Assembly: GCF_020886695.1 (NCBI RefSeq)
Contig: NZ_AP024485.1
Span: 505,001-569,000 of the forward strand
From: Pseudodesulfovibrio sediminis
Lineage (GTDB): Bacteria > Desulfobacterota > Desulfovibrionia > Desulfovibrionales > Desulfovibrionaceae
Direction: 5' to 3'
DNA: 64,000 bases
Shown: positions 1-64,000 of the stretch, piece by piece
How the letters are laid out: every line of letters begins with the position of its first letter
Numbering within the stretch: position 1 is the stretch's first letter
Program-made: the position numbers and the translations under genes
Notes under the pieces: generated by a model
Told to the model about the DNA's origin: nothing
Seen by the model: only the letters and a program-made list of their open reading frames with translations
The model's database searches: none

Positions 1-2
1 TA

Positions 3-644
3 TCCGGTGGCTTTGAGTACAAGCGTCCTGAGTCTCGATCTCCCGAATCCAGCACATTACAATCATTAGCAAAAGCATATGACAGAATGGGCTACAAAAT
101 TGGCATGTTGTCAAATGAGGAAGCAGAGACATTAAAGGATGCCGGCATCACGCCCCCTCAATGGCAGAGTACGGCCGAGAGAGTGCCCTACTCGATCATC
201 AGAACGGAATCGGGTGACGATATCGGATTCATACGTTTTCCCAGTCTCCCCAAAGGGGTTGATATTCCATCTGCAAGAGTAATAGAGGAAATATCAAAGA
301 CTATCGAAAGAGAACAACCACATGTTCGCCTTGTTGTCGCCCTTTCTGATTGGGGATGGATCGGAGAACAGAAGTACCTTCAAAAAAATCCACAAGTTGT
401 ACCGGATTTTCTTTTAGGGAGCGGAATAGGTTCAGGTATTAACGGACGACCACTGGCTGATGGACGCTGCGTCTGGGTACGTCCGTATGATCGAGGACGA
501 AGTGTCGCCAAAATCGAAATTTTTTCCTGGCCAAATCGTAAAAATCCAATTGCCTGGCAAGGCGCGAAGAACTATAAGACGAGTTCAATCGGATTGAACG
601 ACACATACAAGAGCAATCCAGAAGTAGAAGCGATATTCCAGTAG
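3..644 (+). CDS. Partial gene, C-terminal part of a possible UshA/5'-nucleotidase-like protein
   Basis: The reading frame is open to the window edge: codons continue upstream of the first internal ATG at 87, so the true start lies outside the window. About 213 residues are visible, ending in TAG. The segment around residues 105-125 (LVVALSDWGW, then PDFLLGSG) and the later WVRPYDRGRS resemble the C-terminal end of periplasmic UshA-like metallophosphoesterase proteins that occur in Desulfovibrio, some as selenoproteins. This identification is from memory of the motif pattern and is tentative. No metal-binding motif is visible in the part present. It precedes dapA by about 40 bases, with no terminator between. 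Confidence 0.5.
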   Translation, partial: SGGFEYKRPESRSPESSTLQSLAKAYDRMGYKIGMLSNEEAETLKDAGITPPQWQSTAERVPYSIIRTESGDDIGFIRFPSLPKGVDIPSARVIEEISKTIEREQPHVRLVVALSDWGWIGEQKYLQKNPQVVPDFLLGSGIGSGINGRPLADGRCVWVRPYDRGRSVAKIEIFSWPNRKNPIAWQGAKNYKTSSIGLNDTYKSNPEVEAIFQ

Positions 645-686
645 CGCCTACTTTCGAAGAATAATTAACTGCAGAAGGAGATGACA

Positions 687-1571
687 ATGGAATTCAGAGG
701 AGCCTTTACCGCCCTCTCGACGCCATTCACCGCTGACGGTGAAATTGATGAAGCGAACTTTCGCGACTTCATTGAATGGCAAATCGAACAGGGAATTGAT
801 GGGTTGGTGCCTTGTGGCACTACAGGCGAAGCAGCGACCATGTCCCACTCAGAACAGGGGCGCATCATCAAAATTGCCGTTGAACAGGCCAAAGGACGTG
901 TCCCCGTCATTGCCGGCGCTGGTTCAAATTCCACCAAAGAGGCCATTGAGCTGACCAAGATGGCCAAAGAAGCCGGGGCGGATGCGGCGCTTCAGATTAC
1001 GCCTTACTACAATAAACCCACTCCTGGTGGTCTGGTAGAGCACTTCAAGGCTATCGCCAAAGAAGCATCCATGCCTATCGTTCTGTACAATGTTCCTGGG
1101 CGCACCGGACTGAACTGCCTTCCGGCTCACCTCAAGGCCATTGTCGATGCCGTACCAGAAGTTGTCGCTATCAAGGAAGCCACTGGCAACCTGAGCCAGG
1201 CAGCACAGGTCATTGAGGAATGCGGCAAGAACTTCAATCTCATGTCAGGTGATGATTTTACCGTGCTGCCTCTCCTCGCTGTCGGTGGATGTGGCGTCAT
1301 CTCAGTTACTTCAAACATCATGCCTGCTGCCATGAGCAATATGTGCAAGGCCTTCTTTGACAAAGATCATGAAAAAGCCATTGACCTGAGTCTGCTTATG
1401 GCTCCGGTAAACCGCGCCATGTTCTTGGAAACAAATCCCATTCCGGTCAAAACTTCTTTGAAAATGATGGGTATTTTTAAAGAAGCAACTTTCCGTCTGC
1501 CCATCGTTCCCCTGCAGGAAGAAAACAAACCCAAACTGGAAGCTGTCCTCAAGACCGCTGGTGTTTTGTAA
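687..1571 (+). CDS. dapA: 4-hydroxy-tetrahydrodipicolinate synthase
   Basis: DapA condenses pyruvate with aspartate semialdehyde, the first committed step of lysine and meso-diaminopimelate synthesis in the cytoplasm. The 294-residue length is typical. Visible family residues are the GTTGE segment (Thr45/Thr46), the catalytic Tyr134 in YNVPGRTG and the Schiff-base Lys163 in AIKEATG. I chose the ATG at 687 because AAGGAG ends at 680, giving a 6-base spacer. The ATG at 681 directly abuts the ribosome binding site and is unlikely. It is followed at once by a strong terminator, so it is the last gene of its transcript. Confidence 0.95.
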   Translation: MEFRGAFTALSTPFTADGEIDEANFRDFIEWQIEQGIDGLVPCGTTGEAATMSHSEQGRIIKIAVEQAKGRVPVIAGAGSNSTKEAIELTKMAKEAGADAALQITPYYNKPTPGGLVEHFKAIAKEASMPIVLYNVPGRTGLNCLPAHLKAIVDAVPEVVAIKEATGNLSQAAQVIEECGKNFNLMSGDDFTVLPLLAVGGCGVISVTSNIMPAAMSNMCKAFFDKDHEKAIDLSLLMAPVNRAMFLETNPIPVKTSLKMMGIFKEATFRLPIVPLQEENKPKLEAVLKTAGVL

Positions 1572-1577
1572 ATATAA

Positions 1578-1606
1578 AAGCCCCTGTTTTAACAGGGGCT
1601 TTTTCG
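1578..1606 (+). terminator. Rho-independent terminator of dapA
   Basis: The arms AGCCCCTGTT and AACAGGGGCT form a 10-base-pair hairpin starting seven bases after the dapA stop, followed by a run of T. Confidence 0.9.
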
Positions 1607-1615
1607 TCATCTCCG

Positions 1616-1643
1616 AAAGGGACGGTCAATTGACCGTCCCTTT
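1616..1643. repeat. 28-base perfect palindrome after dapA terminator
   Basis: AAAGGGACGGTCAA is followed immediately by its exact reverse complement, with no loop, and the T run extends two bases further. It sits directly behind the dapA terminator and in front of the convergent ppaC. It can act as a second, bidirectional terminator. The zero-length loop is unusual for a terminator, so a protein-binding or cruciform role is an alternative. Confidence 0.75.
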
Positions 1644-1736
1644 TTATTTGATATTGTCGTGATTGGAAAGCTGACATGCGTGATTTCGTAACCGATTGAA
1701 TACCATGTCGCACACGTTCATCTTGAATTGAAGACG

Positions 1737-1769
1737 CAAAAAAGCCCGCCAGCACAACGCTGACGGGCC
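1737..1769 (-). terminator. Rho-independent terminator of ppaC
   Basis: On the minus strand the arms GCCCGTCAGCG and its partner CTGGCGGGC surround a short loop and are followed by TTTTTTGCG. It lies 34 bases after the ppaC stop and ends the long minus-strand gene run. Confidence 0.85.
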
Positions 1770-1802
1770 GATACTTTGCGCTAATCAATCAGATCGCTTC
1801 AA

Positions 1803-2723
1803 CTAGGCTTCGAAAGCCTTGATGAAGTTCGGGGCAACCTGTTTCTTACGGCTCATGACGCCATCAAGGTAAACAGGAGCACCATCGGTAGCAACACCGA
1901 AAGCCTTCTCAACGACAGAGGTGTCGTCAGAAGCGATGAGCATTTCGGAGCCTTCTTTCATGATGTCGGTCAGCAGCAGGAAAACGGAGTGACGGCCGTC
2001 AGCCTTGACCTTTTCAATTTCAGCCTGAAGAGCTTCCTTGTGAGCGTCCAGCATGGACAGGTCAACAACTTCCAGCTGGCCAATGCCAACTTTGTTGCCG
2101 GACATATCGAAATCTTTGTAATCACGGAAAACCAGCTCGTTGGGGGTAGCACCATCAACAGCGGACTTAACTTTAAACATTTCCATGCCCAGAGCCATGA
2201 CATCATCAACACCAGCGATCTTGGCAAGAGCTTCAACAGCAGCCTTATCAGCATCGGTGCAGGTAACGGACTTGAACATGACGGTGTCGCTCAGAATGGC
2301 ACACAGCATTGCACCAGCGATGTTGGCCGGAATTTCAATGTTGTAGAAGTCGTACATGCCTTTCAGAACGGTACAGGAACAGCCCACGGGCCAAACCCAC
2401 ATTTCCAGAGGTCCCGAAGTCTCGACATCACCCAGCTTGTGGTGGTCGACAACAGCGAGGAGCTCGCCCTTGTCCAGATTGTCAATGGTCTGAGAAACGT
2501 CAGTGTGGTCAACCAGAATGATCTGCTTGTCAGTAGCATCAGTGACGATCTCAGGAGTAGCACAGCCGAACTTTTCGACTACGAAGACAGACTCAGGAGC
2601 GAGTTCGCCCTGAACAATTGCCTTGGCTTCCATGCCACGCTTGGAAAAAAGATCCGCGGTACCGATCGCAGCTGCGACGGTGTCAGTATCAGGGTTTTTG
2701 TGTCCAACAACCAAAATAGCCAT
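1803..2723 (-). CDS. ppaC: Manganese-dependent inorganic pyrophosphatase, family II
   Basis: It hydrolyses pyrophosphate to phosphate, which in a sulfate reducer pulls ATP sulfurylase forward by removing the pyrophosphate formed during sulfate activation. The 306-residue protein shows the family II metal ligands His8, Asp12 and Asp14 (GHKNPDTDT), Asp72 in VDHTD, the DHH motif at 93-95, and the C-terminal substrate motif SRKK. No CBS insert is present, so it is the short constitutive form. AGGAGG lies just upstream of the ATG. It is the last gene of the minus-strand run that begins at pyrG and is followed by a terminator. The Mn/Co dependence is family knowledge. Confidence 0.95.
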   Translation of the reverse strand: MAILVVGHKNPDTDTVAAAIGTADLFSKRGMEAKAIVQGELAPESVFVVEKFGCATPEIVTDATDKQIILVDHTDVSQTIDNLDKGELLAVVDHHKLGDVETSGPLEMWVWPVGCSCTVLKGMYDFYNIEIPANIAGAMLCAILSDTVMFKSVTCTDADKAAVEALAKIAGVDDVMALGMEMFKVKSAVDGATPNELVFRDYKDFDMSGNKVGIGQLEVVDLSMLDAHKEALQAEIEKVKADGRHSVFLLLTDIMKEGSEMLIASDDTSVVEKAFGVATDGAPVYLDGVMSRKKQVAPNFIKAFEA

Positions 2724-2818
2724 ATCTAATCCTCCTAAATTGAATTGTCCTTATCCTAAGGAAATCGTGCCTTGAAAATAGAATGTGACGAATATCACAA
2801 CCTATCTCAACTGCCAAG

Positions 2819-3516
2819 CTAAAAACACCTATAAAGGGAGAAAACAACAAAAAGGATGATCCCTGTTGCCAGAACGGCATATGCACGTTTTACTCGTAAC
2901 GCCATTAATCCGCCCAGGCTAGCAATAATCCAAAGATGAGCCCATTGAATATTCAAAGAGGCAACCAACCCTGGATACAGGGAAAAAGCGAACTCAAGAA
3001 GGACCTTGAGTATGAGAATAGCCACGAAGAAAACACCCCATGAGATAAGGAATGTCCTTGCTAGTGAACGAAGTATCAATGTACCAGGCAGATTGGGCTT
3101 TTCTGGCTTCCGTACCCAGTTGAGAAGCTTGTTGTAGCTCATTCGTTCACTGTCTCGTATCCACCCTTCTGCCAGCGTCCCAAGCCCGGCCAAGGGCATG
3201 CTTGCAAATAGAATGACCATGATCTGAGCTGGCTGGACAAAACCCAAATAGGTTGTCAGCGAAAGTGCCGAAAAGGTCGCAGCAGTAAGATGAGGAGGAA
3301 TAAATGACCCGACAGGAATCAGATCAAGCCAGAAAAGTTCAAAGAAAATGGCAATGTTGAGGCTGACGGTATATTCCCCTGTAAATACACCCCAGAAAAA
3401 ACCGACAACCAGTGGGCGCTCAAGAAGGCCAAGACTTATGGAGTAACGAAAGAGAGAAAAGAGAGCAAAAAAAAAGCGACCAGGGAAAACCAGGCTATAG
3501 GACTATCCAAGGACAT
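2819..3516 (-). pseudogene. PTS mannose/fructose/sorbose-family EIIC, frameshifted at a T9 run
   Basis: EIIC is the membrane channel component of mannose-type phosphotransferase systems. The ATG at 3516 lies three bases after the EIIB stop and reads 26 codons (MSLDSPIAWFSLVAFF...) to a TAA at 3438-3436. The family-like sequence continues in another frame: FALFSLFRYSISLG, LLERPLVVGFFWG and FTGEYTVSLN, on to the stop at 2819. The switch falls on nine T of the coding strand (A run at 3467-3475). Ten, or seven, would give one open frame of about 232 residues, normal for EIIC. It may be a true mutation, transcriptional slippage, or an assembly error. Several hydrophobic segments remain intact. Confidence 0.8.
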
Positions 3517-3518
3517 GA

Positions 3519-3983
3519 TTAAAACCTCGCCTGGATCGGGTCATTGGGTACACATCGGAAATCGAGCTCCACGCCCTTTCGATTCAGATGACGAAGACAG
3601 GTTTCATCTTCATCGGATAGAGCGACACTGGGGGAAACCTGTTTCTTGCCAGGACTGTAGTGGACATTCCCAATATTCAGAACAGAAAAATCAAAACCGG
3701 AATCAAAAGCTCTTTTGGCATCAGCACAGCTGGAAAAAAGGATGATGATGTCATCTGTGCTTCCGTCTGAACGCGAACCGTTAACAGCTTCTGTGAGCGT
3801 CTCTACAGTGACAAAAGAGCTCTCAACGGTACCGGGAATGGCGAGCGACATGATTTCTTGCTGGAGAACGTCGTTAGCTAATTCATCGTTAGCGACAATA
3901 ACGTTTTTCGCACCAATATACGGCAACCAGGTTTCAATGATCTGACCGTGAATCAAGCGATTGTCTATACGAACAAGAAGCAC
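3519..3983 (-). CDS. PTS mannose/fructose/sorbose-family EIIB
   Basis: A cytoplasmic phosphocarrier of 154 residues that normally passes phosphate from EIIA to the sugar crossing EIIC. The N-terminus MLLVRIDNRLIHGQ carries the family signature with the phosphorylated His at residue 12. I chose the GTG at 3983 because AGGG sits eight bases upstream and the family motif begins right there. A longer frame from 4079 would overlap EIIA heavily and has no family similarity in its extension. It begins 10 bases after the EIIA stop and ends three bases before the EIIC start, so the three are co-transcribed. Confidence 0.9.
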   Translation of the reverse strand: MLLVRIDNRLIHGQIIETWLPYIGAKNVIVANDELANDVLQQEIMSLAIPGTVESSFVTVETLTEAVNGSRSDGSTDDIIILFSSCADAKRAFDSGFDFSVLNIGNVHYSPGKKQVSPSVALSDEDETCLRHLNRKGVELDFRCVPNDPIQARF

Positions 3984-3993
3984 GGTACGAACC

Positions 3994-4431
3994 CTATTTT
4001 TTTGCTTTTTTGCGCAACATGGCGCCCGCAACTTTAATGCCCTGCTGGCCTGCTGATTCAGCAGTCGCAGCCAACGCATCCAATGTCATGTCACGGGACT
4101 GCAGAGTGGCAACCACCATGGGCAGGTTTACACCGGTGATCACTTCGAGATTTTCGGATTTCATAAGCGAAAGACTCATGGTCGTTGGCGAGCCACCAAA
4201 AAGGTCAGTCAAGGCCATGACGCCTTTTCCCTGTTCCACAGACTGGATGGCAGACCTGATGGATTCCATGGTTTCATCAACACCTTTGTTGACGTCCACA
4301 CCAATAGCCAAACAGTTTTCCTGCTTGCCCATGACGGTCTCGGCCGCTGCCAGGAGCGATTCCCCGAAAGTGCCGTGAGTGACAAGAACCACGCCGACCA
4401 TTGCTTTTGTATTGCCAGACTTTGCAGTCAT
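3994..4431 (-). CDS. PTS mannose/fructose-family EIIA
   Basis: A 145-residue cytoplasmic phosphocarrier that takes phosphate from HPr. The VVLVTHG segment places the phosphorylated His at residue 19. The segment TDLFGGSPTT is the second family signature. The start follows the rapZ stop by three bases. An internal Met at residue 11 is an alternative start closer to the usual family N-terminus. No HPr or enzyme I gene lies in the window, so the phosphate source is elsewhere on the chromosome. Confidence 0.9.
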   Translation of the reverse strand: MTAKSGNTKAMVGVVLVTHGTFGESLLAAAETVMGKQENCLAIGVDVNKGVDETMESIRSAIQSVEQGKGVMALTDLFGGSPTTMSLSLMKSENLEVITGVNLPMVVATLQSRDMTLDALAATAESAGQQGIKVAGAMLRKKAKK

Positions 4432-4434
4432 GAA

Positions 4435-5316
4435 TTATCCAAGTTCCATATGTCTGTGTTCGATCGACATACTATACCCTTTTTTCTTCAGGGCCGCCAG
4501 TACCGACTCAGCCTCCGCAACGGACCTGTGGCGCCCTCCGGTACATCCGATGGCAAGGGTAATACGATATCGACCTTCATCAGCGTACAGTGGGAGAAGG
4601 TAGCTGATGAAATCAGTAAAACGGGTATCAAATTCTTTGCCCACATCAGAGCCAAGCACATATCGTTGGACTTCTGAGTCCAGTCCGTTCAGTTGCTTTA
4701 ACTTTTTGTCAAAATACGGGTTCGGTAAAAAGCGAAGATCAAAGACGAGATCTGCTTCAGTGGGCACACCGTACTTGAAACCAAAGGTCACAATATGCAC
4801 GCGCATCCCGCGACCGGCTTCTTCCAGAGCAGTCCACTTGGTTTGAATGACCCGCCGAAGATCGTGAATGGAATAATCAGAGGTATCAAGAACCATGGCA
4901 GCATCAGTTCGAATAGGAGCCAGGAGTTCTTTTTCCTTCTCCAACGCCTGCTCCAATCCAAGCTTCTTGCTTTCAAGCGGATGCAGCCGCCTGGTCGTAG
5001 CGTACCGGCGCACCAATTCACCCATTTTTGCCTCAAGAAAGAGGACTTGTGGTGAAATGCCGATATCGGCAAAATCCTTTATAGCCTGATCCCATCCAGC
5101 AAGAAACTCCAACTGACGGAGGTCCATACCCAGGGCAAGGCCACGATATTCATTATCGAATTTGAGTATGAGATCCGCAATTTTCGGGGACATTTCCGAG
5201 GGAAGCCCATCAATACAAAAAAAGCCCAAATCTTCAAAGACCTTGAGCGCAGTAGATTTACCGGCTCCGGAAAGGCCGGTGACAATGACGACGGGAAAAG
5301 GATTGGCAATCGTCAT
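4435..5316 (-). CDS. rapZ: RNase adapter protein RapZ
   Basis: RapZ is a nucleotide-binding adapter. In E. coli it binds small RNAs and guides RNase E to control glucosamine-6-phosphate synthase, so it tunes cell-envelope precursor supply. The 293-residue length is typical. The Walker A motif GLSGAGKST is at residues 14-22 and the conserved C-terminal motif GCTGGRHRSV is near residue 260. It lies between ptsN and the EIIA gene, the classical rpoN-hpf-ptsN-rapZ neighbourhood. Whether the E. coli RNA partners exist in this lineage cannot be told from this sequence. Confidence 0.93.
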   Translation of the reverse strand: MTIANPFPVVIVTGLSGAGKSTALKVFEDLGFFCIDGLPSEMSPKIADLILKFDNEYRGLALGMDLRQLEFLAGWDQAIKDFADIGISPQVLFLEAKMGELVRRYATTRRLHPLESKKLGLEQALEKEKELLAPIRTDAAMVLDTSDYSIHDLRRVIQTKWTALEEAGRGMRVHIVTFGFKYGVPTEADLVFDLRFLPNPYFDKKLKQLNGLDSEVQRYVLGSDVGKEFDTRFTDFISYLLPLYADEGRYRITLAIGCTGGRHRSVAEAESVLAALKKKGYSMSIEHRHMELG

Positions 5317-5334
5317 GAAAGAGCAACCATTGGG

Positions 5335-5784
5335 TTAAACACTTTTGAGAAGCCCCCACAAAGCCTCGCTCCCCTCGGCCTCATGAAATGCCCGACGGAA
5401 GGATTCGTCTTTGAGCAGACGAGAAATATGCGCCAGAACTCGGAGGTGCATACCTGCCACCTGTTCAGGAGCCAGAACAACAAAAAATATCGTGCATGGT
5501 TTGTGATCCAAAGCATCAAATTCAATACCGGTCTCACTGCGACCGACAATAACAATGACGTTTTCCAGATCTTCCAGTTTGCCGTGAGGGATAGCTATAC
5601 CATCACCAATGCCGGTAGTACCGAGTTTTTCACGTTCGAAAAGGACACGGACCGCCTGGTCCGTGTCCATTTCTGGATATTGTATGCCCACAGGGGCGAT
5701 AAGTTCTTTCAACACATCCGATTTGGATTCGGACGTCAATACGGGAAGGACAAGCTCCTTCGCCAAATAGTCACCAAGTTTCAT
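5335..5784 (-). CDS. ptsN: PTS nitrogen-regulatory EIIA component
   Basis: A 149-residue phosphoacceptor of the regulatory PTS branch. It transports no sugar and instead controls potassium uptake, sigma-54-linked functions and other targets, depending on phosphorylation. The active-site segment GIGDGIAIPHGK puts the phosphorylated His at residue 67. The stop codon is 18 bases before rapZ and the start is two bases after the hpf stop, so translation is probably coupled. Position directly in the rpoN cluster supports EIIA-Ntr over a fructose-type EIIA. Confidence 0.92.
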   Translation of the reverse strand: MKLGDYLAKELVLPVLTSESKSDVLKELIAPVGIQYPEMDTDQAVRVLFEREKLGTTGIGDGIAIPHGKLEDLENVIVIVGRSETGIEFDALDHKPCTIFFVVLAPEQVAGMHLRVLAHISRLLKDESFRRAFHEAEGSEALWGLLKSV

Positions 5785-5786
5785 AT

Positions 5787-6329
5787 TTAGTTTCCAGGGT
5801 CGATCAGTCCGTAATCGCCATTTTTTCTTTTATAGATTACATTTACGCCCTCAGTTTCCGCATTGCGAAAAACCAGGAAATCATTTTCAAGTACATCAAG
5901 TTGCATGGCTGCTTCGTCAACGGACATGGGCTTGGGCACATACTCATCCGTACCGACGATGGTAGGCACAGCTTCCGGAACGAGGTCCTGGAAGGACAAG
6001 ACACTCATCTGCCCCATCTTGTTTGCACGCGCTTTCCTGATACGGCTCTTCTGCTTTTCGCGCATCTTTCTGAGTTGGGCTTCCAGCTTGTCGAGAACCA
6101 TGTCAATAGTCGCATACATGTCCTCAGAGGCCTCATAGGCCGATATGTGAATGCCATCCGAATTCAGAATTACATCCGCCATATGGCGAAACTTTTCGAC
6201 CAGCAAATTGACCTGGAGATCGGCTTCCGAATCAGAAACGTATTTGGCGACCTTTTCAAAACGCTTTTCTGCGTAACCCTTGAGATGATCAGACGGCTCA
6301 AAGTTCTTGAAAGTGAAGCTGATGTTCAT
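5787..6329 (-). CDS. hpf: Ribosome hibernation-promoting factor, long form
   Basis: It binds the decoding region of resting ribosomes and dimerises them into inactive 100S particles. At 180 residues this is the long form: an N-terminal S30AE domain (about 1-100) and a C-terminal dimerisation domain (about 120-180) with the VLENDFLVFRNAETEGVNVI and YGLIDPG segments. The two are joined by a charged, basic linker. It lies 40 bases after rpoN and two bases before ptsN, as in many proteobacteria. Confidence 0.93.
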   Translation of the reverse strand: MNISFTFKNFEPSDHLKGYAEKRFEKVAKYVSDSEADLQVNLLVEKFRHMADVILNSDGIHISAYEASEDMYATIDMVLDKLEAQLRKMREKQKSRIRKARANKMGQMSVLSFQDLVPEAVPTIVGTDEYVPKPMSVDEAAMQLDVLENDFLVFRNAETEGVNVIYKRKNGDYGLIDPGN

Positions 6330-6369
6330 ACGCTGCCTCCTGGTTTAGAGTGCGGCAAACCGTACTGGT

Positions 6370-7779
6370 TTAGAAGTACTGCTTGCGTTTCGAAGAAGAA
6401 GGAATACCCATTGCCGAACGATATTTGGCGACTGTGCGCCTGGCGATGTTTACCTCAAGCTTTTCCTTGAGTTCATCCCCAATCTTTTCGTCACTGAGCG
6501 GTTTCTTCGTGTCTTCTTCTGCTATCATTTGCTTGATAAGCGCCTTGACGCTTTCTGAACCCACCTGCGAACCATCATCCAGTTCCAGGGCAGAATTAAA
6601 GAAGAACTTTAACTCAAAAATCCCATACGGAGTTGAGACATACTTACTAGTAGTAATACGGCTCACCGTGGATTCATGCATCTCAATATCCTCAGCTACC
6701 TCCTTGAGGATCAGGGGTTTGAGCTTTGTCACACCCTCCTCGAAAAAGGCTCGCTGGAAGCGGACAATGCTCTCAACTACTTTATACAATGTTCTCTGCC
6801 GCTGGTACAGACTTTTCATCAACCATGCGGCAGATCGCATCTTTTCCTGAAAATACTCTTTTTCCTTGCCCGCTGCACCCTGCATGGAATCCATGTAGAA
6901 GGTGTTCATCTGCAACCGCGGCATGCCGTCCTCGTTCAAGATGATGACGAACTCCTCACCATACTTGTAAACAAACACATCCGGGCTGACATAATGGGGC
7001 TCGGTACTGGAAAAATTGGTTCCCGGCATGGGATCAAGGGTCTGCATGAGGTCAAGATAACTCTTGAGCTCATCCATGGAGATCTTGAACTTGCGGGCAA
7101 GGGGCTTGTATCGATTCTTCTCAAGGTCTTCCAGATGATCTGTGACCAACGAGACAAGAATGGGGTCCGTGTACCCAAGGACCTCCATCTGAACGAGCAG
7201 ACACTCCTGCGGAGTGCGTGCGCCAATGCCTATGGGATCAAGGCGTTGGATGCGTGAAAGAACGTATTCAATCTCCTCTTCGGTGGCTTGCACCATGGAT
7301 TGAATCTCTTCCATTGAGGCCTGAAGATAGCCATTGGTATCAACGTTACCAAGGATGATCTCACCGATAGCCAATTCGTGTTCGGAAAAATTCGAGAGAC
7401 GCATCTGCCAGTTGAGATGCCCTTCAAGAGACGGCTTGGAAGCCAATCTGGCCTCAAAAGACATACCCTCTTCCGGCATTTCCGCGTCACGGGCTGCAGA
7501 CTGCTTGGAGGTGCTGGAGAATTCGCCTAGATAATTCTCCCAATCCGCATTGCGAACCAGCTCTTCTTCGGCCTGAGATTCTGTCATCGCCTCTGAGGAA
7601 TCAGAAACATCAGCCTCGGTTTCGCTCTCATCGAGAAAAGGATTCTCCATGAGTTCCTGCTGCACTGTTTCGAGCAATTCCAATCGCGAAAGCTGCAACA
7701 GCTTGATAGCCTGCTGCAACTGCGGTGTCATAACCAGTTGCTGAGAGAGCTTAAGCTGTTGTCTGAGTTCCAATCCCAT
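6370..7779 (-). CDS. rpoN: RNA polymerase sigma-54 factor
   Basis: The alternative sigma factor that reads -24/-12 promoters and needs AAA+ activators. All regions are visible in the 469 residues: region I, rich in Gln and Leu (LKLSQQLVMTPQLQQAIKLL), an acidic region II at about 50-90, the core-binding domain, the helix-turn-helix with HESTVSRITTSKYV, and the C-terminal RpoN box ARRTVAKYR. The start is well placed by region I, although the ribosome binding site is weak (AAGG). A 215-base gap separates it from lptB, so it may have its own promoter. Confidence 0.96.
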   Translation of the reverse strand: MGLELRQQLKLSQQLVMTPQLQQAIKLLQLSRLELLETVQQELMENPFLDESETEADVSDSSEAMTESQAEEELVRNADWENYLGEFSSTSKQSAARDAEMPEEGMSFEARLASKPSLEGHLNWQMRLSNFSEHELAIGEIILGNVDTNGYLQASMEEIQSMVQATEEEIEYVLSRIQRLDPIGIGARTPQECLLVQMEVLGYTDPILVSLVTDHLEDLEKNRYKPLARKFKISMDELKSYLDLMQTLDPMPGTNFSSTEPHYVSPDVFVYKYGEEFVIILNEDGMPRLQMNTFYMDSMQGAAGKEKEYFQEKMRSAAWLMKSLYQRQRTLYKVVESIVRFQRAFFEEGVTKLKPLILKEVAEDIEMHESTVSRITTSKYVSTPYGIFELKFFFNSALELDDGSQVGSESVKALIKQMIAEEDTKKPLSDEKIGDELKEKLEVNIARRTVAKYRSAMGIPSSSKRKQYF

Positions 7780-7857
7780 TATTTATGCCTTGAGCTGTAT
7801 GCAATTTATTTTTTGATACAAATCTTCATTTATGTAGATTTACTATGCCACAATCAA

Positions 7858-7895
7858 CTGACAGAAGCAAGAATATTCTTATAAACTACTGTCAG
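7858..7895. promoter_or_regulatory. Nested inverted repeats in rpoN leader region
   Basis: CTGACAG at 7858-7864 is mirrored by CTGTCAG at 7889-7895, and between them lies the 12-base palindrome AAGAATATTCTT (7869-7880). There is no T run, so a terminator is unlikely. On the minus strand the structure lies about 80 bases upstream of the rpoN start, where an operator could sit. No regulator is identified. Confidence 0.4.
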
Positions 7896-7994
7896 CATTA
7901 ACGATATACGATACAAAATCTGACATGAAAAAAGTGTACCAACGATTCACCATTGTGTAAATCGACAATACGTAAAACTTGTGTGGAGAGATGA

Positions 7995-8720
7995 TTACAA
8001 GCTGAAATCTTCGCCCAGATATATTTGACGGGCACGACTTGATTGAACGATTTCGTCCGGAGAGCCTTCCAAGATGACTGAGCCTTCATAGACAAGGTAT
8101 GCCCTATCGCAAATATTTAATGTTTCTCGCACATTATGGTCGGAAATCAGAATTCCGATCCCCATACTTTTAAGGACGGAAATAATCTCCTGAATATCAA
8201 TGACCGCAATAGGATCAATTCCCGCAAAAGGTTCATCCAACAAAATAAACTGCGGGTCGAGGATAAGCGCCCGGGCGATTTCCAATCTACGACGTTCACC
8301 ACCCGACAGAAACATGGCCGCCTGGTCCGCCAGCTTGGTAATGGTAAACATTTCCATCAATTCATCCGCTCGAGCCCGCTGCTTTTTTGAACTCAAGGGC
8401 GTCTGCTCAAGGATGATCTCGAGATTCTGACGAACCGTCAGCTTCTTGAAGATAGAGCTTTCCTGGGGAAGGTAACTCACACCCATACGAGCCCGTTCAT
8501 GCAACGGCTTGTCAGTAAGCACTTCGCCGTCCAGGGAGACCTCCCCGGTATTCGGCTGGACAATGCCGACCAGCATGTAGAATGTCGTGGTTTTGCCCGC
8601 TCCGTTGGGCCCCAGCAAGCCGACAACTTCCTTGGGATTAAGCTCGATATTGATGCCATGAACGACTTCTTTCTGGCCATATCGTTTGGACAGATTTGCT
8701 GCCCGCAGTCCATCAGCCAT
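7995..8720 (-). CDS. lptB: LPS export ABC transporter ATP-binding protein
   Basis: The cytoplasmic ATPase of the Lpt bridge that extracts lipopolysaccharide from the inner membrane. The 241 residues carry Walker A GPNGAGKTTT, the signature LSGGERRRLEIARAL, and Walker B ILLDEPFAGIDPIAV followed by the switch His. The FAGIDP variant after Walker B is typical of LptB. The start overlaps the lptA stop by one base (TAATG), which suggests translational coupling. Confidence 0.95.
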   Translation of the reverse strand: MADGLRAANLSKRYGQKEVVHGINIELNPKEVVGLLGPNGAGKTTTFYMLVGIVQPNTGEVSLDGEVLTDKPLHERARMGVSYLPQESSIFKKLTVRQNLEIILEQTPLSSKKQRARADELMEMFTITKLADQAAMFLSGGERRRLEIARALILDPQFILLDEPFAGIDPIAVIDIQEIISVLKSMGIGILISDHNVRETLNICDRAYLVYEGSVILEGSPDEIVQSSRARQIYLGEDFSL

Positions 8721-9577
8721 TATTGCCCCTTGATTTTGTCAGGAGTCATGAAAATGGCTTTGACCCGCTGGCTCTTACCGCCGACCACCTCACTGCGGTT
8801 GTCCTTGAGGTGGAATTTGACCACCTCTCCGGAAAGACTGTTTGGACCATCCTGAAGCAAAGGGTTTTGCTCCATTTTAAGCAGTTGCGCTTCCACAAAG
8901 TATGTCAGCTTACCGCAAGTACCCTGGCTCTTCCCTTTAACGGCTTTAACGTTGCCCTTGGCAATTATACGATCAATGCTGTCAGCAGAAAACTTCTTGC
9001 CGGTCTTTGAAGAAAGAAACGCAGAAAGAGAGTTCGCCCACAGCGTCAATTCTCCATGCACTGCAACCACATTGCCGACAAAGGACACCACTTTACCGGA
9101 TTCGTCATAGGTCATGCGGTCGGAAGTGATCTTGACAGGAACACGATTGGGATCAATGCCGGTCAGGACTGGGTCCGGAGGCGTATCGGCAACTGGGGCC
9201 TTAACCTCACCTTCCCCACTTGGCGCTTCGACAACTGTTTGGGAGGTAGGTTTCTGTTCAGGCTTGGAAGTTGGTTTTTGTACGGATTTGGGAACAACTT
9301 CCAGATACTTGGCGTTGGCGTATCCAACGGCTTTGGCCTTGTCGCGCACCTTTTCATTTATATTGAAAACAGCAATCCAGCCATTTTCGAGAAAATCGCA
9401 TTTTACCCGTTGCCCTTTGGCAAGAGTCAGGACGTGTTCACTCGTTTTGTCAGGCAATTCTCGCACATTGAGATTGACGGTAGCCTGACGAAGCTCACCC
9501 CACTCCTGAGCCAGGACGGTAGTGGGCAAAAGCACTGTGAGCAATACCAATGCAGATAGCAGGATACGTATATTCAT
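8720..9577 (-). CDS. lptA: SH3-domain/LptA (OstA-like) periplasmic fusion protein
   Basis: The LptA part forms the periplasmic filament that carries lipopolysaccharide across the cell envelope. This protein has a signal peptide (cleavage likely after VLA, residue 23), then a bacterial SH3-like domain at about 25-88 (ATVNLNVRELPDKTSEHVL) and a Pro/Lys/Glu-rich linker. The OstA/LptA jelly-roll follows at about 145-285 (KITSDRMTYDESGKVVSFVG). Ordinary LptA is about 180 residues and lacks the SH3 part. I chose the ATG at 9577, with GAGG eight bases upstream; 9580 is equally possible, while 9604 would overlap lptC. Gene order lptC-lptA-lptB supports the assignment. Confidence 0.88.
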   Translation of the reverse strand: MNIRILLSALVLLTVLLPTTVLAQEWGELRQATVNLNVRELPDKTSEHVLTLAKGQRVKCDFLENGWIAVFNINEKVRDKAKAVGYANAKYLEVVPKSVQKPTSKPEQKPTSQTVVEAPSGEGEVKAPVADTPPDPVLTGIDPNRVPVKITSDRMTYDESGKVVSFVGNVVAVHGELTLWANSLSAFLSSKTGKKFSADSIDRIIAKGNVKAVKGKSQGTCGKLTYFVEAQLLKMEQNPLLQDGPNSLSGEVVKFHLKDNRSEVVGGKSQRVKAIFMTPDKIKGQ

Positions 9578-9587
9578 CATCACGACC

Positions 9588-10205
9588 TCACTCTTCATTT
9601 TCAATCAGCGGATTGTTGTCCAGCCCTTTGGGAGCCAACAGAGCTTCCACTCCGCCAGCTGCGACCATTTGGCGTGTCACCAGATCAATTTCAAGCGCAG
9701 TGGCCTGAACCGTCATGTCCGGTCGACGGACCGTCACTCCGCCTTTGAGGTATACTTTACCAATTGCACCAACATAATCAAGGTGTTGTGCATCAAGAGC
9801 CATGTTTCCAAAACGACCGCTGACACCGTCATACAGGGTCAGATTATCATTTTTCTGATCAACTTCTCCGTGATCGGCACGGACATAGACTTCCTGACGA
9901 TCATCACCAAAAAAAGCGGTCAGCTGAGGATATTCAACGCCGATAAGGCCGACACTCTGGTTATACTTGGCTGTTTTAGCCAACAACTTCCAGGTCATGC
10001 TCCCTCGTTTTCCCTGAACAAGCTCAATATCTTCTGCGGAGACATCCGCTTCTTCGAGCAATCGCTGACGTGTATTGGCCGTAGTGGTCGACGTGGCCTC
10101 GGTTTCAATAATCGGGTCAGAAAAAAAGAGTGTTTTGACCGCGATACCGAGCCCAAGCCCGACAACAAAGATCAAGGCGAAAAACAACGCCGGACGCCCT
10201 TGCAT
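9588..10205 (-). CDS. lptC: LPS export system protein LptC
   Basis: A bitopic inner-membrane protein that passes lipopolysaccharide from the LptBFG complex to LptA. The 205 residues comprise one N-terminal membrane segment (LFFALIFVVGLGLGIAVKTL) and a periplasmic LptC/YrbK-type beta domain with KLLAKTAKYNQ and YVRADHGEVDQKNDNLTLYD. I chose the ATG at 10205, which overlaps the kdsC TAA by one base. An upstream in-frame ATG at 10217 lies inside kdsC and has no better ribosome binding site. Confidence 0.9.
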   Translation of the reverse strand: MQGRPALFFALIFVVGLGLGIAVKTLFFSDPIIETEATSTTTANTRQRLLEEADVSAEDIELVQGKRGSMTWKLLAKTAKYNQSVGLIGVEYPQLTAFFGDDRQEVYVRADHGEVDQKNDNLTLYDGVSGRFGNMALDAQHLDYVGAIGKVYLKGGVTVRRPDMTVQATALEIDLVTRQMVAAGGVEALLAPKGLDNNPLIENEE

Positions 10206-10732
10206 TATTCCGCCCACTGTTTCCAGGCCTCTTCTTTGAGCCCGCGTGCTTCAAGAATAAAGGATATGGCTTCACGCACTGCGCCATCACCTCCTCGGCG
10301 GGTGGAAACCCAATCAGCTACCGAGAGGGTTTCAGGCACCGCGTTTGGCACAGACATGGCCAAACCAGCCACGGCCATGACACCAAGATCAATCCAGTCA
10401 TCACCCATGAAGGCCGCTTCGGATGGCTGAATACCGACCTGGTCACAAATCTCTTTGAACAGGGGAGCCTTGTCATGCTTGCCGGAATAATAATATTTGA
10501 TTCCAAGCTCGGTAACCCGTTTCTCGACCGGCTTTTGATTCAAACCGGTTATGACCCCGATTTCAAGCCCTGATGCCTGAGCAAGCTTGATGCCGAGACC
10601 GTCCTGAACATTGAAACGCTTCATGACAATACCATCGTCGCCATAATACAGCCCTCCGTCCGTGAGGACGCCGTCCACGTCAAGAACGAGCAGCTTGATA
10701 TTCCTTGCGAGCTCGAATGCTGCATCAACCAC
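10205..10732 (-). CDS. kdsC: 3-deoxy-D-manno-octulosonate 8-phosphate phosphatase
   Basis: A HAD-superfamily phosphatase that makes free Kdo from Kdo-8-phosphate, the step after KdsA. It has 175 residues, the nucleophile motif [10 protein letters not shown] at about 15-24, and the later acidic motif [12 protein letters not shown]. As in other KdsC proteins there is no large cap domain, because the enzyme works as a tetramer. It starts with GTG and overlaps the end of kdsA by eight bases. Confidence 0.94.
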
Positions 10733-11528
10733 GATTCAACTCCCACAAGGCTTTCAAACGGACAAGCAGCGACTCGACCTGGTCCAGTGGGAGGCTGTTG
10801 GGGCCATCACACAAGGCCTTGTCTGGATCGGGGTGTACCTCCATAAAGACACCGTTGGCGCCCGCGGCCACTGCAGCCGAGGCCAACACCGGAACGTACT
10901 CCCGCTGCCCGCCACTTGAACCACCCATGCCGCCGGGCAACTGAACCGAGTGCGTTGCATCCATGACCACAGGCACATCAAACGCACGCATCTGCGGAAT
11001 GGAACGCATATCCACGACAAGGTTGTTGTAACCATAGGTGGAGCCGCGCTCCGTGAGCCAAACTCGTTCGTTGCCCGAAGCGCGTACCTTGTCCACGGCG
11101 TTTTTCATATCCCATGGAGCCAGAAACTGCCCTTTCTTGATATTGACAACGGCCCCGGTCTTGGCCGCAGCCACGAGTAGGTCGGTTTGACGACACAGAA
11201 AAGCCGGAATCTGAAGCACATCCGCCACCTCGGCCACGGGTGCGGCTTGTTCGGGGTGGTGGATGTCCGTGACAACTGGCAGTCCGAAGGTCGATTTGAC
11301 CTCGGACAGCATTGTCAGTCCTTTTTCCATGCCCGGACCACGAAAACTGGTCACGGACGTCCTGTTCGCTTTGTCAAAAGAACTCTTGAAGATCAGCGTC
11401 AGACCCAGTTTATCTGCCAGTCCGGCCAGGGTCTCGGCAGCCTGAAGAGCGATCTCCCTGCTTTCAAGTGCACAAGGCCCGGCAATAATGAACGGCCCTT
11501 CCAGACTTGCTGTATAGAGGTCTGTCAT
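10725..11528 (-). CDS. kdsA: 3-deoxy-8-phosphooctulonate synthase (Kdo-8-P synthase)
   Basis: It condenses arabinose-5-phosphate with phosphoenolpyruvate to form Kdo-8-phosphate for the LPS inner core. The 267 residues show the GPCALES and [12 protein letters not shown] motifs of the family, [11 protein letters not shown], and the C-terminal segment [12 protein letters not shown] with EVHPDPD. The Asn in KKGQ-proximal VNIKKGQ versus a metal-binding Cys decides between metal-free and metal-dependent forms. I see both a Cys at IIAGPCALE and an Asn at that spot, so I leave the class open. It starts three bases after the pyrG stop. Confidence 0.95.
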
Positions 11529-11531
11529 CAG

Positions 11532-13199
<1,668 letters not shown>

Positions 13200-13240
13200 T
13201 TATTTGGATATATCATGTTCGGACTTCTGCTCCGAGCATA

Positions 13241-13269
13241 TTGACTGTCGTACGCCGGACAAGTATGTT
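13241..13269 (+). promoter_or_regulatory. Predicted sigma-70 promoter of purQ
   Basis: TTGACT at 13241-13246 and TATGTT at 13264-13269 are 17 bases apart and lie 74 bases upstream of the purQ start. Confidence 0.55.
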
Positions 13270-13342
13270 CCCGTCCAGCACATAGCTGCTTTGCAAATTT
13301 CGCAGGGTACTGCGACAAAGTCAATACGAAGAGGAGATTTTA

Positions 13343-14158
13343 ATGGCCAGCGTCAACGCTCTTGTCATAACCGGATACGGTACCAACTGCGAAAAGGAAT
13401 CTGCCTATGCACTCAAGCAGGCAGGCGCAGAGAATGCCGATATCGTCTATTTTTCCGACCTTGCTGCCGGTCATGTCCGCATGGACAAGTACAATTACCT
13501 CCTCTGCCCCGGCGGATTTCTGGATGGTGATGACCTCGGTGCAGCCCAGGCGGCCGCACTGCGCTGGCGGTGGTCTAACGACACCGACGGCAAGCCCGTT
13601 CTGGACCAGTTGAAAGCCTTTTTTGACAACGGAGGTATTATCCTCGGTATATGTAATGGCTTCCAGCTTCTTTGCAAACTCGGCCTGCTTCCCGCTATAG
13701 GCGGCAAATATTTTGAACGTCAGGTTTCTCTTTCGTATAATGATTCCGGTCGATTCGAAGATCGCTGGGTCCGCCTGAAAGCCAATGCGAACTCCCCCTG
13801 TGTCTTCACCAAGGGAATTGAATACCTCGATGTGCCCATCCGCCACGGCGAAGGCAAGATCATCCCCATGGACGACCCGACCTTCCAGGCGCTGCAGGAT
13901 GAAAACCTCATTGCCGTCCAATACGTAGACCCTGCAACCAATGAGGTCACCCAGGAATATCCATACAATCCGAATGGTTCCCCTCTGGGCATTGCCGGCC
14001 TGACAGATCCCACAGGCCGCATTCTCGGTTTGATGCCTCACCCTGAAGCTTACAACCATGTAACCAACCATCCGTCCTGGACCCGCGGCACAGATCCGAA
14101 CATTCCGCTGGGACTGGTCATGCTTGAAGCCGGGGTGAAATACCTCAAGGCGCAATAG
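13343..14158 (+). CDS. purQ: Phosphoribosylformylglycinamidine synthase subunit, glutamine amidotransferase
   Basis: It supplies ammonia from glutamine to PurL in the fourth step of purine synthesis. The 271-residue protein is a class I glutaminase with nucleophile Cys104 in GICNGFQLL and the partner His233/Glu235 in MPHPEAY. It is a little longer than Bacillus-type PurQ (about 227 residues) because of inserts around residues 75-95 and 185-215. GAGGAG lies seven bases upstream of the ATG. PurL and PurS are not in the window. tadA follows after 15 bases. Confidence 0.92.
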   Translation: MASVNALVITGYGTNCEKESAYALKQAGAENADIVYFSDLAAGHVRMDKYNYLLCPGGFLDGDDLGAAQAAALRWRWSNDTDGKPVLDQLKAFFDNGGIILGICNGFQLLCKLGLLPAIGGKYFERQVSLSYNDSGRFEDRWVRLKANANSPCVFTKGIEYLDVPIRHGEGKIIPMDDPTFQALQDENLIAVQYVDPATNEVTQEYPYNPNGSPLGIAGLTDPTGRILGLMPHPEAYNHVTNHPSWTRGTDPNIPLGLVMLEAGVKYLKAQ

Positions 14159-14173
14159 GTTCAGGGGCTGCTC

Positions 14174-14662
14174 ATGACTGCCCCCACCCCGCCGCAACCG
14201 CCTGTCGGAGTCAGCTGGCGGTCACTCATGGATGTCGCCTTTGAAGAGGCGTGCAAGGCTGCCAAAAATGGTGAAGCCCCCATTGGTGCCGCCCTGTTCT
14301 CCGCGAAGGGCGAACTGATTGCCAAAGCATACAACCAGCCCATTGCGTTGAATGATCCCACCGCACATGCCGAGGTTCTCTGCCTGCGCAATGCCGCTTC
14401 ATCATTAGGAAATTATCGGCTCAACAACACCATAATGGCTGTGACGCTGGAGCCGTGCCTCATGTGCACCGGTGCGCTCATTCATGCTCGGGTCAGCGGT
14501 GTGCTCTTTGCGGCCCGCGATGATCGTGCCGGAGCTTTGGTCTCCAACCTCAATGGTTGTGCCCTTCCGTTTACCAATCACAACCTGTGGACAATTGAAG
14601 GTGTTATGGCCGACGAATGCAGCGGCATTCTCAAACGTTTTTTCCTTGAACGGAGAAAATAG
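14174..14662 (+). CDS. tadA: tRNA-specific adenosine deaminase
   Basis: TadA deaminates adenosine 34 of tRNA-Arg(ACG) to inosine. The 162 residues show the zinc and catalytic site: His65-Ala-Glu67 and PCLMC with Cys95 and Cys98. The RVSGVLFAARDDRAGA segment is typical of TadA and separates it from cytosine or guanine deaminases. The first 18 residues, which are proline-rich, are not conserved. A start at the ATG of 14228 is possible. Confidence 0.92.
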   Translation: MTAPTPPQPPVGVSWRSLMDVAFEEACKAAKNGEAPIGAALFSAKGELIAKAYNQPIALNDPTAHAEVLCLRNAASSLGNYRLNNTIMAVTLEPCLMCTGALIHARVSGVLFAARDDRAGALVSNLNGCALPFTNHNLWTIEGVMADECSGILKRFFLERRK

Positions 14663-14739
14663 GGTTTTGCCCCTTTACAATCGGCAAAACAGGTTTATTT
14701 CCTCACATTCAAGACCATTCAAATGTTCAGGAGTATACG

Positions 14740-15096
14740 ATGATAATTGCACTTCCCACCCGTGACGGAAATATCGACGACCATTTTGGTCATTGTGATC
14801 ACTACACGCTGATCACATTGGACGATGACAAGAACATTGTCAGCAAAGAACGCATGGACTCCCCGGAAGGATGCGGCTGCAAATCCGACATCGCACCGGT
14901 CCTGGCCATGAAAGGCGTCAAGGTCATGCTGGCCGGAAACATGGGCCAGGGTGCAGTCAACATCCTCCAGGACAACAAGATTCAGGTTGTACGTGGCTGC
15001 TCCGGCGATATCGACGTAGTCGTCGAAAAATGGCTGGCCGGTGAAATCAAGGATGAACTGATCATCTGCGATCATCACGATTGCGACCATCACTAG
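14740..15096 (+). CDS. NifX/NifB-family iron-molybdenum cluster-binding protein
   Basis: A small 118-residue protein of the dinitrogenase iron-molybdenum cofactor fold (NifX/NafY/NifB C-terminal type). Members bind Fe-S or Mo/Fe-S clusters and exist in many anaerobes without nitrogenase. Visible: the N-terminal IALPTRDGNIDDHFGHCDHY segment, the Cys pair GCGCK, and a metal-rich C-terminal tail CDHHDCDHH that is unusual for the family and could bind a metal. CAGGAG precedes the ATG. It is followed by a strong terminator. The function here is unknown. Confidence 0.82.
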   Translation: MIIALPTRDGNIDDHFGHCDHYTLITLDDDKNIVSKERMDSPEGCGCKSDIAPVLAMKGVKVMLAGNMGQGAVNILQDNKIQVVRGCSGDIDVVVEKWLAGEIKDELIICDHHDCDHH

Positions 15097-15115
15097 CCAC
15101 TGCGAGTAAAGAACC

Positions 15116-15151
15116 AAAAGCCCCAAGCATCGCTCGATGCTTGGGGCTTTT
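15116..15151. terminator. Bidirectional rho-independent terminator
   Basis: GCCCCAAGCATCG at 15120-15132 pairs perfectly with CGATGCTTGGGGC at 15135-15147, flanked by AAAA and TTTT. It sits between the plus-strand NifX-like gene and the convergent cysteine hydrolase gene and can serve both. Confidence 0.92.
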
Positions 15152-15177
15152 CTTTGAAAAAGACGGCACTGGCGAAG

Positions 15178-15729
15178 CTAAAGCGTCGTTTTCAAAGACG
15201 CGACGCTGGTAACGTCCGCATAAACCATTCCGAGCGCAGCCAGAAAAGCGGCATGAACATGCGCCGCCGGAACAGTTGTCCCCTCAAACTCCAACGACCT
15301 GGCAGCACAGGCGTCATGAGCTACAACCACTTCAAATCCCAGATCAAAGGCGGCGCGCACGGTCGCGTCAATGCACATGAGTGTCATCATGCCAATGACG
15401 ACCACCCTTTTCACGTCGGCATCTCGGAGTGCGCCCTCCAATCCGGTCTCCCGAAAACTGTTCGGATAGTGCTTGAGGATCACCTTTTCTCCATTAACGG
15501 GAATAACCAATGGGTGAATTTCTGCCCCCTTGGTTCCTGGCAACAAGAATCCGGCTTCGGGCCGCAGGCTCTCATGGCGAACATGAAAAACGGGTAATCC
15601 ACGCTCCCGGAAAGTATTCAGGAGGATCTGTCCTTTCCTTACGGCCTTCTCAGCATTTTCTTGCTCAAAAGCACCACCAGGAAAATAATCATTTTGTAAA
15701 TCCACTACAATCAACGCTGTCTTATCCAT
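15178..15729 (-). CDS. Cysteine hydrolase, isochorismatase family
   Basis: A 183-residue cytoplasmic amidase-type enzyme. The catalytic triad of the family is visible as Asp10 (IVVDLQNDY), Lys86 and Cys119 (GMMTLMCIDATVR), with the cis-peptide-type motif just before the Cys. Substrates in this family range from isochorismate to nicotinamide, ureidoacrylate and small amides, and nothing here fixes the substrate. GGAG lies a few bases upstream of the ATG. It is transcribed divergently from a GlxA-type regulator across a 162-base region with a spaced direct repeat, so that regulator probably controls it. Confidence 0.85.
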   Translation of the reverse strand: MDKTALIVVDLQNDYFPGGAFEQENAEKAVRKGQILLNTFRERGLPVFHVRHESLRPEAGFLLPGTKGAEIHPLVIPVNGEKVILKHYPNSFRETGLEGALRDADVKRVVVIGMMTLMCIDATVRAAFDLGFEVVVAHDACAARSLEFEGTTVPAAHVHAAFLAALGMVYADVTSVASLKTTL

Positions 15730-15839
15730 CTCAATCTCCTTTTTTATCAGTGCAACTCAGTTGGTTCGCCTTGAGTCCAGAGCTCGCCATCAATACCTGC
15801 ATCAAAAATACAACGTTTGGCATGAATCAAAAGTGTCGC

Positions 15840-15869
15840 AATTGACAAAAAACAGGCAAAAATTGACAA
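15840..15869. promoter_or_regulatory. Direct repeat, candidate regulator site
   Basis: AATTGACAA occurs at 15840-15848 and again at 15861-15869. The two start 21 bases apart, that is two helical turns, as expected for AraC-type binding. Each copy contains a perfect -35 hexamer TTGACA, so one could also be a promoter element of the regulator gene at 15892. Confidence 0.45.
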
Positions 15870-15891
15870 TGCAATACAAAGGGACAATCAA

Positions 15892-16860
15892 ATGGTTCAA
15901 ATCGACATTCTCAGCATCCCAGGATGCCTAAACTCGGCAGTTTCCGGCATTGGCGAAATCCTGACCTTGTCCAACACAATTGCCAAAGCTGATATATTTC
16001 AACACGCTGTACGTTCAGTGTATGGACAGTCCGTACAAAGCTTCACAGGGGAATCCATAGAACCTGTCGGACAGCTGGCAGACGCTTCACCAGATATTCT
16101 CATTCTACCTCCCCTGCTGAACTCATTGGATGAGGTCCTCTCCATGCGGGAGATCATTAATTGGCTGTCTGCTTTTCATGCCTCTGGCGGAGTCGTCGTA
16201 ACGATATGTGCCGGAGCGTTCCTGCTGGCCGAAACAGGACTCCTTGATGGACGGGCGGCAACGACCCATTGGAATCTTGTTCAGGATTTCAAGAACCGCT
16301 ATCCTTCTGTTGATCTCCAGGCAGAACGGCTCCTCATTGACGGAGGTGATTATATCTGTGCCGGAGGGATTTCCGCCTGGATGGACTTGTCACTGCATCT
16401 GGTCACACGGCATGCCGGGAGAGACATTGCTCGAGCTTGTGCCAAGATGATGTTGATGGACCCGCAACGTGAATATCAAACACCCTACGGCATGGGAGGA
16501 TTTCGCCGGAATCATGGCGACGATGCAGTTCTTGCCTCCCAAAAATGGCTGGATACGCAGTATTCAGCGGTGGTTCGCATCAAAGACATGGCCGAAATAG
16601 CGGCCTTGGGAGAACGGACCTTTCTCCGTCGCTTTCGTGCGGCAACAGGCATAACACCGGCAAACTATATTCAACAAATACGAGTGGAAGCAGCACAAAA
16701 TCTCCTTGAAACAACAAGCCTGGGGGTTGAAGAGATCGCAGATTCGGTTGGCTACGGAGACGACAGTACATTCAGAAAACTCTTCAAACGGATAATGGGG
16801 TGCACGCCCTCTGCCTACCGACAACGATACTCAGCCCTGAACAAAAAGGATGGGGCTTAA
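15892..16860 (+). CDS. GlxA-family transcriptional regulator (DJ-1/PfpI domain plus AraC HTH)
   Basis: The 322 residues comprise an N-terminal DJ-1/PfpI-like sensing domain (about 1-195) and a C-terminal AraC/XylS double helix-turn-helix (about 215-315). Cys106 in VVTICAGAFLLAETGLLDGR sits at the nucleophile elbow, and TTHW follows. The HTH end carries DSVGYGDDSTFRKLFKRIMG and CTPSAYRQRY, both standard. The family includes GlxA and regulators of quaternary-amine or amide metabolism. The divergent cysteine hydrolase is the obvious target candidate. The ligand is unknown. Confidence 0.9.
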   Translation: MVQIDILSIPGCLNSAVSGIGEILTLSNTIAKADIFQHAVRSVYGQSVQSFTGESIEPVGQLADASPDILILPPLLNSLDEVLSMREIINWLSAFHASGGVVVTICAGAFLLAETGLLDGRAATTHWNLVQDFKNRYPSVDLQAERLLIDGGDYICAGGISAWMDLSLHLVTRHAGRDIARACAKMMLMDPQREYQTPYGMGGFRRNHGDDAVLASQKWLDTQYSAVVRIKDMAEIAALGERTFLRRFRAATGITPANYIQQIRVEAAQNLLETTSLGVEEIADSVGYGDDSTFRKLFKRIMGCTPSAYRQRYSALNKKDGA

Positions 16861-16905
16861 GCACAGGATACACCAATACTCTGTCTAAAAGAGTAGCAAA
16901 ATTCC

Positions 16906-16934
16906 TTGCCAGCAAGGCCTAGTCTGTTTATATA
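16906..16934 (+). promoter_or_regulatory. Predicted promoter of tRNA-Ser
   Basis: TTGCCA at 16906-16911 and TATATA at 16929-16934 are separated by exactly 17 bases. The -10 box ends 28 bases before the tRNA 5' end. Confidence 0.65.
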
Positions 16935-16962
16935 CCCACTTCACATCGGCGTTAGCCACCGC

Positions 16963-17057
16963 GGAGAGGTAGCGAAGTCCGGCCGTAACGCGCTCGACTC
17001 GAAATCGAGTTACGGGTTCATCCCCGTACGTGGGTTCGAATCCCACCCTCTCCGCCA
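16963..17057 (+). tRNA. tRNA-Ser(CGA)
   Basis: The acceptor arm GGAGAGG (16963-16969) pairs with CCTCTCC (17047-17053), followed by discriminator G and an encoded CCA. The anticodon stem CTCGA/TCGAG encloses the loop CTCGAAA, giving anticodon CGA, which reads UCG. A long variable arm (ACGGG...CCCGT), characteristic of serine tRNAs, and the T arm GTGGGTTCGAATCCCAC are present. Total 95 nucleotides including CCA. Confidence 0.96.
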
Positions 17058-17063
17058 TATTTC

Positions 17064-17095
17064 AAGGGGTTGCGTATTCATACGCAACCCCTTTC
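17064..17095 (+). terminator. Terminator of tRNA-Ser
   Basis: AAGGGGTTGCGTA and TACGCAACCCCTT form a perfect 13-base-pair stem with loop TTCA, followed by TCTT. It begins seven bases after the encoded CCA. Confidence 0.85.
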
Positions 17096-17199
17096 TTCAT
17101 GCTTTTTTTGAACCATATGCGTTTTGATATGCGCTTCGTCTCTAACAAGGTTTCACATCAGAAACGAAATCGCGTGTAGATTCTTTTTATTCCAGAGAC

Positions 17200-17976
17200 T
17201 TACTTCAGGTATTTCTTTAGAATTCGATCATATTCACTCGTACCATTTTCATCGGGGATTTTCAGTTTTTCAAGGGCGGTATTCAGCTTGCTGATAAACT
17301 GGTCATCAAAGCTCTTGTTAAAGCCGAAATAAAGATCCACTTCTTTGATGACATAATACACCTGGTACATAGTTGGATCAATTCCCAGCTCTTCCATCAT
17401 GTGAAAGGACGGAATGGCCGCATACGCCAACAGGTCTAGACGCCCGTCTGCGAGCATTCTCAAGCCAAACTCCGTCTTTGGAATACGGTATACTTTATCC
17501 GGAGGAAACCCCTGCTTGAACAATAACTGCTCCGGGGCTGAATTAAGCAACGTTCCCACAACGTACTTCGAAGCATCCGAAGCCGTTTCCACAACAATAT
17601 TTCGATTTTGTTTACCAATGAGGGCGAGCTGTAAGGGATATACAGGACCGACCCATTTAAGCTGATCTTTGCGCTCTTCTGTAAATGCTGCGCCCAATAA
17701 CACATAACCAGGCATTGTTGTTGTGTCTTCATATGCCCGCGCCCAGCCAACCATCTGTATCGAAGTTGGATCAATCGGGTTTCCAACGTCCTCCATAATC
17801 TCAGCCAGAACATCGACCATGATCCCTTGCACCTTTCCCTTTCTCTGAAATTTCAAGGGAGGCAAGGTGTTTCCAAGCACTTGAATATCATAGGAAAAAC
17901 AAACTGATGGAGCAAGACAGAAGCAGAATGTCAGCAGACAGCATAGTACATTTATCATACTATTGAATACATACAA
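17200..17976 (-). CDS. Periplasmic substrate-binding protein, SBP_bac_3-like
   Basis: A 258-residue protein with an N-terminal signal peptide (cleavage probably after SVCFS) and a two-lobed periplasmic binding fold of the family 3 (polar amino acid) type. Visible are LKFQRKGKVQGIMVDVLAEI near the start, VGWARAYE, FGLRMLADGRLDLLAY and the C-terminal LNTALEKLK...YDRILKKYL. There are no ABC permease or ATPase genes beside it. Orphan proteins of this type in Desulfovibrio are common and may feed chemoreceptors or two-component sensors. It is divergent from a chemoreceptor gene 431 bases away. Ligand unknown. Confidence 0.82.
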   Translation of the reverse strand: MYVFNSMINVLCCLLTFCFCLAPSVCFSYDIQVLGNTLPPLKFQRKGKVQGIMVDVLAEIMEDVGNPIDPTSIQMVGWARAYEDTTTMPGYVLLGAAFTEERKDQLKWVGPVYPLQLALIGKQNRNIVVETASDASKYVVGTLLNSAPEQLLFKQGFPPDKVYRIPKTEFGLRMLADGRLDLLAYAAIPSFHMMEELGIDPTMYQVYYVIKEVDLYFGFNKSFDDQFISKLNTALEKLKIPDENGTSEYDRILKKYLK

Positions 17977-18407
17977 CCTTAACCATACGCAAGCAGGAGA
18001 TTATAATTCACAAACGACGACTATTGAGGGTCAGATTACCTTAAACTTAACTTGAGCTTAAATAGACACCGACTCAACATAGACAATCTTTTTTTTGAAA
18101 GACAATATTCTATAAATATCATCTAAAAAACAACAACATACAGTAGTCAAATATACAAAAAACAATTTACAAAGCTGTTATCACATAAAACGACTTCAAT
18201 AACACATGCTCAAGCCAATTGTTAGCATGTGTTCTATACAGAATATAAAAATACAACAGAGTGTCTATTACATATATAATTAATCAGCATTAAAAACGCG
18301 TTAGACAAAGATTATAATTGAAAATTATATTGATTTGGATATTGTTAGGTTGACAGTGTTTTTTAGGTATTTGTTTTTTTTTTGAATTTCAACGAGCAGG
18401 TGTGGGG
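17977..18407. other. AT-rich intergenic region between binding protein and chemoreceptor
   Basis: No convincing gene is seen in these 431 bases. The stretch is strongly AT-rich and holds one clear 10-base inverted repeat (18201-18233), plus several T runs just before the chemoreceptor start. Both divergent promoters must lie here, but I cannot place a confident -35/-10 pair. Confidence 0.6.
18201..18233. repeat. Inverted repeat, candidate operator
   Basis: AACACATGCT at 18201-18210 is matched exactly by AGCATGTGTT at 18224-18233, with 13 bases between. No T run follows on either strand, so it is not a terminator. It lies midway between two divergent genes. Confidence 0.6.
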
Positions 18408-20564
18408 ATGCAATTCAAATCGATCAAGACGAAAATTGTGTTTATGTCAGGGTGCTGTCTCATAGCAACAGTGGTTTTCCTTGTTGCTTTGCAGATCTAT
18501 TCACAAGAACAATCAGCCGACTTCGTGACTCAAAAGGTCAATGAACTTATTGAGAACCAAACTCGTAAGGGACTGCTGGCTACCGCTGAACGTGAAGCAA
18601 ATTATCTGAGTGGAAAATTAAACATCAATATTGACACGGCCCGAACTGAAGCTTCTGCCTTCAGGGCTATTGTCAGCAACCCTGATCTGGTTTCTTCTAT
18701 CGATGTTAGAAAGACATTTAATGACATTCTCCTGACAATCTTGAAAGATAATCCCGAATTTTTGGGAACATATAGTGCGTGGGAACCGAATGCCCTTGAT
18801 GGACTTGACGCGCGATATGCAGGAGACAAGGCAAGCGGACATGATGACAGTGGTCGGTTCGTCCCTTACTGGAACAGAGACAAGACCGGCGCTATCGCCC
18901 GCCAAGCGCTGGTGGGATACGAAGATGCCTCATTACACCCCAACGGTGTAACCAAGGGTGGTTGGTATCTGTTCCCTCGTCAAAGAAGAAAAGAAAACAT
19001 TCTCGACCCGTTTCCGTACATAGTACAGGGCAAGCAGGAAATGTTGACAACCATATCTGTGCCCATAATCGTCAACGGCAAATTCCTGGGTATCGGCGGT
19101 ACAGACCTTAGATTGGATTTCATCCAGAGCCTCAGCCAGGATGTTGCCAAAAATTTGTATGATGGTCAGGCTGTTGTTCAGGTTATCAGTAACATGGGTA
19201 TTGTTGTCGCCAACAGTGAAGACACAAACTCAATAGGCAAGCCTTTGAAGGATGTCTTTGATGGTGATTGGCAGGCGGTTGTAAAAAGCACAGAGTCTGG
19301 AACTTCCAACATTCTGATTTCGCCCGAAAATGAATATGTTGAAATTACTGCCCCGATTCATCTTGGCAACACCGGCACTCCCTGGTCAATCTTTATCAGA
19401 GTAAAGCGTGCTCTTGTATTCGAAGAAGCCACTAAGCTGGCTCAGATCATGGCCGAAAACGCACGGGGCAACACGATAATGGGCGTTTCTGCCGGAGCAG
19501 TCATTGCCATCCTCGCTTGTATGGCAATCTGGTTCCTGGCCAATGGAATTATCAAGCCGATCAGAGTTGCTGTCTCCTTCACGGAAAAGATTGCAAGTGG
19601 TGATTTTGTCAACAATAATATTGATGTCAACCAAAAGGACGAAGTCGGTGTCCTGTCCAACACCTTGAAGAGCATGGCCGAAAAGCTCAAGGGCGTTGTC
19701 CTGGAAGTCAAGAACGTCTCTGAAAGTGTCGCCTCAGGCAGCTCCGAATTGTCCTCCTCCTCCATGGATGTATCACAAGGCGCAACCGAGCAGGCCGCTT
19801 CCATTGAGGAAGTAACTTCTTCCATGGAAGAGATGACCGCGAATATCGGTCAGAATGCCCAAAATGCACAGGAAACAGATTCATTGGCAACCAAGGCTGC
19901 TACTGATGCAAAGGTTAGTGGAGAAGCTGTGGAGAAGACGGTTATCTCCATGCGGAGCATTGCCGAAAAGATCTCCATTGTCGAAGAGATCGCCAGACAA
20001 ACCAACCTGCTGGCACTGAATGCTGCCATTGAGGCCGCACGAGCAGGTGAACACGGCAAGGGATTTGCTGTTGTCGCCGCAGAAGTTCGCAAGCTCGCAG
20101 AACGAAGTGGAGAAGCTGCCGCTGAAATCAGTGAATTGTCGAGCAGTAGTGTCGAAGTTGCAGAAAAAGCTGGTGATATGCTGAAGTCTCTTGTTCCTGA
20201 CATCGAGAAGACCGCAGCGCTGGTCCAGGAAATTACTGCAGCCTGTAACGAACAGAACTCCGGCGCAACTCAAATCAACCAGGCTGTCAGCCAGCTTGAT
20301 TCCGTCATCCAGCAAAACGCTTCAGCAGCTGAAGAAATGGCATCCACAAGTGGTGAACTTGCCTCTCAAGGAAAGCACCTGCAACAGGTCATGTCGTTCT
20401 TCCATGTAGACGCCGGCGGTGGATTCAAGTCGTCTTCGGTACAGGTTCAGAGAAAGCCCGTAGCCGCCATTCCTCCCTCTGCCCCCAAGGAAACACCTGC
20501 GAAGGGAATGCAGTTGGAAGGCATGAATGATTCTGACGACAGTGATGAGTTTGAACGCTTCTAA
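18408..20564 (+). CDS. Methyl-accepting chemotaxis protein with extracytoplasmic Cache domain
   Basis: A 718-residue chemoreceptor. Order: first membrane helix (about 10-32), a large periplasmic double-Cache sensor (about 35-340) with the SAWEPN and YWNRDKTG segments common in Cache proteins, a second membrane helix (about 360-380), HAMP (about 380-435), and the signalling coiled coil. The hairpin tip [20 protein letters not shown] is near 525-545. The C-terminus ends EFERF, a possible CheR/CheB tethering pentapeptide. I prefer ATG 18408, because GCAGG lies seven bases upstream and the in-frame GTG at 18402 abuts it. The ligand is unknown. Confidence 0.93.
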
Positions 20565-20587
20565 CCTGTCATAGTTATACTCAAAAA

Positions 20588-20619
20588 CATGGCGAGGCTT
20601 TAGGGCCTCGCCTTTTTTA
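20588..20619 (+). terminator. Terminator of chemoreceptor gene
   Basis: GGCGAGGC at 20591-20598 pairs with GCCTCGCC at 20605-20612, followed by TTTTTT. Confidence 0.9.
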
Positions 20620-20726
20620 TTGAGCCTCTGCCTCAGGTAAAATAACGCTGCGCTTCATAACGCAACAGAATCACAGAGCTGCCTTTATTTATTGGACAAC
20701 GTTCATTCAAAGGCCTATCCAAAACC

Positions 20727-21065
20727 ATGTCCATGTTACCGTTCACACATTCCGTTGTAGAACTTATCCGATCCATCCTAAGGGGGACGGTATCGACCTA
20801 TGGCAGTATTGCTGCCATGGCCGGGAGTAGTGCAGCGCGACAGGTAGTCAGAATCCTGCATATATACAGCAAAAAGGAAAGCCTTCCCTGGCACCGTGTG
20901 ATCAACAAGAAAGGAGAAATCTCTTTGAGCGCTTTTCAAGGATATGAAGAGCAAAAAGCATTATTGGAAAGCGAAGGTATTATCTTTGATCACAACGATA
21001 AAATTGATCTCCAACGCTTTCAATGGAAGCCGGACATAACGAATTGTAAGCCCCCCACCCTTTAA
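20727..21065 (+). CDS. Alkyltransferase-like (ATL) DNA damage-recognition protein
   Basis: The 112-residue protein matches the DNA-binding domain of O6-alkylguanine-DNA alkyltransferases (GTVSTYGSIAAMAG and AARQVVRIL), but the active-site PCHR is replaced by PWHRVI with Trp55. By family knowledge, such ATL proteins bind O6-alkylguanine without removing the alkyl group and hand the lesion to nucleotide excision repair. Length and lack of the N-terminal MGMT domain agree with E. coli YbaZ. It ends 13 bases before an EamA permease, probably with no functional link. Confidence 0.88.
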   Translation: MSMLPFTHSVVELIRSILRGTVSTYGSIAAMAGSSAARQVVRILHIYSKKESLPWHRVINKKGEISLSAFQGYEEQKALLESEGIIFDHNDKIDLQRFQWKPDITNCKPPTL

Positions 21066-21078
21066 CCATGACCTCACC

Positions 21079-21963
21079 ATGAACAAGAGACCCCTCGGAT
21101 TATTCTTTGCCCTGCTCGCTGTAATCATTTGGTCCGGCAATTTTGTCATCGCCAGCGGGATAGTTGACTCAATTCCACCCATAACGCTGGCAACGCTCAG
21201 ATGGATAACGGCCGCTGTGGTCTTCCTGCCCTTTTCCATCAAGTCGATGTTAAGAGAAAGGAAAGCGTTGCGCGAGCACTGGTTCTCTCTGCTGGTTGCA
21301 GCCATAACAGGTGTGACCATGTTCAATACTCTGGTGTATGTGAGCGCACAGACAACAGACACCGTCAACATGGCACTGTTCGCCTCCACGACTCCGGTCT
21401 TTGTGGTTATTCTGGCAAGAATTTTTCTCGGCGAAACAATCACACTGTTTCGCTCCATCGGCCTGCTCATAGCCATAAGCGGCATGCTGACAATCGCCAC
21501 ACGAGGCCACCTGGACGTCCTGTTGAATCTTACATTTCGGATTGGAGACATCTGGATGCTCCTGGCCGGTTTCCTTTGGGCCGTGTACTCCATTCTGGTC
21601 AAGAAAAAGCCCAAGACTATCAGCCAGTATTCCTATCTTGGAACCGTATTTCTGGTTGGGGCCATACCACTCATACCAGCTGCAATCATCGAGCAGCCGT
21701 TCTATCCGGCATGGTCTTTAACGCCGGCGATAATTGGCGCGACCCTGTATATAGGTATCGGCGCGTCTCTGGTGGCCTTTTTCTTGTGGAATTATGCTGT
21801 CATGTATATTGGCCCCGGAACGTCATCGTTATTTCAATATTTTCTCCCTGTATTCAGCGGCATAGGATCCTACTTTCTTCTTGGACAACCCGTTACCGTT
21901 GCACATGGAGTGGGTTTCGTACTGATCTTCATGGGGGTTGTCATGGCAACTCGCCCCCGTTAA
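21079..21963 (+). CDS. EamA/DMT-family transporter
   Basis: A 294-residue inner-membrane protein with about ten hydrophobic helices arranged as two EamA repeats (about 10-140 and 150-290). The first repeat has IWSGNFVIASGI and ATLRWITAAVVFLP, and the second AGFLWAVYSILVKK and GIGASLVAFFLWNYAV. Family members export amino acids, metabolites or drugs, and substrate cannot be told from sequence. It lies directly downstream of the ATL gene and may share its transcript. Confidence 0.88.
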   Translation: MNKRPLGLFFALLAVIIWSGNFVIASGIVDSIPPITLATLRWITAAVVFLPFSIKSMLRERKALREHWFSLLVAAITGVTMFNTLVYVSAQTTDTVNMALFASTTPVFVVILARIFLGETITLFRSIGLLIAISGMLTIATRGHLDVLLNLTFRIGDIWMLLAGFLWAVYSILVKKKPKTISQYSYLGTVFLVGAIPLIPAAIIEQPFYPAWSLTPAIIGATLYIGIGASLVAFFLWNYAVMYIGPGTSSLFQYFLPVFSGIGSYFLLGQPVTVAHGVGFVLIFMGVVMATRPR

Positions 21964-22024
21964 CATGACGTATGATTTGATAAACTAGTTGCAAACAAAA
22001 TCCATTTTACAATAGGCTCTCCTC

Positions 22025-22477
22025 ATGAAACATTTCATTCTCATATTCATAGTGTGTACAGTTTCCCTTACTGGTCTTTTCGCCTGTAGCAGCAAAGCCC
22101 CTGACCTCGGTTACAAGGATGGCGTATTTGCAGCCTGCATGGAGAAAAATGATGATTGTATTTCCTCGCAATCACCCAATGAGGAATTCAGGATCGAACC
22201 ATTTGCTGCGCAAGGCGAAACCGATATCGTCATGGTCGATCTGACCAGATCCATCGAATCCATCTTTGGGAGCAAAGTGATCGCTGTTGAAGGCAATTAC
22301 CTGAGAGCGGAATTTCGGAGCACTATCATGCGCACCATGGATGATGCCGAATTCTATTATGACAAGGACGCCCACGTCATTCAAATCCACGCCATGTCGC
22401 GTGGTGATCTTTTCGATTTTGAGGGTAATCGTGAACGCCTGGAAGAATTGCGTCAGATCTTTTCGCAAATGCACTAA
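22025..22477 (+). CDS. DUF1499 family lipoprotein
   Basis: The N-terminal signal ends in a lipobox with Cys21 (TGLFAC), so it is probably a lipid-anchored envelope protein of 150 residues. The mature part has the DUF1499 pattern: a Cys-containing start (CMEKNDDCISS), then IMVDLTRSIES..., VEGNYLRAEFRS, DDAEFYYD and the SRGDLFDFEGNRERLEEL ending. The function of DUF1499 is unknown. The short gap to the EamA gene (61 bases) may carry its own promoter. A strong terminator follows. Confidence 0.82.
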   Translation: MKHFILIFIVCTVSLTGLFACSSKAPDLGYKDGVFAACMEKNDDCISSQSPNEEFRIEPFAAQGETDIVMVDLTRSIESIFGSKVIAVEGNYLRAEFRSTIMRTMDDAEFYYDKDAHVIQIHAMSRGDLFDFEGNRERLEELRQIFSQMH

Positions 22478-22541
22478 CGGAAAGTACTCTATACTCAGGG
22501 AGCAATAGGCTGCACACTTGCTTCAGAGATACCCCATAGTC

Positions 22542-22577
22542 AAAAAAAAGACCGCATTCTTTGCGGTCTTTTTTTTT
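22542..22577. terminator. Bidirectional terminator between DUF1499 gene and ferredoxin
   Basis: GACCGCA at 22550-22556 pairs with TGCGGTC at 22562-22568. The stem is flanked by eight A on one side and nine T on the other, so it works for both convergent genes. Confidence 0.92.
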
Positions 22578-22592
22578 AAAAGCCAAATCAAT

Positions 22593-22793
<201 letters not shown>

Positions 22794-22931
22794 TTATCTA
22801 TATGTCGAAAAAACCAACAGTTACTTTTTTTATAGCCCGCTTAACAATTTAGTAGCAACACTTTTTATTCATATCACTCTTTGACACCATTACATATTGG
22901 CAGACACACGATAAAGCTGTAAAAAATCATT

Positions 22932-23657
22932 ATGTTTGATACAATTAGCATCATCTCCATTGTTCTTCTCGCCGCATTCATCCAGGGTCTGACAGGTTTT
23001 GGGTTCGGCCTGATAGCGTTACCTCTTCTTGGTTTTTTCATAGATATAAAGACAAATGTCCCACTGATCGTCTTATTGGCCGTTTTCATCAGCATGACCC
23101 TCAGTTGGCAACTCCGTAGCCATATCCATGCAAAAACAATCGGCATACTCATGGCTGCCACCATTCCGGGAATTGTACTGGGAGTGTATGTTCTCAAACT
23201 ACTTTCAGCTTCGACACTTTCTATAGGACTCGGCGTAATAATGGTGCTCTTCACAATCTACCAATTGCTCCTAAAACCAAAGACCAGAGAGCTAGGCCAT
23301 ACAGTGGCCTGTATTGCAGGATTTTCTTCAGGCGTTTTGGGTGGAAGCATCGGCGCTGGAGGTCCTCCCGTCATCATTTATTCGACCATTCAACCGTGGT
23401 CAAAAGACCGGTCAAAGGCCACCCTGGCAGCCTATTTTACCATCTCGGCCTGGGCTATCGTTGCTACACATGCATACACGGGCTTAATTACCAAAACAGT
23501 TCTGTACCATTTCATGACAACCTTTCCAGCACTAATCGGAGGCACACTGCTGGGTACCTTTGCCTATACACGCATCTCAGACCATGGATATCGAAATATT
23601 GCCTTGATACTCGTCCTTATTCTTGGAGGCATACTGATATACAGGAACATCCAATAA
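22932..23657 (+). CDS. TSUP (TauE/SafE) family sulfite/organosulfonate exporter-like permease
   Basis: A 241-residue inner-membrane protein with about eight hydrophobic helices in two repeats. The repeat signatures are visible: GLTGFGFGLIALPLLGFF near the N-terminus and SSGVLGGSIGAGGPPVIIY in the second half. Family members move sulfite, sulfoacetate or related anions. In a sulfate reducer a sulfur oxyanion is a reasonable guess, but the substrate is not shown by the sequence. Confidence 0.87.
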   Translation: MFDTISIISIVLLAAFIQGLTGFGFGLIALPLLGFFIDIKTNVPLIVLLAVFISMTLSWQLRSHIHAKTIGILMAATIPGIVLGVYVLKLLSASTLSIGLGVIMVLFTIYQLLLKPKTRELGHTVACIAGFSSGVLGGSIGAGGPPVIIYSTIQPWSKDRSKATLAAYFTISAWAIVATHAYTGLITKTVLYHFMTTFPALIGGTLLGTFAYTRISDHGYRNIALILVLILGGILIYRNIQ

Positions 23658-23838
23658 TACGTAAATACTCCACCTGTTCTTCAGACAACTTCAGCTCTCA
23701 ACTGTTTAACTTACGGTAATACATTTACATTTCTTGTATTTTTTATTCACGTATACTATCATTCGAAAAAAACAGATTCAGTGATATTGTATCCCTCTGA
23801 CTCGGCGTAACGAGAATCATCAACCAGAAGAAATCCAT

Positions 23839-26061
23839 ATGCTTGCCTTCATAAAAAATGCTTTCAAAAAAGATCAGCTCATCCTTTTGGCATCCGGCCT
23901 TGCTGCCACTTTTTTCATAGCGCTGATCTATAACCAACACCCCCACTTTCTTCAGTTACTCAACCTCAAAATTTATGATCAATATTTAAAAGAATATCAC
24001 CAACCTGTAGCAACCCATGTTCCTGTTATTATAGACATTGATGAGAAGAGTCTGGCAGAAATAGGACAATGGCCTTGGCCCCGCTATCAAGTAGCCAAAC
24101 TCATGAAATACAGCCAGGCGTATGGGGCTGTTTCCGTTGCTTCTGATATCATTTTTTCCGAACCAGACAGGACATCTCCGATCACGGTTCAGGATTCTTT
24201 TAAAAAAGAATTAGGGCTCGACTTCAAATACTCAGGGCTTCCGGCAGCCTATCAGGACAATGACGTTTTACTTGGGGCCAATCTCAAAACCGGACCATTT
24301 GTACTCGGAATGAACTTTATACCCACGATTACAAGTGATTCCGTAAGGGCATTGAATCGTGGCTGTTTCGTGAAACCAGCCAAAATCGCAGTGCATTCTA
24401 CCAAAGATGCCATATCCATGTATGACGCTCTACCAACGGCCGAAGCGGCAATCTGCCCTTTGCCCGTACTCGCAAAATCCGTCAAACACACTGGCTTCAT
24501 TACAACATTTCCAGACCCTGACTCAGTCTACCGGAGAGTCCCCCTTCTCTATGTCTGGCACAGAAAACTCTACCCCAGTCTTGCCATGGCAGCTCTGATG
24601 CAAGCCACGGGCGTCGAGAATATTACTATCAGAATGCGGTCACAAGGAGTCGAATCCATTCGGTTCAACAAAACCATCATCCCTACGGACAAGAATGGTC
24701 GTATCCTCATCAACTACCGTGGCCCGACCGGAAAATTCGAATACTTCAGCGCCTCTGACATCCTGAAAAAAAGGCTGCCCATGGGGGCACTGCAAGGCAA
24801 GATAGCGTTTATCGGGACATCGGCCTCCGGCCTCAAGGATATGCGTGCCACTCCACTTGATCCGAGTTATCCTGGCGTGGAAGTCCACGCAACACTCATT
24901 GACAACATCCTTTCGCGCCAATTTCTGGTGCTCCCTGACTGGGCTACCGGCATGGAGTTTATGGGGTTGATACTAGCCGGAATCACAACAACGCTTCTTC
25001 TCATGTGGGCCAGAGCAACATGGATGATCGTCCCCTTGGTTGGCATGGCATTCGCCATGTTTGCCGGGTCGGCATATCTCTACAAGGAACAGGGGTACTT
25101 TATCTCCCCCCTCTACTCCTATCTCACCCTGGCAGTGAACTTCACGCTGCTGACACTGATTAAATTCTGGCGCGAGGAAAATGCCAAGAAATTCATTCAT
25201 GGCGCATTCGCTCATTACCTTGCCCCCTCAGTTATCGGTCAAATCATGGATGACCCGGATTCACTGACATTGGAAGGTCAGGAAAAAGATATCACGATCC
25301 AATTCTCGGATGTCCGCAGCTTCACTTCGTTGTCCGAGAAGTTGTCTCCAACGCAGGTCACCAACCTCCTTCACGATTACCTGACCCCTATGACGCGAAT
25401 CATCACGAACCATGACGGCACCCTGGATAAATTCATCGGCGATGCGGTCATGGCCTTCTGGAACGCGCCGCTCGATGTTGAAAATCATCAGGAATGTGCC
25501 TTGAATGCCGCCCTCGCCCAGCAGATAAAGCTTGAAGAGCTGAATGAACTATTTCTTCATAAGTACGGATTTACTATTGCAGTGGGTATCGGCATTCATT
25601 CAGGCCCGGTCAGGGTAGGCAACATGGGATCAGCGGACCTGTTCGACTACACCCTCATCGGTGACAATGTGAACCTTGCCTCAAGGTTGGAAGGTTTGAC
25701 AAAATATTACGGTCAGAAACTGATAGTCAGTCAGACAATCAAAGACGCGTGCGGAGACAACTACTATTTTCGTATTTTGGATAATGTGCGCGTTAAGGGA
25801 AAGAAACTCCCTGTGACGATCTATACCGCCTACCCTCTGGAACAAGCCAAAAGCCGCATGGAAGAATTGGAATTATATGAAAAAGCGCATGCAGCATATC
25901 TCAACCAGAACTTCAATGAAGCCAAAGCTCTCTTTGTCGAGTTACAGCAAAAAAATGTCGAGCCCTTACTATACGATCTGTACATTGAACGTTGTGAGCT
26001 ACTTATACAGAATCCGCCAGACAATGACTGGGACGGTGTTTTTGTCCACAAAACCAAATAA
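23839..26061 (+). CDS. CHASE2-domain adenylate cyclase, class III
   Basis: A 740-residue membrane-bound cyclase. Order: N-terminal helix (about 17-37), extracytoplasmic CHASE2 sensor (about 40-335), three closely spaced helices (about 370-440), class III catalytic domain (about 475-670), and a short TPR-like tail. Both metal-binding Asp residues are present (FSDVRSFT and KFIGDAVMAFW), with Lys of DKFIGD and Asp of TLIGDNVNLASRLEG fitting ATP rather than GTP. No CRP-type regulator is adjacent. The signal sensed is unknown. Confidence 0.92.
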   Translation: MLAFIKNAFKKDQLILLASGLAATFFIALIYNQHPHFLQLLNLKIYDQYLKEYHQPVATHVPVIIDIDEKSLAEIGQWPWPRYQVAKLMKYSQAYGAVSVASDIIFSEPDRTSPITVQDSFKKELGLDFKYSGLPAAYQDNDVLLGANLKTGPFVLGMNFIPTITSDSVRALNRGCFVKPAKIAVHSTKDAISMYDALPTAEAAICPLPVLAKSVKHTGFITTFPDPDSVYRRVPLLYVWHRKLYPSLAMAALMQATGVENITIRMRSQGVESIRFNKTIIPTDKNGRILINYRGPTGKFEYFSASDILKKRLPMGALQGKIAFIGTSASGLKDMRATPLDPSYPGVEVHATLIDNILSRQFLVLPDWATGMEFMGLILAGITTTLLLMWARATWMIVPLVGMAFAMFAGSAYLYKEQGYFISPLYSYLTLAVNFTLLTLIKFWREENAKKFIHGAFAHYLAPSVIGQIMDDPDSLTLEGQEKDITIQFSDVRSFTSLSEKLSPTQVTNLLHDYLTPMTRIITNHDGTLDKFIGDAVMAFWNAPLDVENHQECALNAALAQQIKLEELNELFLHKYGFTIAVGIGIHSGPVRVGNMGSADLFDYTLIGDNVNLASRLEGLTKYYGQKLIVSQTIKDACGDNYYFRILDNVRVKGKKLPVTIYTAYPLEQAKSRMEELELYEKAHAAYLNQNFNEAKALFVELQQKNVEPLLYDLYIERCELLIQNPPDNDWDGVFVHKTK

Positions 26062-26393
26062 CGATAAATTGAAAGACAGATATAACAATCTGAAAACCAT
26101 TCCAAACAACATATAATTCTTTGACTCAAGTAAAGAAGAATAGACGCACAGACTTCCTTGCCTCTTTGAAGCATGCAAGAGATTAATTGGTGCCAGTTCT
26201 ATATATCCGCAGTGAGTTAAGGCTTTTCTAAACTTTGTTTAGTAAACAACAGTTTCGTAAATTAAAACGACTGTTTCAGCTTAACCAACTGTAATTACTA
26301 GTCATACGTAAGCCCAAAAGATTTGCAAGAAGTGTGAAGAAGGGCTATTAAAATCAGCTTCAAACTGCACCTATAAATAGAGATTATATCACC
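26062..26393. other. Intergenic region upstream of acetyl-CoA carboxylase genes
   Basis: These 332 bases carry no convincing gene. They are AT-rich and contain the overlapping palindromes at 26228-26249, about 145 bases before the biotin carboxylase start. The long leader suggests regulated expression of the two carboxylase genes. Confidence 0.6.
26228..26249. promoter_or_regulatory. Two overlapping palindromes, candidate operator for acc genes
   Basis: CTAAAC-TTT-GTTTAG (26228-26242) and TTGTTTA-G-TAAACAA (26235-26249) are each perfect inverted repeats and share the central GTTTAG. Alternating TAAAC/GTTTA half-sites suggest a dimeric repressor that can bind in two registers. The regulator is not identified. 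Confidence 0.5.
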
Positions 26394-27812
26394 GTGAGCA
26401 TTAACGGAAACAAAGTTCTTATTGCAAACAGGGGCGAAATCGCCATCCGAATCATGGAGGCCTGCTCAGACCTTGGTCTGCCGTTCGTTGCCCTGTATAC
26501 TGATGAAGATGCCCAGTCCGGGCATATTGATGTCGCCAAACGACTTGGTGGCGCCAAGTCCCTCTATAAAATTCACAACTATCTGGACGCAGGAGATATC
26601 CTGTCCGTGGCTGATGAATCAGAAGCCACCGCCATTCATCCGGGATACGGATTCTTTTCTGAAAACTATCGTTTTGCCCGGCGGGTGACAGAAAGAGACA
26701 GGGCCATGACCTTCATCGGCCCTTCCTGGGAGGTCATTCGCGATCTGGGTGACAAGATCAATACCAAACGACTCGCCAGAAGCCTCGGCGTTCCTACCGT
26801 CCCCGGCTCCGACAGAGCTATCTATGATGAATTGGAAGCTGAAGCCATTGCCCAGTCCCTCTTCGATTTCCAGGTCAAAATGGGGATCAATCGCCCCGTC
26901 GTTCTGGTCAAAGCCTCAGCTGGCGGCGGCGGCATGGGAATTGACGAGTGCGAAGACATGGCCCGCTTCCGGCAGACCTATCGCCGCATTCGCAATTACT
27001 CCCTGCGTACCTTCAATGATGAAGGCGTTCTCATCGAACAGCGAGTCTTCAATTTCAACCATCTGGAAGTTCAGATCGCATCCGACCGCACCGGCATTAA
27101 CCCCGTGCATTTCGGTACCCGCAACTGTTCGGTTCAGAGCCCCGGCCTGCAAAAGCGTATCGAAGTGGCTCCCGGCTTCTGGCCTCAGGATCTCCAATAC
27201 ACTTTTGACGCCCAGAAATTGATGGACGACATTACCGGCTACTCTCTCTCTATCGCTCGTGAGATCAAATACGACAACGTTGGAACATGGGAGTGGATCG
27301 TCACTCCGAACGGCGAACCATTCCTCATGGAAGTCAATACTCGCATCCAAGTGGAAAATGGCGTGTCGGCCCGCATAGCCACGACCAAGGGCAACAGGGA
27401 CGTCAATCTGATCCGCGAACAGATTCGTATCGGTCTGGGTGAAGACCTGGGCTACACTCAGGACAACGTAACCTTTGACGGTGTCGGTATCGAGTACAGA
27501 CTCATTGCCGAAGATACCGAATCCGGTTTTACTCCGTGGGTAGGCAAGATCGAAGAACTCAAGTGGAAACAGCGTGACTGGATCTCCATGCATACGCATG
27601 TTCCCACAACACGAACCTATCAGATTCCCACTGAATACGATCCCAACCTGGCCCTGGCAATCATCTGGGGCAAAGATTTGAAGGAAGCCAAAGAACGCGG
27701 CCTCGAGTTTTTGAAGGATCTCAAACTCAACGGTTCCGATTCGAGCGGTGCGGGCATGAAATCAAACATCCCATTCCTCATCGAGAAAACCGAAAACCTG
27801 CTGCAATTCTAA
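26394..27812 (+). CDS. accC: Acetyl-CoA carboxylase biotin carboxylase subunit
   Basis: It carboxylates the biotin of the carrier protein with ATP and bicarbonate, the first half of malonyl-CoA synthesis. The 472-residue protein starts with GTG directly at VLIANRGEIAIRIMEA. It has the ATP-grasp glycine loop KASAGGGGMGI and the catalytic EVNTRIQVENG segment. No biotin-attachment motif is present, so the carrier protein is encoded elsewhere. It ends four bases before the carboxyltransferase gene. The sequence is somewhat divergent from E. coli AccC, and a related acyl- or pyruvate-carboxylase role is an alternative. Confidence 0.85.
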   Translation: MSINGNKVLIANRGEIAIRIMEACSDLGLPFVALYTDEDAQSGHIDVAKRLGGAKSLYKIHNYLDAGDILSVADESEATAIHPGYGFFSENYRFARRVTERDRAMTFIGPSWEVIRDLGDKINTKRLARSLGVPTVPGSDRAIYDELEAEAIAQSLFDFQVKMGINRPVVLVKASAGGGGMGIDECEDMARFRQTYRRIRNYSLRTFNDEGVLIEQRVFNFNHLEVQIASDRTGINPVHFGTRNCSVQSPGLQKRIEVAPGFWPQDLQYTFDAQKLMDDITGYSLSIAREIKYDNVGTWEWIVTPNGEPFLMEVNTRIQVENGVSARIATTKGNRDVNLIREQIRIGLGEDLGYTQDNVTFDGVGIEYRLIAEDTESGFTPWVGKIEELKWKQRDWISMHTHVPTTRTYQIPTEYDPNLALAIIWGKDLKEAKERGLEFLKDLKLNGSDSSGAGMKSNIPFLIEKTENLLQF

Positions 27813-27816
27813 TATT

Positions 27817-30063
27817 ATGAATATTGAAAAAAAAATGGAAGAGCTCCTGGCTCGGGTCAACTATGCTCGAGACATTCTGGGTAATAAGGCCCGTCCTGAA
27901 CTGGACGCCTTTGCCAAGGAAATCAGTGAGTTCACAATAACGAACAAGGACCTTCCCGAGGATCAGGCCATCCGGGCAGTGAACTCGCTGGACAAGCGAC
28001 TCACCACCATGGAATCAGCCATAGACGCACAACTTACGGCCATGGACAAGGTTCGCATTGTCCGTCACCCCCAACGTGCCTGCCTCAAGGACATTCTCGA
28101 GAATGTCTACGACAACTACACGGAAATCGGCGGTCAGGACGAACACTCCATTGACCCCGGCATGCTCATTGCGCGTGCATATATCACTCGTCATCGCGGC
28201 AAAAAGGTCATCCACCAGCCTGTCATGGTGGTCGGGCAGGAGAAAGGCCACGGCGAAGAGTTTCGTAACGGTGGTTCCATCAAGCCATGGGGAAACAGCA
28301 AGGCGCTGAAATACATGAAAGTCGCCGCGCTTGAACAGATTCCCATTCATGCCTATGTGAATACGCCGGGCTCCTATCCTGTCGAAGATTTTCCAGGAGC
28401 AGCCCAACAGATCGCAGAAAATATCTACGAGATGTCCGGCCTTGATGTGCCCATCATCGCCATTTTCTCTGAAGGCGGTTCCGGTGGTGCCGAAGCCATC
28501 GGCATGGCGGACAAACGACTGATGCTGTCCCACGGATACTATTCCGTTATTTCTCCTGAGGGAGCCGCGGCCATTGAAGGCCGTATTCGCGGCTCACAGC
28601 GCGCACCGACCGAGCTGATCGAGTCATGCGCCATGGCTCAAAAGATTACAGCCCAGGACAACCTGGCAAATGGCTATATCGATGAAATAATCGAAGAACC
28701 GCCATTAGGTGCCCGCGCAGATCACTTTGATTTCTACAAGCAGGTTAGAGAGCAGATCATTCGCGCCACAGATGAGGTCACACTCTCTGTTCGCGGCATC
28801 CGTCTCTTCCGCGCCATGGCCATACGCCATTTCAAAAAAAATACTGATGTCATCGTTCGCTGGTCTCTCAACGAAAAAGCCAGAGAACGCCTTGTTGCGC
28901 GCCGTTTCAAGAAGTACCGCAAGCTGGCTCAACATGCCTTCAAAGACAACCGTCCCGTTATGGAAAAGCTCTATGCCACCAGTTCCGGCATCGTCTCTTC
29001 CACAACCGGTCTCATTCTCTATGGACTGATCAAGCCTTTTAAACAGCGCATTGGTCGTATCATAGAGGAAGTCAGGGACGAAACGCATGTGATTACAGCC
29101 AAGATCAGCGGCTTTTTCGGCAACATGCTGAAAAGTGTCGGCATCACATCCAGTGATGAAAAACAAAAAGAGATGGAACTCACGGGGCTGTCTGAAGCTG
29201 AACCGATCGAAGTCGCCGTGCCGACCAATGGCGGGTATAAATCCCCTCAGGCGCTCATCGATCGTGAGATTTCCTGCCCCCACTCCCAAAAAAGAGGCTG
29301 TCTCGACATCTGGGCCAGAGACCTCTTTACTGATTTTGCCGGAGTTTGCCCGCATTGTGGATACAACTTTCCCATGGAATATCAGTGGTATCTTCATAAT
29401 GTTTTTGATGAAGGCTCTGTCCGTGAATTCAATCACGACATCGCCTCCGGTAACCCGACAGGCTTTCCGAACTTCGAGGAACGCGTACAGGCCGCCAAGG
29501 ATAAAACCGGGTTGCAATCCAGCTGCATGACCTTCAACGCCTCGCTTGAAGGTATTCGCCTGACCTGCGCCACCCTTATCGCCAACTTCAGAGGCGGTTC
29601 CGTGGGCGCAGCCGAGGGTGAAAAGTTCATCCGCGCACTGGAATTGGCCCAGACCAAACATCAGCCTTTCCTCGCGTACATCCATGGTACAGCCGGTATC
29701 CGTATTCAGGAAGGCGTAAACGGCCTGATCCAGATGCCTCGCGTCACCATGGCCGTGCGCAAATATATTGAGGAAGGTGGACTCTACATCGTCCTGTACG
29801 ATACCAATTCCTATGCTGGCCCGGTTGCATCCTTCCTTGGCTGCTCCCCCTACCAGTATGCAGTTCGCTCCTCCAGACTGGGTTTTGCCGGCCCTGGCGT
29901 CATTAAAGAGACGACCGGCATCGAGATACCCCCGGATTACCACAACTCCTTCAAAGCCCTTTCCAGAGGGCATATTCAAGGCGTGTGGAGCCGCAAGGAT
30001 ATCCGCAAGAACCTGCACCAGTCTTTCCTGACTATTGGTGGCAGAAACCTCTACTACCGTTAG
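27817..30063 (+). CDS. Fused acetyl-CoA carboxylase carboxyltransferase (AccA-AccD order)
   Basis: A 748-residue protein. The N-terminal part (about 1-340) resembles the alpha subunit: KVIHQPVMVVGQEKG, VNTPGSYPVEDFPGAAQQIA and IFSEGGSGGAEAIGMAD. A central region (about 340-480) is lineage-specific. The C-terminal part (about 485-748) resembles the beta subunit, with a zinc ribbon (Cys near 487, Cys near 495, CPHC at about 510-513) and crotonase-fold segments GSVGAAEGEKFIRALELA and YAGPVASFLG. It should transfer the carboxyl group from biotin to acetyl-CoA. In most bacteria AccA and AccD are separate. A strong terminator follows. Confidence 0.87.
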   Translation: MNIEKKMEELLARVNYARDILGNKARPELDAFAKEISEFTITNKDLPEDQAIRAVNSLDKRLTTMESAIDAQLTAMDKVRIVRHPQRACLKDILENVYDNYTEIGGQDEHSIDPGMLIARAYITRHRGKKVIHQPVMVVGQEKGHGEEFRNGGSIKPWGNSKALKYMKVAALEQIPIHAYVNTPGSYPVEDFPGAAQQIAENIYEMSGLDVPIIAIFSEGGSGGAEAIGMADKRLMLSHGYYSVISPEGAAAIEGRIRGSQRAPTELIESCAMAQKITAQDNLANGYIDEIIEEPPLGARADHFDFYKQVREQIIRATDEVTLSVRGIRLFRAMAIRHFKKNTDVIVRWSLNEKARERLVARRFKKYRKLAQHAFKDNRPVMEKLYATSSGIVSSTTGLILYGLIKPFKQRIGRIIEEVRDETHVITAKISGFFGNMLKSVGITSSDEKQKEMELTGLSEAEPIEVAVPTNGGYKSPQALIDREISCPHSQKRGCLDIWARDLFTDFAGVCPHCGYNFPMEYQWYLHNVFDEGSVREFNHDIASGNPTGFPNFEERVQAAKDKTGLQSSCMTFNASLEGIRLTCATLIANFRGGSVGAAEGEKFIRALELAQTKHQPFLAYIHGTAGIRIQEGVNGLIQMPRVTMAVRKYIEEGGLYIVLYDTNSYAGPVASFLGCSPYQYAVRSSRLGFAGPGVIKETTGIEIPPDYHNSFKALSRGHIQGVWSRKDIRKNLHQSFLTIGGRNLYYR

Positions 30064-30085
30064 AAGATATATAAATGCACTTATC

Positions 30086-30120
30086 AAGGGCAGTTCCTAC
30101 CAGGAACTGCCCTTTTTTTT
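30086..30120 (+). terminator. Terminator of the acc gene pair
   Basis: GGGCAGTTCCT at 30088-30098 pairs perfectly with AGGAACTGCCC at 30102-30112, followed by eight T. Confidence 0.95.
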
Positions 30121-30264
30121 GCCACCAAAGATTTTCACCGCTGTCACAGCACAGTAACAATTCTTCAGTCACAAAATGTAAAAGGATACATCTACAAGAG
30201 CAATGGGTATAAAAATCATCGACATACGGCTACACACCAATGTTAAAAAACACAGAGGATGCCC

Positions 30265-32553
30265 ATGCCACTACGACTATTCAAGCAAAAAATAGAGCAA
30301 GAAGAGCCTTATATGCACCAGGAACTCCCTAAACACCTTCATGCGCAATTTCGTGTGGGAACAACGCTAACGCAAACCCTGGTACTTATCACTATTCGGG
30401 ACTACTACACTCTTCGCGAAATGTACGGGCAAAGTTTTGTTGACCTGTTGGAAAAAGAACTGAAGCAGTCACTGACGCAAACAGCAGCTAAAAACAGGAC
30501 AAAACAGACACACATTCAACACGTTGGTCCTGGCATAACAGCGTTCCTCGTTCCCCAGGACAATAACCCGGCAGACACGGCATACGAATACAAGATTCAG
30601 GCGCAAAATGACATGGAACGGACCATGCTTCGCCATACTGGGCTCGGCATAGACCTCGGTATGGGGTTTGCTCTGATCCCCCATACCAAAACAGACAGTT
30701 TTGACACACTCATCGTTCATGCTCTGCAAGAAGCACGGCGCATGGAAAGCCGCCCGCTCAACATGAACGAACTCTCCATCACAAGCCGTTTTAACACCAT
30801 CCTTACGCAGGGATGGGTCACAGCTCATTATCAGCCCATACTGGATTTTCGTTCTGATACGATTCTTGGGTGGGAGGCGCTGGCACGGGGCCCCGAGGGA
30901 TCGTCCTTCCGTTCGCCTGTCATGCTCTTTGAAACAGCCGAAGAACTGGGCCGTCTTTTTGCGTTGGAGAAGCTCTGTAGAGAAGCCGCCATTTCCAATG
31001 TCGGGAAACTTACAGAGGGCCAGAAGCTCTTTTTGAACATCCACCCCAAAACCATGGGGGATCCGTCTTTCACCCCCGGCAACACCATGCGACTGATGGA
31101 ACAGGCAAACCTGACTCCAGACAACATCGTCTTTGAAATCACGGAACAACACAGTGTCCAGGACTTCGACCTTTTCTATCGGACTCTTGAGCATTATCGA
31201 AGCCAGGGATTTCAAATTGCTGTTGACGATGCGGGCGCGGGGTATGCGGGGCTGGCACTCATAGCGGAACTGCAGCCCGACTACATCAAGATTGATAAAT
31301 CACTGATTATTGATATCCACAAGGACCCGGTCAAACGGGCATTGGTTGAAACCACAGCCACTTTTGCCGACAAAATAGGTTCTCGTATCATAGGAGAAGG
31401 CATCGAGTGCAAGGACCAGGCGCTCTGTCTCAAGGATATCGGAGTCCACTGCGGACAAGGATTTTTCCTTGCAAAACCAGCAGCTCCGAAACCGTCCGTC
31501 AGCCCGGACTGCCTCGACCTCAGACCTATCAGTGATTTTTCAAATGCCATCACCTGTTCACAGCCAGTAGGTGAAATCGCACAGGCTCCGCATGCTGTTG
31601 AGCCGGACTTCCTTGTCTCACAAGCCCAAAACTTCTTCAAAAAGAACAACACATTCAGCAACATCGTTGTTACTCAGAAGAACCTTCCCAAAGGGCTGAT
31701 CATGGAATACCAGCTCAACCGACAGCTCTCATCCCAATATGGCATCGCCCTTTATCACAAGCGTTCAGTGGAATCGATCATGGATGACAACCCGCTTGTG
31801 GTGGATTTCGATACGCCGGTTGAGCAGGCTGCGCACACAGCCATGAAACGAGAACCATTCAAGGCATACGACGATATCATCGTGACCAGAAAAGGTCTGC
31901 TCTACGGTGTGGTTACTGTCCAATGTCTGCTGAATGCCCTGGCGAAAATCCAGGTGGAAATGGCCAAGGGAACCAACCCTCTCACCGGCCTACCAGGCAA
32001 CGTGGCCATTGAGCAGGAAGTGGAAAACCGCATCAAACAACACAAATCTTTCAGTATTATTTATGGCGATCTGGACCATTTCAAGGTGTTCAACGACACC
32101 TATGGATTCAAGAATGGCGATCGTATCATCAAACTGGCGGCCGATATCATGAGCTGGGCAACACGCAAACATGCCCCGAAGGAGGCCCGTCTCTGCCATA
32201 TCGGCGGGGATGATTTCGTCCTCATCACCACGGCCGATTCAGTCCCCAAGATTTGCAAATCCATCGCTCGATGTTTCGGACGATTGGTCAACAACTGCTA
32301 TTGTGCGGAGGATCGAGAACGAGGATGGATAAAGGCCAAGGGACGAGATGGCAAGGAACGAAATTATCCGCTTGTGACCATTTCACTCGGTGTCATTGAA
32401 ATCTTCGGCAAATGCTCACTTATGGAGATCGGCGAACGAGCGGCTCACATCAAGAAATACGCAAAATCCATCCCCGGCAACTCCGTTGCCATCGACCGGA
32501 GACCGGCCGTTGGCAGCGAAGAGCTTATTCAATCAAAAAACAAACGTCCCTGA
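30265..32553 (+). CDS. c-di-GMP turnover protein: degenerate GGDEF, EAL, CBS pair, GGDEF
   Basis: A 762-residue soluble protein. Residues about 20-165 look like a worn GGDEF fold (LVLITIRDYYTLREMYG; GPGIT where GGDEF would be). About 170-415 is an EAL phosphodiesterase with the catalytic pattern intact: EALARG, LNIHP, EITEQ, DDAGAGY, IKIDKSL and GEGIE. A CBS-like pair follows (about 480-575, SVESIMDDNPLVVDFDTP). About 585-745 is a second GGDEF with DLDHFKVFNDTYG and the active-site form GGDDF. Both making and breaking c-di-GMP are thus possible. ATG 30265 is chosen from AGAGG six bases upstream. Confidence 0.9.
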   Translation: MPLRLFKQKIEQEEPYMHQELPKHLHAQFRVGTTLTQTLVLITIRDYYTLREMYGQSFVDLLEKELKQSLTQTAAKNRTKQTHIQHVGPGITAFLVPQDNNPADTAYEYKIQAQNDMERTMLRHTGLGIDLGMGFALIPHTKTDSFDTLIVHALQEARRMESRPLNMNELSITSRFNTILTQGWVTAHYQPILDFRSDTILGWEALARGPEGSSFRSPVMLFETAEELGRLFALEKLCREAAISNVGKLTEGQKLFLNIHPKTMGDPSFTPGNTMRLMEQANLTPDNIVFEITEQHSVQDFDLFYRTLEHYRSQGFQIAVDDAGAGYAGLALIAELQPDYIKIDKSLIIDIHKDPVKRALVETTATFADKIGSRIIGEGIECKDQALCLKDIGVHCGQGFFLAKPAAPKPSVSPDCLDLRPISDFSNAITCSQPVGEIAQAPHAVEPDFLVSQAQNFFKKNNTFSNIVVTQKNLPKGLIMEYQLNRQLSSQYGIALYHKRSVESIMDDNPLVVDFDTPVEQAAHTAMKREPFKAYDDIIVTRKGLLYGVVTVQCLLNALAKIQVEMAKGTNPLTGLPGNVAIEQEVENRIKQHKSFSIIYGDLDHFKVFNDTYGFKNGDRIIKLAADIMSWATRKHAPKEARLCHIGGDDFVLITTADSVPKICKSIARCFGRLVNNCYCAEDRERGWIKAKGRDGKERNYPLVTISLGVIEIFGKCSLMEIGERAAHIKKYAKSIPGNSVAIDRRPAVGSEELIQSKNKRP

Positions 32554-32568
32554 TCAATGGGGGCAGAC

Positions 32569-34251
32569 CTATCTGGTCAGTTTGCGGAACTTGAGCTTGT
32601 GGGGCTGATCAGCATCCGAACCCAACCGTTTTTTCCTGTCTGCATCATAGTCATTGAAGTTGCCCTCGACCATGACCACCTTGGAATCGCCTTCAAAAGC
32701 AATTATGTGGGTGGCGATACGATCAAGGAACCAACGATCATGGCTGATAACCAGCACACACCCTGCGAAGTTTTCCAGACCATCCTCAAGGGCGCGCATG
32801 GTATTCACATCAAGGTCATTGGTCGGTTCATCAAGAAGCAGGACGTTGGCACCGGATTTGAGCATCTGGGCCATATGCACACGGTTCCGCTCACCACCGG
32901 AAAGGACATCCACTTTCTTCTGCTGATCCTGACCTGCAAAATTGAACCGAGAGCAGTAAGCGCGAGCATTGACTTCACGTTCACCCAGCTTCACGAATTC
33001 ATTTCCGCCACTGATAATTTCGTATACGGTTTTGCCCGGCGTCAGCGACCCTCTGTTCTGATCGGCGTAAGCAAGCTCTACGGTAGCTCCCACTGTCATG
33101 GTGCCAGAATCCGGCTGTTCGTCGCCGACAATCATCTTGCACAGCGTGGACTTACCCGCTCCGTTGGGGCCGATAATACCGACGATAGCATTGGGGGGAA
33201 TGATGAAATTCACATCTTCCATAAGCAACTTGTCACCCATGGATTTGGTGACATTCTCTGCGACAATGACCTGCTTGCCAAGATGCGGTCCCGGCGGAAT
33301 GTAAATCTGCAGGTCATCGGCAAATTGCGCGCTCTCATGGCTGACCATGGATTCATAGGCGTTGATACGGGCCTTGCTTTTTGCACGACGTCCTTTGGGG
33401 GACATACGAATCCATTCCAATTCACGCTGCAACGTCTTCTGACGATCCGCTTCCTGCTTGCCTTCCTTCGCAAGGCGATTCTGTTTTTGATCCAGCCAGG
33501 AAGAGTAATTGCCCTTCCAGGGGATCCCGCGCCCACGATCAAGCTCCAGAATCCAACCAGCCACATTATCAAGAAAGTATCTGTCATGGGTAACGGCGAT
33601 AACCGTGCCGGGGAATGAAGACAGGAACCGTTCCAGCCAAGCCACGGAGTCCGCATCAAGATGGTTGGTCGGTTCGTCCAGCAACAGAATGTCCGGAGAC
33701 TGCAACAACAGACGGCATAAAGCGACACGGCGTCTTTCACCACCGGAGATCACGGAAACTTTGGTATCACCGGGAGGACAACGCAGGGAATCCATGGCCA
33801 TTTCAAGCTTGGAATCAATATCCCAGGCTCCCTTGGCATCCATCTGCTCCTGCACCTTGCCCTGACGCTCGATGAGCGCATCCATTTCGTCCGCTTCCAT
33901 GGGTTCGGCAAACTTCTCGTTGATGGCATTGTATTCACGGATAATATCCATGATTTCCCCAACACCTTCTTCGACCACCTCGCGCACGGTGCGATTATCG
34001 TCGACCAATGGTTCCTGTTCGAGGTACCCGATGGAAAACCCATCCTTGACCTGAATTTCACCCTCGAATTCCGTGTCCACGCCTGCCAGAATTCTGAGCA
34101 AAGAGGATTTACCCGATCCGTTGAGACCGAGAACACCAATCTTGGCGCCATAAAAATAGGAAAGCGAAACGTTCTTCAGCACTTCCCGCTGTCCGTGACG
34201 CTTGGTCACCTTGTACATAGAATAGATTATCTTTTCAGACTCGACGCTCAT
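32569..34251 (-). CDS. ettA: ABC-F family energy-dependent translational throttle protein EttA
   Basis: A soluble protein of 560 residues with two ABC ATPase domains and no membrane part. It binds the ribosomal E site and gates early elongation according to the ADP/ATP ratio. Walker A motifs GLNGSGKSSLL and GPNGAGKSTL, two signatures (SGGERRRVAL, SGGERNRVHM) and Walker B ILLDEPTNHLD/LLLDEPTNDLD are present. The linker contains ELEWIRMSPKGRRAKSKARI, characteristic of EttA. It follows korB by 33 bases. The converging EAL gene stops only 15 bases away. Confidence 0.95.
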   Translation of the reverse strand: MSVESEKIIYSMYKVTKRHGQREVLKNVSLSYFYGAKIGVLGLNGSGKSSLLRILAGVDTEFEGEIQVKDGFSIGYLEQEPLVDDNRTVREVVEEGVGEIMDIIREYNAINEKFAEPMEADEMDALIERQGKVQEQMDAKGAWDIDSKLEMAMDSLRCPPGDTKVSVISGGERRRVALCRLLLQSPDILLLDEPTNHLDADSVAWLERFLSSFPGTVIAVTHDRYFLDNVAGWILELDRGRGIPWKGNYSSWLDQKQNRLAKEGKQEADRQKTLQRELEWIRMSPKGRRAKSKARINAYESMVSHESAQFADDLQIYIPPGPHLGKQVIVAENVTKSMGDKLLMEDVNFIIPPNAIVGIIGPNGAGKSTLCKMIVGDEQPDSGTMTVGATVELAYADQNRGSLTPGKTVYEIISGGNEFVKLGEREVNARAYCSRFNFAGQDQQKKVDVLSGGERNRVHMAQMLKSGANVLLLDEPTNDLDVNTMRALEDGLENFAGCVLVISHDRWFLDRIATHIIAFEGDSKVVMVEGNFNDYDADRKKRLGSDADQPHKLKFRKLTR

Positions 34252-34284
34252 ACATACCTCACAGCCGTGTTTATCCGCCCTACT

Positions 34285-35115
34285 TTAAAGATAGGACTGC
34301 AACACCGCTTTCAAATCGTTATTGTCATATTCATGGACGGCCAATTTCTCACCAAGGACAAATGGGAACCGATCATTCTCGTACAGCACACCAAGGGGAA
34401 TGCTTTCACCAAATTCTTCACTTTTCGCCATAGCCGCCAGCCAGTTCTGCGGATCGTGATCTTTCAAAAAATACGTTCGTTCCTGATACCAGGAAAACGT
34501 GTTCACCTTGTTGAAGGAAACACAGGGCTGCAAAATATCAACCATGGAAAACCCCTTGTGATTCACCGCTTCCTTGATAACGGAAACAAGGTGTTCAGGC
34601 TCACCGGAAAAAGCCCGAGCAACAAAACCCGCTTTCATGGAAACCGCAGTGGCCACGGGATTGAACGCTTCGGAGCGGGAACCATCAGGCTGGGCCTTTG
34701 TCACCTGTCCGCGCGCCGTTGTAGGGCTGGCCTGTCCTTTGGTCAACCCGTAAATCTGGTTGTTATGCACCAACAGTGTGATATCGAGATTACGTCTGAT
34801 AGCGGCCAGAAAGTGATTGCCGCCCTCTCCGTAGCTGCATCCGTCACCAGAAACGCACACAACAGTCATTTCAGGGTTCGCAATCTTCATTCCCTGTGCC
34901 ATGGGCAATGACCTTCCATGCAATCCGTTGAACATGTGGCAGTTCATATAATGCGGCATCTTCGCCGCCTGACCAATACCCGATGAAACCATGAGTTCAT
35001 GCGGTGGAATATCCAACTCCGTCAATGCCGTTTTCAAACTCTTGACGATGGAAAAGTTACCACAACCAGGGCACCATGAGGTCTCGAATTCGCCATATTC
35101 TTCGATGGAAACCAT
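34285..35115 (-). CDS. korB: 2-oxoacid:ferredoxin oxidoreductase beta subunit
   Basis: The thiamine-diphosphate-binding subunit, 276 residues. The segment FETSWCPGCGNFSIVK at the N-terminus carries conserved Cys residues, and the TPP/magnesium motif runs from VSGDGCSYGEGGNHF to LVHNNQIYGLTKGQ. It acts with KorA to convert a 2-oxoacid and CoA to acyl-CoA with reduction of ferredoxin. The 2-oxoglutarate type is the likeliest for this size and pairing, but indole-pyruvate or branched 2-oxoacids are not excluded. It starts 15 bases after korA. Confidence 0.87.
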   Translation of the reverse strand: MVSIEEYGEFETSWCPGCGNFSIVKSLKTALTELDIPPHELMVSSGIGQAAKMPHYMNCHMFNGLHGRSLPMAQGMKIANPEMTVVCVSGDGCSYGEGGNHFLAAIRRNLDITLLVHNNQIYGLTKGQASPTTARGQVTKAQPDGSRSEAFNPVATAVSMKAGFVARAFSGEPEHLVSVIKEAVNHKGFSMVDILQPCVSFNKVNTFSWYQERTYFLKDHDPQNWLAAMAKSEEFGESIPLGVLYENDRFPFVLGEKLAVHEYDNNDLKAVLQSYL

Positions 35116-35130
35116 AATTATCTCCCTGAT

Positions 35131-36819
35131 CTAAATGATATTTTCCAGGCCACGCAAGACATACTCCGACGTCATCGGACGACCATCAAATCGCAGGATG
35201 TACTCCCGCACCATAAACCCGGTCTCCTGAGCCACGAGCCGTGCAAACTGACCGGTGGCATTTCCTTCCACCGCAACTACTGTTCCCGCTTCTTCGAGGA
35301 AGTCCATGAACTGTTCTTCCAGAAGAGGAAAGAGCTGCTTGAAGTGCAGCACGGCAATGGATTTTTCAAAGGAGGCCGCTTCCATGGCATCCAAACACGC
35401 GCCAAGAGAAGAGCCCCAGCACAAGAGCAGGATATCAGCCCCCTCTTCACCATAATAATCAGGGTCAATGACCTCATCCTCAAGGCCGAACTGTTTGCTC
35501 AATCGTTTGGAATTCTGCAACACTCGATTGAGGCCGTCCTCGGTGATGGTGGAATCTTCGGCATGTTCATGCGAATCCGCCCGCACAAGAGCCTTGGAAA
35601 ACCCAGGAACCAAACGCGGAGAAATACCGTCGTCAGTCAGCGCGTACCGCTTATACGTCTTCTCGTCGGCCTCCAGCATGGGCCGGGCGGTCTTGGGCAT
35701 GGCATCGATATCAAAGGGTTCCACCGCGCGATATGAATCGGAAAGATATTGGTCAGAAAGAATGAAAACCGGGGTCTGGTATGTTTCAGCCAGATCAAAA
35801 GCCCGGTGAGTGAGATAAAAACACTCCACCGGATCAGCCGGAGCGAACACGGCGCGTGGGAACTCTCCATGACCGGCATTCAACACAAGATTCAGGTCGC
35901 CCTGCTCGGTACGTGTCGCCATCCCGGTGGCAGGACCGGGACGCTGCACCACGGCACAGACAAGTGGCGTTTCGGAAACACCGGCCAAGCTAACGCCTTC
36001 AACCATCAGCGAAAACCCACCGCCCGATGTGGTCACCATGGCGCGTGCGCCGGCAAAGGATGCGCCCAGTCCCATGTTTACAGCAGCAATTTCATCTTCC
36101 ACCTGCTCATATTGAAGCCCCAGCGGTGCACCCTTCTGAATGAGAGTAAGTGCAACTGTGGTTGCCGGAGTCATGGGGTAAAACGACACGAAATTGCATC
36201 CGGCGGCCAAAGCCCCCATTGCGATCGCCTCGTTGCCGTTCATCATCATCCGTGCTGGCACATTCTCATGAGGAGGTGCGATACACGAAAAATCATACGT
36301 CTGAGCTGCAACCCATGCATAGGATTTGCGCAAAACCTCAATGTTGGCTTGAACAATTTCTTCCCCTTTTTTGGCAAAGGTCTCAGAAAGCAACTGTTCC
36401 AGAATCGAAAGATCATGACAGATCAAAGCACCAAGGATACCAAGGGCGACGACATTGTAAAAGAGCGGTTTTGGAGCCAGCTCTTTGAACGGAATACGCA
36501 ACGCATTGAAATCAGAGGTCTCAATATCATCGCCCGCTACGACAATGCCCCCCGGGGTCAGCATATCCTTGTGTAGTTCAAGGCTCTCCTTGTTGAGCGC
36601 AACCAGAATATCCATTGATTCGACCGGGCCGAACAAGGGCTCTGTGCCCACGCGAATGGCATAGGTGTTATGCCCGCCCCGCACTCGAGACATATACTTC
36701 TGGTTGACCAACAGGTGGTAACCTGAACGGGTAACGCCTTTGGAGAGAAGGCGTCCGATCGTCGCCAATCCCTGACCTGCGGCCCCGCCAATAACAATAT
36801 TCATACTTGAATCTGACAT
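35131..36819 (-). CDS. korA: 2-oxoacid:ferredoxin oxidoreductase alpha subunit (gamma-alpha fusion)
   Basis: The 562 residues combine a gamma domain (about 1-180: IVIGGAAGQGLATIGRLLSKG, SRVRGGHNTYAI) with the alpha pyrimidine-binding domain and its C-terminal part (about 195-560: MNGNEAIAMGALAAG, SFYPMTPATT, EDEIAAVNMGLGASFAGARA). No delta ferredoxin domain is present, so an external ferredoxin, such as the one at 22.6 kb, must accept electrons. It is the first gene of korA-korB-ettA and is preceded by the terminator of the ferritin gene. Confidence 0.88.
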   Translation of the reverse strand: MSDSSMNIVIGGAAGQGLATIGRLLSKGVTRSGYHLLVNQKYMSRVRGGHNTYAIRVGTEPLFGPVESMDILVALNKESLELHKDMLTPGGIVVAGDDIETSDFNALRIPFKELAPKPLFYNVVALGILGALICHDLSILEQLLSETFAKKGEEIVQANIEVLRKSYAWVAAQTYDFSCIAPPHENVPARMMMNGNEAIAMGALAAGCNFVSFYPMTPATTVALTLIQKGAPLGLQYEQVEDEIAAVNMGLGASFAGARAMVTTSGGGFSLMVEGVSLAGVSETPLVCAVVQRPGPATGMATRTEQGDLNLVLNAGHGEFPRAVFAPADPVECFYLTHRAFDLAETYQTPVFILSDQYLSDSYRAVEPFDIDAMPKTARPMLEADEKTYKRYALTDDGISPRLVPGFSKALVRADSHEHAEDSTITEDGLNRVLQNSKRLSKQFGLEDEVIDPDYYGEEGADILLLCWGSSLGACLDAMEAASFEKSIAVLHFKQLFPLLEEQFMDFLEEAGTVVAVEGNATGQFARLVAQETGFMVREYILRFDGRPMTSEYVLRGLENII

Positions 36820-36841
36820 GCAAACCCCTTTGTTGCCGACA

Positions 36842-36873
36842 AGAAAAAGCCGGAGAGGGAATCCTCTCCGGCC
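36842..36873 (-). terminator. Terminator of ferritin gene
   Basis: On the minus strand GCCGGAGAGG and CCTCTCCGGC (36849-36872) form a perfect 10-base-pair stem with loop ATTC, followed by TTTTTCTT. It lies between the ferritin stop and korA. Confidence 0.92.
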
Positions 36874-36888
36874 AGATGAATGAATGTG

Positions 36889-37395
36889 TTAAGCGTCTGT
36901 CGGAGGAGTGAACACGCGGGTGCCAAGGTCTCGGTCCAGCATGAACATGCCACCGCCATCGCCAAGCATTTTCAATTTGCCGACGATATCGCCAACGGTA
37001 TCTTCCTCTTCAACCTGCTCTCCAATGAACCATTGCAAAAAGATGCCGACAGCATGATTCTTCTCTTCCACGGCGAGATCGGCCAAAGCATTGATACGGG
37101 CGGTTACACCCTGCTCATGAGCCAGCGCCTCTTCGAATGCAGCCAGAGGTGTTTCCCAGATATAATCAGGTGCATCGATCTGACCGATCTTTGCATGACC
37201 GCCAGCTTCATTGATGTAGGCGAAGAACTTCATGGCATGGAACATCTCTTCCTGATACTGCGCATTCATCCATGCGCTGAAACCGCCAAGGCCTTCCTGT
37301 GCAAAGTGAGAGCACATGGACAGATAAATATGTGCCGAAAAAATTTCCCAATTCATCTGCTCATTGAGTGCAGCTTCCATCTTTTCACTAAGCAT
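36889..37395 (-). CDS. ftnA: Ferritin, non-heme iron storage
   Basis: A 168-residue ferritin subunit that oxidises and stores iron in a 24-mer shell. Ferroxidase-centre ligands are visible: Glu17, Glu50, His53, Glu94 and Gln127, with Glu130 as the third iron site. There is no heme-binding Met at the bacterioferritin position. The gene is alone between two terminators and has a Fur-like box about 80 bases upstream of the start. Iron-regulated expression is therefore likely. Confidence 0.93.
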   Translation of the reverse strand: MLSEKMEAALNEQMNWEIFSAHIYLSMCSHFAQEGLGGFSAWMNAQYQEEMFHAMKFFAYINEAGGHAKIGQIDAPDYIWETPLAAFEEALAHEQGVTARINALADLAVEEKNHAVGIFLQWFIGEQVEEEDTVGDIVGKLKMLGDGGGMFMLDRDLGTRVFTPPTDA

Positions 37396-37472
37396 AATCG
37401 CGACTCTCCCTATGGGTTGATGTTTTGTTACAGTAAATATTCTGCATACTCTCTCGGAATATGGTCAGCTTA

Positions 37473-37490
37473 AATGATAATCATCATAAA
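37473..37490 (-). promoter_or_regulatory. Fur-like box upstream of ferritin
   Basis: TGATAATCATCATAA at 37475-37489 fits the 7-1-7 Fur consensus at most positions and includes the perfect palindrome ATGATAATCAT (37474-37484). PerR boxes look similar, so the regulator could be either. Confidence 0.65.
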
Positions 37491-37581
37491 ACTCATGACT
37501 AGACGCAATGCATCATTTTTTCATTTCATTTGCAAGAATTTGCGACGACGAATGTGCTCAAAGCTCCTGTTTCAGGAAGCA

Positions 37582-39792
37582 CTATTTGAGTCTGTTCTCA
37601 TCAAAGATGGCTTGAAGCCGATAAGCCAGATGCGTATTGCGCTTTCCTGCCGTGGCATTGTTCAAGCCAATCTTGAAGGCTCGCTCCGAACCTATCAGAA
37701 CAGCCAGCTCACGAGCACGAGTCAACCCGGTATAGATCAGGTTGCGCTGCAAGAGAAGGAAATGCTGGGTGACCACAGGCATGACCACAGCCTTGTATTC
37801 ACTGCCCTGTGATTTATGGACACTGACGGCATAGGCCAAACCAAGTTCATCCAGATCACTGGATTCAAAATGCACGTGGTTCCCGTCAAACTCGACAAAC
37901 AACTCATGATCCTCTGTGTCCACTTCGACAATCCAGCCGAGGTCTCCGTTGAACACCTCCTTGTCATAATTGTTCTTGAGTTGAATGACGCGATCACCTT
38001 CTCTGAATGTGGCAAATTTACGTTTAACTTCACGCACTCCGGGGCCGGGCGGATTGAGCCGTGCCTGGAGCGCCACATTCAATGCCTGCGTACCGACATC
38101 ACCCTTGTGCATGGGGGTCAGTACCTGGATATCCCTCAGGGGATCAAGGTTATACCGTTGCGGTATGCGCTCGCAGACGGAGTCTAGAATGAGCTTCTGA
38201 ACCTTGATCGAGTCTTCCTGCGGTATCCAGAAAAAATCGGCCTCCGGTGCCTGGCAGGGATGTTGACGAGGAAATTGACCTGAATTCACACGGTGCGCGT
38301 TCACGACAATAAAGCTTTCCTGCGCCTGACGAAAAATATGTGTCAGGACCGCGCACGGAATTTTGTGTGAATTTATGAGATCCCCAAGCACGTTACCCGG
38401 CCCCACACTCGGCAACTGGTTGACATCCCCTACCAGAATCAAACGACAGGTATGCGGCAATGCGCGCAAAATAGCGACAAACAGCTGGGCATCAACCATG
38501 CTGGCCTCGTCCACTACCAGCACGTCAGCCTTGAGTTTCTGGTCTTCACAATAGTGAAATCCGCCATCGGGTTGGTATTGCAACAGGCGGTGCACGGTCT
38601 TTGCCGGATGCCCGGTAGCCTCGGTCATGCGTTTTGCGGCTCGCCCCGTGGGTGCAGCCTGTTTGATCTGAAGCCCCAACTCCTTGAGAGTCAGCATGAT
38701 CGCCTTGGTAATTGTGGTCTTACCCGTCCCAGGACCACCGGTTATGATGAAGACCTTGTTAGAGCACGCCTCGAACACGGCTTCACGCTGTTCGTCAGAC
38801 AGCACAAACCCGAGTTTTTCTTCCACTCGTGGCAATGTCTTGTCGATTTTTTTTCGACTGATGGGGGTGGGATGGCTGACCAATTGGTAAAGTCGTTGAG
38901 TGGTCTCGTTCTCGAAATGAAAAAAATATATCAGATAAACAGCTTCGGAGATACCTTGCGCAGACAAATCCTCGATGCGAATACGTTTTTTTTCTTCCAA
39001 TCCGTAGAGAGCGAGCTCAAGCTTGTCGAAATCAGACGTGTCGAGCATACGGGCCACATCTTCCAACAGCTTGGGCTTAGAAATAAACAGGTGCCCGCTC
39101 CGTTCGCACCCAGTGAGCAACGTGTAGGCCAGCGCCGCTTCCAGACGCTGTGCGCAGTCTGGGGCAAACCCGAGCTTCATGGCCATCTGATCAGCGGTCT
39201 TGAACCCTACTCCCCTGATTTCATAGGCGAGATCGTAGGGATTCTCCCGCAATTTGCTTTCAGCCTGCGCCCCGTACAAATGAAATATCTTTCCGGCAAA
39301 CGTCGTGGCGACATTATGGGTCTGAAGAAAGACCAGCAGATTTTTTATCTCCCGCTGGCGCCCCCATGATTCAATTATCTCTTTCAGCTTCTTCTTTGAG
39401 ATACCACGAATTTTGAGCAGCTGTTCCGGGTCATCATCCAGAATATCCAGCACCTCAACACCAAACTCCTCCACGATGACAGCAGCGGTCTTTTCCCCGA
39501 CGCCCTTGATTGAGGATTGAAGAAACTTGATGACCCCGTTTTCCGTGGCAGGACGGGACTGTTCAAAGGTCGCAACTTCAAACTGTCGACCAAATTTGGC
39601 ATGAGTGACCCATTTGCCGTTGAGATCAAGTGTCGCCCCGGCTGAAAGTTCGCCCAGAATACCCACGATCGTGGTTTGTCCGGGTTCATCCTTCACCTTG
39701 ACACGAGCAATGGCGTAGCCATTCTCCTTGTTGTGATAGACAACATTCTGGACTTCCGCGCCCTGTAGGTAGAGGAGTTGATTGTCACTCAT
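37582..39792 (-). CDS. recD2: RecD2-type SF1B ATP-dependent DNA helicase
   Basis: A 736-residue 5'-3' helicase of the RecD/TraA family, found in bacteria outside the RecBCD complex. The N-terminal part (about 1-325) has RecD2-type OB and helix-hairpin-helix regions (IKGVGEKTAAVIVEEFG, IRGVGFKTADQMA). Motor motifs follow: Walker A GGPGTGKTTIT near 350, DEASMVDAQL, VGDVNQLPSVGPG, and the C-terminal AYAVSVHKSQGSEY and TGLTRARELAVLIG. It lies beside recR and dnaX in a DNA-maintenance run. Confidence 0.94.
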   Translation of the reverse strand: MSDNQLLYLQGAEVQNVVYHNKENGYAIARVKVKDEPGQTTIVGILGELSAGATLDLNGKWVTHAKFGRQFEVATFEQSRPATENGVIKFLQSSIKGVGEKTAAVIVEEFGVEVLDILDDDPEQLLKIRGISKKKLKEIIESWGRQREIKNLLVFLQTHNVATTFAGKIFHLYGAQAESKLRENPYDLAYEIRGVGFKTADQMAMKLGFAPDCAQRLEAALAYTLLTGCERSGHLFISKPKLLEDVARMLDTSDFDKLELALYGLEEKKRIRIEDLSAQGISEAVYLIYFFHFENETTQRLYQLVSHPTPISRKKIDKTLPRVEEKLGFVLSDEQREAVFEACSNKVFIITGGPGTGKTTITKAIMLTLKELGLQIKQAAPTGRAAKRMTEATGHPAKTVHRLLQYQPDGGFHYCEDQKLKADVLVVDEASMVDAQLFVAILRALPHTCRLILVGDVNQLPSVGPGNVLGDLINSHKIPCAVLTHIFRQAQESFIVVNAHRVNSGQFPRQHPCQAPEADFFWIPQEDSIKVQKLILDSVCERIPQRYNLDPLRDIQVLTPMHKGDVGTQALNVALQARLNPPGPGVREVKRKFATFREGDRVIQLKNNYDKEVFNGDLGWIVEVDTEDHELFVEFDGNHVHFESSDLDELGLAYAVSVHKSQGSEYKAVVMPVVTQHFLLLQRNLIYTGLTRARELAVLIGSERAFKIGLNNATAGKRNTHLAYRLQAIFDENRLK

Positions 39793-39807
39793 AAGTGGAC
39801 TTTGAAC

Positions 39808-40416
39808 CTAAACCTTTTGCCGGTGAACCAGGGACTGCTTGAGCGTTTCCTTGTCCATAAACTTGACTTCCGCACCGATAGGAATCCCCTGAGCCAGACG
39901 GCTTACCGACACTTCGGAAAACTCGTTCGCCACCATATTCTTTATATAAGAAGCCGTGGCTTCCGCATCGAGAGTTGCTCCCAATGCCAGGATCATCTCG
40001 GAAATCTCGCCTGAAGACAGACGACGTCTCAAACGTTCAATCTCCAGATGTCCCGGGTCAACGCCATCAAGCGGGGACAATAAGCCACCAAGGACAAGGT
40101 ACTTGCCACGATAGATGCCCATTTCTTCCATGGCCAACAGCGCATCCCACTCCGGGACCAGACAGAGCTGATCCGTATCGCGGGAAGGATCACTGCAAAT
40201 GGCACAAGGGCTGGACTCGGCCAGGCAGGCGCAGTCCTCGCACAGGCAGAGCCGTTCACGAAGATCGATGATAGACTGCCCCACGCCCCCAGCCCGTTCA
40301 CGAGGCATCTTGAGCAATGTCAACGCGATGCGAAGAGCGGACTTGGGGCCGATACCCGGCAGACTGGAAAGTTGGTCGACCACTTCTCGAAGTGGTGCAG
40401 GGAGATTTTGCAACAA
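39808..40416 (-). CDS. recR: Recombination mediator protein RecR
   Basis: RecR works with RecO/RecF to load RecA on gapped DNA. The 202 residues contain an N-terminal helix-hairpin-helix (LPGIGPKSALRIA), a zinc ribbon (Cys59, Cys62, Cys71, Cys74) and a Toprim domain (about 80-175) with ALGATLDAEATA. The gene order dnaX-ybaB-recR is the conserved bacterial arrangement. recD2 starts 15 bases after its stop. Confidence 0.95.
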   Translation of the reverse strand: MLQNLPAPLREVVDQLSSLPGIGPKSALRIALTLLKMPRERAGGVGQSIIDLRERLCLCEDCACLAESSPCAICSDPSRDTDQLCLVPEWDALLAMEEMGIYRGKYLVLGGLLSPLDGVDPGHLEIERLRRRLSSGEISEMILALGATLDAEATASYIKNMVANEFSEVSVSRLAQGIPIGAEVKFMDKETLKQSLVHRQKV

Positions 40417-40478
40417 GACTCCTCAGGTTCAGTCAATTACACTACAATGAATATCCACATATTCATCGACATGATAAA

Positions 40479-40532
40479 CGAAGCAATCAAAACCTCGGTG
40501 CTGATTTTCTGCACACAGGTTTGATTGCTTCG
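40479..40532. repeat. Long imperfect hairpin between ybaB and recR
   Basis: CGAAGCAATCAAAACCT (from 40479) is mirrored by AGGTTTGATTGCTTCG (to 40532), a 16-pair stem with one bulged A. The inner loop contains a second pairing, GTGC/GCAC. There is no T run on the minus strand, so it is not a standard terminator. It may lower read-through or stabilise the ybaB message. Confidence 0.65.
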
Positions 40533-40568
40533 AAATAATTCGGCGAGGCTGGTCGGTAATGACCGTCT

Positions 40569-40880
40569 CTAGAACATGCCGGGAATGGACATGCCGCCGG
40601 TCACACCTTTCATGGCTTCTTCCATCATGTCCTTGGATTTCTTGAGCGCCTCATTGGTGGCGGTCATGATCAGATCCTGGAGCATTTCCACATCACCTGC
40701 TTCCATGACGGATGCTTCAATGACCACATCGACCACTTCCTGCTGACCGGTAACCTTGACGGTGACCATGCCGCCACCACTGGACGCCTCAACGGTCTGT
40801 TCCTTGAGTGCATCCTGCGCTTCGGTCATTTTACGCTGCATGATCTGGGCCTGACGGACCATTTCGTTCATACCTTTCAT
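40569..40880 (-). CDS. ybaB: YbaB/EbfC family nucleoid-associated protein
   Basis: A 103-residue DNA-binding dimer of the EbfC fold. Visible: the N-terminal helix MNEMVRQAQIMQRKMTEAQD and the beta part GGGMVTVKVTGQQEVVDVVI, then LQDLIMTATNEALKKSK. It starts 24 bases after dnaX and precedes recR, the conserved dnaX-ybaB-recR order. Its exact role in DNA repair or nucleoid structure is unsettled in the family. Confidence 0.93.
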   Translation of the reverse strand: MKGMNEMVRQAQIMQRKMTEAQDALKEQTVEASSGGGMVTVKVTGQQEVVDVVIEASVMEAGDVEMLQDLIMTATNEALKKSKDMMEEAMKGVTGGMSIPGMF

Positions 40881-40904
40881 TATACTTCCCTCGTCTTCTT
40901 TTCT

Positions 40905-42734
40905 TTAGTGTTTTCTGGGACTCACAGAAATCATCTGGGCGCTGAAAGACTCCATGATCTTATTCACGCCAGGATGGTTCTCCGCTTCTTCCATGAGTTG
41001 CCTATCCGATTTGGGAACAACGATATCGCCTGTTTCCACACGGACTTCAACCCCTTCATCAAAAAATTCCCGCGCCAGCTCCTCAAGTGCTGTAAAAATC
41101 TGTTTTTCCAACAATCGAGAGCACATTGTTTTGGACTTGCAGGTAATCTCCAATCTATTCTGCTTGAATTCGCCATCAGCCAAATGGAGCATGCTCACCT
41201 TGACACCAGCCTGCCCATTACGCTCTTCCACGAACCGGAGAAATCCCTCCCAATTCTTTGGGCCGGATAGCGAAGCGCCAACCGGTTGTCTGTCCACTGG
41301 CTGCCCCACGGGCTGAACCGGCGGTGCGGCAGACTCAGTCATGGGCGCTGCCTCGGATGGAGCGACAGGCTCAGGTTCCGCTTCAACAGGAGCGGGATCC
41401 GACTGTCGAGGCGGTGGTGGTGCTGATGACTGCGGTGTTGTCTGACGGGGCTGCCGAGGAATATGCTGAACAGGCTGATTCTGACTGTGCGGAGAAAAAC
41501 GTTGTCCGCCCTGAGGCATGCCGCCCTGTCCCTGCATGGAGCCGGTGTTCGGTCCTCCCTGCATTCCGCCCTGTCCGCCCATAGGACGCTGGGGCGCGCC
41601 CCCACCGGGCACATTGGCGGTCATGGTTTCAAGATTGATCAGGTCCGGCAGACTGGTCAAATTGAGTAACAGGAGTTCCAAAGCCAACGCCGGTTCAAGA
41701 CTGGTCATGACCTTACGCTGACCATCCAACGTCATCTGCCAGCAGGCATGAATATGAGCGGCTTCAAATCGTCCGGCCCAATCCATCCAGGATGCGGCCT
41801 CCTCGCCTGACAGCCCAAGCAGCGGCAACGCCTCTTTCCCGGCCTGTCTCAGCAGAAACATGTTTCGCCAGCAATTGGTCAACTCCCGCAGGAAAAATCC
41901 GAGATCGAGTCCCTGATCCAGGACCTGACGCAACACCTGCCCTACAGCGACCAGATTGCGTGACTCCATGGCTTCCATAAGACCGAAAAAGACGTCCTGC
42001 CCCGCCAATCCGAGAAATCCACGTACATCCGATTCCTTGAGTACATCTTCGCCCATGGCCAACGCCTGCCCGAGAAGCGACATGGAATCGCGCACACTTC
42101 CCGCGCCGCGTTTGGCGATGATCTGGAGTGCTCCAGGTTCGTATTGGAGCTCTTCGGCATGCATGAGTTTCTCAAGGTGTGTCACCAGCTCACCCTGAGG
42201 CAGCATTTTAAATGTATAGTGCTGGCACCGACTGATGATGGTAGCCGGAAATTTGTGATGCTCTGTAGTTGCCATGATGAAGACGGCGCGCGGCGGCGGT
42301 TCCTCAAGGGTCTTCAGCAGCGCATTGAACGCTTCCTTGGTGAGCATGTGCGCTTCATCAATGATGAACACTTTATACCGACACTCAACAGGAGCGTACC
42401 CGATGTCCTCTTTCAAACGTCGGGCATCATCAATACCGCGATTGGATGCGCCGTCAATCTCGATGACGTCCACGGCCACGCCCGCGGTTATCTGCTTGCA
42501 GTTTGCGCATTTGTTGCACGGTTCCGCGGTGGGCGCCTCCACACAGTTCAATGCCTTGGCAAAGATGCGGGCAATGGTGGTCTTTCCCACACCGCGCGTA
42601 CCGGAAAAAAGATAGGCAGGGGCAATCTTGTCCTGAGCCGCGGCTCTGGAAAGGATGGATTTGACGGCCTGCTGACCGGCCACATCCCCAAAGGTCTGAG
42701 GACGATACTTGGCAGTAAGATTGGATGTGCTCAT
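40905..42734 (-). CDS. dnaX: DNA polymerase III subunit gamma/tau
   Basis: The clamp-loader ATPase, 609 residues from the ATG at 42734, which starts MSTSNLTAKYRPQTF as in the family. An upstream in-frame ATG at 42806 gives a non-conserved extension. Walker A GTRGVGKTT, a zinc module (Cys pattern CVEAPTAEPCNKCANC), DEAHMLTKEAFNALLK and the sensor residues are present. A Gly/Gln/Pro-rich linker (about 375-485) leads to a C-terminal domain. I see no slippery heptamer in the correct phase, so separate gamma and tau forms by frameshifting are not supported here. Confidence 0.95.
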   Translation of the reverse strand: MSTSNLTAKYRPQTFGDVAGQQAVKSILSRAAAQDKIAPAYLFSGTRGVGKTTIARIFAKALNCVEAPTAEPCNKCANCKQITAGVAVDVIEIDGASNRGIDDARRLKEDIGYAPVECRYKVFIIDEAHMLTKEAFNALLKTLEEPPPRAVFIMATTEHHKFPATIISRCQHYTFKMLPQGELVTHLEKLMHAEELQYEPGALQIIAKRGAGSVRDSMSLLGQALAMGEDVLKESDVRGFLGLAGQDVFFGLMEAMESRNLVAVGQVLRQVLDQGLDLGFFLRELTNCWRNMFLLRQAGKEALPLLGLSGEEAASWMDWAGRFEAAHIHACWQMTLDGQRKVMTSLEPALALELLLLNLTSLPDLINLETMTANVPGGGAPQRPMGGQGGMQGGPNTGSMQGQGGMPQGGQRFSPHSQNQPVQHIPRQPRQTTPQSSAPPPPRQSDPAPVEAEPEPVAPSEAAPMTESAAPPVQPVGQPVDRQPVGASLSGPKNWEGFLRFVEERNGQAGVKVSMLHLADGEFKQNRLEITCKSKTMCSRLLEKQIFTALEELAREFFDEGVEVRVETGDIVVPKSDRQLMEEAENHPGVNKIMESFSAQMISVSPRKH

Positions 42735-42920
42735 GTGTTCGCCTGGAGCTTGGGCGCAAGATCTAGTTGACTGAAAATACAGAATAAATACGGGAAAACC
42801 CGACATCCAGCGCCTGATTTATCCATTAGTATCAGATGATGGACCGACTTTCTAGAGATTCTATCAAGATCTTTTAGCGGAAATGGAGGACGATTCATAT
42901 TGCAACGAGATGCATGCATC

Positions 42921-42966
42921 GGAAAAAGGAACGCCGACACACGGTTGTGTCCATGTGTCGGCGTGA
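42921..42966 (-). terminator. Terminator of ilvE
   Basis: ACGCCGACACA at 42931-42941 pairs perfectly with TGTGTCGGCGT at 42955-42965. On the minus strand it is followed by TTCCTTTTTCC. It is 45 bases beyond the ilvE stop. Confidence 0.85.
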
Positions 42967-43010
42967 GGATCTGCCTTGTCGCGCATCAAAGATGCACGGA
43001 ATACAGGCTG

Positions 43011-43934
43011 CTAGATGGAATACCTGTGCAGCCAGTGCTCGTAGTCAGGATTCTCACCCTTGACGATTTTGAAGTATTCGGTCTGGAGCATCTTGGCCAC
43101 AGGACCGGCCACACCTGTACCTATCAGGCGACGATCGATTGAACTGATCGGCGTCAACTCGGCAGCGGTGCCGGTGAAAAACACTTCATCAGCCACATAC
43201 AGCATATCCCGGGTAAGCGGCTCTTCACGAACTTCATACCCCATGTCACCAGCCAGGGTAATAATGGAGTTACGGGTCAGCCCACCCAGAACGCCGTCCG
43301 AGTGCGGTGTGTAAATAACATCATCCACAACCATGAAGATATTCTCGCCGGACCCTTCGGAGACATGCCCGGTCGTGTCGAGCAAAATGGCTTCATGATA
43401 GCCATCAGCCACGGCTTCGGTCTTTGCGAGTACGGAGTTGACGTAGTTTCCGCACGCCTTGGATTTGGTCATCATGACATTGACGTGATGACGGCTGAAC
43501 GTGGAACATTTGACGTCAATCCCTTTTTCCAGCGCGTCGTCACCCAGATAGGCACCCCACGGCCAGGTGGCGATGATGGTCCGGATAGGGTTGTCTCCGG
43601 GGTGAACGCCCATGGCTCCTTCACCGATGAAAATCAGCGGCCGCACATAGGCTCCAGCCAACTTGTTCACCTTCAATGTTTCCACAGCGGCTTCTGTCAG
43701 CTCTTCTGCGGAATACGGCACGGTTATGCCGAGAATCTTTGCGGAGTTGATCAAACGGACCATATGTTCTTCAAGGCGAAACACCTCGGAAGAACCATCG
43801 GCACATTCATAGGCGCGAATACCTTCGAAAACCCCTGCACCGTAGTGCAAAGTGTGTGTCAAAACATGAACGTTCGCTTCATCCCAGGGGACTTGCGTGC
43901 CGTCAAACCAGATGGTTTCAGATTTTTGGACCAT
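43011..43934 (-). CDS. ilvE: Branched-chain amino acid aminotransferase
   Basis: A fold-type IV PLP enzyme of 307 residues that makes Val, Leu and Ile from their 2-oxoacids with glutamate. Visible: HTLHYGAGVFEGIRAYEC near the N-terminus, YVRPLIFIGEGAMGV, the PLP lysine in MMTKSKACGNYVNSVLA (near residue 158), EAILLDTTGHVSEGSGENIF and FFTGTAAELTPI. The strict conservation of these segments with E. coli IlvE makes the call safe. A ribosome binding site AGGAG precedes the ATG. Divergent from alaC across a 223-base promoter region. Confidence 0.95.
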   Translation of the reverse strand: MVQKSETIWFDGTQVPWDEANVHVLTHTLHYGAGVFEGIRAYECADGSSEVFRLEEHMVRLINSAKILGITVPYSAEELTEAAVETLKVNKLAGAYVRPLIFIGEGAMGVHPGDNPIRTIIATWPWGAYLGDDALEKGIDVKCSTFSRHHVNVMMTKSKACGNYVNSVLAKTEAVADGYHEAILLDTTGHVSEGSGENIFMVVDDVIYTPHSDGVLGGLTRNSIITLAGDMGYEVREEPLTRDMLYVADEVFFTGTAAELTPISSIDRRLIGTGVAGPVAKMLQTEYFKIVKGENPDYEHWLHRYSI

Positions 43935-44086
43935 TATGATCTCCTATTAAATTTTCGACGTTAAGCCGTATACATTCGTAAATGGAACAAGGACGCTAAG
44001 AAAAACTTCCATCGAGGTCAAGACACATCGGCAATCACCCCTGAAAGTCACTAAAAACATGTCTGAAAAAATGTCTTAATTTCATT

Positions 44087-44115
44087 TTGACACCGGGCAG
44101 TCCCAAGAGTAAGAA
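44087..44115 (+). promoter_or_regulatory. Predicted sigma-70 promoter of alaC-hom operon
   Basis: A perfect -35 TTGACA (44087-44092) and TAAGAA (44110-44115) are spaced by 17 bases. They lie 42 bases before the alaC start, with GAGGAG in between. Confidence 0.7.
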
Positions 44116-44157
44116 ATTTGAATTCTACTAATAATCTTATTGAGGAGTTGTACAGTC

Positions 44158-45369
44158 ATGTCCAAGTTTGCGAGAGTCGATCGACTGCCCCCCTATGTGT
44201 TCGCCCAGGTTAACGAACTCAAGATGAAGATGCGCCATGCGGGCGCGGACATCATCGACCTGGGCATGGGCAATCCCGATGTGCCCACACCAAAGCCCAT
44301 TCTCGACAAGCTGACTGAAGCGGCGTACAAGACCGGCAACTCCAAATATTCGGCGTCCAAAGGCATCAAGGGCCTGCGCAAAGCAGTACGCGACTGGTAC
44401 TATCGTCGCTACGATGTTTCTCTTGATCTCGATCAGGAAGTCTGCGTCACCATGGGTGCCAAGGAAGGTCTTGCCCACCTGGCACTGGCCATGCTTTCTC
44501 CTGGCGATGTCGTACTGGCACCGGACCCGGCCTACCCTATTCATCCTTACGCTTCCATCATTGCCGGAGCGGATGTCCGCCGTGTGCCCATCGGCCCTGG
44601 CCAGGATTTCTTCGAGAATCTTGAAACCGCGGTCAAACACACCTGGCCCAAGCCCAAACTGCTGATCATCAACTTCCCGCACAACCCGACCACACAGTGC
44701 GTGGACTTAAGCTTCTTCCAGCGGATTGTGGACTTTGCCAAGGAAAACGACCTCTATGTCATCCACGACCTGGCCTATGCCGATTTCGTTTTCGATGGTT
44801 ATGTTGCGCCGAGCTTCATGCAGGCCGATGGAGCCAAGGATGTCGGCGTGGAGTTTTTCTCCATGACCAAGAGCTACTCCATGGCCGGCATGCGTGTGGG
44901 ATATTGTGTCGGCAACCCGGAGATGGTCAACGCCCTGACCCGCATAAAGAGCTATCTTGACTACGGCATCTACCAGCCCATCCAGATTGCGGCCGCCTGC
45001 GCGCTCAACGGCGACCTTGAAGCCAATCCCAAGTTCACTCAGGATGACATGGATGCTGCGGTCAAAGAAATCATGGATGTATACAAAGACCGCCGAGATG
45101 CACTCTGCTCAGGACTCAACCGCATCGGCTGGGAGGTAACCCCACCACAGGCGACTATGTTCCTGTGGGCAGCTATCCCTAAAGAATTCAAACATATGGG
45201 TTCCGTTGAATTCTCCAAAATGCTCCTGCAGGAAGCTGAAGTTGCAGTCTCACCCGGCCTCGGTTTCGGTCAATACGGCGACGACCACGTCCGTTTCAGT
45301 TTTGTGGAGAACCGTCATCGCACCAACCAGGCTGTCCGTAATCTACGAAAATTTTTCGCGAAAGGATAA
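44158..45369 (+). CDS. alaC: Alanine-synthesising aminotransferase, class I/II (AlaC type)
   Basis: A fold-type I PLP aminotransferase of 403 residues, very close to E. coli AlaC (glutamate-pyruvate transaminase) in sequence pattern: [75 protein letters not shown]. The PLP lysine lies in [10 protein letters not shown] near residue 238. ATG 44158 is chosen with GAGGAG ten bases upstream; the TTG at 44140 lies before that site. It is three bases ahead of hom. Other 2-oxoacids could also be substrates. Confidence 0.9.
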
Positions 45370-45372
45370 AGC

Positions 45373-46671
45373 ATGGATGTTATAAAACTCGGTCTTGGAG
45401 GATTCGGCACGGTCGGATCCGGCTTGGCCAAAATTCTCGACATGAATGCCGAGCGCATTGAAAAACGCCTTGGTAAACGTATAGAAATAAAGGCCGTCCT
45501 GGTACGCGACCTGAAGAAAAAACGAGCCTTCGAGTTAGGCTCCGATGTGACCTTTACTGATGATATGAATGTTCTGGTCAATGACCCTGACATTGATATC
45601 GTCGTCGAACTCATGGGCGGACTCGAAACCGCCAAAGAATTGATGATCAAGGCCTTTGCCGCCGGAAAACATGTAGTCACCGCCAACAAACACCTGTTGG
45701 CGGAGCATGGTCTGGAACTTTTTGACGTCGCTGCGGAAAACAGTGTCGGCCTCATGTTCGAGGCGAGCTGTGCTGGTGGAATCCCTATTGTCCAGACTCT
45801 CAAGGAGAATCTGGCCGGAGATGAAATCATCAAGATTCTCGGCATCATGAATGGCACGGCCAACTATATCCTGTCAGAAATGACCACCAAGGGCATGGAT
45901 TTCCAGGCCGCCCTGGCCGATGCGCAGGACCTGGGCTATGCAGAAGCGGACCCGACCTTCGATATCGAAGGATTCGATACAGCCCACAAGCTCTGCATCC
46001 TTATCCGTATGGCGTACGGGGTCGACTATCCCCTGTCGGAAATTCCCATTCAGGGTATCACCTCCGTCACCCCCATGGATATCGAATTCGCCCGCGAATT
46101 CGGATACCGCGTCAAGCTGCTGGCGCATGTAATGAACACGGACGGCAAACTGGAAGCAGGTGTACACCCTGCTCTTGTGCCCTACACCTACCTGCTGGCG
46201 CGGGTTGGCGGCAACTACAACGCCGTGCGTCTGGAAGGCAATGCGGTGGGCCCCATCATGCTTCACGGTCAGGGAGCGGGCGACCTGCCTACGGGCAGCG
46301 CCGTGATCGCGGATATCATGAGCCTTGTGCGCAAGATGACAGACAACTGCGATAAGCCGGACAATACCGGTTTCGGCAACCAGCCTCTTGAGCTGGCCAG
46401 CATTCTGCCGCCCGAAGAATCGGAGTCCAAATACTATTTCCGTTTCACTGTGGCGGATCGTACCGGAGTAATGGCGGCCATCACCAACACCATGGCCGAG
46501 CACAATATATCCATTGCTCAAGCAGTACAAAAAGGCGAAGCCGGTGCCGAAGGCGTCCCTCTGGTCATCATCTCTCACGAGACCGCAGCCAGAGATGCAG
46601 AGGCAATGATTGCCGACGTGGACGCCATGGACTTCACGGTGGAACCCTGCGTGAAATTCCGTATTTTATAG
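45373..46671 (+). CDS. hom: Homoserine dehydrogenase
   Basis: It reduces aspartate semialdehyde to homoserine on the way to threonine and methionine. The 432-residue protein has the NAD(P)-binding start LGLGGFGTVGSG, the family segments VVTANKHLLAEHG, GGIPIVQTLKENL, GIMNGTANYILSEM and DPTFDIEGFDTAHKL, and a C-terminal ACT domain (about 355-430), the site for threonine feedback. It lies between alaC and an apgM-like gene, nine bases apart from the latter, in one operon. Confidence 0.96.
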   Translation: MDVIKLGLGGFGTVGSGLAKILDMNAERIEKRLGKRIEIKAVLVRDLKKKRAFELGSDVTFTDDMNVLVNDPDIDIVVELMGGLETAKELMIKAFAAGKHVVTANKHLLAEHGLELFDVAAENSVGLMFEASCAGGIPIVQTLKENLAGDEIIKILGIMNGTANYILSEMTTKGMDFQAALADAQDLGYAEADPTFDIEGFDTAHKLCILIRMAYGVDYPLSEIPIQGITSVTPMDIEFAREFGYRVKLLAHVMNTDGKLEAGVHPALVPYTYLLARVGGNYNAVRLEGNAVGPIMLHGQGAGDLPTGSAVIADIMSLVRKMTDNCDKPDNTGFGNQPLELASILPPEESESKYYFRFTVADRTGVMAAITNTMAEHNISIAQAVQKGEAGAEGVPLVIISHETAARDAEAMIADVDAMDFTVEPCVKFRIL

Positions 46672-46680
46672 AGACATATA

Positions 46681-47877
46681 ATGAAATTACTTTACCTTAT
46701 TGGTGATGGTATGGGTGGCTGGCCACTGGAAGAGCTTGGCGGCAAAACAACCATGGAGGCGGCACATACGCCCAATATGGATGAACTCGCCAGGACCGGT
46801 CTTGTTGGTCGCGCCCAGACCGTACCAGAAGGCATGCAGCCGGGCTCGGATGTGGCCAACATGTCCCTGCTCGGCTTTGATCCTGCCACCTACCACACTG
46901 GCCGTGGCCCTATTGAAGCCGCAGCGCAAGGCCTTGATTTGGAACCGGACGACCTGGTCTGGCGTCTGAATCTGGTCACTGTGTCGAAGCTGACCATTGA
47001 CGGATTCATGCGAGACTATTCATCCGGGCACATTGCGACTGATGTTTCCAGACCATTGGTGGAAGCGTTGCAGGAAAAACTTGGCAATGACATGTATACC
47101 TTCTATCCCGGTATTCAGTATCGTCACCTGCTGGTGCAGAAGGAAGGAGCGTTGTCCGATGACGCGAAGCTGGCTATCAACCCTCCTCACGATATCACGG
47201 ACAAACCCATAAAACTGGACCTGCGCACCATCTCCAAAAGCCCGTTCCTGTGGGACCTTCTCTTTGAGGCTCAGGAACTGCTTGAAGACCGCACCGTCAA
47301 CAACTCCAGAGCAAACTCCATTTGGCCATGGGGACAAGGACGTCCGCTCAGCCTGCCGAACTTCAAGGAAACGTTCGGAGTTGAAGGAGCTGTCATCTCC
47401 GCCGTGGATCTTATCAAGGGCCTGGGACATGCATCCGGCATGGAAGTCATTGATGTCGAAGGAGCAACCGGCCTGCTGGACACCAACTATCAAGGAAAGG
47501 TGAACGCAGCACTGACCTTCCTCAAAGAGCATGATTTCGTTTTCGTCCACCTTGAGGGGCCTGATGAATGCGGCCACGGCGGCAATGCAGAGGAAAAGGT
47601 TGAAGCCATCAACCGGTTCGACGCACAAGTGGTTGGTCCACTGCGTGAAGCCCTCAAAGAGGAGGACACAGCATGGATAGTTACCTGCGACCATTTCACT
47701 CCCATTGTTGAACGAACCCACACAATGGACGCCGTACCCTTTCTCTTGAACGGTCCCAACTGCGAGCCTTCCGACGTTTCTGAATTCAGCGAAAAGTCAG
47801 CTGATTCAACGGGCTTGAAACTCGATAAGGGGCATGAGCTACTTGCCTTTGCACTCGAAAAATTCGGAATGAAATAA
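46681..47877 (+). CDS. apgM: ApgM-like phosphoglycerate mutase family protein, probable homoserine kinase
   Basis: A 398-residue alkaline-phosphatase-superfamily protein of the archaeal-type cofactor-independent phosphoglycerate mutase group. Metal and active-site segments are intact: LIGDGMGGWPLEEL, the nucleophile Ser in QPGSDVANMSLLGFDP, HLEGPDECGHGG and VTCDHFTPI. Its place directly after hom, with no thrB in the window, fits earlier proposals that such proteins are an alternative homoserine kinase in deltaproteobacteria. That is inference; a true mutase role remains possible. It overlaps ybgC by one base. Confidence 0.82.
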   Translation: MKLLYLIGDGMGGWPLEELGGKTTMEAAHTPNMDELARTGLVGRAQTVPEGMQPGSDVANMSLLGFDPATYHTGRGPIEAAAQGLDLEPDDLVWRLNLVTVSKLTIDGFMRDYSSGHIATDVSRPLVEALQEKLGNDMYTFYPGIQYRHLLVQKEGALSDDAKLAINPPHDITDKPIKLDLRTISKSPFLWDLLFEAQELLEDRTVNNSRANSIWPWGQGRPLSLPNFKETFGVEGAVISAVDLIKGLGHASGMEVIDVEGATGLLDTNYQGKVNAALTFLKEHDFVFVHLEGPDECGHGGNAEEKVEAINRFDAQVVGPLREALKEEDTAWIVTCDHFTPIVERTHTMDAVPFLLNGPNCEPSDVSEFSEKSADSTGLKLDKGHELLAFALEKFGMK

Positions 47878-48296
47878 TGGCTGCTAACAAGGACTTTCCA
47901 ACACCGGACTGTTGGTATTCCCATTTCATATCCTATGGTGAGACAGATGCCATGGGCGTTGTCTACCATGCGGAGTATCTCCACCTTTTTGAACGCGCAC
48001 GCAGTAAATTCATTCGTGAAAGCGGTATGAGCTACCGTGAAGCCGAAGAACGGGGCATCATGTTGCCCGTTCGTGAGGCAAACTGCCGCTATCGCACACC
48101 GATTGTGTATGATCAGGAAATATTCGTTCATGTTGGCATAGAGAAATGGGGCCGGGCTTCCGTCAATTTCATCTACGAAATCATGAACAGAGACAAGACC
48201 GTTCTCCATGCCACGGGCATGACAGGCCATGCCTGCACGGATAAATCTGGAAAACCGGTTCGCATTCCAGATTGGCTCAAAGAAATGTTTGAATAA
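47877..48296 (+). CDS. ybgC: Acyl-CoA thioesterase, YbgC/4-hydroxybenzoyl-CoA type hot-dog fold
   Basis: A 139-residue hot-dog-fold thioesterase. The N-terminal segment YGETDAMGVVYHAEYLHLFE carries the catalytic Asp of the 4HBT family, and EANCRYRTPIVYDQEIFV follows. E. coli YbgC acts on short- and medium-chain acyl-CoA and sits with tolQRA, but here it is the last gene of alaC-hom-apgM-ybgC, with a TAATG overlap to apgM. Its real substrate in this operon is unknown. Confidence 0.87.
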   Translation: MAANKDFPTPDCWYSHFISYGETDAMGVVYHAEYLHLFERARSKFIRESGMSYREAEERGIMLPVREANCRYRTPIVYDQEIFVHVGIEKWGRASVNFIYEIMNRDKTVLHATGMTGHACTDKSGKPVRIPDWLKEMFE

Positions 48297-48380
48297 CCCG
48301 CTGTTTTTCTAGCATCATTTTTTTTCTTAAAATATCAAACAAGTGTTTACATCCAGATACTGATCTGGCAAATTTTGCCC

Positions 48381-49166
48381 ATGCGAATCGACGTTCATAC
48401 TCACGCTTTTCATCCGAAGATCGCTCCCAAAGTACTGACCCAACTTGAAGGCCACTACGGCATCTCTCCGGTAGGAACCGGCATAGCCGATGACCTCGTT
48501 GCAAAACTGGATAAGGCCGGACTGGACAAGGGAGTCGTTCTGACTGCTGCGACCTCTCCGGGACAGGTTATTCCGGCCAACAACTGGGCCATAGAACTCA
48601 AGGAAAACAATCCCCGATTCATTCCGTTTGGCACCCTCCACCCCGGTTTCACCCAGAATGAAGCAGAGCTGGACAGACTGGAACGAAACGGTATCAAGGG
48701 GCTAAAATTTCATCCAGATTTTCAGGGCTACCGCATGGATGACAAAGCCCTCTACGAGGTTATGGAGATGGTACAGGATCGGTTCATCTGCCTGTTCCAT
48801 GTGGGAGACACCCTGACACCCGAGGAAAACCCCTCCTGCCCCAAAAAAATGGCTGCTCTCCGCAAGGCTTTTCCCAAGCCACCGATGATCGCGGCCCACA
48901 TGGGCGGTTATCGCCACTGGGAGTATGCACTCAAACACCTGACAGACCTTGATGTGTATGTCGACTGTTCCAGCATGCTGGATTTCGTGGATGACACTCT
49001 GCTCAAAAGACTTTTCTCCTCCTATTCACAGGAGCGTATACTCTTTGGCAGTGACTATCCTCTCTTTGATGCAGAAACGGAACTCAAACAACTTTCTACT
49101 CGCCTTGCCTTCAGTGATTCTCAAATTGAGGATCTTGTCAATCGGGCTGGGGACCTATTCGACTAA
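48381..49166 (+). CDS. Amidohydrolase-family metal-dependent hydrolase (TIM-barrel)
   Basis: A 261-residue enzyme of the COG2159/amidohydrolase-2 type. The metal site is visible as His5 and His7 (MRIDVHTHAF), His in IKGLKFHPDFQGY, His in IAAHMGGYRHW and Asp in ILFGSDYPLFD. Family members decarboxylate or hydrolyse small ring or lactone substrates; here the substrate is unknown. I chose ATG 48381; the TTG at 48375 adds two residues without a better site. It stands 84 bases after ybgC and may be in the same transcript. Confidence 0.82.
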   Translation: MRIDVHTHAFHPKIAPKVLTQLEGHYGISPVGTGIADDLVAKLDKAGLDKGVVLTAATSPGQVIPANNWAIELKENNPRFIPFGTLHPGFTQNEAELDRLERNGIKGLKFHPDFQGYRMDDKALYEVMEMVQDRFICLFHVGDTLTPEENPSCPKKMAALRKAFPKPPMIAAHMGGYRHWEYALKHLTDLDVYVDCSSMLDFVDDTLLKRLFSSYSQERILFGSDYPLFDAETELKQLSTRLAFSDSQIEDLVNRAGDLFD

Positions 49167-49255
49167 TCCATTCAATTTGAACATTTTTTCAGTTGATCGA
49201 AAGCGTAGCTACAAGGTGTTTTTTCGGAAAGACAATATTGATATGGGGTTTCGAA

Positions 49256-49480
49256 ATGAAAAAACTGCTTACTCTTGTTGTCTGCATGGTACTGACATGG
49301 TCACTCGCTGCATGCGCGCACAAGAACTACATGATCACAACAACATCAGGAGATCGCTTTGTCTCCATGGGTGCACCAGATTATGATGTTGTCACTCGAA
49401 ACTACACCTTCACAGATACACAAGGCAAAACACGACGCCTCAACAAAAATGAAATTGAGACTATACAAGCTCGAAATTAG
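49256..49480 (+). CDS. Small YgdI/YgdR-like lipoprotein (DUF903)
   Basis: A 74-residue lipoprotein precursor. The signal peptide MKKLLTLVVCMVLTWSLAAC ends with lipobox LAAC (Cys20). The mature part (YMITTTSGDRFVSMGAPDYD, FTDTQGKTRRLNKNEIETI) has the small SH3-like DUF903 pattern of E. coli YgdI/YgdR. ATG 49256 is chosen because the lipoprotein signal begins there; a longer frame from 49193 has a non-signal extension. Function unknown. A bidirectional terminator begins one base after the stop. Confidence 0.85.
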   Translation: MKKLLTLVVCMVLTWSLAACAHKNYMITTTSGDRFVSMGAPDYDVVTRNYTFTDTQGKTRRLNKNEIETIQARN

Positions 49481-49519
49481 AAACGAAAAAGCCCCGATTT
49501 AATCGGGGCTTTTTCGTTT
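49481..49519. terminator. Bidirectional terminator
   Basis: A near-perfect palindrome: AAACGAAAAAGCCCCGATT pairs with AATCGGGGCTTTTTCGTTT. It separates the lipoprotein gene from the convergent ABC ATPase gene and serves both. Confidence 0.92.
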
Positions 49520-49536
49520 CGTCAGGAAAAAATCAT

Positions 49537-51072
49537 CTATTCCACAAGGCCTGCCATGAGCGGGCCGATCTTGCCAATTGTCTCCGGATCCGCAGTATCA
49601 AGCACTCCAAGTATCTGTCCCCGATATATAACGGCTATGCGGTCCGCCAACTGCAAGGCTTCATTCAGATCGCCTGTCACCAGCAAAACACCAGCAAGCC
49701 CTCGCGCTTCAAGCAGACGGGTCCATACTTCTTCCGTGGCAGAGACATCAAGCCCTTGTGTGGGCTGCTCAGCCACGATGAACTTGGGTTCACGGTACAA
49801 CTCACGAGCGAGAACGGCTTTTTGCAGGTTCCCGCCGGAAAGCTGCCATGCAAGCGCATGGATACGCCCCGGACGAATATCAAACTTCTCGATAAGATCA
49901 ACTGTGTCCCTGGCAGCCCGCTTCTTATCCAGCAGCCACCCCTTGGCAAAACCCTTTCTGGTTGTCAGCAACAGGTTGTCCACCAGGTTCTGATTCGGCA
50001 AGGTGGCCAGTCCCAGACGATCTTCCGGGATATAACACATGGAGCGGTTCCATGTGGACTCGTCAAAAAATTTCCGCCATGGCTGCCCCATGATAAACAC
50101 GGTATCCAGCGGTGGCTTGATAAGCCCGGTCACGGCCTCGACAAGGTTCTTCTGCCCATTGCCGGCCACACCGACAAGAGCGACGACCTCGCCCTTCCTG
50201 ACCTCCAGATCAATATCGACAAGCCCCAACCCGGTCAGACTTTTCACCTCAAGAACCAATTCACCTATCTCGGCAGGCTGACGGTCCACCTCAAGCAGCA
50301 CTTCCTTGCCTACCATGCGTGACGCCAGATCAGCCTTGGATTCAATGGTAGTCGGATCGAGTTCGCCCTCAATACGGCCACGTCGCAAGATGGCAATCTC
50401 ATCTGCCAGGGCAATGACCTCTTCCAGCTTGTGACTGATAAAAATAATGGATTTGCCCTGTTCGGTCATATTCCACAGGGCATCAAACAAGCGGGCCGTT
50501 TCATCGGGCGTGAGCACGGCCGTGGGTTCATCGAAAATGAGGATACGACTTTCACGATACAGAAGCTTGAGAATCTCAACCAACTGCCGCTCACCCATGG
50601 AAAGATCAGAGATATAGGCACCCGGATCGATATCAAGAGAATATCTAGTCGCCAATTCTCCGACACGTTTCTCCATCTCCTTTGGATTGATGAAAAAACC
50701 TCCCTCCTGCCCAAGTAGTACGTTCTGCGCCACCGTCATGGAGTCTACCAACATGAAATGCTGGTAAACCATGCCTATACCCGCGGCTATGGCATCCTTT
50801 GAAGAGGTGAACCGAACAGGCTGGCCGTTAACTTCAATATGGCCTTCATCCGGTTTGTAACGACCAGCAAGCATACTCATCATGGTCGATTTGCCTGCCC
50901 CATTCTCACCGAGCAACGCCTTGATACGTCCGGGGTAGATATCCAATGTGATGGCGTCATTCGCAACCACTGTACCGAACCGCTTGGTAAGCCCCTTGAG
51001 GCTGACAACAGGGGTTGCCTCTTCTGGAAGTGGACGGACAGGGGTAGGACGAGCAAATTTCAATTCCGTCAT
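49537..51072 (-). CDS. BMP-type ABC importer ATP-binding protein (nucleoside type)
   Basis: A 511-residue tandem ATPase with two ABC domains, as in sugar and nucleoside importers of the Mgl/NupA group. The first has Walker A GENGAGKSTMMSML, signature LSMGERQLVEI and Walker B ILIFDEPTAVLTPDE. The second has the degenerate loop VGVAGNGQKNLVEAVTGL and signature LSGGNLQKAVLARELY. I chose ATG 51072, eight bases after GGAGGGG. A longer frame overlaps the permease gene and is not conserved. It is the last gene of BMP-permease-permease-ATPase. Confidence 0.92.
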   Translation of the reverse strand: MTELKFARPTPVRPLPEEATPVVSLKGLTKRFGTVVANDAITLDIYPGRIKALLGENGAGKSTMMSMLAGRYKPDEGHIEVNGQPVRFTSSKDAIAAGIGMVYQHFMLVDSMTVAQNVLLGQEGGFFINPKEMEKRVGELATRYSLDIDPGAYISDLSMGERQLVEILKLLYRESRILIFDEPTAVLTPDETARLFDALWNMTEQGKSIIFISHKLEEVIALADEIAILRRGRIEGELDPTTIESKADLASRMVGKEVLLEVDRQPAEIGELVLEVKSLTGLGLVDIDLEVRKGEVVALVGVAGNGQKNLVEAVTGLIKPPLDTVFIMGQPWRKFFDESTWNRSMCYIPEDRLGLATLPNQNLVDNLLLTTRKGFAKGWLLDKKRAARDTVDLIEKFDIRPGRIHALAWQLSGGNLQKAVLARELYREPKFIVAEQPTQGLDVSATEEVWTRLLEARGLAGVLLVTGDLNEALQLADRIAVIYRGQILGVLDTADPETIGKIGPLMAGLVE

Positions 51073-51077
51073 ATGCG

Positions 51078-51995
51078 CTACCCCTCCGGCTCGATATTGG
51101 TGCCGAGCGCCGCTGGTGCGTCGATACGCTGCCCACGCCATGCGGACAGAATCAGCACCAAGATGGTCAGCAGATAAGGAAGCATAAGCAACAGAGAGGA
51201 TGGCAGGTTGGTCCCCACAGCCTGCAATCGAAGCTGAAATGCCATGACGCCTCCGAAAAGGTACGCGCCGACCACGGCCCTGCCTGGACGCCAAAAGGCG
51301 AAGATGACCAGTGCCACGGCTATCCATCCGCGCCCACCGGACAGCCCATTGGTCCACAGATGCGTGTAGGCCAAAGAAAGATATGCGCCTCCAAGCCCGA
51401 TAAGAAATCCACCGCAAATGACGGAAAGATACCGTAACCGAATCGGCTTCAAACCAGCAGCAGCGACTGCGGCAGGCATCTCGCCGGTCGCTTCCATGTG
51501 AGTTCCAAGGCTGGTGCGCTTGTAAAAAAACCAGAAAAGAATGGGAATGATGAAGGAAACATATACCAGCATATCATGCTTGAAAAATATCTCACCCAAT
51601 ACAGGAATCTGAGACAGCAAGGGAAAATCGAATGGGTTGAACCCGGGCGCGGGCAGTCCCACAAAAGGGACACCAAGAAAATGGGTCAGGCCGACACCAA
51701 AGATGGTCAACGCCAAGCCGGATACCACCTGATTGCCCAAGCAGGATACGCAAACGAATGCGTGCAAGGCACCAAACAACATGCCGGCAACGCCCCCGGC
51801 CATGAAGCCGAGCCAAGGCGACCCGGTCGTCAGGCTCACCCAGTAGGCGGCCAATGCGGCGATTGACATCATGCCTTCCACGCCGAGATTGATCACCCCG
51901 CCCTTCTCGGTCATCATCTCACCCAACGTGGCATAGAGGACAGGTGTTCCAGACTGCACAGTGGCCGCGAACAGCGGTATCAAGAATTCCCACAT
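51078..51995 (-). CDS. BMP-type ABC importer permease, YufQ/NupQ-like
   Basis: A 305-residue inner-membrane permease of the branched-chain/BPD_transp_2 type with about eight to nine helices. Visible: TPVLYATLGEMMTEKGGVIN and LGVEGMMSIAALAAYW at the N-terminus, GNQVVSGLALTIFGVGLTHF, and GGRGWIAVALVIFAFWRPG near the C-terminus. It starts four bases after the first permease stop. It pairs with the permease at 52000-53061 to form the membrane channel. Confidence 0.9.
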   Translation of the reverse strand: MWEFLIPLFAATVQSGTPVLYATLGEMMTEKGGVINLGVEGMMSIAALAAYWVSLTTGSPWLGFMAGGVAGMLFGALHAFVCVSCLGNQVVSGLALTIFGVGLTHFLGVPFVGLPAPGFNPFDFPLLSQIPVLGEIFFKHDMLVYVSFIIPILFWFFYKRTSLGTHMEATGEMPAAVAAAGLKPIRLRYLSVICGGFLIGLGGAYLSLAYTHLWTNGLSGGRGWIAVALVIFAFWRPGRAVVGAYLFGGVMAFQLRLQAVGTNLPSSLLLMLPYLLTILVLILSAWRGQRIDAPAALGTNIEPEG

Positions 51996-51999
51996 GCCT

Positions 52000-53061
52000 T
52001 TAATCCTGCTTGAGTTTTCGTTCTAACTTATATGTCAGGAAGAACTGCCCAGCCAGGACTGTGAGCAAAATGATACCTTCCATAATCACGCCAAATGCTG
52101 CGGGAATCTGCAATTCAAGCTGCATGTTTTCAACGCCCACACGCAGTGCAGCGAGAAGAAAAGAAGCAAAAGCAATGTTAAGCGGTTCCAATCGAGCCAA
52201 CCACGCCACGACAATAGCCGTATATCCATACCCGACCATGAGACTGGGCTGGAGGCGATTGACAACGGCAGAGGTCTCAACACACCCCGCCCATCCGGCA
52301 AAGCCGCCGGACATGCTCATGACCAACATGACGAGCATGCCGTAACGAATCTTGGCATACTTGGCCACCCGAGCACCTTCTCCGCTGGCCTGGAGTTCAA
52401 AACCGAGACGAGTAAAGCGCATGAATGCCCAGAGCCCTATGCCCACTGCGGCACAGAAAAGCAGCCCCCAATGGACCCGACTGTCACCAATGGACGGGAC
52501 AATGGCACCGGCAGTAAATTCGGGCGTCATGGGAAAGCCGAAGCTGGACGGGTCTTTCCATACGCCAAACACGAGGTAGTCAATCAGAAGAATGGCGATA
52601 TAGTTCAGCATCAATGTCGAGATAATCTCATTGACGCGCAACTTGAGCTTGAGAAATGCGGGAATAAGCGCCCAGAGCCCACCGAATACAAAGGCCATGA
52701 TGAACATGAGGGGCAATAAAATGAAGCCGGGCAAATCCGGGAATGAAAGCGCCATCCATGTAGCTCCGATGGCTCCCAGCGCAAATTGTCCTTCAGCGCC
52801 GATGTTCCAGATCTGCATGCGAAAAGCAACAGCCACCCCAAGCGAACAGAGAAATAACGGGATGGATTTGAGGAGAACGCCTTCCAGCGCCCACAGGTGA
52901 CCAAAACTGCCGTCCCACAGAACCATGAGTCCGTGGAGAGCGTCCTTGCCCTGCCCTTCCAGCAGCAATGCGCTCACCAAAAGGGAAAAGAGCAGGGCGC
53001 CCAGGAATACTACCAGGGCGCCCCACTTCCAGGGTTCATTTCGTTTTCGAATCTTGAGCAC
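52000..53061 (-). CDS. BMP-type ABC importer permease, YufP/NupP-like
   Basis: A 353-residue inner-membrane permease with about nine helices. Family segments: IWNIGAEGQFALGAIGATW, LKLRVNEIISTLMLNYIAIL, GMLVMLVMSMSGGFAGWAGC and YGYTAIVVAWLARLEPLNI. The order binding protein, permease, permease, ATPase is typical of purine nucleoside and simple-sugar BMP importers. It begins 12 bases after the binding protein stop. Confidence 0.9.
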   Translation of the reverse strand: MLKIRKRNEPWKWGALVVFLGALLFSLLVSALLLEGQGKDALHGLMVLWDGSFGHLWALEGVLLKSIPLFLCSLGVAVAFRMQIWNIGAEGQFALGAIGATWMALSFPDLPGFILLPLMFIMAFVFGGLWALIPAFLKLKLRVNEIISTLMLNYIAILLIDYLVFGVWKDPSSFGFPMTPEFTAGAIVPSIGDSRVHWGLLFCAAVGIGLWAFMRFTRLGFELQASGEGARVAKYAKIRYGMLVMLVMSMSGGFAGWAGCVETSAVVNRLQPSLMVGYGYTAIVVAWLARLEPLNIAFASFLLAALRVGVENMQLELQIPAAFGVIMEGIILLTVLAGQFFLTYKLERKLKQD

Positions 53062-53073
53062 GTGATATGTCGG

Positions 53074-54213
53074 CTATTTAACGGTGCCGACAACACCCTT
53101 GACGAACCAGTTCATGCCGAGCAGGTCGCCATCTGCGATGGTTGCGCCTTTGGCAACGACTTCTTCGCCAGCCTGATTCATGATCGGACCGGTGAAAATG
53201 GTGTCGGTGCCGGCCTTGAGCTCATCACGCTTGGCGTTAACGGTGTTCTTCACATCCTCAGGGACCATGGGACCCATGGGAGCGATATCAACAACATCGT
53301 CCTGCATGGACCACCACAGAGACTCATCGCCCTTCCAGGTGCCATTACGAACGGCCTCAACGACCTTGACGTATTCAGGACCCCAGTTCCAAACGGCGGA
53401 GGTCAGATGCGCCTTGGGAGCGAAAGAGGACATGTCGGAGTTGTATCCAACGGAGTAAACACCGGCCTCTTCAGCGGCTTCCTGAGCTGCGGGAGAATCC
53501 TGGTGCTGAGCGATAACGTCACAACCGGCATCCAGCAGGGACTTGGCCGCGTCTTTTTCCAGCGCAGGGTCGTACCAGGTCTTGGTCCAGACAACCCGGA
53601 CTTCGGCGTCGGGGTTCATGGCCTGCACACCCAGGGTGTAGGCATTGATACCGCGGATGACTTCAGGAATCGGGAACGCAGCAACATAGCCGAGCTTGTT
53701 GGTCTTGGTCATGGCACCGGCCACCAGACCAGTCAGGTAACGAGCCTGATAAATGCGACCGAAGTAGTTGGAGACATTGGCGGACTTCTTGAATCCGGAA
53801 CAATGCATGAAGCTGACTTCAGGGAACTCCTTGCTGACCTTGATTGTGGGGTCCATGTAGCCAAAGCTGGTAGTGAAAATCACGTCAAAGCCTTTACGGG
53901 CCATGTTGCGGATAACGCGCTCGGAATCGGCACCTTCAGGCACGGACTCAACAAAGGATGTGGAGGCGTAATCCAAAGCTTCTACAGCCGCACGGCCTTG
54001 ATCATGCGCGTAGGAGAAACCTGCATCCCCCACAGGAGAAACATATACAAAACCGGCCTTGACGGTCTTGGGAGCCTCAGCAGGAGCAGCGGCTTCATCC
54101 ACTTTTGCAGGCTCTTCGGCTTTCTTCTCCTCAGGAGCTTCGGCACAAGCGAAAAGGAACAGGAGCGCCATACAGGCGGCAGAGACACTAAACAGTTTCA
54201 ATAGCTTTTTCAT
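53074..54213 (-). CDS. BMP-family ABC importer substrate-binding lipoprotein
   Basis: A 379-residue Bmp/PnrA-like binding protein. The lipobox LFLFAC at Cys23 anchors it to the membrane. A Glu/Ala/Pro-rich spacer (about 24-48) precedes the binding domain, which has KAGFVYVSPVGDAGFSYAHD, VIFTTSFGYMDP, FMHCSGFKKSANVSNYFGR and VIAQHQDSPAAQEAAEEAGV. PnrA-type members bind purine nucleosides; that substrate is supported here by gpt, 122 bases upstream. An unusually high number of Glu/Ala residues near the N-terminus is a normal linker. Confidence 0.92.
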   Translation of the reverse strand: MKKLLKLFSVSAACMALLFLFACAEAPEEKKAEEPAKVDEAAAPAEAPKTVKAGFVYVSPVGDAGFSYAHDQGRAAVEALDYASTSFVESVPEGADSERVIRNMARKGFDVIFTTSFGYMDPTIKVSKEFPEVSFMHCSGFKKSANVSNYFGRIYQARYLTGLVAGAMTKTNKLGYVAAFPIPEVIRGINAYTLGVQAMNPDAEVRVVWTKTWYDPALEKDAAKSLLDAGCDVIAQHQDSPAAQEAAEEAGVYSVGYNSDMSSFAPKAHLTSAVWNWGPEYVKVVEAVRNGTWKGDESLWWSMQDDVVDIAPMGPMVPEDVKNTVNAKRDELKAGTDTIFTGPIMNQAGEEVVAKGATIADGDLLGMNWFVKGVVGTVK

Positions 54214-54335
54214 GAAGACCTCTCCGTTATCAATTAAATATCAAAATACCATAGCTCAGCATCACTTCCGGATCAATACCTGTGAGATGCTCGCCAAGCT
54301 TAACTCGCTGTTTTTTTTAAAGAAATTATTTTTGC

Positions 54336-54821
54336 TTATTCGTCAGAAACCTTGGCAATCGGTTCCACGAATTGTGATCCGGCATCCCACGGAAACAATA
54401 TCCATGTATCCTGGCTCACTTCGGTAATAAACGTTTCGACCATGGGACGCCCTTCCGGCTTGGCGTATACGGTGGCAAAATGCGCCTTGGGGACCATGTC
54501 CTGAGCGATTTTAGCGGTCTTGCCAGTGTCTACCAGATCATCGATGAGCAACCAGCCTTCCCCGTCCATATCAACCTGTTTCAGAATATTGGCGTCCCCC
54601 TGTTCCAACCAATCGTAGGAAGAAAGACATATGGTATCAATGACATGAACATCCAACTCACGGGCAATGATAGCAGCCGGAACCAGACCACCGCGTGTAA
54701 TGGCCAGAATGCCTTTCCACGGGCCCATTTCCATTAAACGCCATGACAATGCACGACAATCTCGATGCAATTGTTCCCAGGAAACCGGAAACATCTTCTT
54801 ATATCTGCTTTTGTTGCCCAT
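54336..54821 (-). CDS. gpt: Xanthine(-guanine) phosphoribosyltransferase
   Basis: It salvages xanthine and guanine to nucleotides using PRPP. The 161 residues include [20 protein letters not shown] and the PRPP motif [13 protein letters not shown], followed by [17 protein letters not shown] and the C-terminal WILFPWD characteristic of Gpt. It starts upstream of the BMP importer genes, 58 bases after the flavoprotein gene. This gives a uptake-plus-salvage module, by inference. Confidence 0.9.
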
Positions 54822-54879
54822 TGGATAATCTCCTTGCCAAGTCTCTTAAGGCAGAGGCTTCCTACCTTTATGTGGACCA

Positions 54880-56331
54880 TTAATCAAGGGTACAGGCACG
54901 CCCCTTGTAATCGAACAGGAATCCGAGCGTTTTGCGAACCTTGTCGGAGAAAAGTTTGGGCGATAAAACCTTGCCCGCCACCCGTTTGTTGATCTCGCCA
55001 ACCGTTGGGTACGGATGTACCGCTGACGCCAGAGTCGCGAGCCCGACCTTGCCGTTTGTCGCGGCTACCCACTCACCAATCAGCTCTCCCGCGTGTATCC
55101 CTGCTATCTGCACGCCAAGCGGCTTCTCTTTTTTATTAAGGATCAATTTGACTTTGCCGCCAATCACTCCCTCAGCCCGGGCACGGTCATTGTCACTGAA
55201 CGATTCTTCCCAGACCGTGTATTCCAGCCCGGCCTCCTGCGCTCGTTTTTCATTCATACCAACACTGGCCAACTCCGGTTCGGTAAACGTACACCAAGGC
55301 AGCCATGTATAATCGACCTTTCGCGGCAAGCGGAACACCGCATTGGATATGACAATACCTCCCTCATATCCGGCCGCATGCGTAAAGCGATATCTGCCAA
55401 GAACATCCCCGGCTGCAAAAATATGTTTCCGTGTCGTGCGCAGGCGATCATCGGTCCTGACCCCTTTGCGGTCGTATTCGACGCCACAATTTTCAAGCTT
55501 CAGACTCTCTACACTCGGACTACGGCCTGCGGCCACAAGGAGAGTTTCGACCTGAACCACATGTGCTTTGCCGTCCTGCTCATATTCAACCTCAACGCCT
55601 CCAGAAACGGAACGAATCGACCTGGTTGCAGTCCCCAGATCAAGGTGCACCCCTTCCGCAGCAAGACTCTGCTGAATGACCTGGGCCATATCTGGATCTT
55701 CCGCAGACAAAAGCTGCGTGTTACGCTGAATGATGCGGACATCACTTCCCAATCGATTGAATGCCTGCGCCATTTCACAGCCAATGGGGCCACCACCAAG
55801 CACAACCAATGAACCGGGTAATGCCGGGAGGGAAAACAAATCCTCGTTGGTCAGATACTTCACATCAGACAAGCCGGGAATGGGAGGAGCCGATGGATGC
55901 GAGCCAGTGGCCAGCACCCAGAACTTTGCAGAAATCCGTTGACCGGAACAATTCACGACATGGTCATCTTCGAAGCTCGCCTCACCAAAAATGACTTTGA
56001 CACCCAGGCCGCAGAATCGCTCTTCGGAGTCGTGTACCTGGATGGCATCAATAACCTCTTTGATGCGCCTGTTTACACCGGCCATATCCACAGGCGGCAA
56101 TTCCACTCCAGGCAGTCCGTACTGCTCGGCGTACTTCATGTTGTGATAGACGGATGCGGTCTTGATGAGCGTCTTGGACGGCACACATCCAGTATGCAAA
56201 CAGTCACCACCCAACGTCGGAGTCTTTTCCAGAAGCACTGTCTTTACACCGAGCTGTGCGGCTCCGGCAGCGACAGTAAGCCCTGCCGCTCCGCCTCCGA
56301 TAACACCTATGTCATACTCATACTTCGCCAC
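54880..56331 (-). CDS. FAD-dependent pyridine nucleotide-disulfide oxidoreductase, Lpd/MerA-like
   Basis: A 483-residue flavoprotein with the redox-active pair Cys44/Cys49 (GGDCLHTGCVPSK), FAD motif DIGVIGGGAAGLT, NAD(P) motif VVLGGGPIGCEMA, FAAGDVLGRYRFTHAA, and a C-terminal dimerisation domain with HPYPTVGE. The C-terminal His-Glu pair is the proton relay of this family. Sequence is nearer to mercuric-reductase-like and soluble Lpd homologues without a partner than to true dihydrolipoyl dehydrogenase. No 2-oxoacid dehydrogenase genes are near. Start GTG 56331 has AGGAGG upstream and overlaps the VTT gene by 14 bases. Confidence 0.85.
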   Translation of the reverse strand: MAKYEYDIGVIGGGAAGLTVAAGAAQLGVKTVLLEKTPTLGGDCLHTGCVPSKTLIKTASVYHNMKYAEQYGLPGVELPPVDMAGVNRRIKEVIDAIQVHDSEERFCGLGVKVIFGEASFEDDHVVNCSGQRISAKFWVLATGSHPSAPPIPGLSDVKYLTNEDLFSLPALPGSLVVLGGGPIGCEMAQAFNRLGSDVRIIQRNTQLLSAEDPDMAQVIQQSLAAEGVHLDLGTATRSIRSVSGGVEVEYEQDGKAHVVQVETLLVAAGRSPSVESLKLENCGVEYDRKGVRTDDRLRTTRKHIFAAGDVLGRYRFTHAAGYEGGIVISNAVFRLPRKVDYTWLPWCTFTEPELASVGMNEKRAQEAGLEYTVWEESFSDNDRARAEGVIGGKVKLILNKKEKPLGVQIAGIHAGELIGEWVAATNGKVGLATLASAVHPYPTVGEINKRVAGKVLSPKLFSDKVRKTLGFLFDYKGRACTLD

Positions 56332-57022
56332 TTCTCTGCCTCCTGGCCTTATACCAACCAAGGATTTTTTTCATCACCAAAGGGAAAAACCCAAGAATGA
56401 CAAAGGAAATAATGAGACTCGGAGACAACAGACCGGAAAGAGAATCGATCTTCCCCAACTCCTTGCCGGCGTTGACATAAACGATGGTTGCCGGGAACAT
56501 GCCAACCTGTGACACCCAGAAGTAGGTGAAAAACCGCATGGGGGTCAGAGCGATCACTGTGTTGATGACAAAAAATGGAAAAACCGGAATCAGACGCAAC
56601 GTGAAAAGATAGAATGCGCCATCCTCCTCAATACCTTTATTGATGGATGACAACTTATCGCCGAATTTGTTCTGAACATAATCGCCTACAAGATAGCGAG
56701 CGACTATAAAGGCCATTGCCGCCCCGATAGTGCTGGCAAAAGATACAACGATAACCCCGGTCACCAGTCCGAACATGGCCCCGCCCGCAAGGGTGAGCAC
56801 TGTAGCCGCGGGCAGCGCCAACGCAGTGGTGACCACATACAAAAGAAAATACACTCCTAACACCAGCACAGTATGTTCCGCATACAAGGCCTGTAGATGT
56901 TCTCTGGAATCCTTGAGGTATTCCAAAGAAAAATACTGTCCTAGATCAAACAAAAAATATGCTGCAATCACTCCGACAATGAGACTTACAATCAACAGCT
57001 TCTTGAACATTCCGGCGGTCAT
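56318..57022 (-). CDS. TVP38/TMEM64 family (VTT-domain) membrane protein
   Basis: A 234-residue inner-membrane protein with about six helices and the VTT-domain signature (VVTTALALPAATVLTLAGGAMFG, then GAAMAFIVARYLVGDYV and RLIPVFPFFVINTVIALTP). The family may act in lipid scrambling or transport. Pairing with a MerA-like flavoprotein is a recurrent arrangement in bacteria. The end overlaps the GTG of the flavoprotein gene. It starts nine bases after glk. Confidence 0.87.
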   Translation of the reverse strand: MTAGMFKKLLIVSLIVGVIAAYFLFDLGQYFSLEYLKDSREHLQALYAEHTVLVLGVYFLLYVVTTALALPAATVLTLAGGAMFGLVTGVIVVSFASTIGAAMAFIVARYLVGDYVQNKFGDKLSSINKGIEEDGAFYLFTLRLIPVFPFFVINTVIALTPMRFFTYFWVSQVGMFPATIVYVNAGKELGKIDSLSGLLSPSLIISFVILGFFPLVMKKILGWYKARRQRSGEV

Positions 57023-57031
57023 GGTTTTCCT

Positions 57032-57979
57032 TTATCCAGCCAAGATTTGAGCACCATAAAAAGCCGCTCCATACAAGCCGCTTTCTTCATTGGAATTAAG
57101 AACGACAGGTACGGAATGGAGGAACTCTTCATATACATGAGAGTTATGAAATTCATTCATAAATTCAGGAACTTCTACAAACATGGGGTTCTTGGCCGCG
57201 ATGCCGCCGGCGATGACAAATCCACCAAGCGCCATGATTCCAAGCGCCCAGTTTCGACATGCCCGTCCATAAAACCGTGCATACCACTTGGTTGTTTCGC
57301 TTTCGGGCGTAATCCGGGCAGAGACTTCTTTGGGTGTCAGGTCTTCTCCTGTCAAAAATTTGTGCACGAGGCTCAGCCCCAGGCCGGTGACAACGGAATC
57401 GCCCTCAGGCCAATTACGCCCGCTTTCGCGCCGGTTGAACTCGGCGTATTCGGTCTCTTCCTTGCCAAAAAAGGGAAACGCCATGTGGCCGCCTTCACTT
57501 GGAACCGCACTCCATCCGTTTTCTGTGGGGATCAAGGCGGAATATCCAAGGCCGGTGCCAGCACCTATGACGGATATGGCTTCCCCCTCCATGGCCTGCC
57601 CATCTTGCAGGACATGGGCATCTTTTACAGCTGACGTCTTGCACGCAAAGGCCTGAGCTGCAAAATCGTTTATCACGCAAACCTTATCGGTACCAAAATC
57701 AACTTCACGGACATCAATACCCCATGGAGCATTGGGAAGATTCGGGCATTTGACACCGCCGAGAACAGCTCCGGCTGCGGCCAAGACAGCAGAATCAAAG
57801 CCACCAGGTTCGGCTTTGAAATCACTCTTCCACAGCGCAGAGAGCAGGTCGGGAAAAGAAGACACTCCATGGGTTTCCAGCCAAATGGAATCCACAATTT
57901 CAAACCTGGAATCTGTGATATCAAACAAAGCGAATCGACTGTTGGTCCCACCGATATCCGCTGCCAGAACGTATGCCAT
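57032..57979 (-). CDS. glk: Glucokinase
   Basis: A 315-residue ROK-independent, bacterial Glk-type hexokinase (hexokinase fold). ATP loop LAADIGGTNSRFALFD, VCVINDFAAQAFA, the phosphate-2 loop SVIGAGTGLGYSAL, glucose-binding SEGGHMAF and the C-terminal GGFVIAGGIAAKN are present. ATG 57979 has AGGAGAGGAG just upstream; the longer frame to 58024 is not conserved. A glucose import route is not visible in the window. The frameshifted EIIC would not by itself be a glucose route. Confidence 0.9.
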   Translation of the reverse strand: MAYVLAADIGGTNSRFALFDITDSRFEIVDSIWLETHGVSSFPDLLSALWKSDFKAEPGGFDSAVLAAAGAVLGGVKCPNLPNAPWGIDVREVDFGTDKVCVINDFAAQAFACKTSAVKDAHVLQDGQAMEGEAISVIGAGTGLGYSALIPTENGWSAVPSEGGHMAFPFFGKEETEYAEFNRRESGRNWPEGDSVVTGLGLSLVHKFLTGEDLTPKEVSARITPESETTKWYARFYGRACRNWALGIMALGGFVIAGGIAAKNPMFVEVPEFMNEFHNSHVYEEFLHSVPVVLNSNEESGLYGAAFYGAQILAG

Positions 57980-58022
57980 ATTCTCCTCTCCTCCTGTGGA
58001 CGAGAGACTAGCATAAACCGAC

Positions 58023-58056
58023 AAAAAAAAAAGGAGCCTAAAGGCTCCTTTTTTTA
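58023..58056. terminator. Bidirectional terminator between glk and motA
   Basis: AAGGAGCCT and AGGCTCCTT form a 9-base-pair stem with a two-base AA loop, flanked by A and T runs. On the minus strand it ends motA transcription before glk. Confidence 0.9.
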
Positions 58057-58076
58057 CTGACTCGATTGGATTTTCA

Positions 58077-58952
58077 TTATGCGGCGACAGTTACATCTTC
58101 CTCATGCTTATTCTTCAGTTCCGGCATATCGGACAGTTCAACTGGCTGCTGTTTTTTCTGCACATACTTGCGGGTAATCCTGCGCAACGTCTCGGTCTTT
58201 CCTTCGCGCTCTGACGGACTGAGAAATGAGACAAGCTTACGCTCCAACTTGTAAGAATTCTGCTCCTTGCTTATGGCCACAATACCTTCAAGAACAAGCT
58301 TCTGATTGAGCAATTCCGCCTTGGTTGAAAAGTTGATATTCTCTGCAATGGGCGAAAAGACAAGGTTGCTCAATACAAGCCCATACAATGTGGAAATAAA
58401 GGCCACGGGAATATTCTTGAGAATAACCGCAGTATCATTGATGCCCATGAGTAAACCAATAAGCCCGATAACACTACCTGCCACACCGAACGCCGGAGCC
58501 ATACGCGCCAAGGTTTGAAAGAACCGTTCGCTTTGTTGACGGCGTAGGTTAAAAAACGCCATTTCCACACTCAGTGTCTCTCGAATCTCTTCTTCCTTGT
58601 AGTTGTCCACCAGCAGGATCAAGCCATTCTTCAAAAACGAACTCGTGGCCTTTGCCTCGGAACGTTCAAGGGAAAGGATGCCGTCCACTTTTGATTTGAC
58701 CGAAAGATCAAGCAAGGTGTTGACGATAGTTTCGGCAGACGCATGACCGTTTCGATAGGCATTTTTTGCCACGGTAATCGCATTCTTTACATGAACAGCG
58801 GGATAACTGATCAACGTGGCTGCCACCAGCCCGGACCCGACCACCAGGAAAGCCACCAGATTCAGATAAGCACCGGCTGCTCCGGTAAGCAGGAAGCTGC
58901 ATACGAAAATAATCAAGCTGATGATAATGCCGACAATGTTCTTTTTACTCAT
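58077..58952 (-). CDS. motA: Flagellar stator protein MotA/PomA-like
   Basis: A 291-residue inner-membrane stator protein that couples ion flow to flagellar rotation. Four helices are visible: two near the N-terminus (IVGIIISLIIFVCSFLL, LNLVAFLVVGSGLVAATLI) and two at about 150-210. The stator-conserved proline lies in ARMAPAFGVAGSVIGLIGLL. The segment NIPVAFISTLYGLVLSNLVF resembles PomA. ATG 58952 is chosen with GGAGAAAATC; the ATG at 58964 overlaps that site. It lies downstream of motB, an order less common than motA-motB. Confidence 0.9.
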   Translation of the reverse strand: MSKKNIVGIIISLIIFVCSFLLTGAAGAYLNLVAFLVVGSGLVAATLISYPAVHVKNAITVAKNAYRNGHASAETIVNTLLDLSVKSKVDGILSLERSEAKATSSFLKNGLILLVDNYKEEEIRETLSVEMAFFNLRRQQSERFFQTLARMAPAFGVAGSVIGLIGLLMGINDTAVILKNIPVAFISTLYGLVLSNLVFSPIAENINFSTKAELLNQKLVLEGIVAISKEQNSYKLERKLVSFLSPSEREGKTETLRRITRKYVQKKQQPVELSDMPELKNKHEEDVTVAA

Positions 58953-58969
58953 GATTTTCTCCAATCGAT

Positions 58970-59692
58970 TCAGCTTTCATTTGCAAGGACAATTTCAACA
59001 CGGCGGTTCGAGGCCTGATTGGCCTCGGATGTATCCGGCAGTTCCGGCTGATAGGACCCCCTGCCAGTTATGATGATCCGCTTGGGATCAACATGAAATT
59101 TGGAAATGAGGTATGCTGCAACCTCGGCAGCTCGTTGGGTTGAAAGAGTAAAACTCTCTGTGCCTTCCGCTTCGCTTGTGTCGGCATACCCGACAACATG
59201 CACCGCGCCGAGGCTGAGTTTGACCAGCTCCGCGATTTCACGAAGATACTGGCCTGCTTCATCCCTCAATTCGCCGGAGCGTTCAGCAAAAAACAATTCT
59301 CCCCGCAGTGAGATGCGCACTCGCCCCGGGGCTTCACGAACCACGGAAATGCCATCCGCACGAGAACGGAAAAGGACTTCATTCTCATGGACACGGACAA
59401 CATCCTTGGATCCACTCGTATCAGCGCGGCTGGCCAACTGCCCAATGAGCCCAATGAGCGGATCAAGGGCGCTGGTGGCCCTGGCCTCACTGGCCGCCTG
59501 ATTGCTGAACAGAATCTTCACATCCTGCTGACTGCTCGAATAAATGAACAGCACAACAAAAAGCACAAACATGACCATCATCAGATCAGACCAGGGTACG
59601 GCCCAGTCATTCATGCCCGGTGAAGAGGCACTATTCTCCAACTGATCAAATGACGTAAAATCCTTTGTAAAACTCGTGTCGATTTCTTGCAT
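58970..59692 (-). CDS. motB: Flagellar stator protein MotB/PomB-like
   Basis: A 240-residue protein that anchors the stator in peptidoglycan. The single membrane helix (about 33-51) contains the essential ion-binding Asp in PWSDLMMVMFVLFVVLF. The C-terminal OmpA-like domain (about 140-235) shows VVGYADTSEAEGTESFTLS and SNRRVEIVLANE. It precedes motA by 17 bases. The FSNQ(A)-rich linker between them is low complexity. The ion (proton or sodium) cannot be told with certainty. Confidence 0.9.
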   Translation of the reverse strand: MQEIDTSFTKDFTSFDQLENSASSPGMNDWAVPWSDLMMVMFVLFVVLFIYSSSQQDVKILFSNQAASEARATSALDPLIGLIGQLASRADTSGSKDVVRVHENEVLFRSRADGISVVREAPGRVRISLRGELFFAERSGELRDEAGQYLREIAELVKLSLGAVHVVGYADTSEAEGTESFTLSTQRAAEVAAYLISKFHVDPKRIIITGRGSYQPELPDTSEANQASNRRVEIVLANES

Positions 59693-59880
59693 GGCATCTC
59701 CTGCGTATTCGCGCGCACGGTATCAAGCAAGAATACTGCCATTTTTTTAACACGTTGGGATAACACCGTTATTTGATCGATTTCAACCAACGACGAATCA
59801 ATATGGAGTAGGGAGACAAAAAACCGACACCCTGCATGACATTGACTCCCCCAAAAATATGGGAGACATTCCACACCACT

Positions 59881-60507
59881 ATGACACGCAAAGGACCATT
59901 CACAACAGACAGCCCGTTGGTGCTGGCATCCGGCTCTCCACGCCGCAAGGAACTGCTCACTGACCTGGGTTTAGACTTCAAGGTACACCCGAGCACCCTG
60001 GACGAACCGGCTCCGGACGAAGCGGAGCTTCCGCTGGACTATGTCCAACGCATGGCGGAGATGAAGGCGCTGGATATCGCAAGGGGATATAAAACAAGTA
60101 CGGTACTTGGAGCAGATACCATTGTTGTTCTGGGTGACTGGATCATGGGTAAACCCAAAGACGCATCGGATGCGCTTGGAATGCTCTCCGCCCTGTCCGG
60201 CAGAACACACCAGGTCATCACCGGTTTCTGTATTGTCCTGCCAGATGGCTCCGTCATAACCAAGGCAGTCCAAACCGCCGTTGACATGCGCACTTCCACG
60301 ACAGCTGAACTCAAAAGCTATATCGCCACCAAAGAGCCAATGGATAAGGCCGGAGCATACGCCATACAGGGAATCGGTACATTTCTGGTCTCTGGAATCA
60401 GAGGTTCCTATACGAATGTCGTGGGGCTGCCTTTGACACGGGTGTTAGAGATTCTGATGCAGTGGGAAGTTGTTATCCCAAGCAAAAGCTCGTGTGCACT
60501 TCCTTGA
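59881..60507 (+). CDS. maf: Nucleoside triphosphate pyrophosphatase, Maf family
   Basis: A 208-residue house-cleaning pyrophosphatase. Motifs: LVLASGSPRRKELLTDLGLDF, VLGADTIVV with the catalytic Asp, KPKDASDALGMLSALSGRTHQVITGFCIV and AYAIQGIGTFLVSGIRGSYTNVVGLPL. The ATG at 59881 is my choice; an upstream in-frame ATG at 59836 gives 15 more non-conserved residues, and neither has a good ribosome binding site. It may contribute to mutation avoidance by removing modified dTTP or UTP. Confidence 0.92.
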   Translation: MTRKGPFTTDSPLVLASGSPRRKELLTDLGLDFKVHPSTLDEPAPDEAELPLDYVQRMAEMKALDIARGYKTSTVLGADTIVVLGDWIMGKPKDASDALGMLSALSGRTHQVITGFCIVLPDGSVITKAVQTAVDMRTSTTAELKSYIATKEPMDKAGAYAIQGIGTFLVSGIRGSYTNVVGLPLTRVLEILMQWEVVIPSKSSCALP

Positions 60508-60543
60508 CCTTGTCCCATCATTTCCGTCTCAGCAAGGCGTCGC

Positions 60544-60978
60544 ATGACAATTAAACCTGTCGACAAAACGGACTATCCCAAACTGATTACACTATGGGAA
60601 GCTTCCGTTAGAGCAACGCATGATTTCCTGAAAGACGAAGACATCGTTTTTTTACGACCGTTGATTCTTGAACGATATTTTGATGCGGTGGAATTGCGGT
60701 GCGCAAAGGATAATCAGGGAAACATTCTCGGATTTTGCGGTGTGGCTAAGAACAACCTTGAGATGCTTTTCGTTTCTCCCGAGAGCCGAGGACAGGGAGT
60801 TGGCTCCGCTTTGTGCCGGCATGCCATTGAAAACATGCATGTCACAACCGTTGACGTCAACGAACAAAACACACAAGCACTCGGTTTTTATAAACATATC
60901 GGATTCACCGTTACGGGGCGATCGCCAGTTGACGGACAAGGAAAGCCCTTCCCATTACTGCATATGCAGTTGAATTAA
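60544..60978 (+). CDS. GNAT-family N-acetyltransferase
   Basis: A 144-residue acetyltransferase. The acetyl-CoA motif A is seen in MLFVSPESRGQGVGSALCRHAI (V/Q/x-x-R-G-x-G), followed by VTTVDVNEQNTQALGFYKHIGFTVTGR typical of motif B. The start reads MTIKPVDKTDYPKLITLW. E. coli YjaB-like members are close in size. Acceptor substrate unknown. AAGG lies before the ATG. Confidence 0.87.
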   Translation: MTIKPVDKTDYPKLITLWEASVRATHDFLKDEDIVFLRPLILERYFDAVELRCAKDNQGNILGFCGVAKNNLEMLFVSPESRGQGVGSALCRHAIENMHVTTVDVNEQNTQALGFYKHIGFTVTGRSPVDGQGKPFPLLHMQLN

Positions 60979-61134
60979 CCGACTCGGATTATCGACAAAA
61001 AAATACAAAGGCTCCCACACAAGGCCCACTCCATTGCGTCTTATTGACGATACTTGGTTACCACCTTACCATCCTGATCAATGTCGCCAGCCTGCCTGTT
61101 GCGCCCGAATCATCAACCCCAATAGAGAAACAAC

Positions 61135-61623
61135 ATGCCCTCTCCTGAAATTGAGAACATTATCAAAAGCCTTGAAGCCACCCCGTCAATCCTCGCAGGC
61201 ATGGTCAATTCCATACCGGAAGATCAGCACCTCCTGAAACGTCAACCCGCGTTCTGGTCTATAGCTGAACACGTTGCGCATCTGGCTGATGTGCAGTCCA
61301 TGCTTGTGGAACGCCTCACGCGGATACTGACCGAAGACAAGCCCGAATTCATCCCGTTCTTCCCTGATGCCGAAGAGGAAGAAGCGCCTCCGATTCCAGC
61401 TATGGCCGAAGCGCTTTCGACATTTTCTTCAGGCAGAAAACGACAGTTGGCTCTCTTGAAAGGGATAAATGAAAAAGAATGGGAACGGACGGCCACTCAT
61501 CCCGAATACACAGAATACAGCATTCGCATTCTTGCCCGGCACATTCTCATGCATGATTATTGGCATATGTACCGTATGGAAGAGCTCTGGCTGACCCAAG
61601 ACCCCTATCTGACAACAGGGTAA
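61135..61623 (+). CDS. DinB-fold metalloprotein (DinB_2 family)
   Basis: A 162-residue four-helix protein. Likely metal-ligand histidines are visible: His46/His49 (SIAEHVAHLADVQ) and His140/His144 (HILMHDYWHMYRM). The family includes thiol transferases such as bacillithiol transferase and stress-induced DinB proteins. The function here is not known. It ends seven bases before pgpA and is probably co-transcribed. Confidence 0.82.
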   Translation: MPSPEIENIIKSLEATPSILAGMVNSIPEDQHLLKRQPAFWSIAEHVAHLADVQSMLVERLTRILTEDKPEFIPFFPDAEEEEAPPIPAMAEALSTFSSGRKRQLALLKGINEKEWERTATHPEYTEYSIRILARHILMHDYWHMYRMEELWLTQDPYLTTG

Positions 61624-61629
61624 GATTCA

Positions 61630-62112
61630 ATGACACCCAAATCACCACTCGACACCTTGTCAACGGCTCTGGCGACGATGGGCCCTATCGGCCATTTTCC
61701 TAAAGCACCCGGCACCTGGGGCTCCCTTGCGTCCATTGTGGTTGCTCCCTGGCTTTTCCTCCCCCTACCGCTTTGGCAGCGTGTAGCAGTGCTAGCCGTA
61801 ATCCTGCTTATCGGCACCTGGGCTTCCACGCGTGCCGAGATCGTATATGACAAAAAAGACCCCGGCTGCGTCATCATTGACGAACTTTTCGGTCAATGGA
61901 TTTGCATTCTCTTCTTCACATCCATGCCCATCTGGTATCTGGCTGCTGCCTTTGCCCTATTTCGATTTTTCGACATCCTTAAACCGTGGCCTATCAAATG
62001 GGCCGAGAACCGGTTCAAGGACGGCCTTGGCGTTATGCTCGATGATGGTGTGGCCGGGTTTTATGCGCTGGGATGTCTGCACCTCATGCACTTTTTTCTT
62101 TCTATGAATTGA
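61630..62112 (+). CDS. pgpA: Phosphatidylglycerophosphatase A
   Basis: It dephosphorylates phosphatidylglycerol phosphate to phosphatidylglycerol in the inner membrane. The 160 residues show the family N-terminal motif FPKAPGTWGSLAS, IIDELFGQWICI with catalytic acidic residues, FRFFDILKPWPIKW and LDDGVAGFYALGCLHLM, with about three membrane helices. A terminator shared with pal follows. Confidence 0.93.
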   Translation: MTPKSPLDTLSTALATMGPIGHFPKAPGTWGSLASIVVAPWLFLPLPLWQRVAVLAVILLIGTWASTRAEIVYDKKDPGCVIIDELFGQWICILFFTSMPIWYLAAAFALFRFFDILKPWPIKWAENRFKDGLGVMLDDGVAGFYALGCLHLMHFFLSMN

Positions 62113-62181
62113 TAGTTGATTCCAAGGGCCGCCATCGAATTGCAGCCTATGCCCGGTATTCAATAAAATACTGCAGACGAC

Positions 62182-62219
62182 AAAAAAACGCCATTTCCCA
62201 AGGGAAACGGCGTTTTTTA
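62182..62219. terminator. Bidirectional terminator between pgpA and pal
   Basis: The arms AACGCC-A-TTTCCC and GGGAAA-C-GGCGTT form a stem with one internal mismatch, flanked by A and T runs on both sides. Confidence 0.88.
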
Positions 62220-62237
62220 ATTACAATCGAATTCGGG

Positions 62238-62780
62238 CTATTTTACCACGAATTCTGCGCGACGGTTCTTGGCCCAAGCGGTTTCGTTGCTTGCGGGATC
62301 AAGCGGCTGCTCTTCACCAAAGCTGACGATCTTCATACGCTGAGGGTCAACACCGAGGATAACCAGATGCTCATAGGTAGCACGTGCGCGACGTTCACCC
62401 AGGGCAAGGTTGTATTCTTCAGTACCACGTTCGTCACAGTGACCTTCGATAACAATATCAACATCCGCATAGTTACGCAGGATGTTGGCCTTCAGAGCCA
62501 GGATAGAACGAGCGCTGTCATTCAACTCATAGGAATTAAATGCAAAATTAATCGTGACGCTGGTCAGCTCAACCATGGCCTCAGTCTTGGCGCGAGCAGC
62601 TTGCTCGGCAGCCAGGTCTTTGTCTTCCATGGTGGAATCCTGAGTATCCATCCGGGTGTCGTCCTGAACCTGCACTGTATCATCAGTCGGCGTGGTTGTT
62701 GTTTTCTTTGCACAACCTGCTGCAACAAAAAGCGACAAGGCCAACAAGGCCACAACTACAAAACTCCATTTGATCTTCAT
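62238..62780 (-). CDS. pal: Peptidoglycan-associated lipoprotein
   Basis: A 180-residue outer-membrane lipoprotein (lipobox VAAGC, Cys23) that binds peptidoglycan and TolB. After an acidic spacer, the OmpA-like domain (about 70-178) has the peptidoglycan-binding pattern NFAFNSYELND, VIEGHCDERGTEEYNLALGERR and AKNRRAEF. ATG 62780 has AAGGAGAGAGC upstream. An alternative start at 62927 would add a non-signal segment. It lies 122 bases after tolB, the usual order. Confidence 0.94.
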   Translation of the reverse strand: MKIKWSFVVVALLALSLFVAAGCAKKTTTTPTDDTVQVQDDTRMDTQDSTMEDKDLAAEQAARAKTEAMVELTSVTINFAFNSYELNDSARSILALKANILRNYADVDIVIEGHCDERGTEEYNLALGERRARATYEHLVILGVDPQRMKIVSFGEEQPLDPASNETAWAKNRRAEFVVK

Positions 62781-62902
62781 GCTCTCTCCTTGGTAGCGCC
62801 GTTGTTCGGCTAGTATATAATAGCTTCCACAATCAATTTCGTTGCAATACATATAACCTGTACCTTTTTCACTACAAAAATCAACCCTATATGTATGACA
62901 TT

Positions 62903-64000
62903 TTACCTTTGTTGCGATGTATCCCATGCCGGAGCAAAAGCAGCGCCCTTTCCGGTAGAGATTTTTCTCGGTGTATCACCATGTCGCGTTGTTAAATACA
63001 GTTTATACTCCCCTAAACGGTTAGAGGCGAATGCAACAAAATATCCATCAGGTCCAAACGCGGGGTATTCATCATTTCCCGGACCAAAGGTCAACTGCTT
63101 TTCTCGACCAGTGGTCAGGTCGATGAGATAAATCCTATGTCCTTGGGAAGTTTGATGTGTATACGCCACATATCGTCCATCAGGGCTGATACAAGGATGG
63201 GTATTGTACTTACCCGTCCTGGTCAGACGACGAACAGTTCCTGTTTTTATTTCAAGTAGATAAATGTGAGGGTTCCCGGCCCGGCCAGAGGTGAATACCA
63301 TTTTCTCACCGCGTCGGTCAAAACTCGGCGAGACATCGATGTACGGACTCTTCGCCAGTATTTTTCCAGGTTTGAATGAGCTGGAAAGCTCATAGATATT
63401 GGTTGCGCCGTTTCTGTTGAGCGAGACATACAGTACATCATCAGGGCCAAAGACAGGACTGATGATCGAGTTGCCCATTCCTTTGTAGCGACGACGTATG
63501 CGCTTGTTGACTCCATCATAAACGCCCAGCTCATGCCGTGTCTTCCCAATATGAGTAAACACGATACTTTCACCATCAGCGGACCAGTCTGGACTCAGAT
63601 TGTACCCACCGAGACGCGTAATTCGTTTCAAATTTCTGCCCTGAGGCAAAACAGTGAAGATTTCCTTGTTCTTTCCTTCCTGCCTGACAAAGGCAATCGG
63701 AGAACTAAAAAAGCCCTTCTTGCCAGTCAGCGCTTCAAGAAACGAAGAACAAAACCGATCAGCCACCAGCGGGAGATGTGCGGTGACATCACGATAGGAC
63801 TTGCCCACCACCCTGCGACCGCTGAACGTTTCAAAAGCGCGCATCTCTATATAGTCACCATTCCAGCCAGTGGTCACACACAAATCGACACGAGCAAGCT
63901 GAAAAGGCTTGAAATCAATTTCCGCCCCTTTCACCCCTTTACTGGGATCGCCACCAAGCAGGGTCTCCACCGGGACAAGAGACAGGAAGGGAATATAGCC
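62903..64000 (-). CDS. tolB: Tol-Pal system protein TolB, partial
   Basis: The frame is open to the window edge, so the N-terminus (signal peptide and part of the first domain) is missing; about 365 residues are visible. It contains the end of the TolB N-terminal domain and several WD40-like beta-propeller repeats: NLSPDWSADGESIVFTH, SPSFDRRGEKMVFTSGRAG, NTHPCISPDGRYVAYTHQ and DEYPAFGPDGYFVAFASNRL. TolB is a periplasmic partner of Pal and TolA in outer-membrane constriction. tolQRA are presumably just beyond the window. Confidence 0.94.
   Translation of the reverse strand, partial: GYIPFLSLVPVETLLGGDPSKGVKGAEIDFKPFQLARVDLCVTTGWNGDYIEMRAFETFSGRRVVGKSYRDVTAHLPLVADRFCSSFLEALTGKKGFFSSPIAFVRQEGKNKEIFTVLPQGRNLKRITRLGGYNLSPDWSADGESIVFTHIGKTRHELGVYDGVNKRIRRRYKGMGNSIISPVFGPDDVLYVSLNRNGATNIYELSSSFKPGKILAKSPYIDVSPSFDRRGEKMVFTSGRAGNPHIYLLEIKTGTVRRLTRTGKYNTHPCISPDGRYVAYTHQTSQGHRIYLIDLTTGREKQLTFGPGNDEYPAFGPDGYFVAFASNRLGEYKLYLTTRHGDTPRKISTGKGAAFAPAWDTSQQR

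Follow-up and report, generated by a model that had tools for sequence, protein, structure and literature searches.

The EIIC gene of a PTS locus in Pseudodesulfovibrio sediminis is divided between two reading frames at a run of exactly nine T's, and programmed transcriptional slippage at this T9 tract is the probable means by which EIIC is expressed. Judging from the comparison of relatives, the tract together with its frame arrangement is a fixed element conserved under selection order-wide. The locus is situated in a window of 64,000 nucleotides (the whole stretch of DNA analysed; NZ_AP024485.1, positions 505,001 to 569,000), to which the coordinates of its features refer.

Organization of the split EIIC gene and its PTS partners

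On the minus strand, the EIIB stop codon (TAA, 3521-3519) is followed by two bases and then by the EIIC ATG (3516-3514), a spacing that replaces the three bases given in a first-pass annotation of this DNA. From this ATG the zero frame runs for 26 codons (MSLDSPIAWFSLVAFFLLSFLSFVTP) and ends at a TAA (3438-3436), this start segment coupled to the EIIB stop (3436-3516) being backed by the upstream zero-frame coding signal observed in relatives. Within it lies the T9 tract (A9 on the plus strand, 3467-3475), which is read as GCT TTT TTT TTG in the zero frame and as TTT TTT TTT GCT in the EIIC frame. An open EIIC-like frame extends from 3502 to a stop codon ending at 2819; its first ATG, GTG or TTG in this genome is a TTG at 3247. 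Reading the remainder of the gene (2819-3466, minus strand; 215 codons plus stop) requires a -1 shift or one added nucleotide in the mRNA. The coordinates and both frames bear out the earlier claim of a gene split at a nine-T homopolymer, and agree with the estimate of about 232 residues for the rebuilt protein.

The remainder matches the Pfam domain EII-Sor (PF03609) just above threshold (E value 8e-7; 29.2 bits, cut-off 26.3). A profile constructed from 36 downstream pieces found six PDB sequences at E <=0.01, all of which are named man-PTS EIIC. Furthermore, a fold search with a structure model of the downstream piece (mean pLDDT 89) returned man-PTS entries in all of the ten best PDB places (E 0.005-0.03, none below 0.001; TM 0.52-0.67 by query length). 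The match to the NCBIfam IIC models (AgaW) is far under the cut-off (24.3 of 300 bits).

The minus-strand cluster has the order rpoN - hpf - EIIA_2 (ptsN-like) - rapZ - EIIA (mannose family) - EIIB - EIIC - manganese-dependent inorganic pyrophosphatase. The upstream genes rpoN, S30EA/hpf and EIIA_2 were located by frames and domain matches (5335-7779), and are followed by rapZ (4435-5316; NF003828 above cut-off), the mannose-family EIIA (3994-4431; PF03610) and an EIIB of the mannose/sorbose family with a GTG start (3519-3983; PF03830), while the pyrophosphatase is the next gene downstream of EIIC (1803-2723; NF003877 above cut-off). This EIIC is the sole EIIC match in its genome. The genome contains one EIID match, away from EIIC, which is followed by HPr and then, directly after HPr, by a PEP-utilizer domain (PF02896) in a 594-residue frame; this frame fits EI, the domain occurring in non-EI enzymes too. 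The PTS parts are present in the genome, split over two loci. Upstream of EIID (L133:222-1434, same genome), two adjoining and similar 183-residue membrane ORFs resemble a duplicated transporter subunit, and this pair may be BioY-like.

Conservation of the tract and its frames among relatives

Relatives were retrieved by protein similarity with the EIIC part downstream of the tract, so that the tract itself had no role in finding them. In the genus, an EIIC match was obtained in 34 of the 36 genomes searched, and 31 of these 34 carry T9 at the same place, which is the outcome of the comparison with sister genomes that the first-pass annotation had proposed as a check. In the order, which we take to be Desulfovibrionales from the genus names, 228 of 297 genomes have an EIIC match, and from this larger set the tract was read in 126 loci obtained in the relatives and order searches. 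A named set from a second collection contains T9 in 71/78 loci, and its genera include Pseudodesulfovibrio, Nitratidesulfovibrio, Solidesulfovibrio, Halodesulfovibrio, Humidesulfovibrio, Desulfonatronospira, Desulfomicrobium, Desulfonauticus and Desulfovibrio. Duplicate rows (L001, L044, L045, L046) and rows without EIIB (L097, L125) were dropped before counting, and the 204 loci were reduced to 171 distinct ones (33 being identical at the site), of which 157 possess T9, four T8, two T10, one T7 and seven no in-phase run. Considering that the whole 3.76 Mb genome contains 52 pattern hits for T9/A9 (representing 48 distinct runs) and that 157 of the 171 distinct loci share the tract at one and the same position, chance is no serious option.

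At several loci (L068-L071, L079-L082, L091 and L092) EIIC is located apart from EIIB, with 86 to 270 nt between the EIIB stop and the tract. These loci keep both T9 and the -1 relation, and the shift is therefore independent of EIIB coupling.

A start codon (ATG, GTG or TTG) in the frame that requires the shift is present within 75 nt upstream of the tract in 156/157 T9 loci; in the same interval, an EIIC-frame start is absent in 116 of these 156 and also present in 40. When ATG alone is considered, the 157 loci are distributed over shift frame only (144), both frames (7), neither (5) and EIIC frame only (1). Reinitiation, according to which translation would begin in the EIIC frame close to or past the tract, is consistent with those 40 loci, where the upstream start (an ATG in 7) is open to the tract and another start may thus be in use, and with an ATG that recurs 18 nt upstream of the tract in L008, L010, L047, L049, L051 and L052. 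It is nevertheless very unlikely in view of the 116 loci without such an upstream start, of the 87/157 loci in which the EIIC frame has no usual start anywhere between -66 and +45 relative to the tract, and of the present genome, where the first one (3247) is placed beyond family-invariant residues; moreover, it leaves T9 unexplained. When the earliest start in this 75-nt interval is taken, the length of the zero-frame product ranges from 17 to 93 codons (median 28) and amounts to 26, 27, 28, 29 or 31 codons in 95/156 loci; its stop falls 0 to 75 codons downstream of the tract. A functional role for this short peptide was also considered and received no clear support.

Comparison of 47 independent close pairs over the 201 nt that follow the tract gave 256/91/1005 differences at EIIC-frame codon positions 1/2/3 and a median dN/dS of 0.071 (46 usable pairs), values which indicate that the downstream part is under purifying selection. 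For the 24 nt upstream, the close pairs exhibit 67/30/108 differences by zero-frame codon position. Entropy by codon position across all 156 loci is 1.63/1.42/1.69 upstream (zero frame) and 1.09/0.66/1.69 downstream, the excess at position 3 being slight upstream and clear downstream. These patterns reveal an apparent coding signal on both sides of the tract, upstream in the zero frame and downstream in the EIIC frame. Concerning composition, the genes' own Phe codon use predicts TTT TTT TTT in approximately 28 of the 156 loci; Ala/Gly codons of the same genes end in T in 807 of 6317 instances (12.8%, and 6% in the 66 loci with a GC content of at least 60%), whereas the codon preceding the tract does so in all. 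No other homopolymer of at least nine was encountered in the downstream part of the 156 genes.

Homopolymers are often miscalled, and one relative (L032, from genome G015) looks broken twice, its T10 being followed some 80 nt later by another frame break at a G7 run, which would fit a sequencing error or a decaying pseudogene. Against this, the same T9 is found in 157 distinct loci from many assemblies and the downstream part is under purifying selection, which reduces the probability of such an origin to a negligible level. For the group as a whole, assembly error and pseudogene were rejected on the grounds of T9 conservation and purifying selection. Of the two alternative origins raised in the first-pass annotation, a miscalled homopolymer is contradicted by the relatives, which mostly contain T9 and not intact-frame lengths, and a decayed gene by the strong conservation of the downstream frame. 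L032 itself is likely a truly decayed copy, or the result of two sequencing errors.

The tract is often lost or of another length where the shift is unneeded and complete where it is needed, and among the 171 distinct loci there is no clear case of a run other than nine at a locus requiring the -1 shift. EIIC-frame starts are present in L033, L100 and L128 (T8), in L035 and L234 (T10; L035 represents the same site as the Salidesulfovibrio brasiliensis locus L174) and, with no run, in L072, L073, L110, L114 and L214. Locus L131 (T8) is ambiguous, with the conserved start out of frame and a later ATG in frame, and L226 is cut by a contig end. The class with no in-phase run (n=7) is made up of L032, L241 (identical at the site to outgroup L257) and five in-frame loci. 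The shift is dispensable, as shown by at least ten in-frame loci. At L065 (genome G243), T9 is kept though the gene is in frame through another upstream change, and a shift-frame start is lacking; since this gene is in frame, slippage there would reduce EIIC and not increase it.

Phase variation, in which replication slippage in the tract would turn EIIC on or off between cells, accords with the known capacity of homopolymers to vary in this manner and with the existence of in-frame T8 and T10 relatives. However, the on/off variation in length expected of a phase-variable contingency gene was not observed in the comparison across species, where length is near-fixed at the out-of-frame value (T9 in 157, T8 in 4 and T10 in 2 of 171), and this explanation is considered extremely unlikely. 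The same near-invariance leaves unsupported the earlier notion of a switch set by tract length.

A search of the phylum gave an EIIC match in 84 of 297 genomes, 73 of which are outside the order. All 19 loci read outside the order (L253-L271) are devoid of T9 and each has a usual EIIC-frame start; one of them, L259, contains a stop inside its match. On a 188-sequence FastTree tree, the two states require 11 changes whether or not outgroups are included, the count omitting L114, L032 and L226 and the direction of change resting on the outgroups. The simplest history would be a single gain basal to the order, followed by roughly ten losses.

Polymerase slippage and ribosomal frameshifting as candidate mechanisms

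The first-pass annotation had viewed the run as a possible slippage site from which EIIC may still be made. Conservation strongly supports this view. We infer that it is RNA polymerase that slips, rather than the ribosome, and likewise the frequency of the slip and its role in dosage. The distinction is not made by the frame itself, because -1 ribosomal frameshifting and a polymerase adding one base yield the same frame. The locus contains an A/T homopolymer of at least about eight at the junction of two coding frames (T9, with coding signal on both sides) as well as a slippery heptamer in the right phase for -1 frameshifting (zero frame GCT TTT TTT TTG).

Programmed -1 ribosomal frameshifting would leave the mRNA unchanged and make use of either of the two heptamers in the zero-frame tract, U_UUU_UUU or U_UUU_UUG, and its direction fits in 156/157 T9 loci. 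Yet the later heptamer needs only six T's and a G, and all nine T's are kept, including the one at a free third position. Moreover, neither of the stimulators of -1 frameshifting was detected: there is no RNA fold signal near the tract (mean z 0.43 upstream, 0.22 and -0.10 downstream, in a model that excludes pseudoknots), and SD-like tetramers are not in excess (15/156 versus a background of 15%). We regard ribosomal frameshifting as unlikely, though it is the foremost competing explanation, with a chance large enough to be kept in mind. A nascent-RNA hairpin of the type that aids some slippage sites was not seen here either.

Transcriptional slippage is favoured by the nine T's in the loci needing the shift (the later heptamer needing fewer, and the first T being a free third position), by the lack of a fold signal or SD-like excess, and by the fact that nine is a known bacterial slippage length, as described for mxiE and others in the available parts of PMC6260861 and PMC5009743. 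In such a process, RNA polymerase would misalign on T9 in some transcripts, with one U being added (or two lost). On the slipped mRNA, ribosomes from the EIIB-coupled start would cross the tract into the EIIC frame to generate the full-length permease; on the unslipped mRNA, they would halt soon past the tract (26 codons in the present genome), the resulting short hydrophobic peptide presumably being a by-product. EIIC would in this way be kept at a fraction of the level of EIIA and EIIB.

A screen for a second slippage gene in the genome covered 51 of the 52 T9/A9 hits (all but the run at 3750541), which fall in 50 loci, and yielded no convincing case among seven candidates inspected closely, L145, L156, L157 and L288 being flagged with frame pairs outside those seven; the screen required 80 codons on both sides, so that EIIC itself went unflagged and the result constitutes weak evidence. 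Elsewhere in the window, an A9 at 27827-27835 (L141) is located at the start of an open frame and overlaps a possible ATG, with no frame break seen. A search of a plasmid collection for near matches returned none.

Significance and relation to known slippage systems

It is possible, albeit improbable, that the EIIC slip acts as a physiological sensor beyond merely fixing dosage, in which slippage at the weak rU:dA hybrid responds to the UTP level or to RNA polymerase speed. If so, synthesis of the PTS permease would be coupled to nucleotide supply or growth state, and the same cluster also contains rapZ and rpoN. A PTS phenotype is known in this group from D. vulgaris Hildenborough, where, according to the accessible part of PMC10102598, PtsI (DVU0829) is cofit (r = 0.89) with a putative EIIA (DVU1632) and defects are seen when nitrogen comes from alternative sources.

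Gene finders that are blind to the shift would call EIIC broken in most members of the order, and the PTS of these sulfate reducers would then look incomplete, which it probably is not. If slippage is true, its conservation is unusually wide for programmed slippage in a non-mobile bacterial gene. The question of what is gained from the long routing of a transporter subunit through an error-prone step is now testable, the in-frame lineages representing natural controls.

No PTS or Desulfovibrio slippage case is mentioned in the available parts of PMC3711429, PMC1088944 and PMC5009743. Similarly, no earlier report of the EIIC slip was found in the portions of the literature covered, supplements such as the GeneTack cluster lists, which may hold an unlabelled prediction, being outside this scope. 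In the sections at hand of PMC1088944, a survey of 108 genomes for 9A/9T is reported to have produced seven conserved groups, six corresponding to IS elements and one to S. aureus mapW. As in those 9A IS-element genes and mapW, two overlapping frames meet at a conserved run of nine in EIIC; unlike the groups that are mostly IS elements, EIIC is a single-copy transporter gene with T9.

As a way of expressing genes, programmed slippage is already known; what is unusual about the EIIC case is its breadth and the gene concerned. As far as described in the available parts of PMC5009743 and PMC6260861, EIIC resembles Shigella mxiE (T9) and spa13 in having a homopolymeric A/T run of nine or ten close to the break and, on the EIIC side as a proposal, in that the slipped mRNA gives the longer product and the unslipped reading ends early; mxiE and spa13 are plasmid-borne and belong to one secretion system, whereas EIIC is a chromosomal PTS permease with its site kept in many genera. 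Thermus dnaX (PMC5009743, in part) is likewise a non-mobile bacterial gene with a run of nine, slippage in EIIC being proposed, but its slipped mRNAs lead to a shorter product, while the slipped EIIC mRNA would yield a nearly whole protein. Finally, prfB, as outlined in the consulted portion of PMC12421855, shares with EIIC a widely conserved shift near the gene start, although the prfB shift is +1, ribosomal and at a stop codon, and EIIC needs a -1 shift at a homopolymer for which neither SD-like nor structural stimulators were found.
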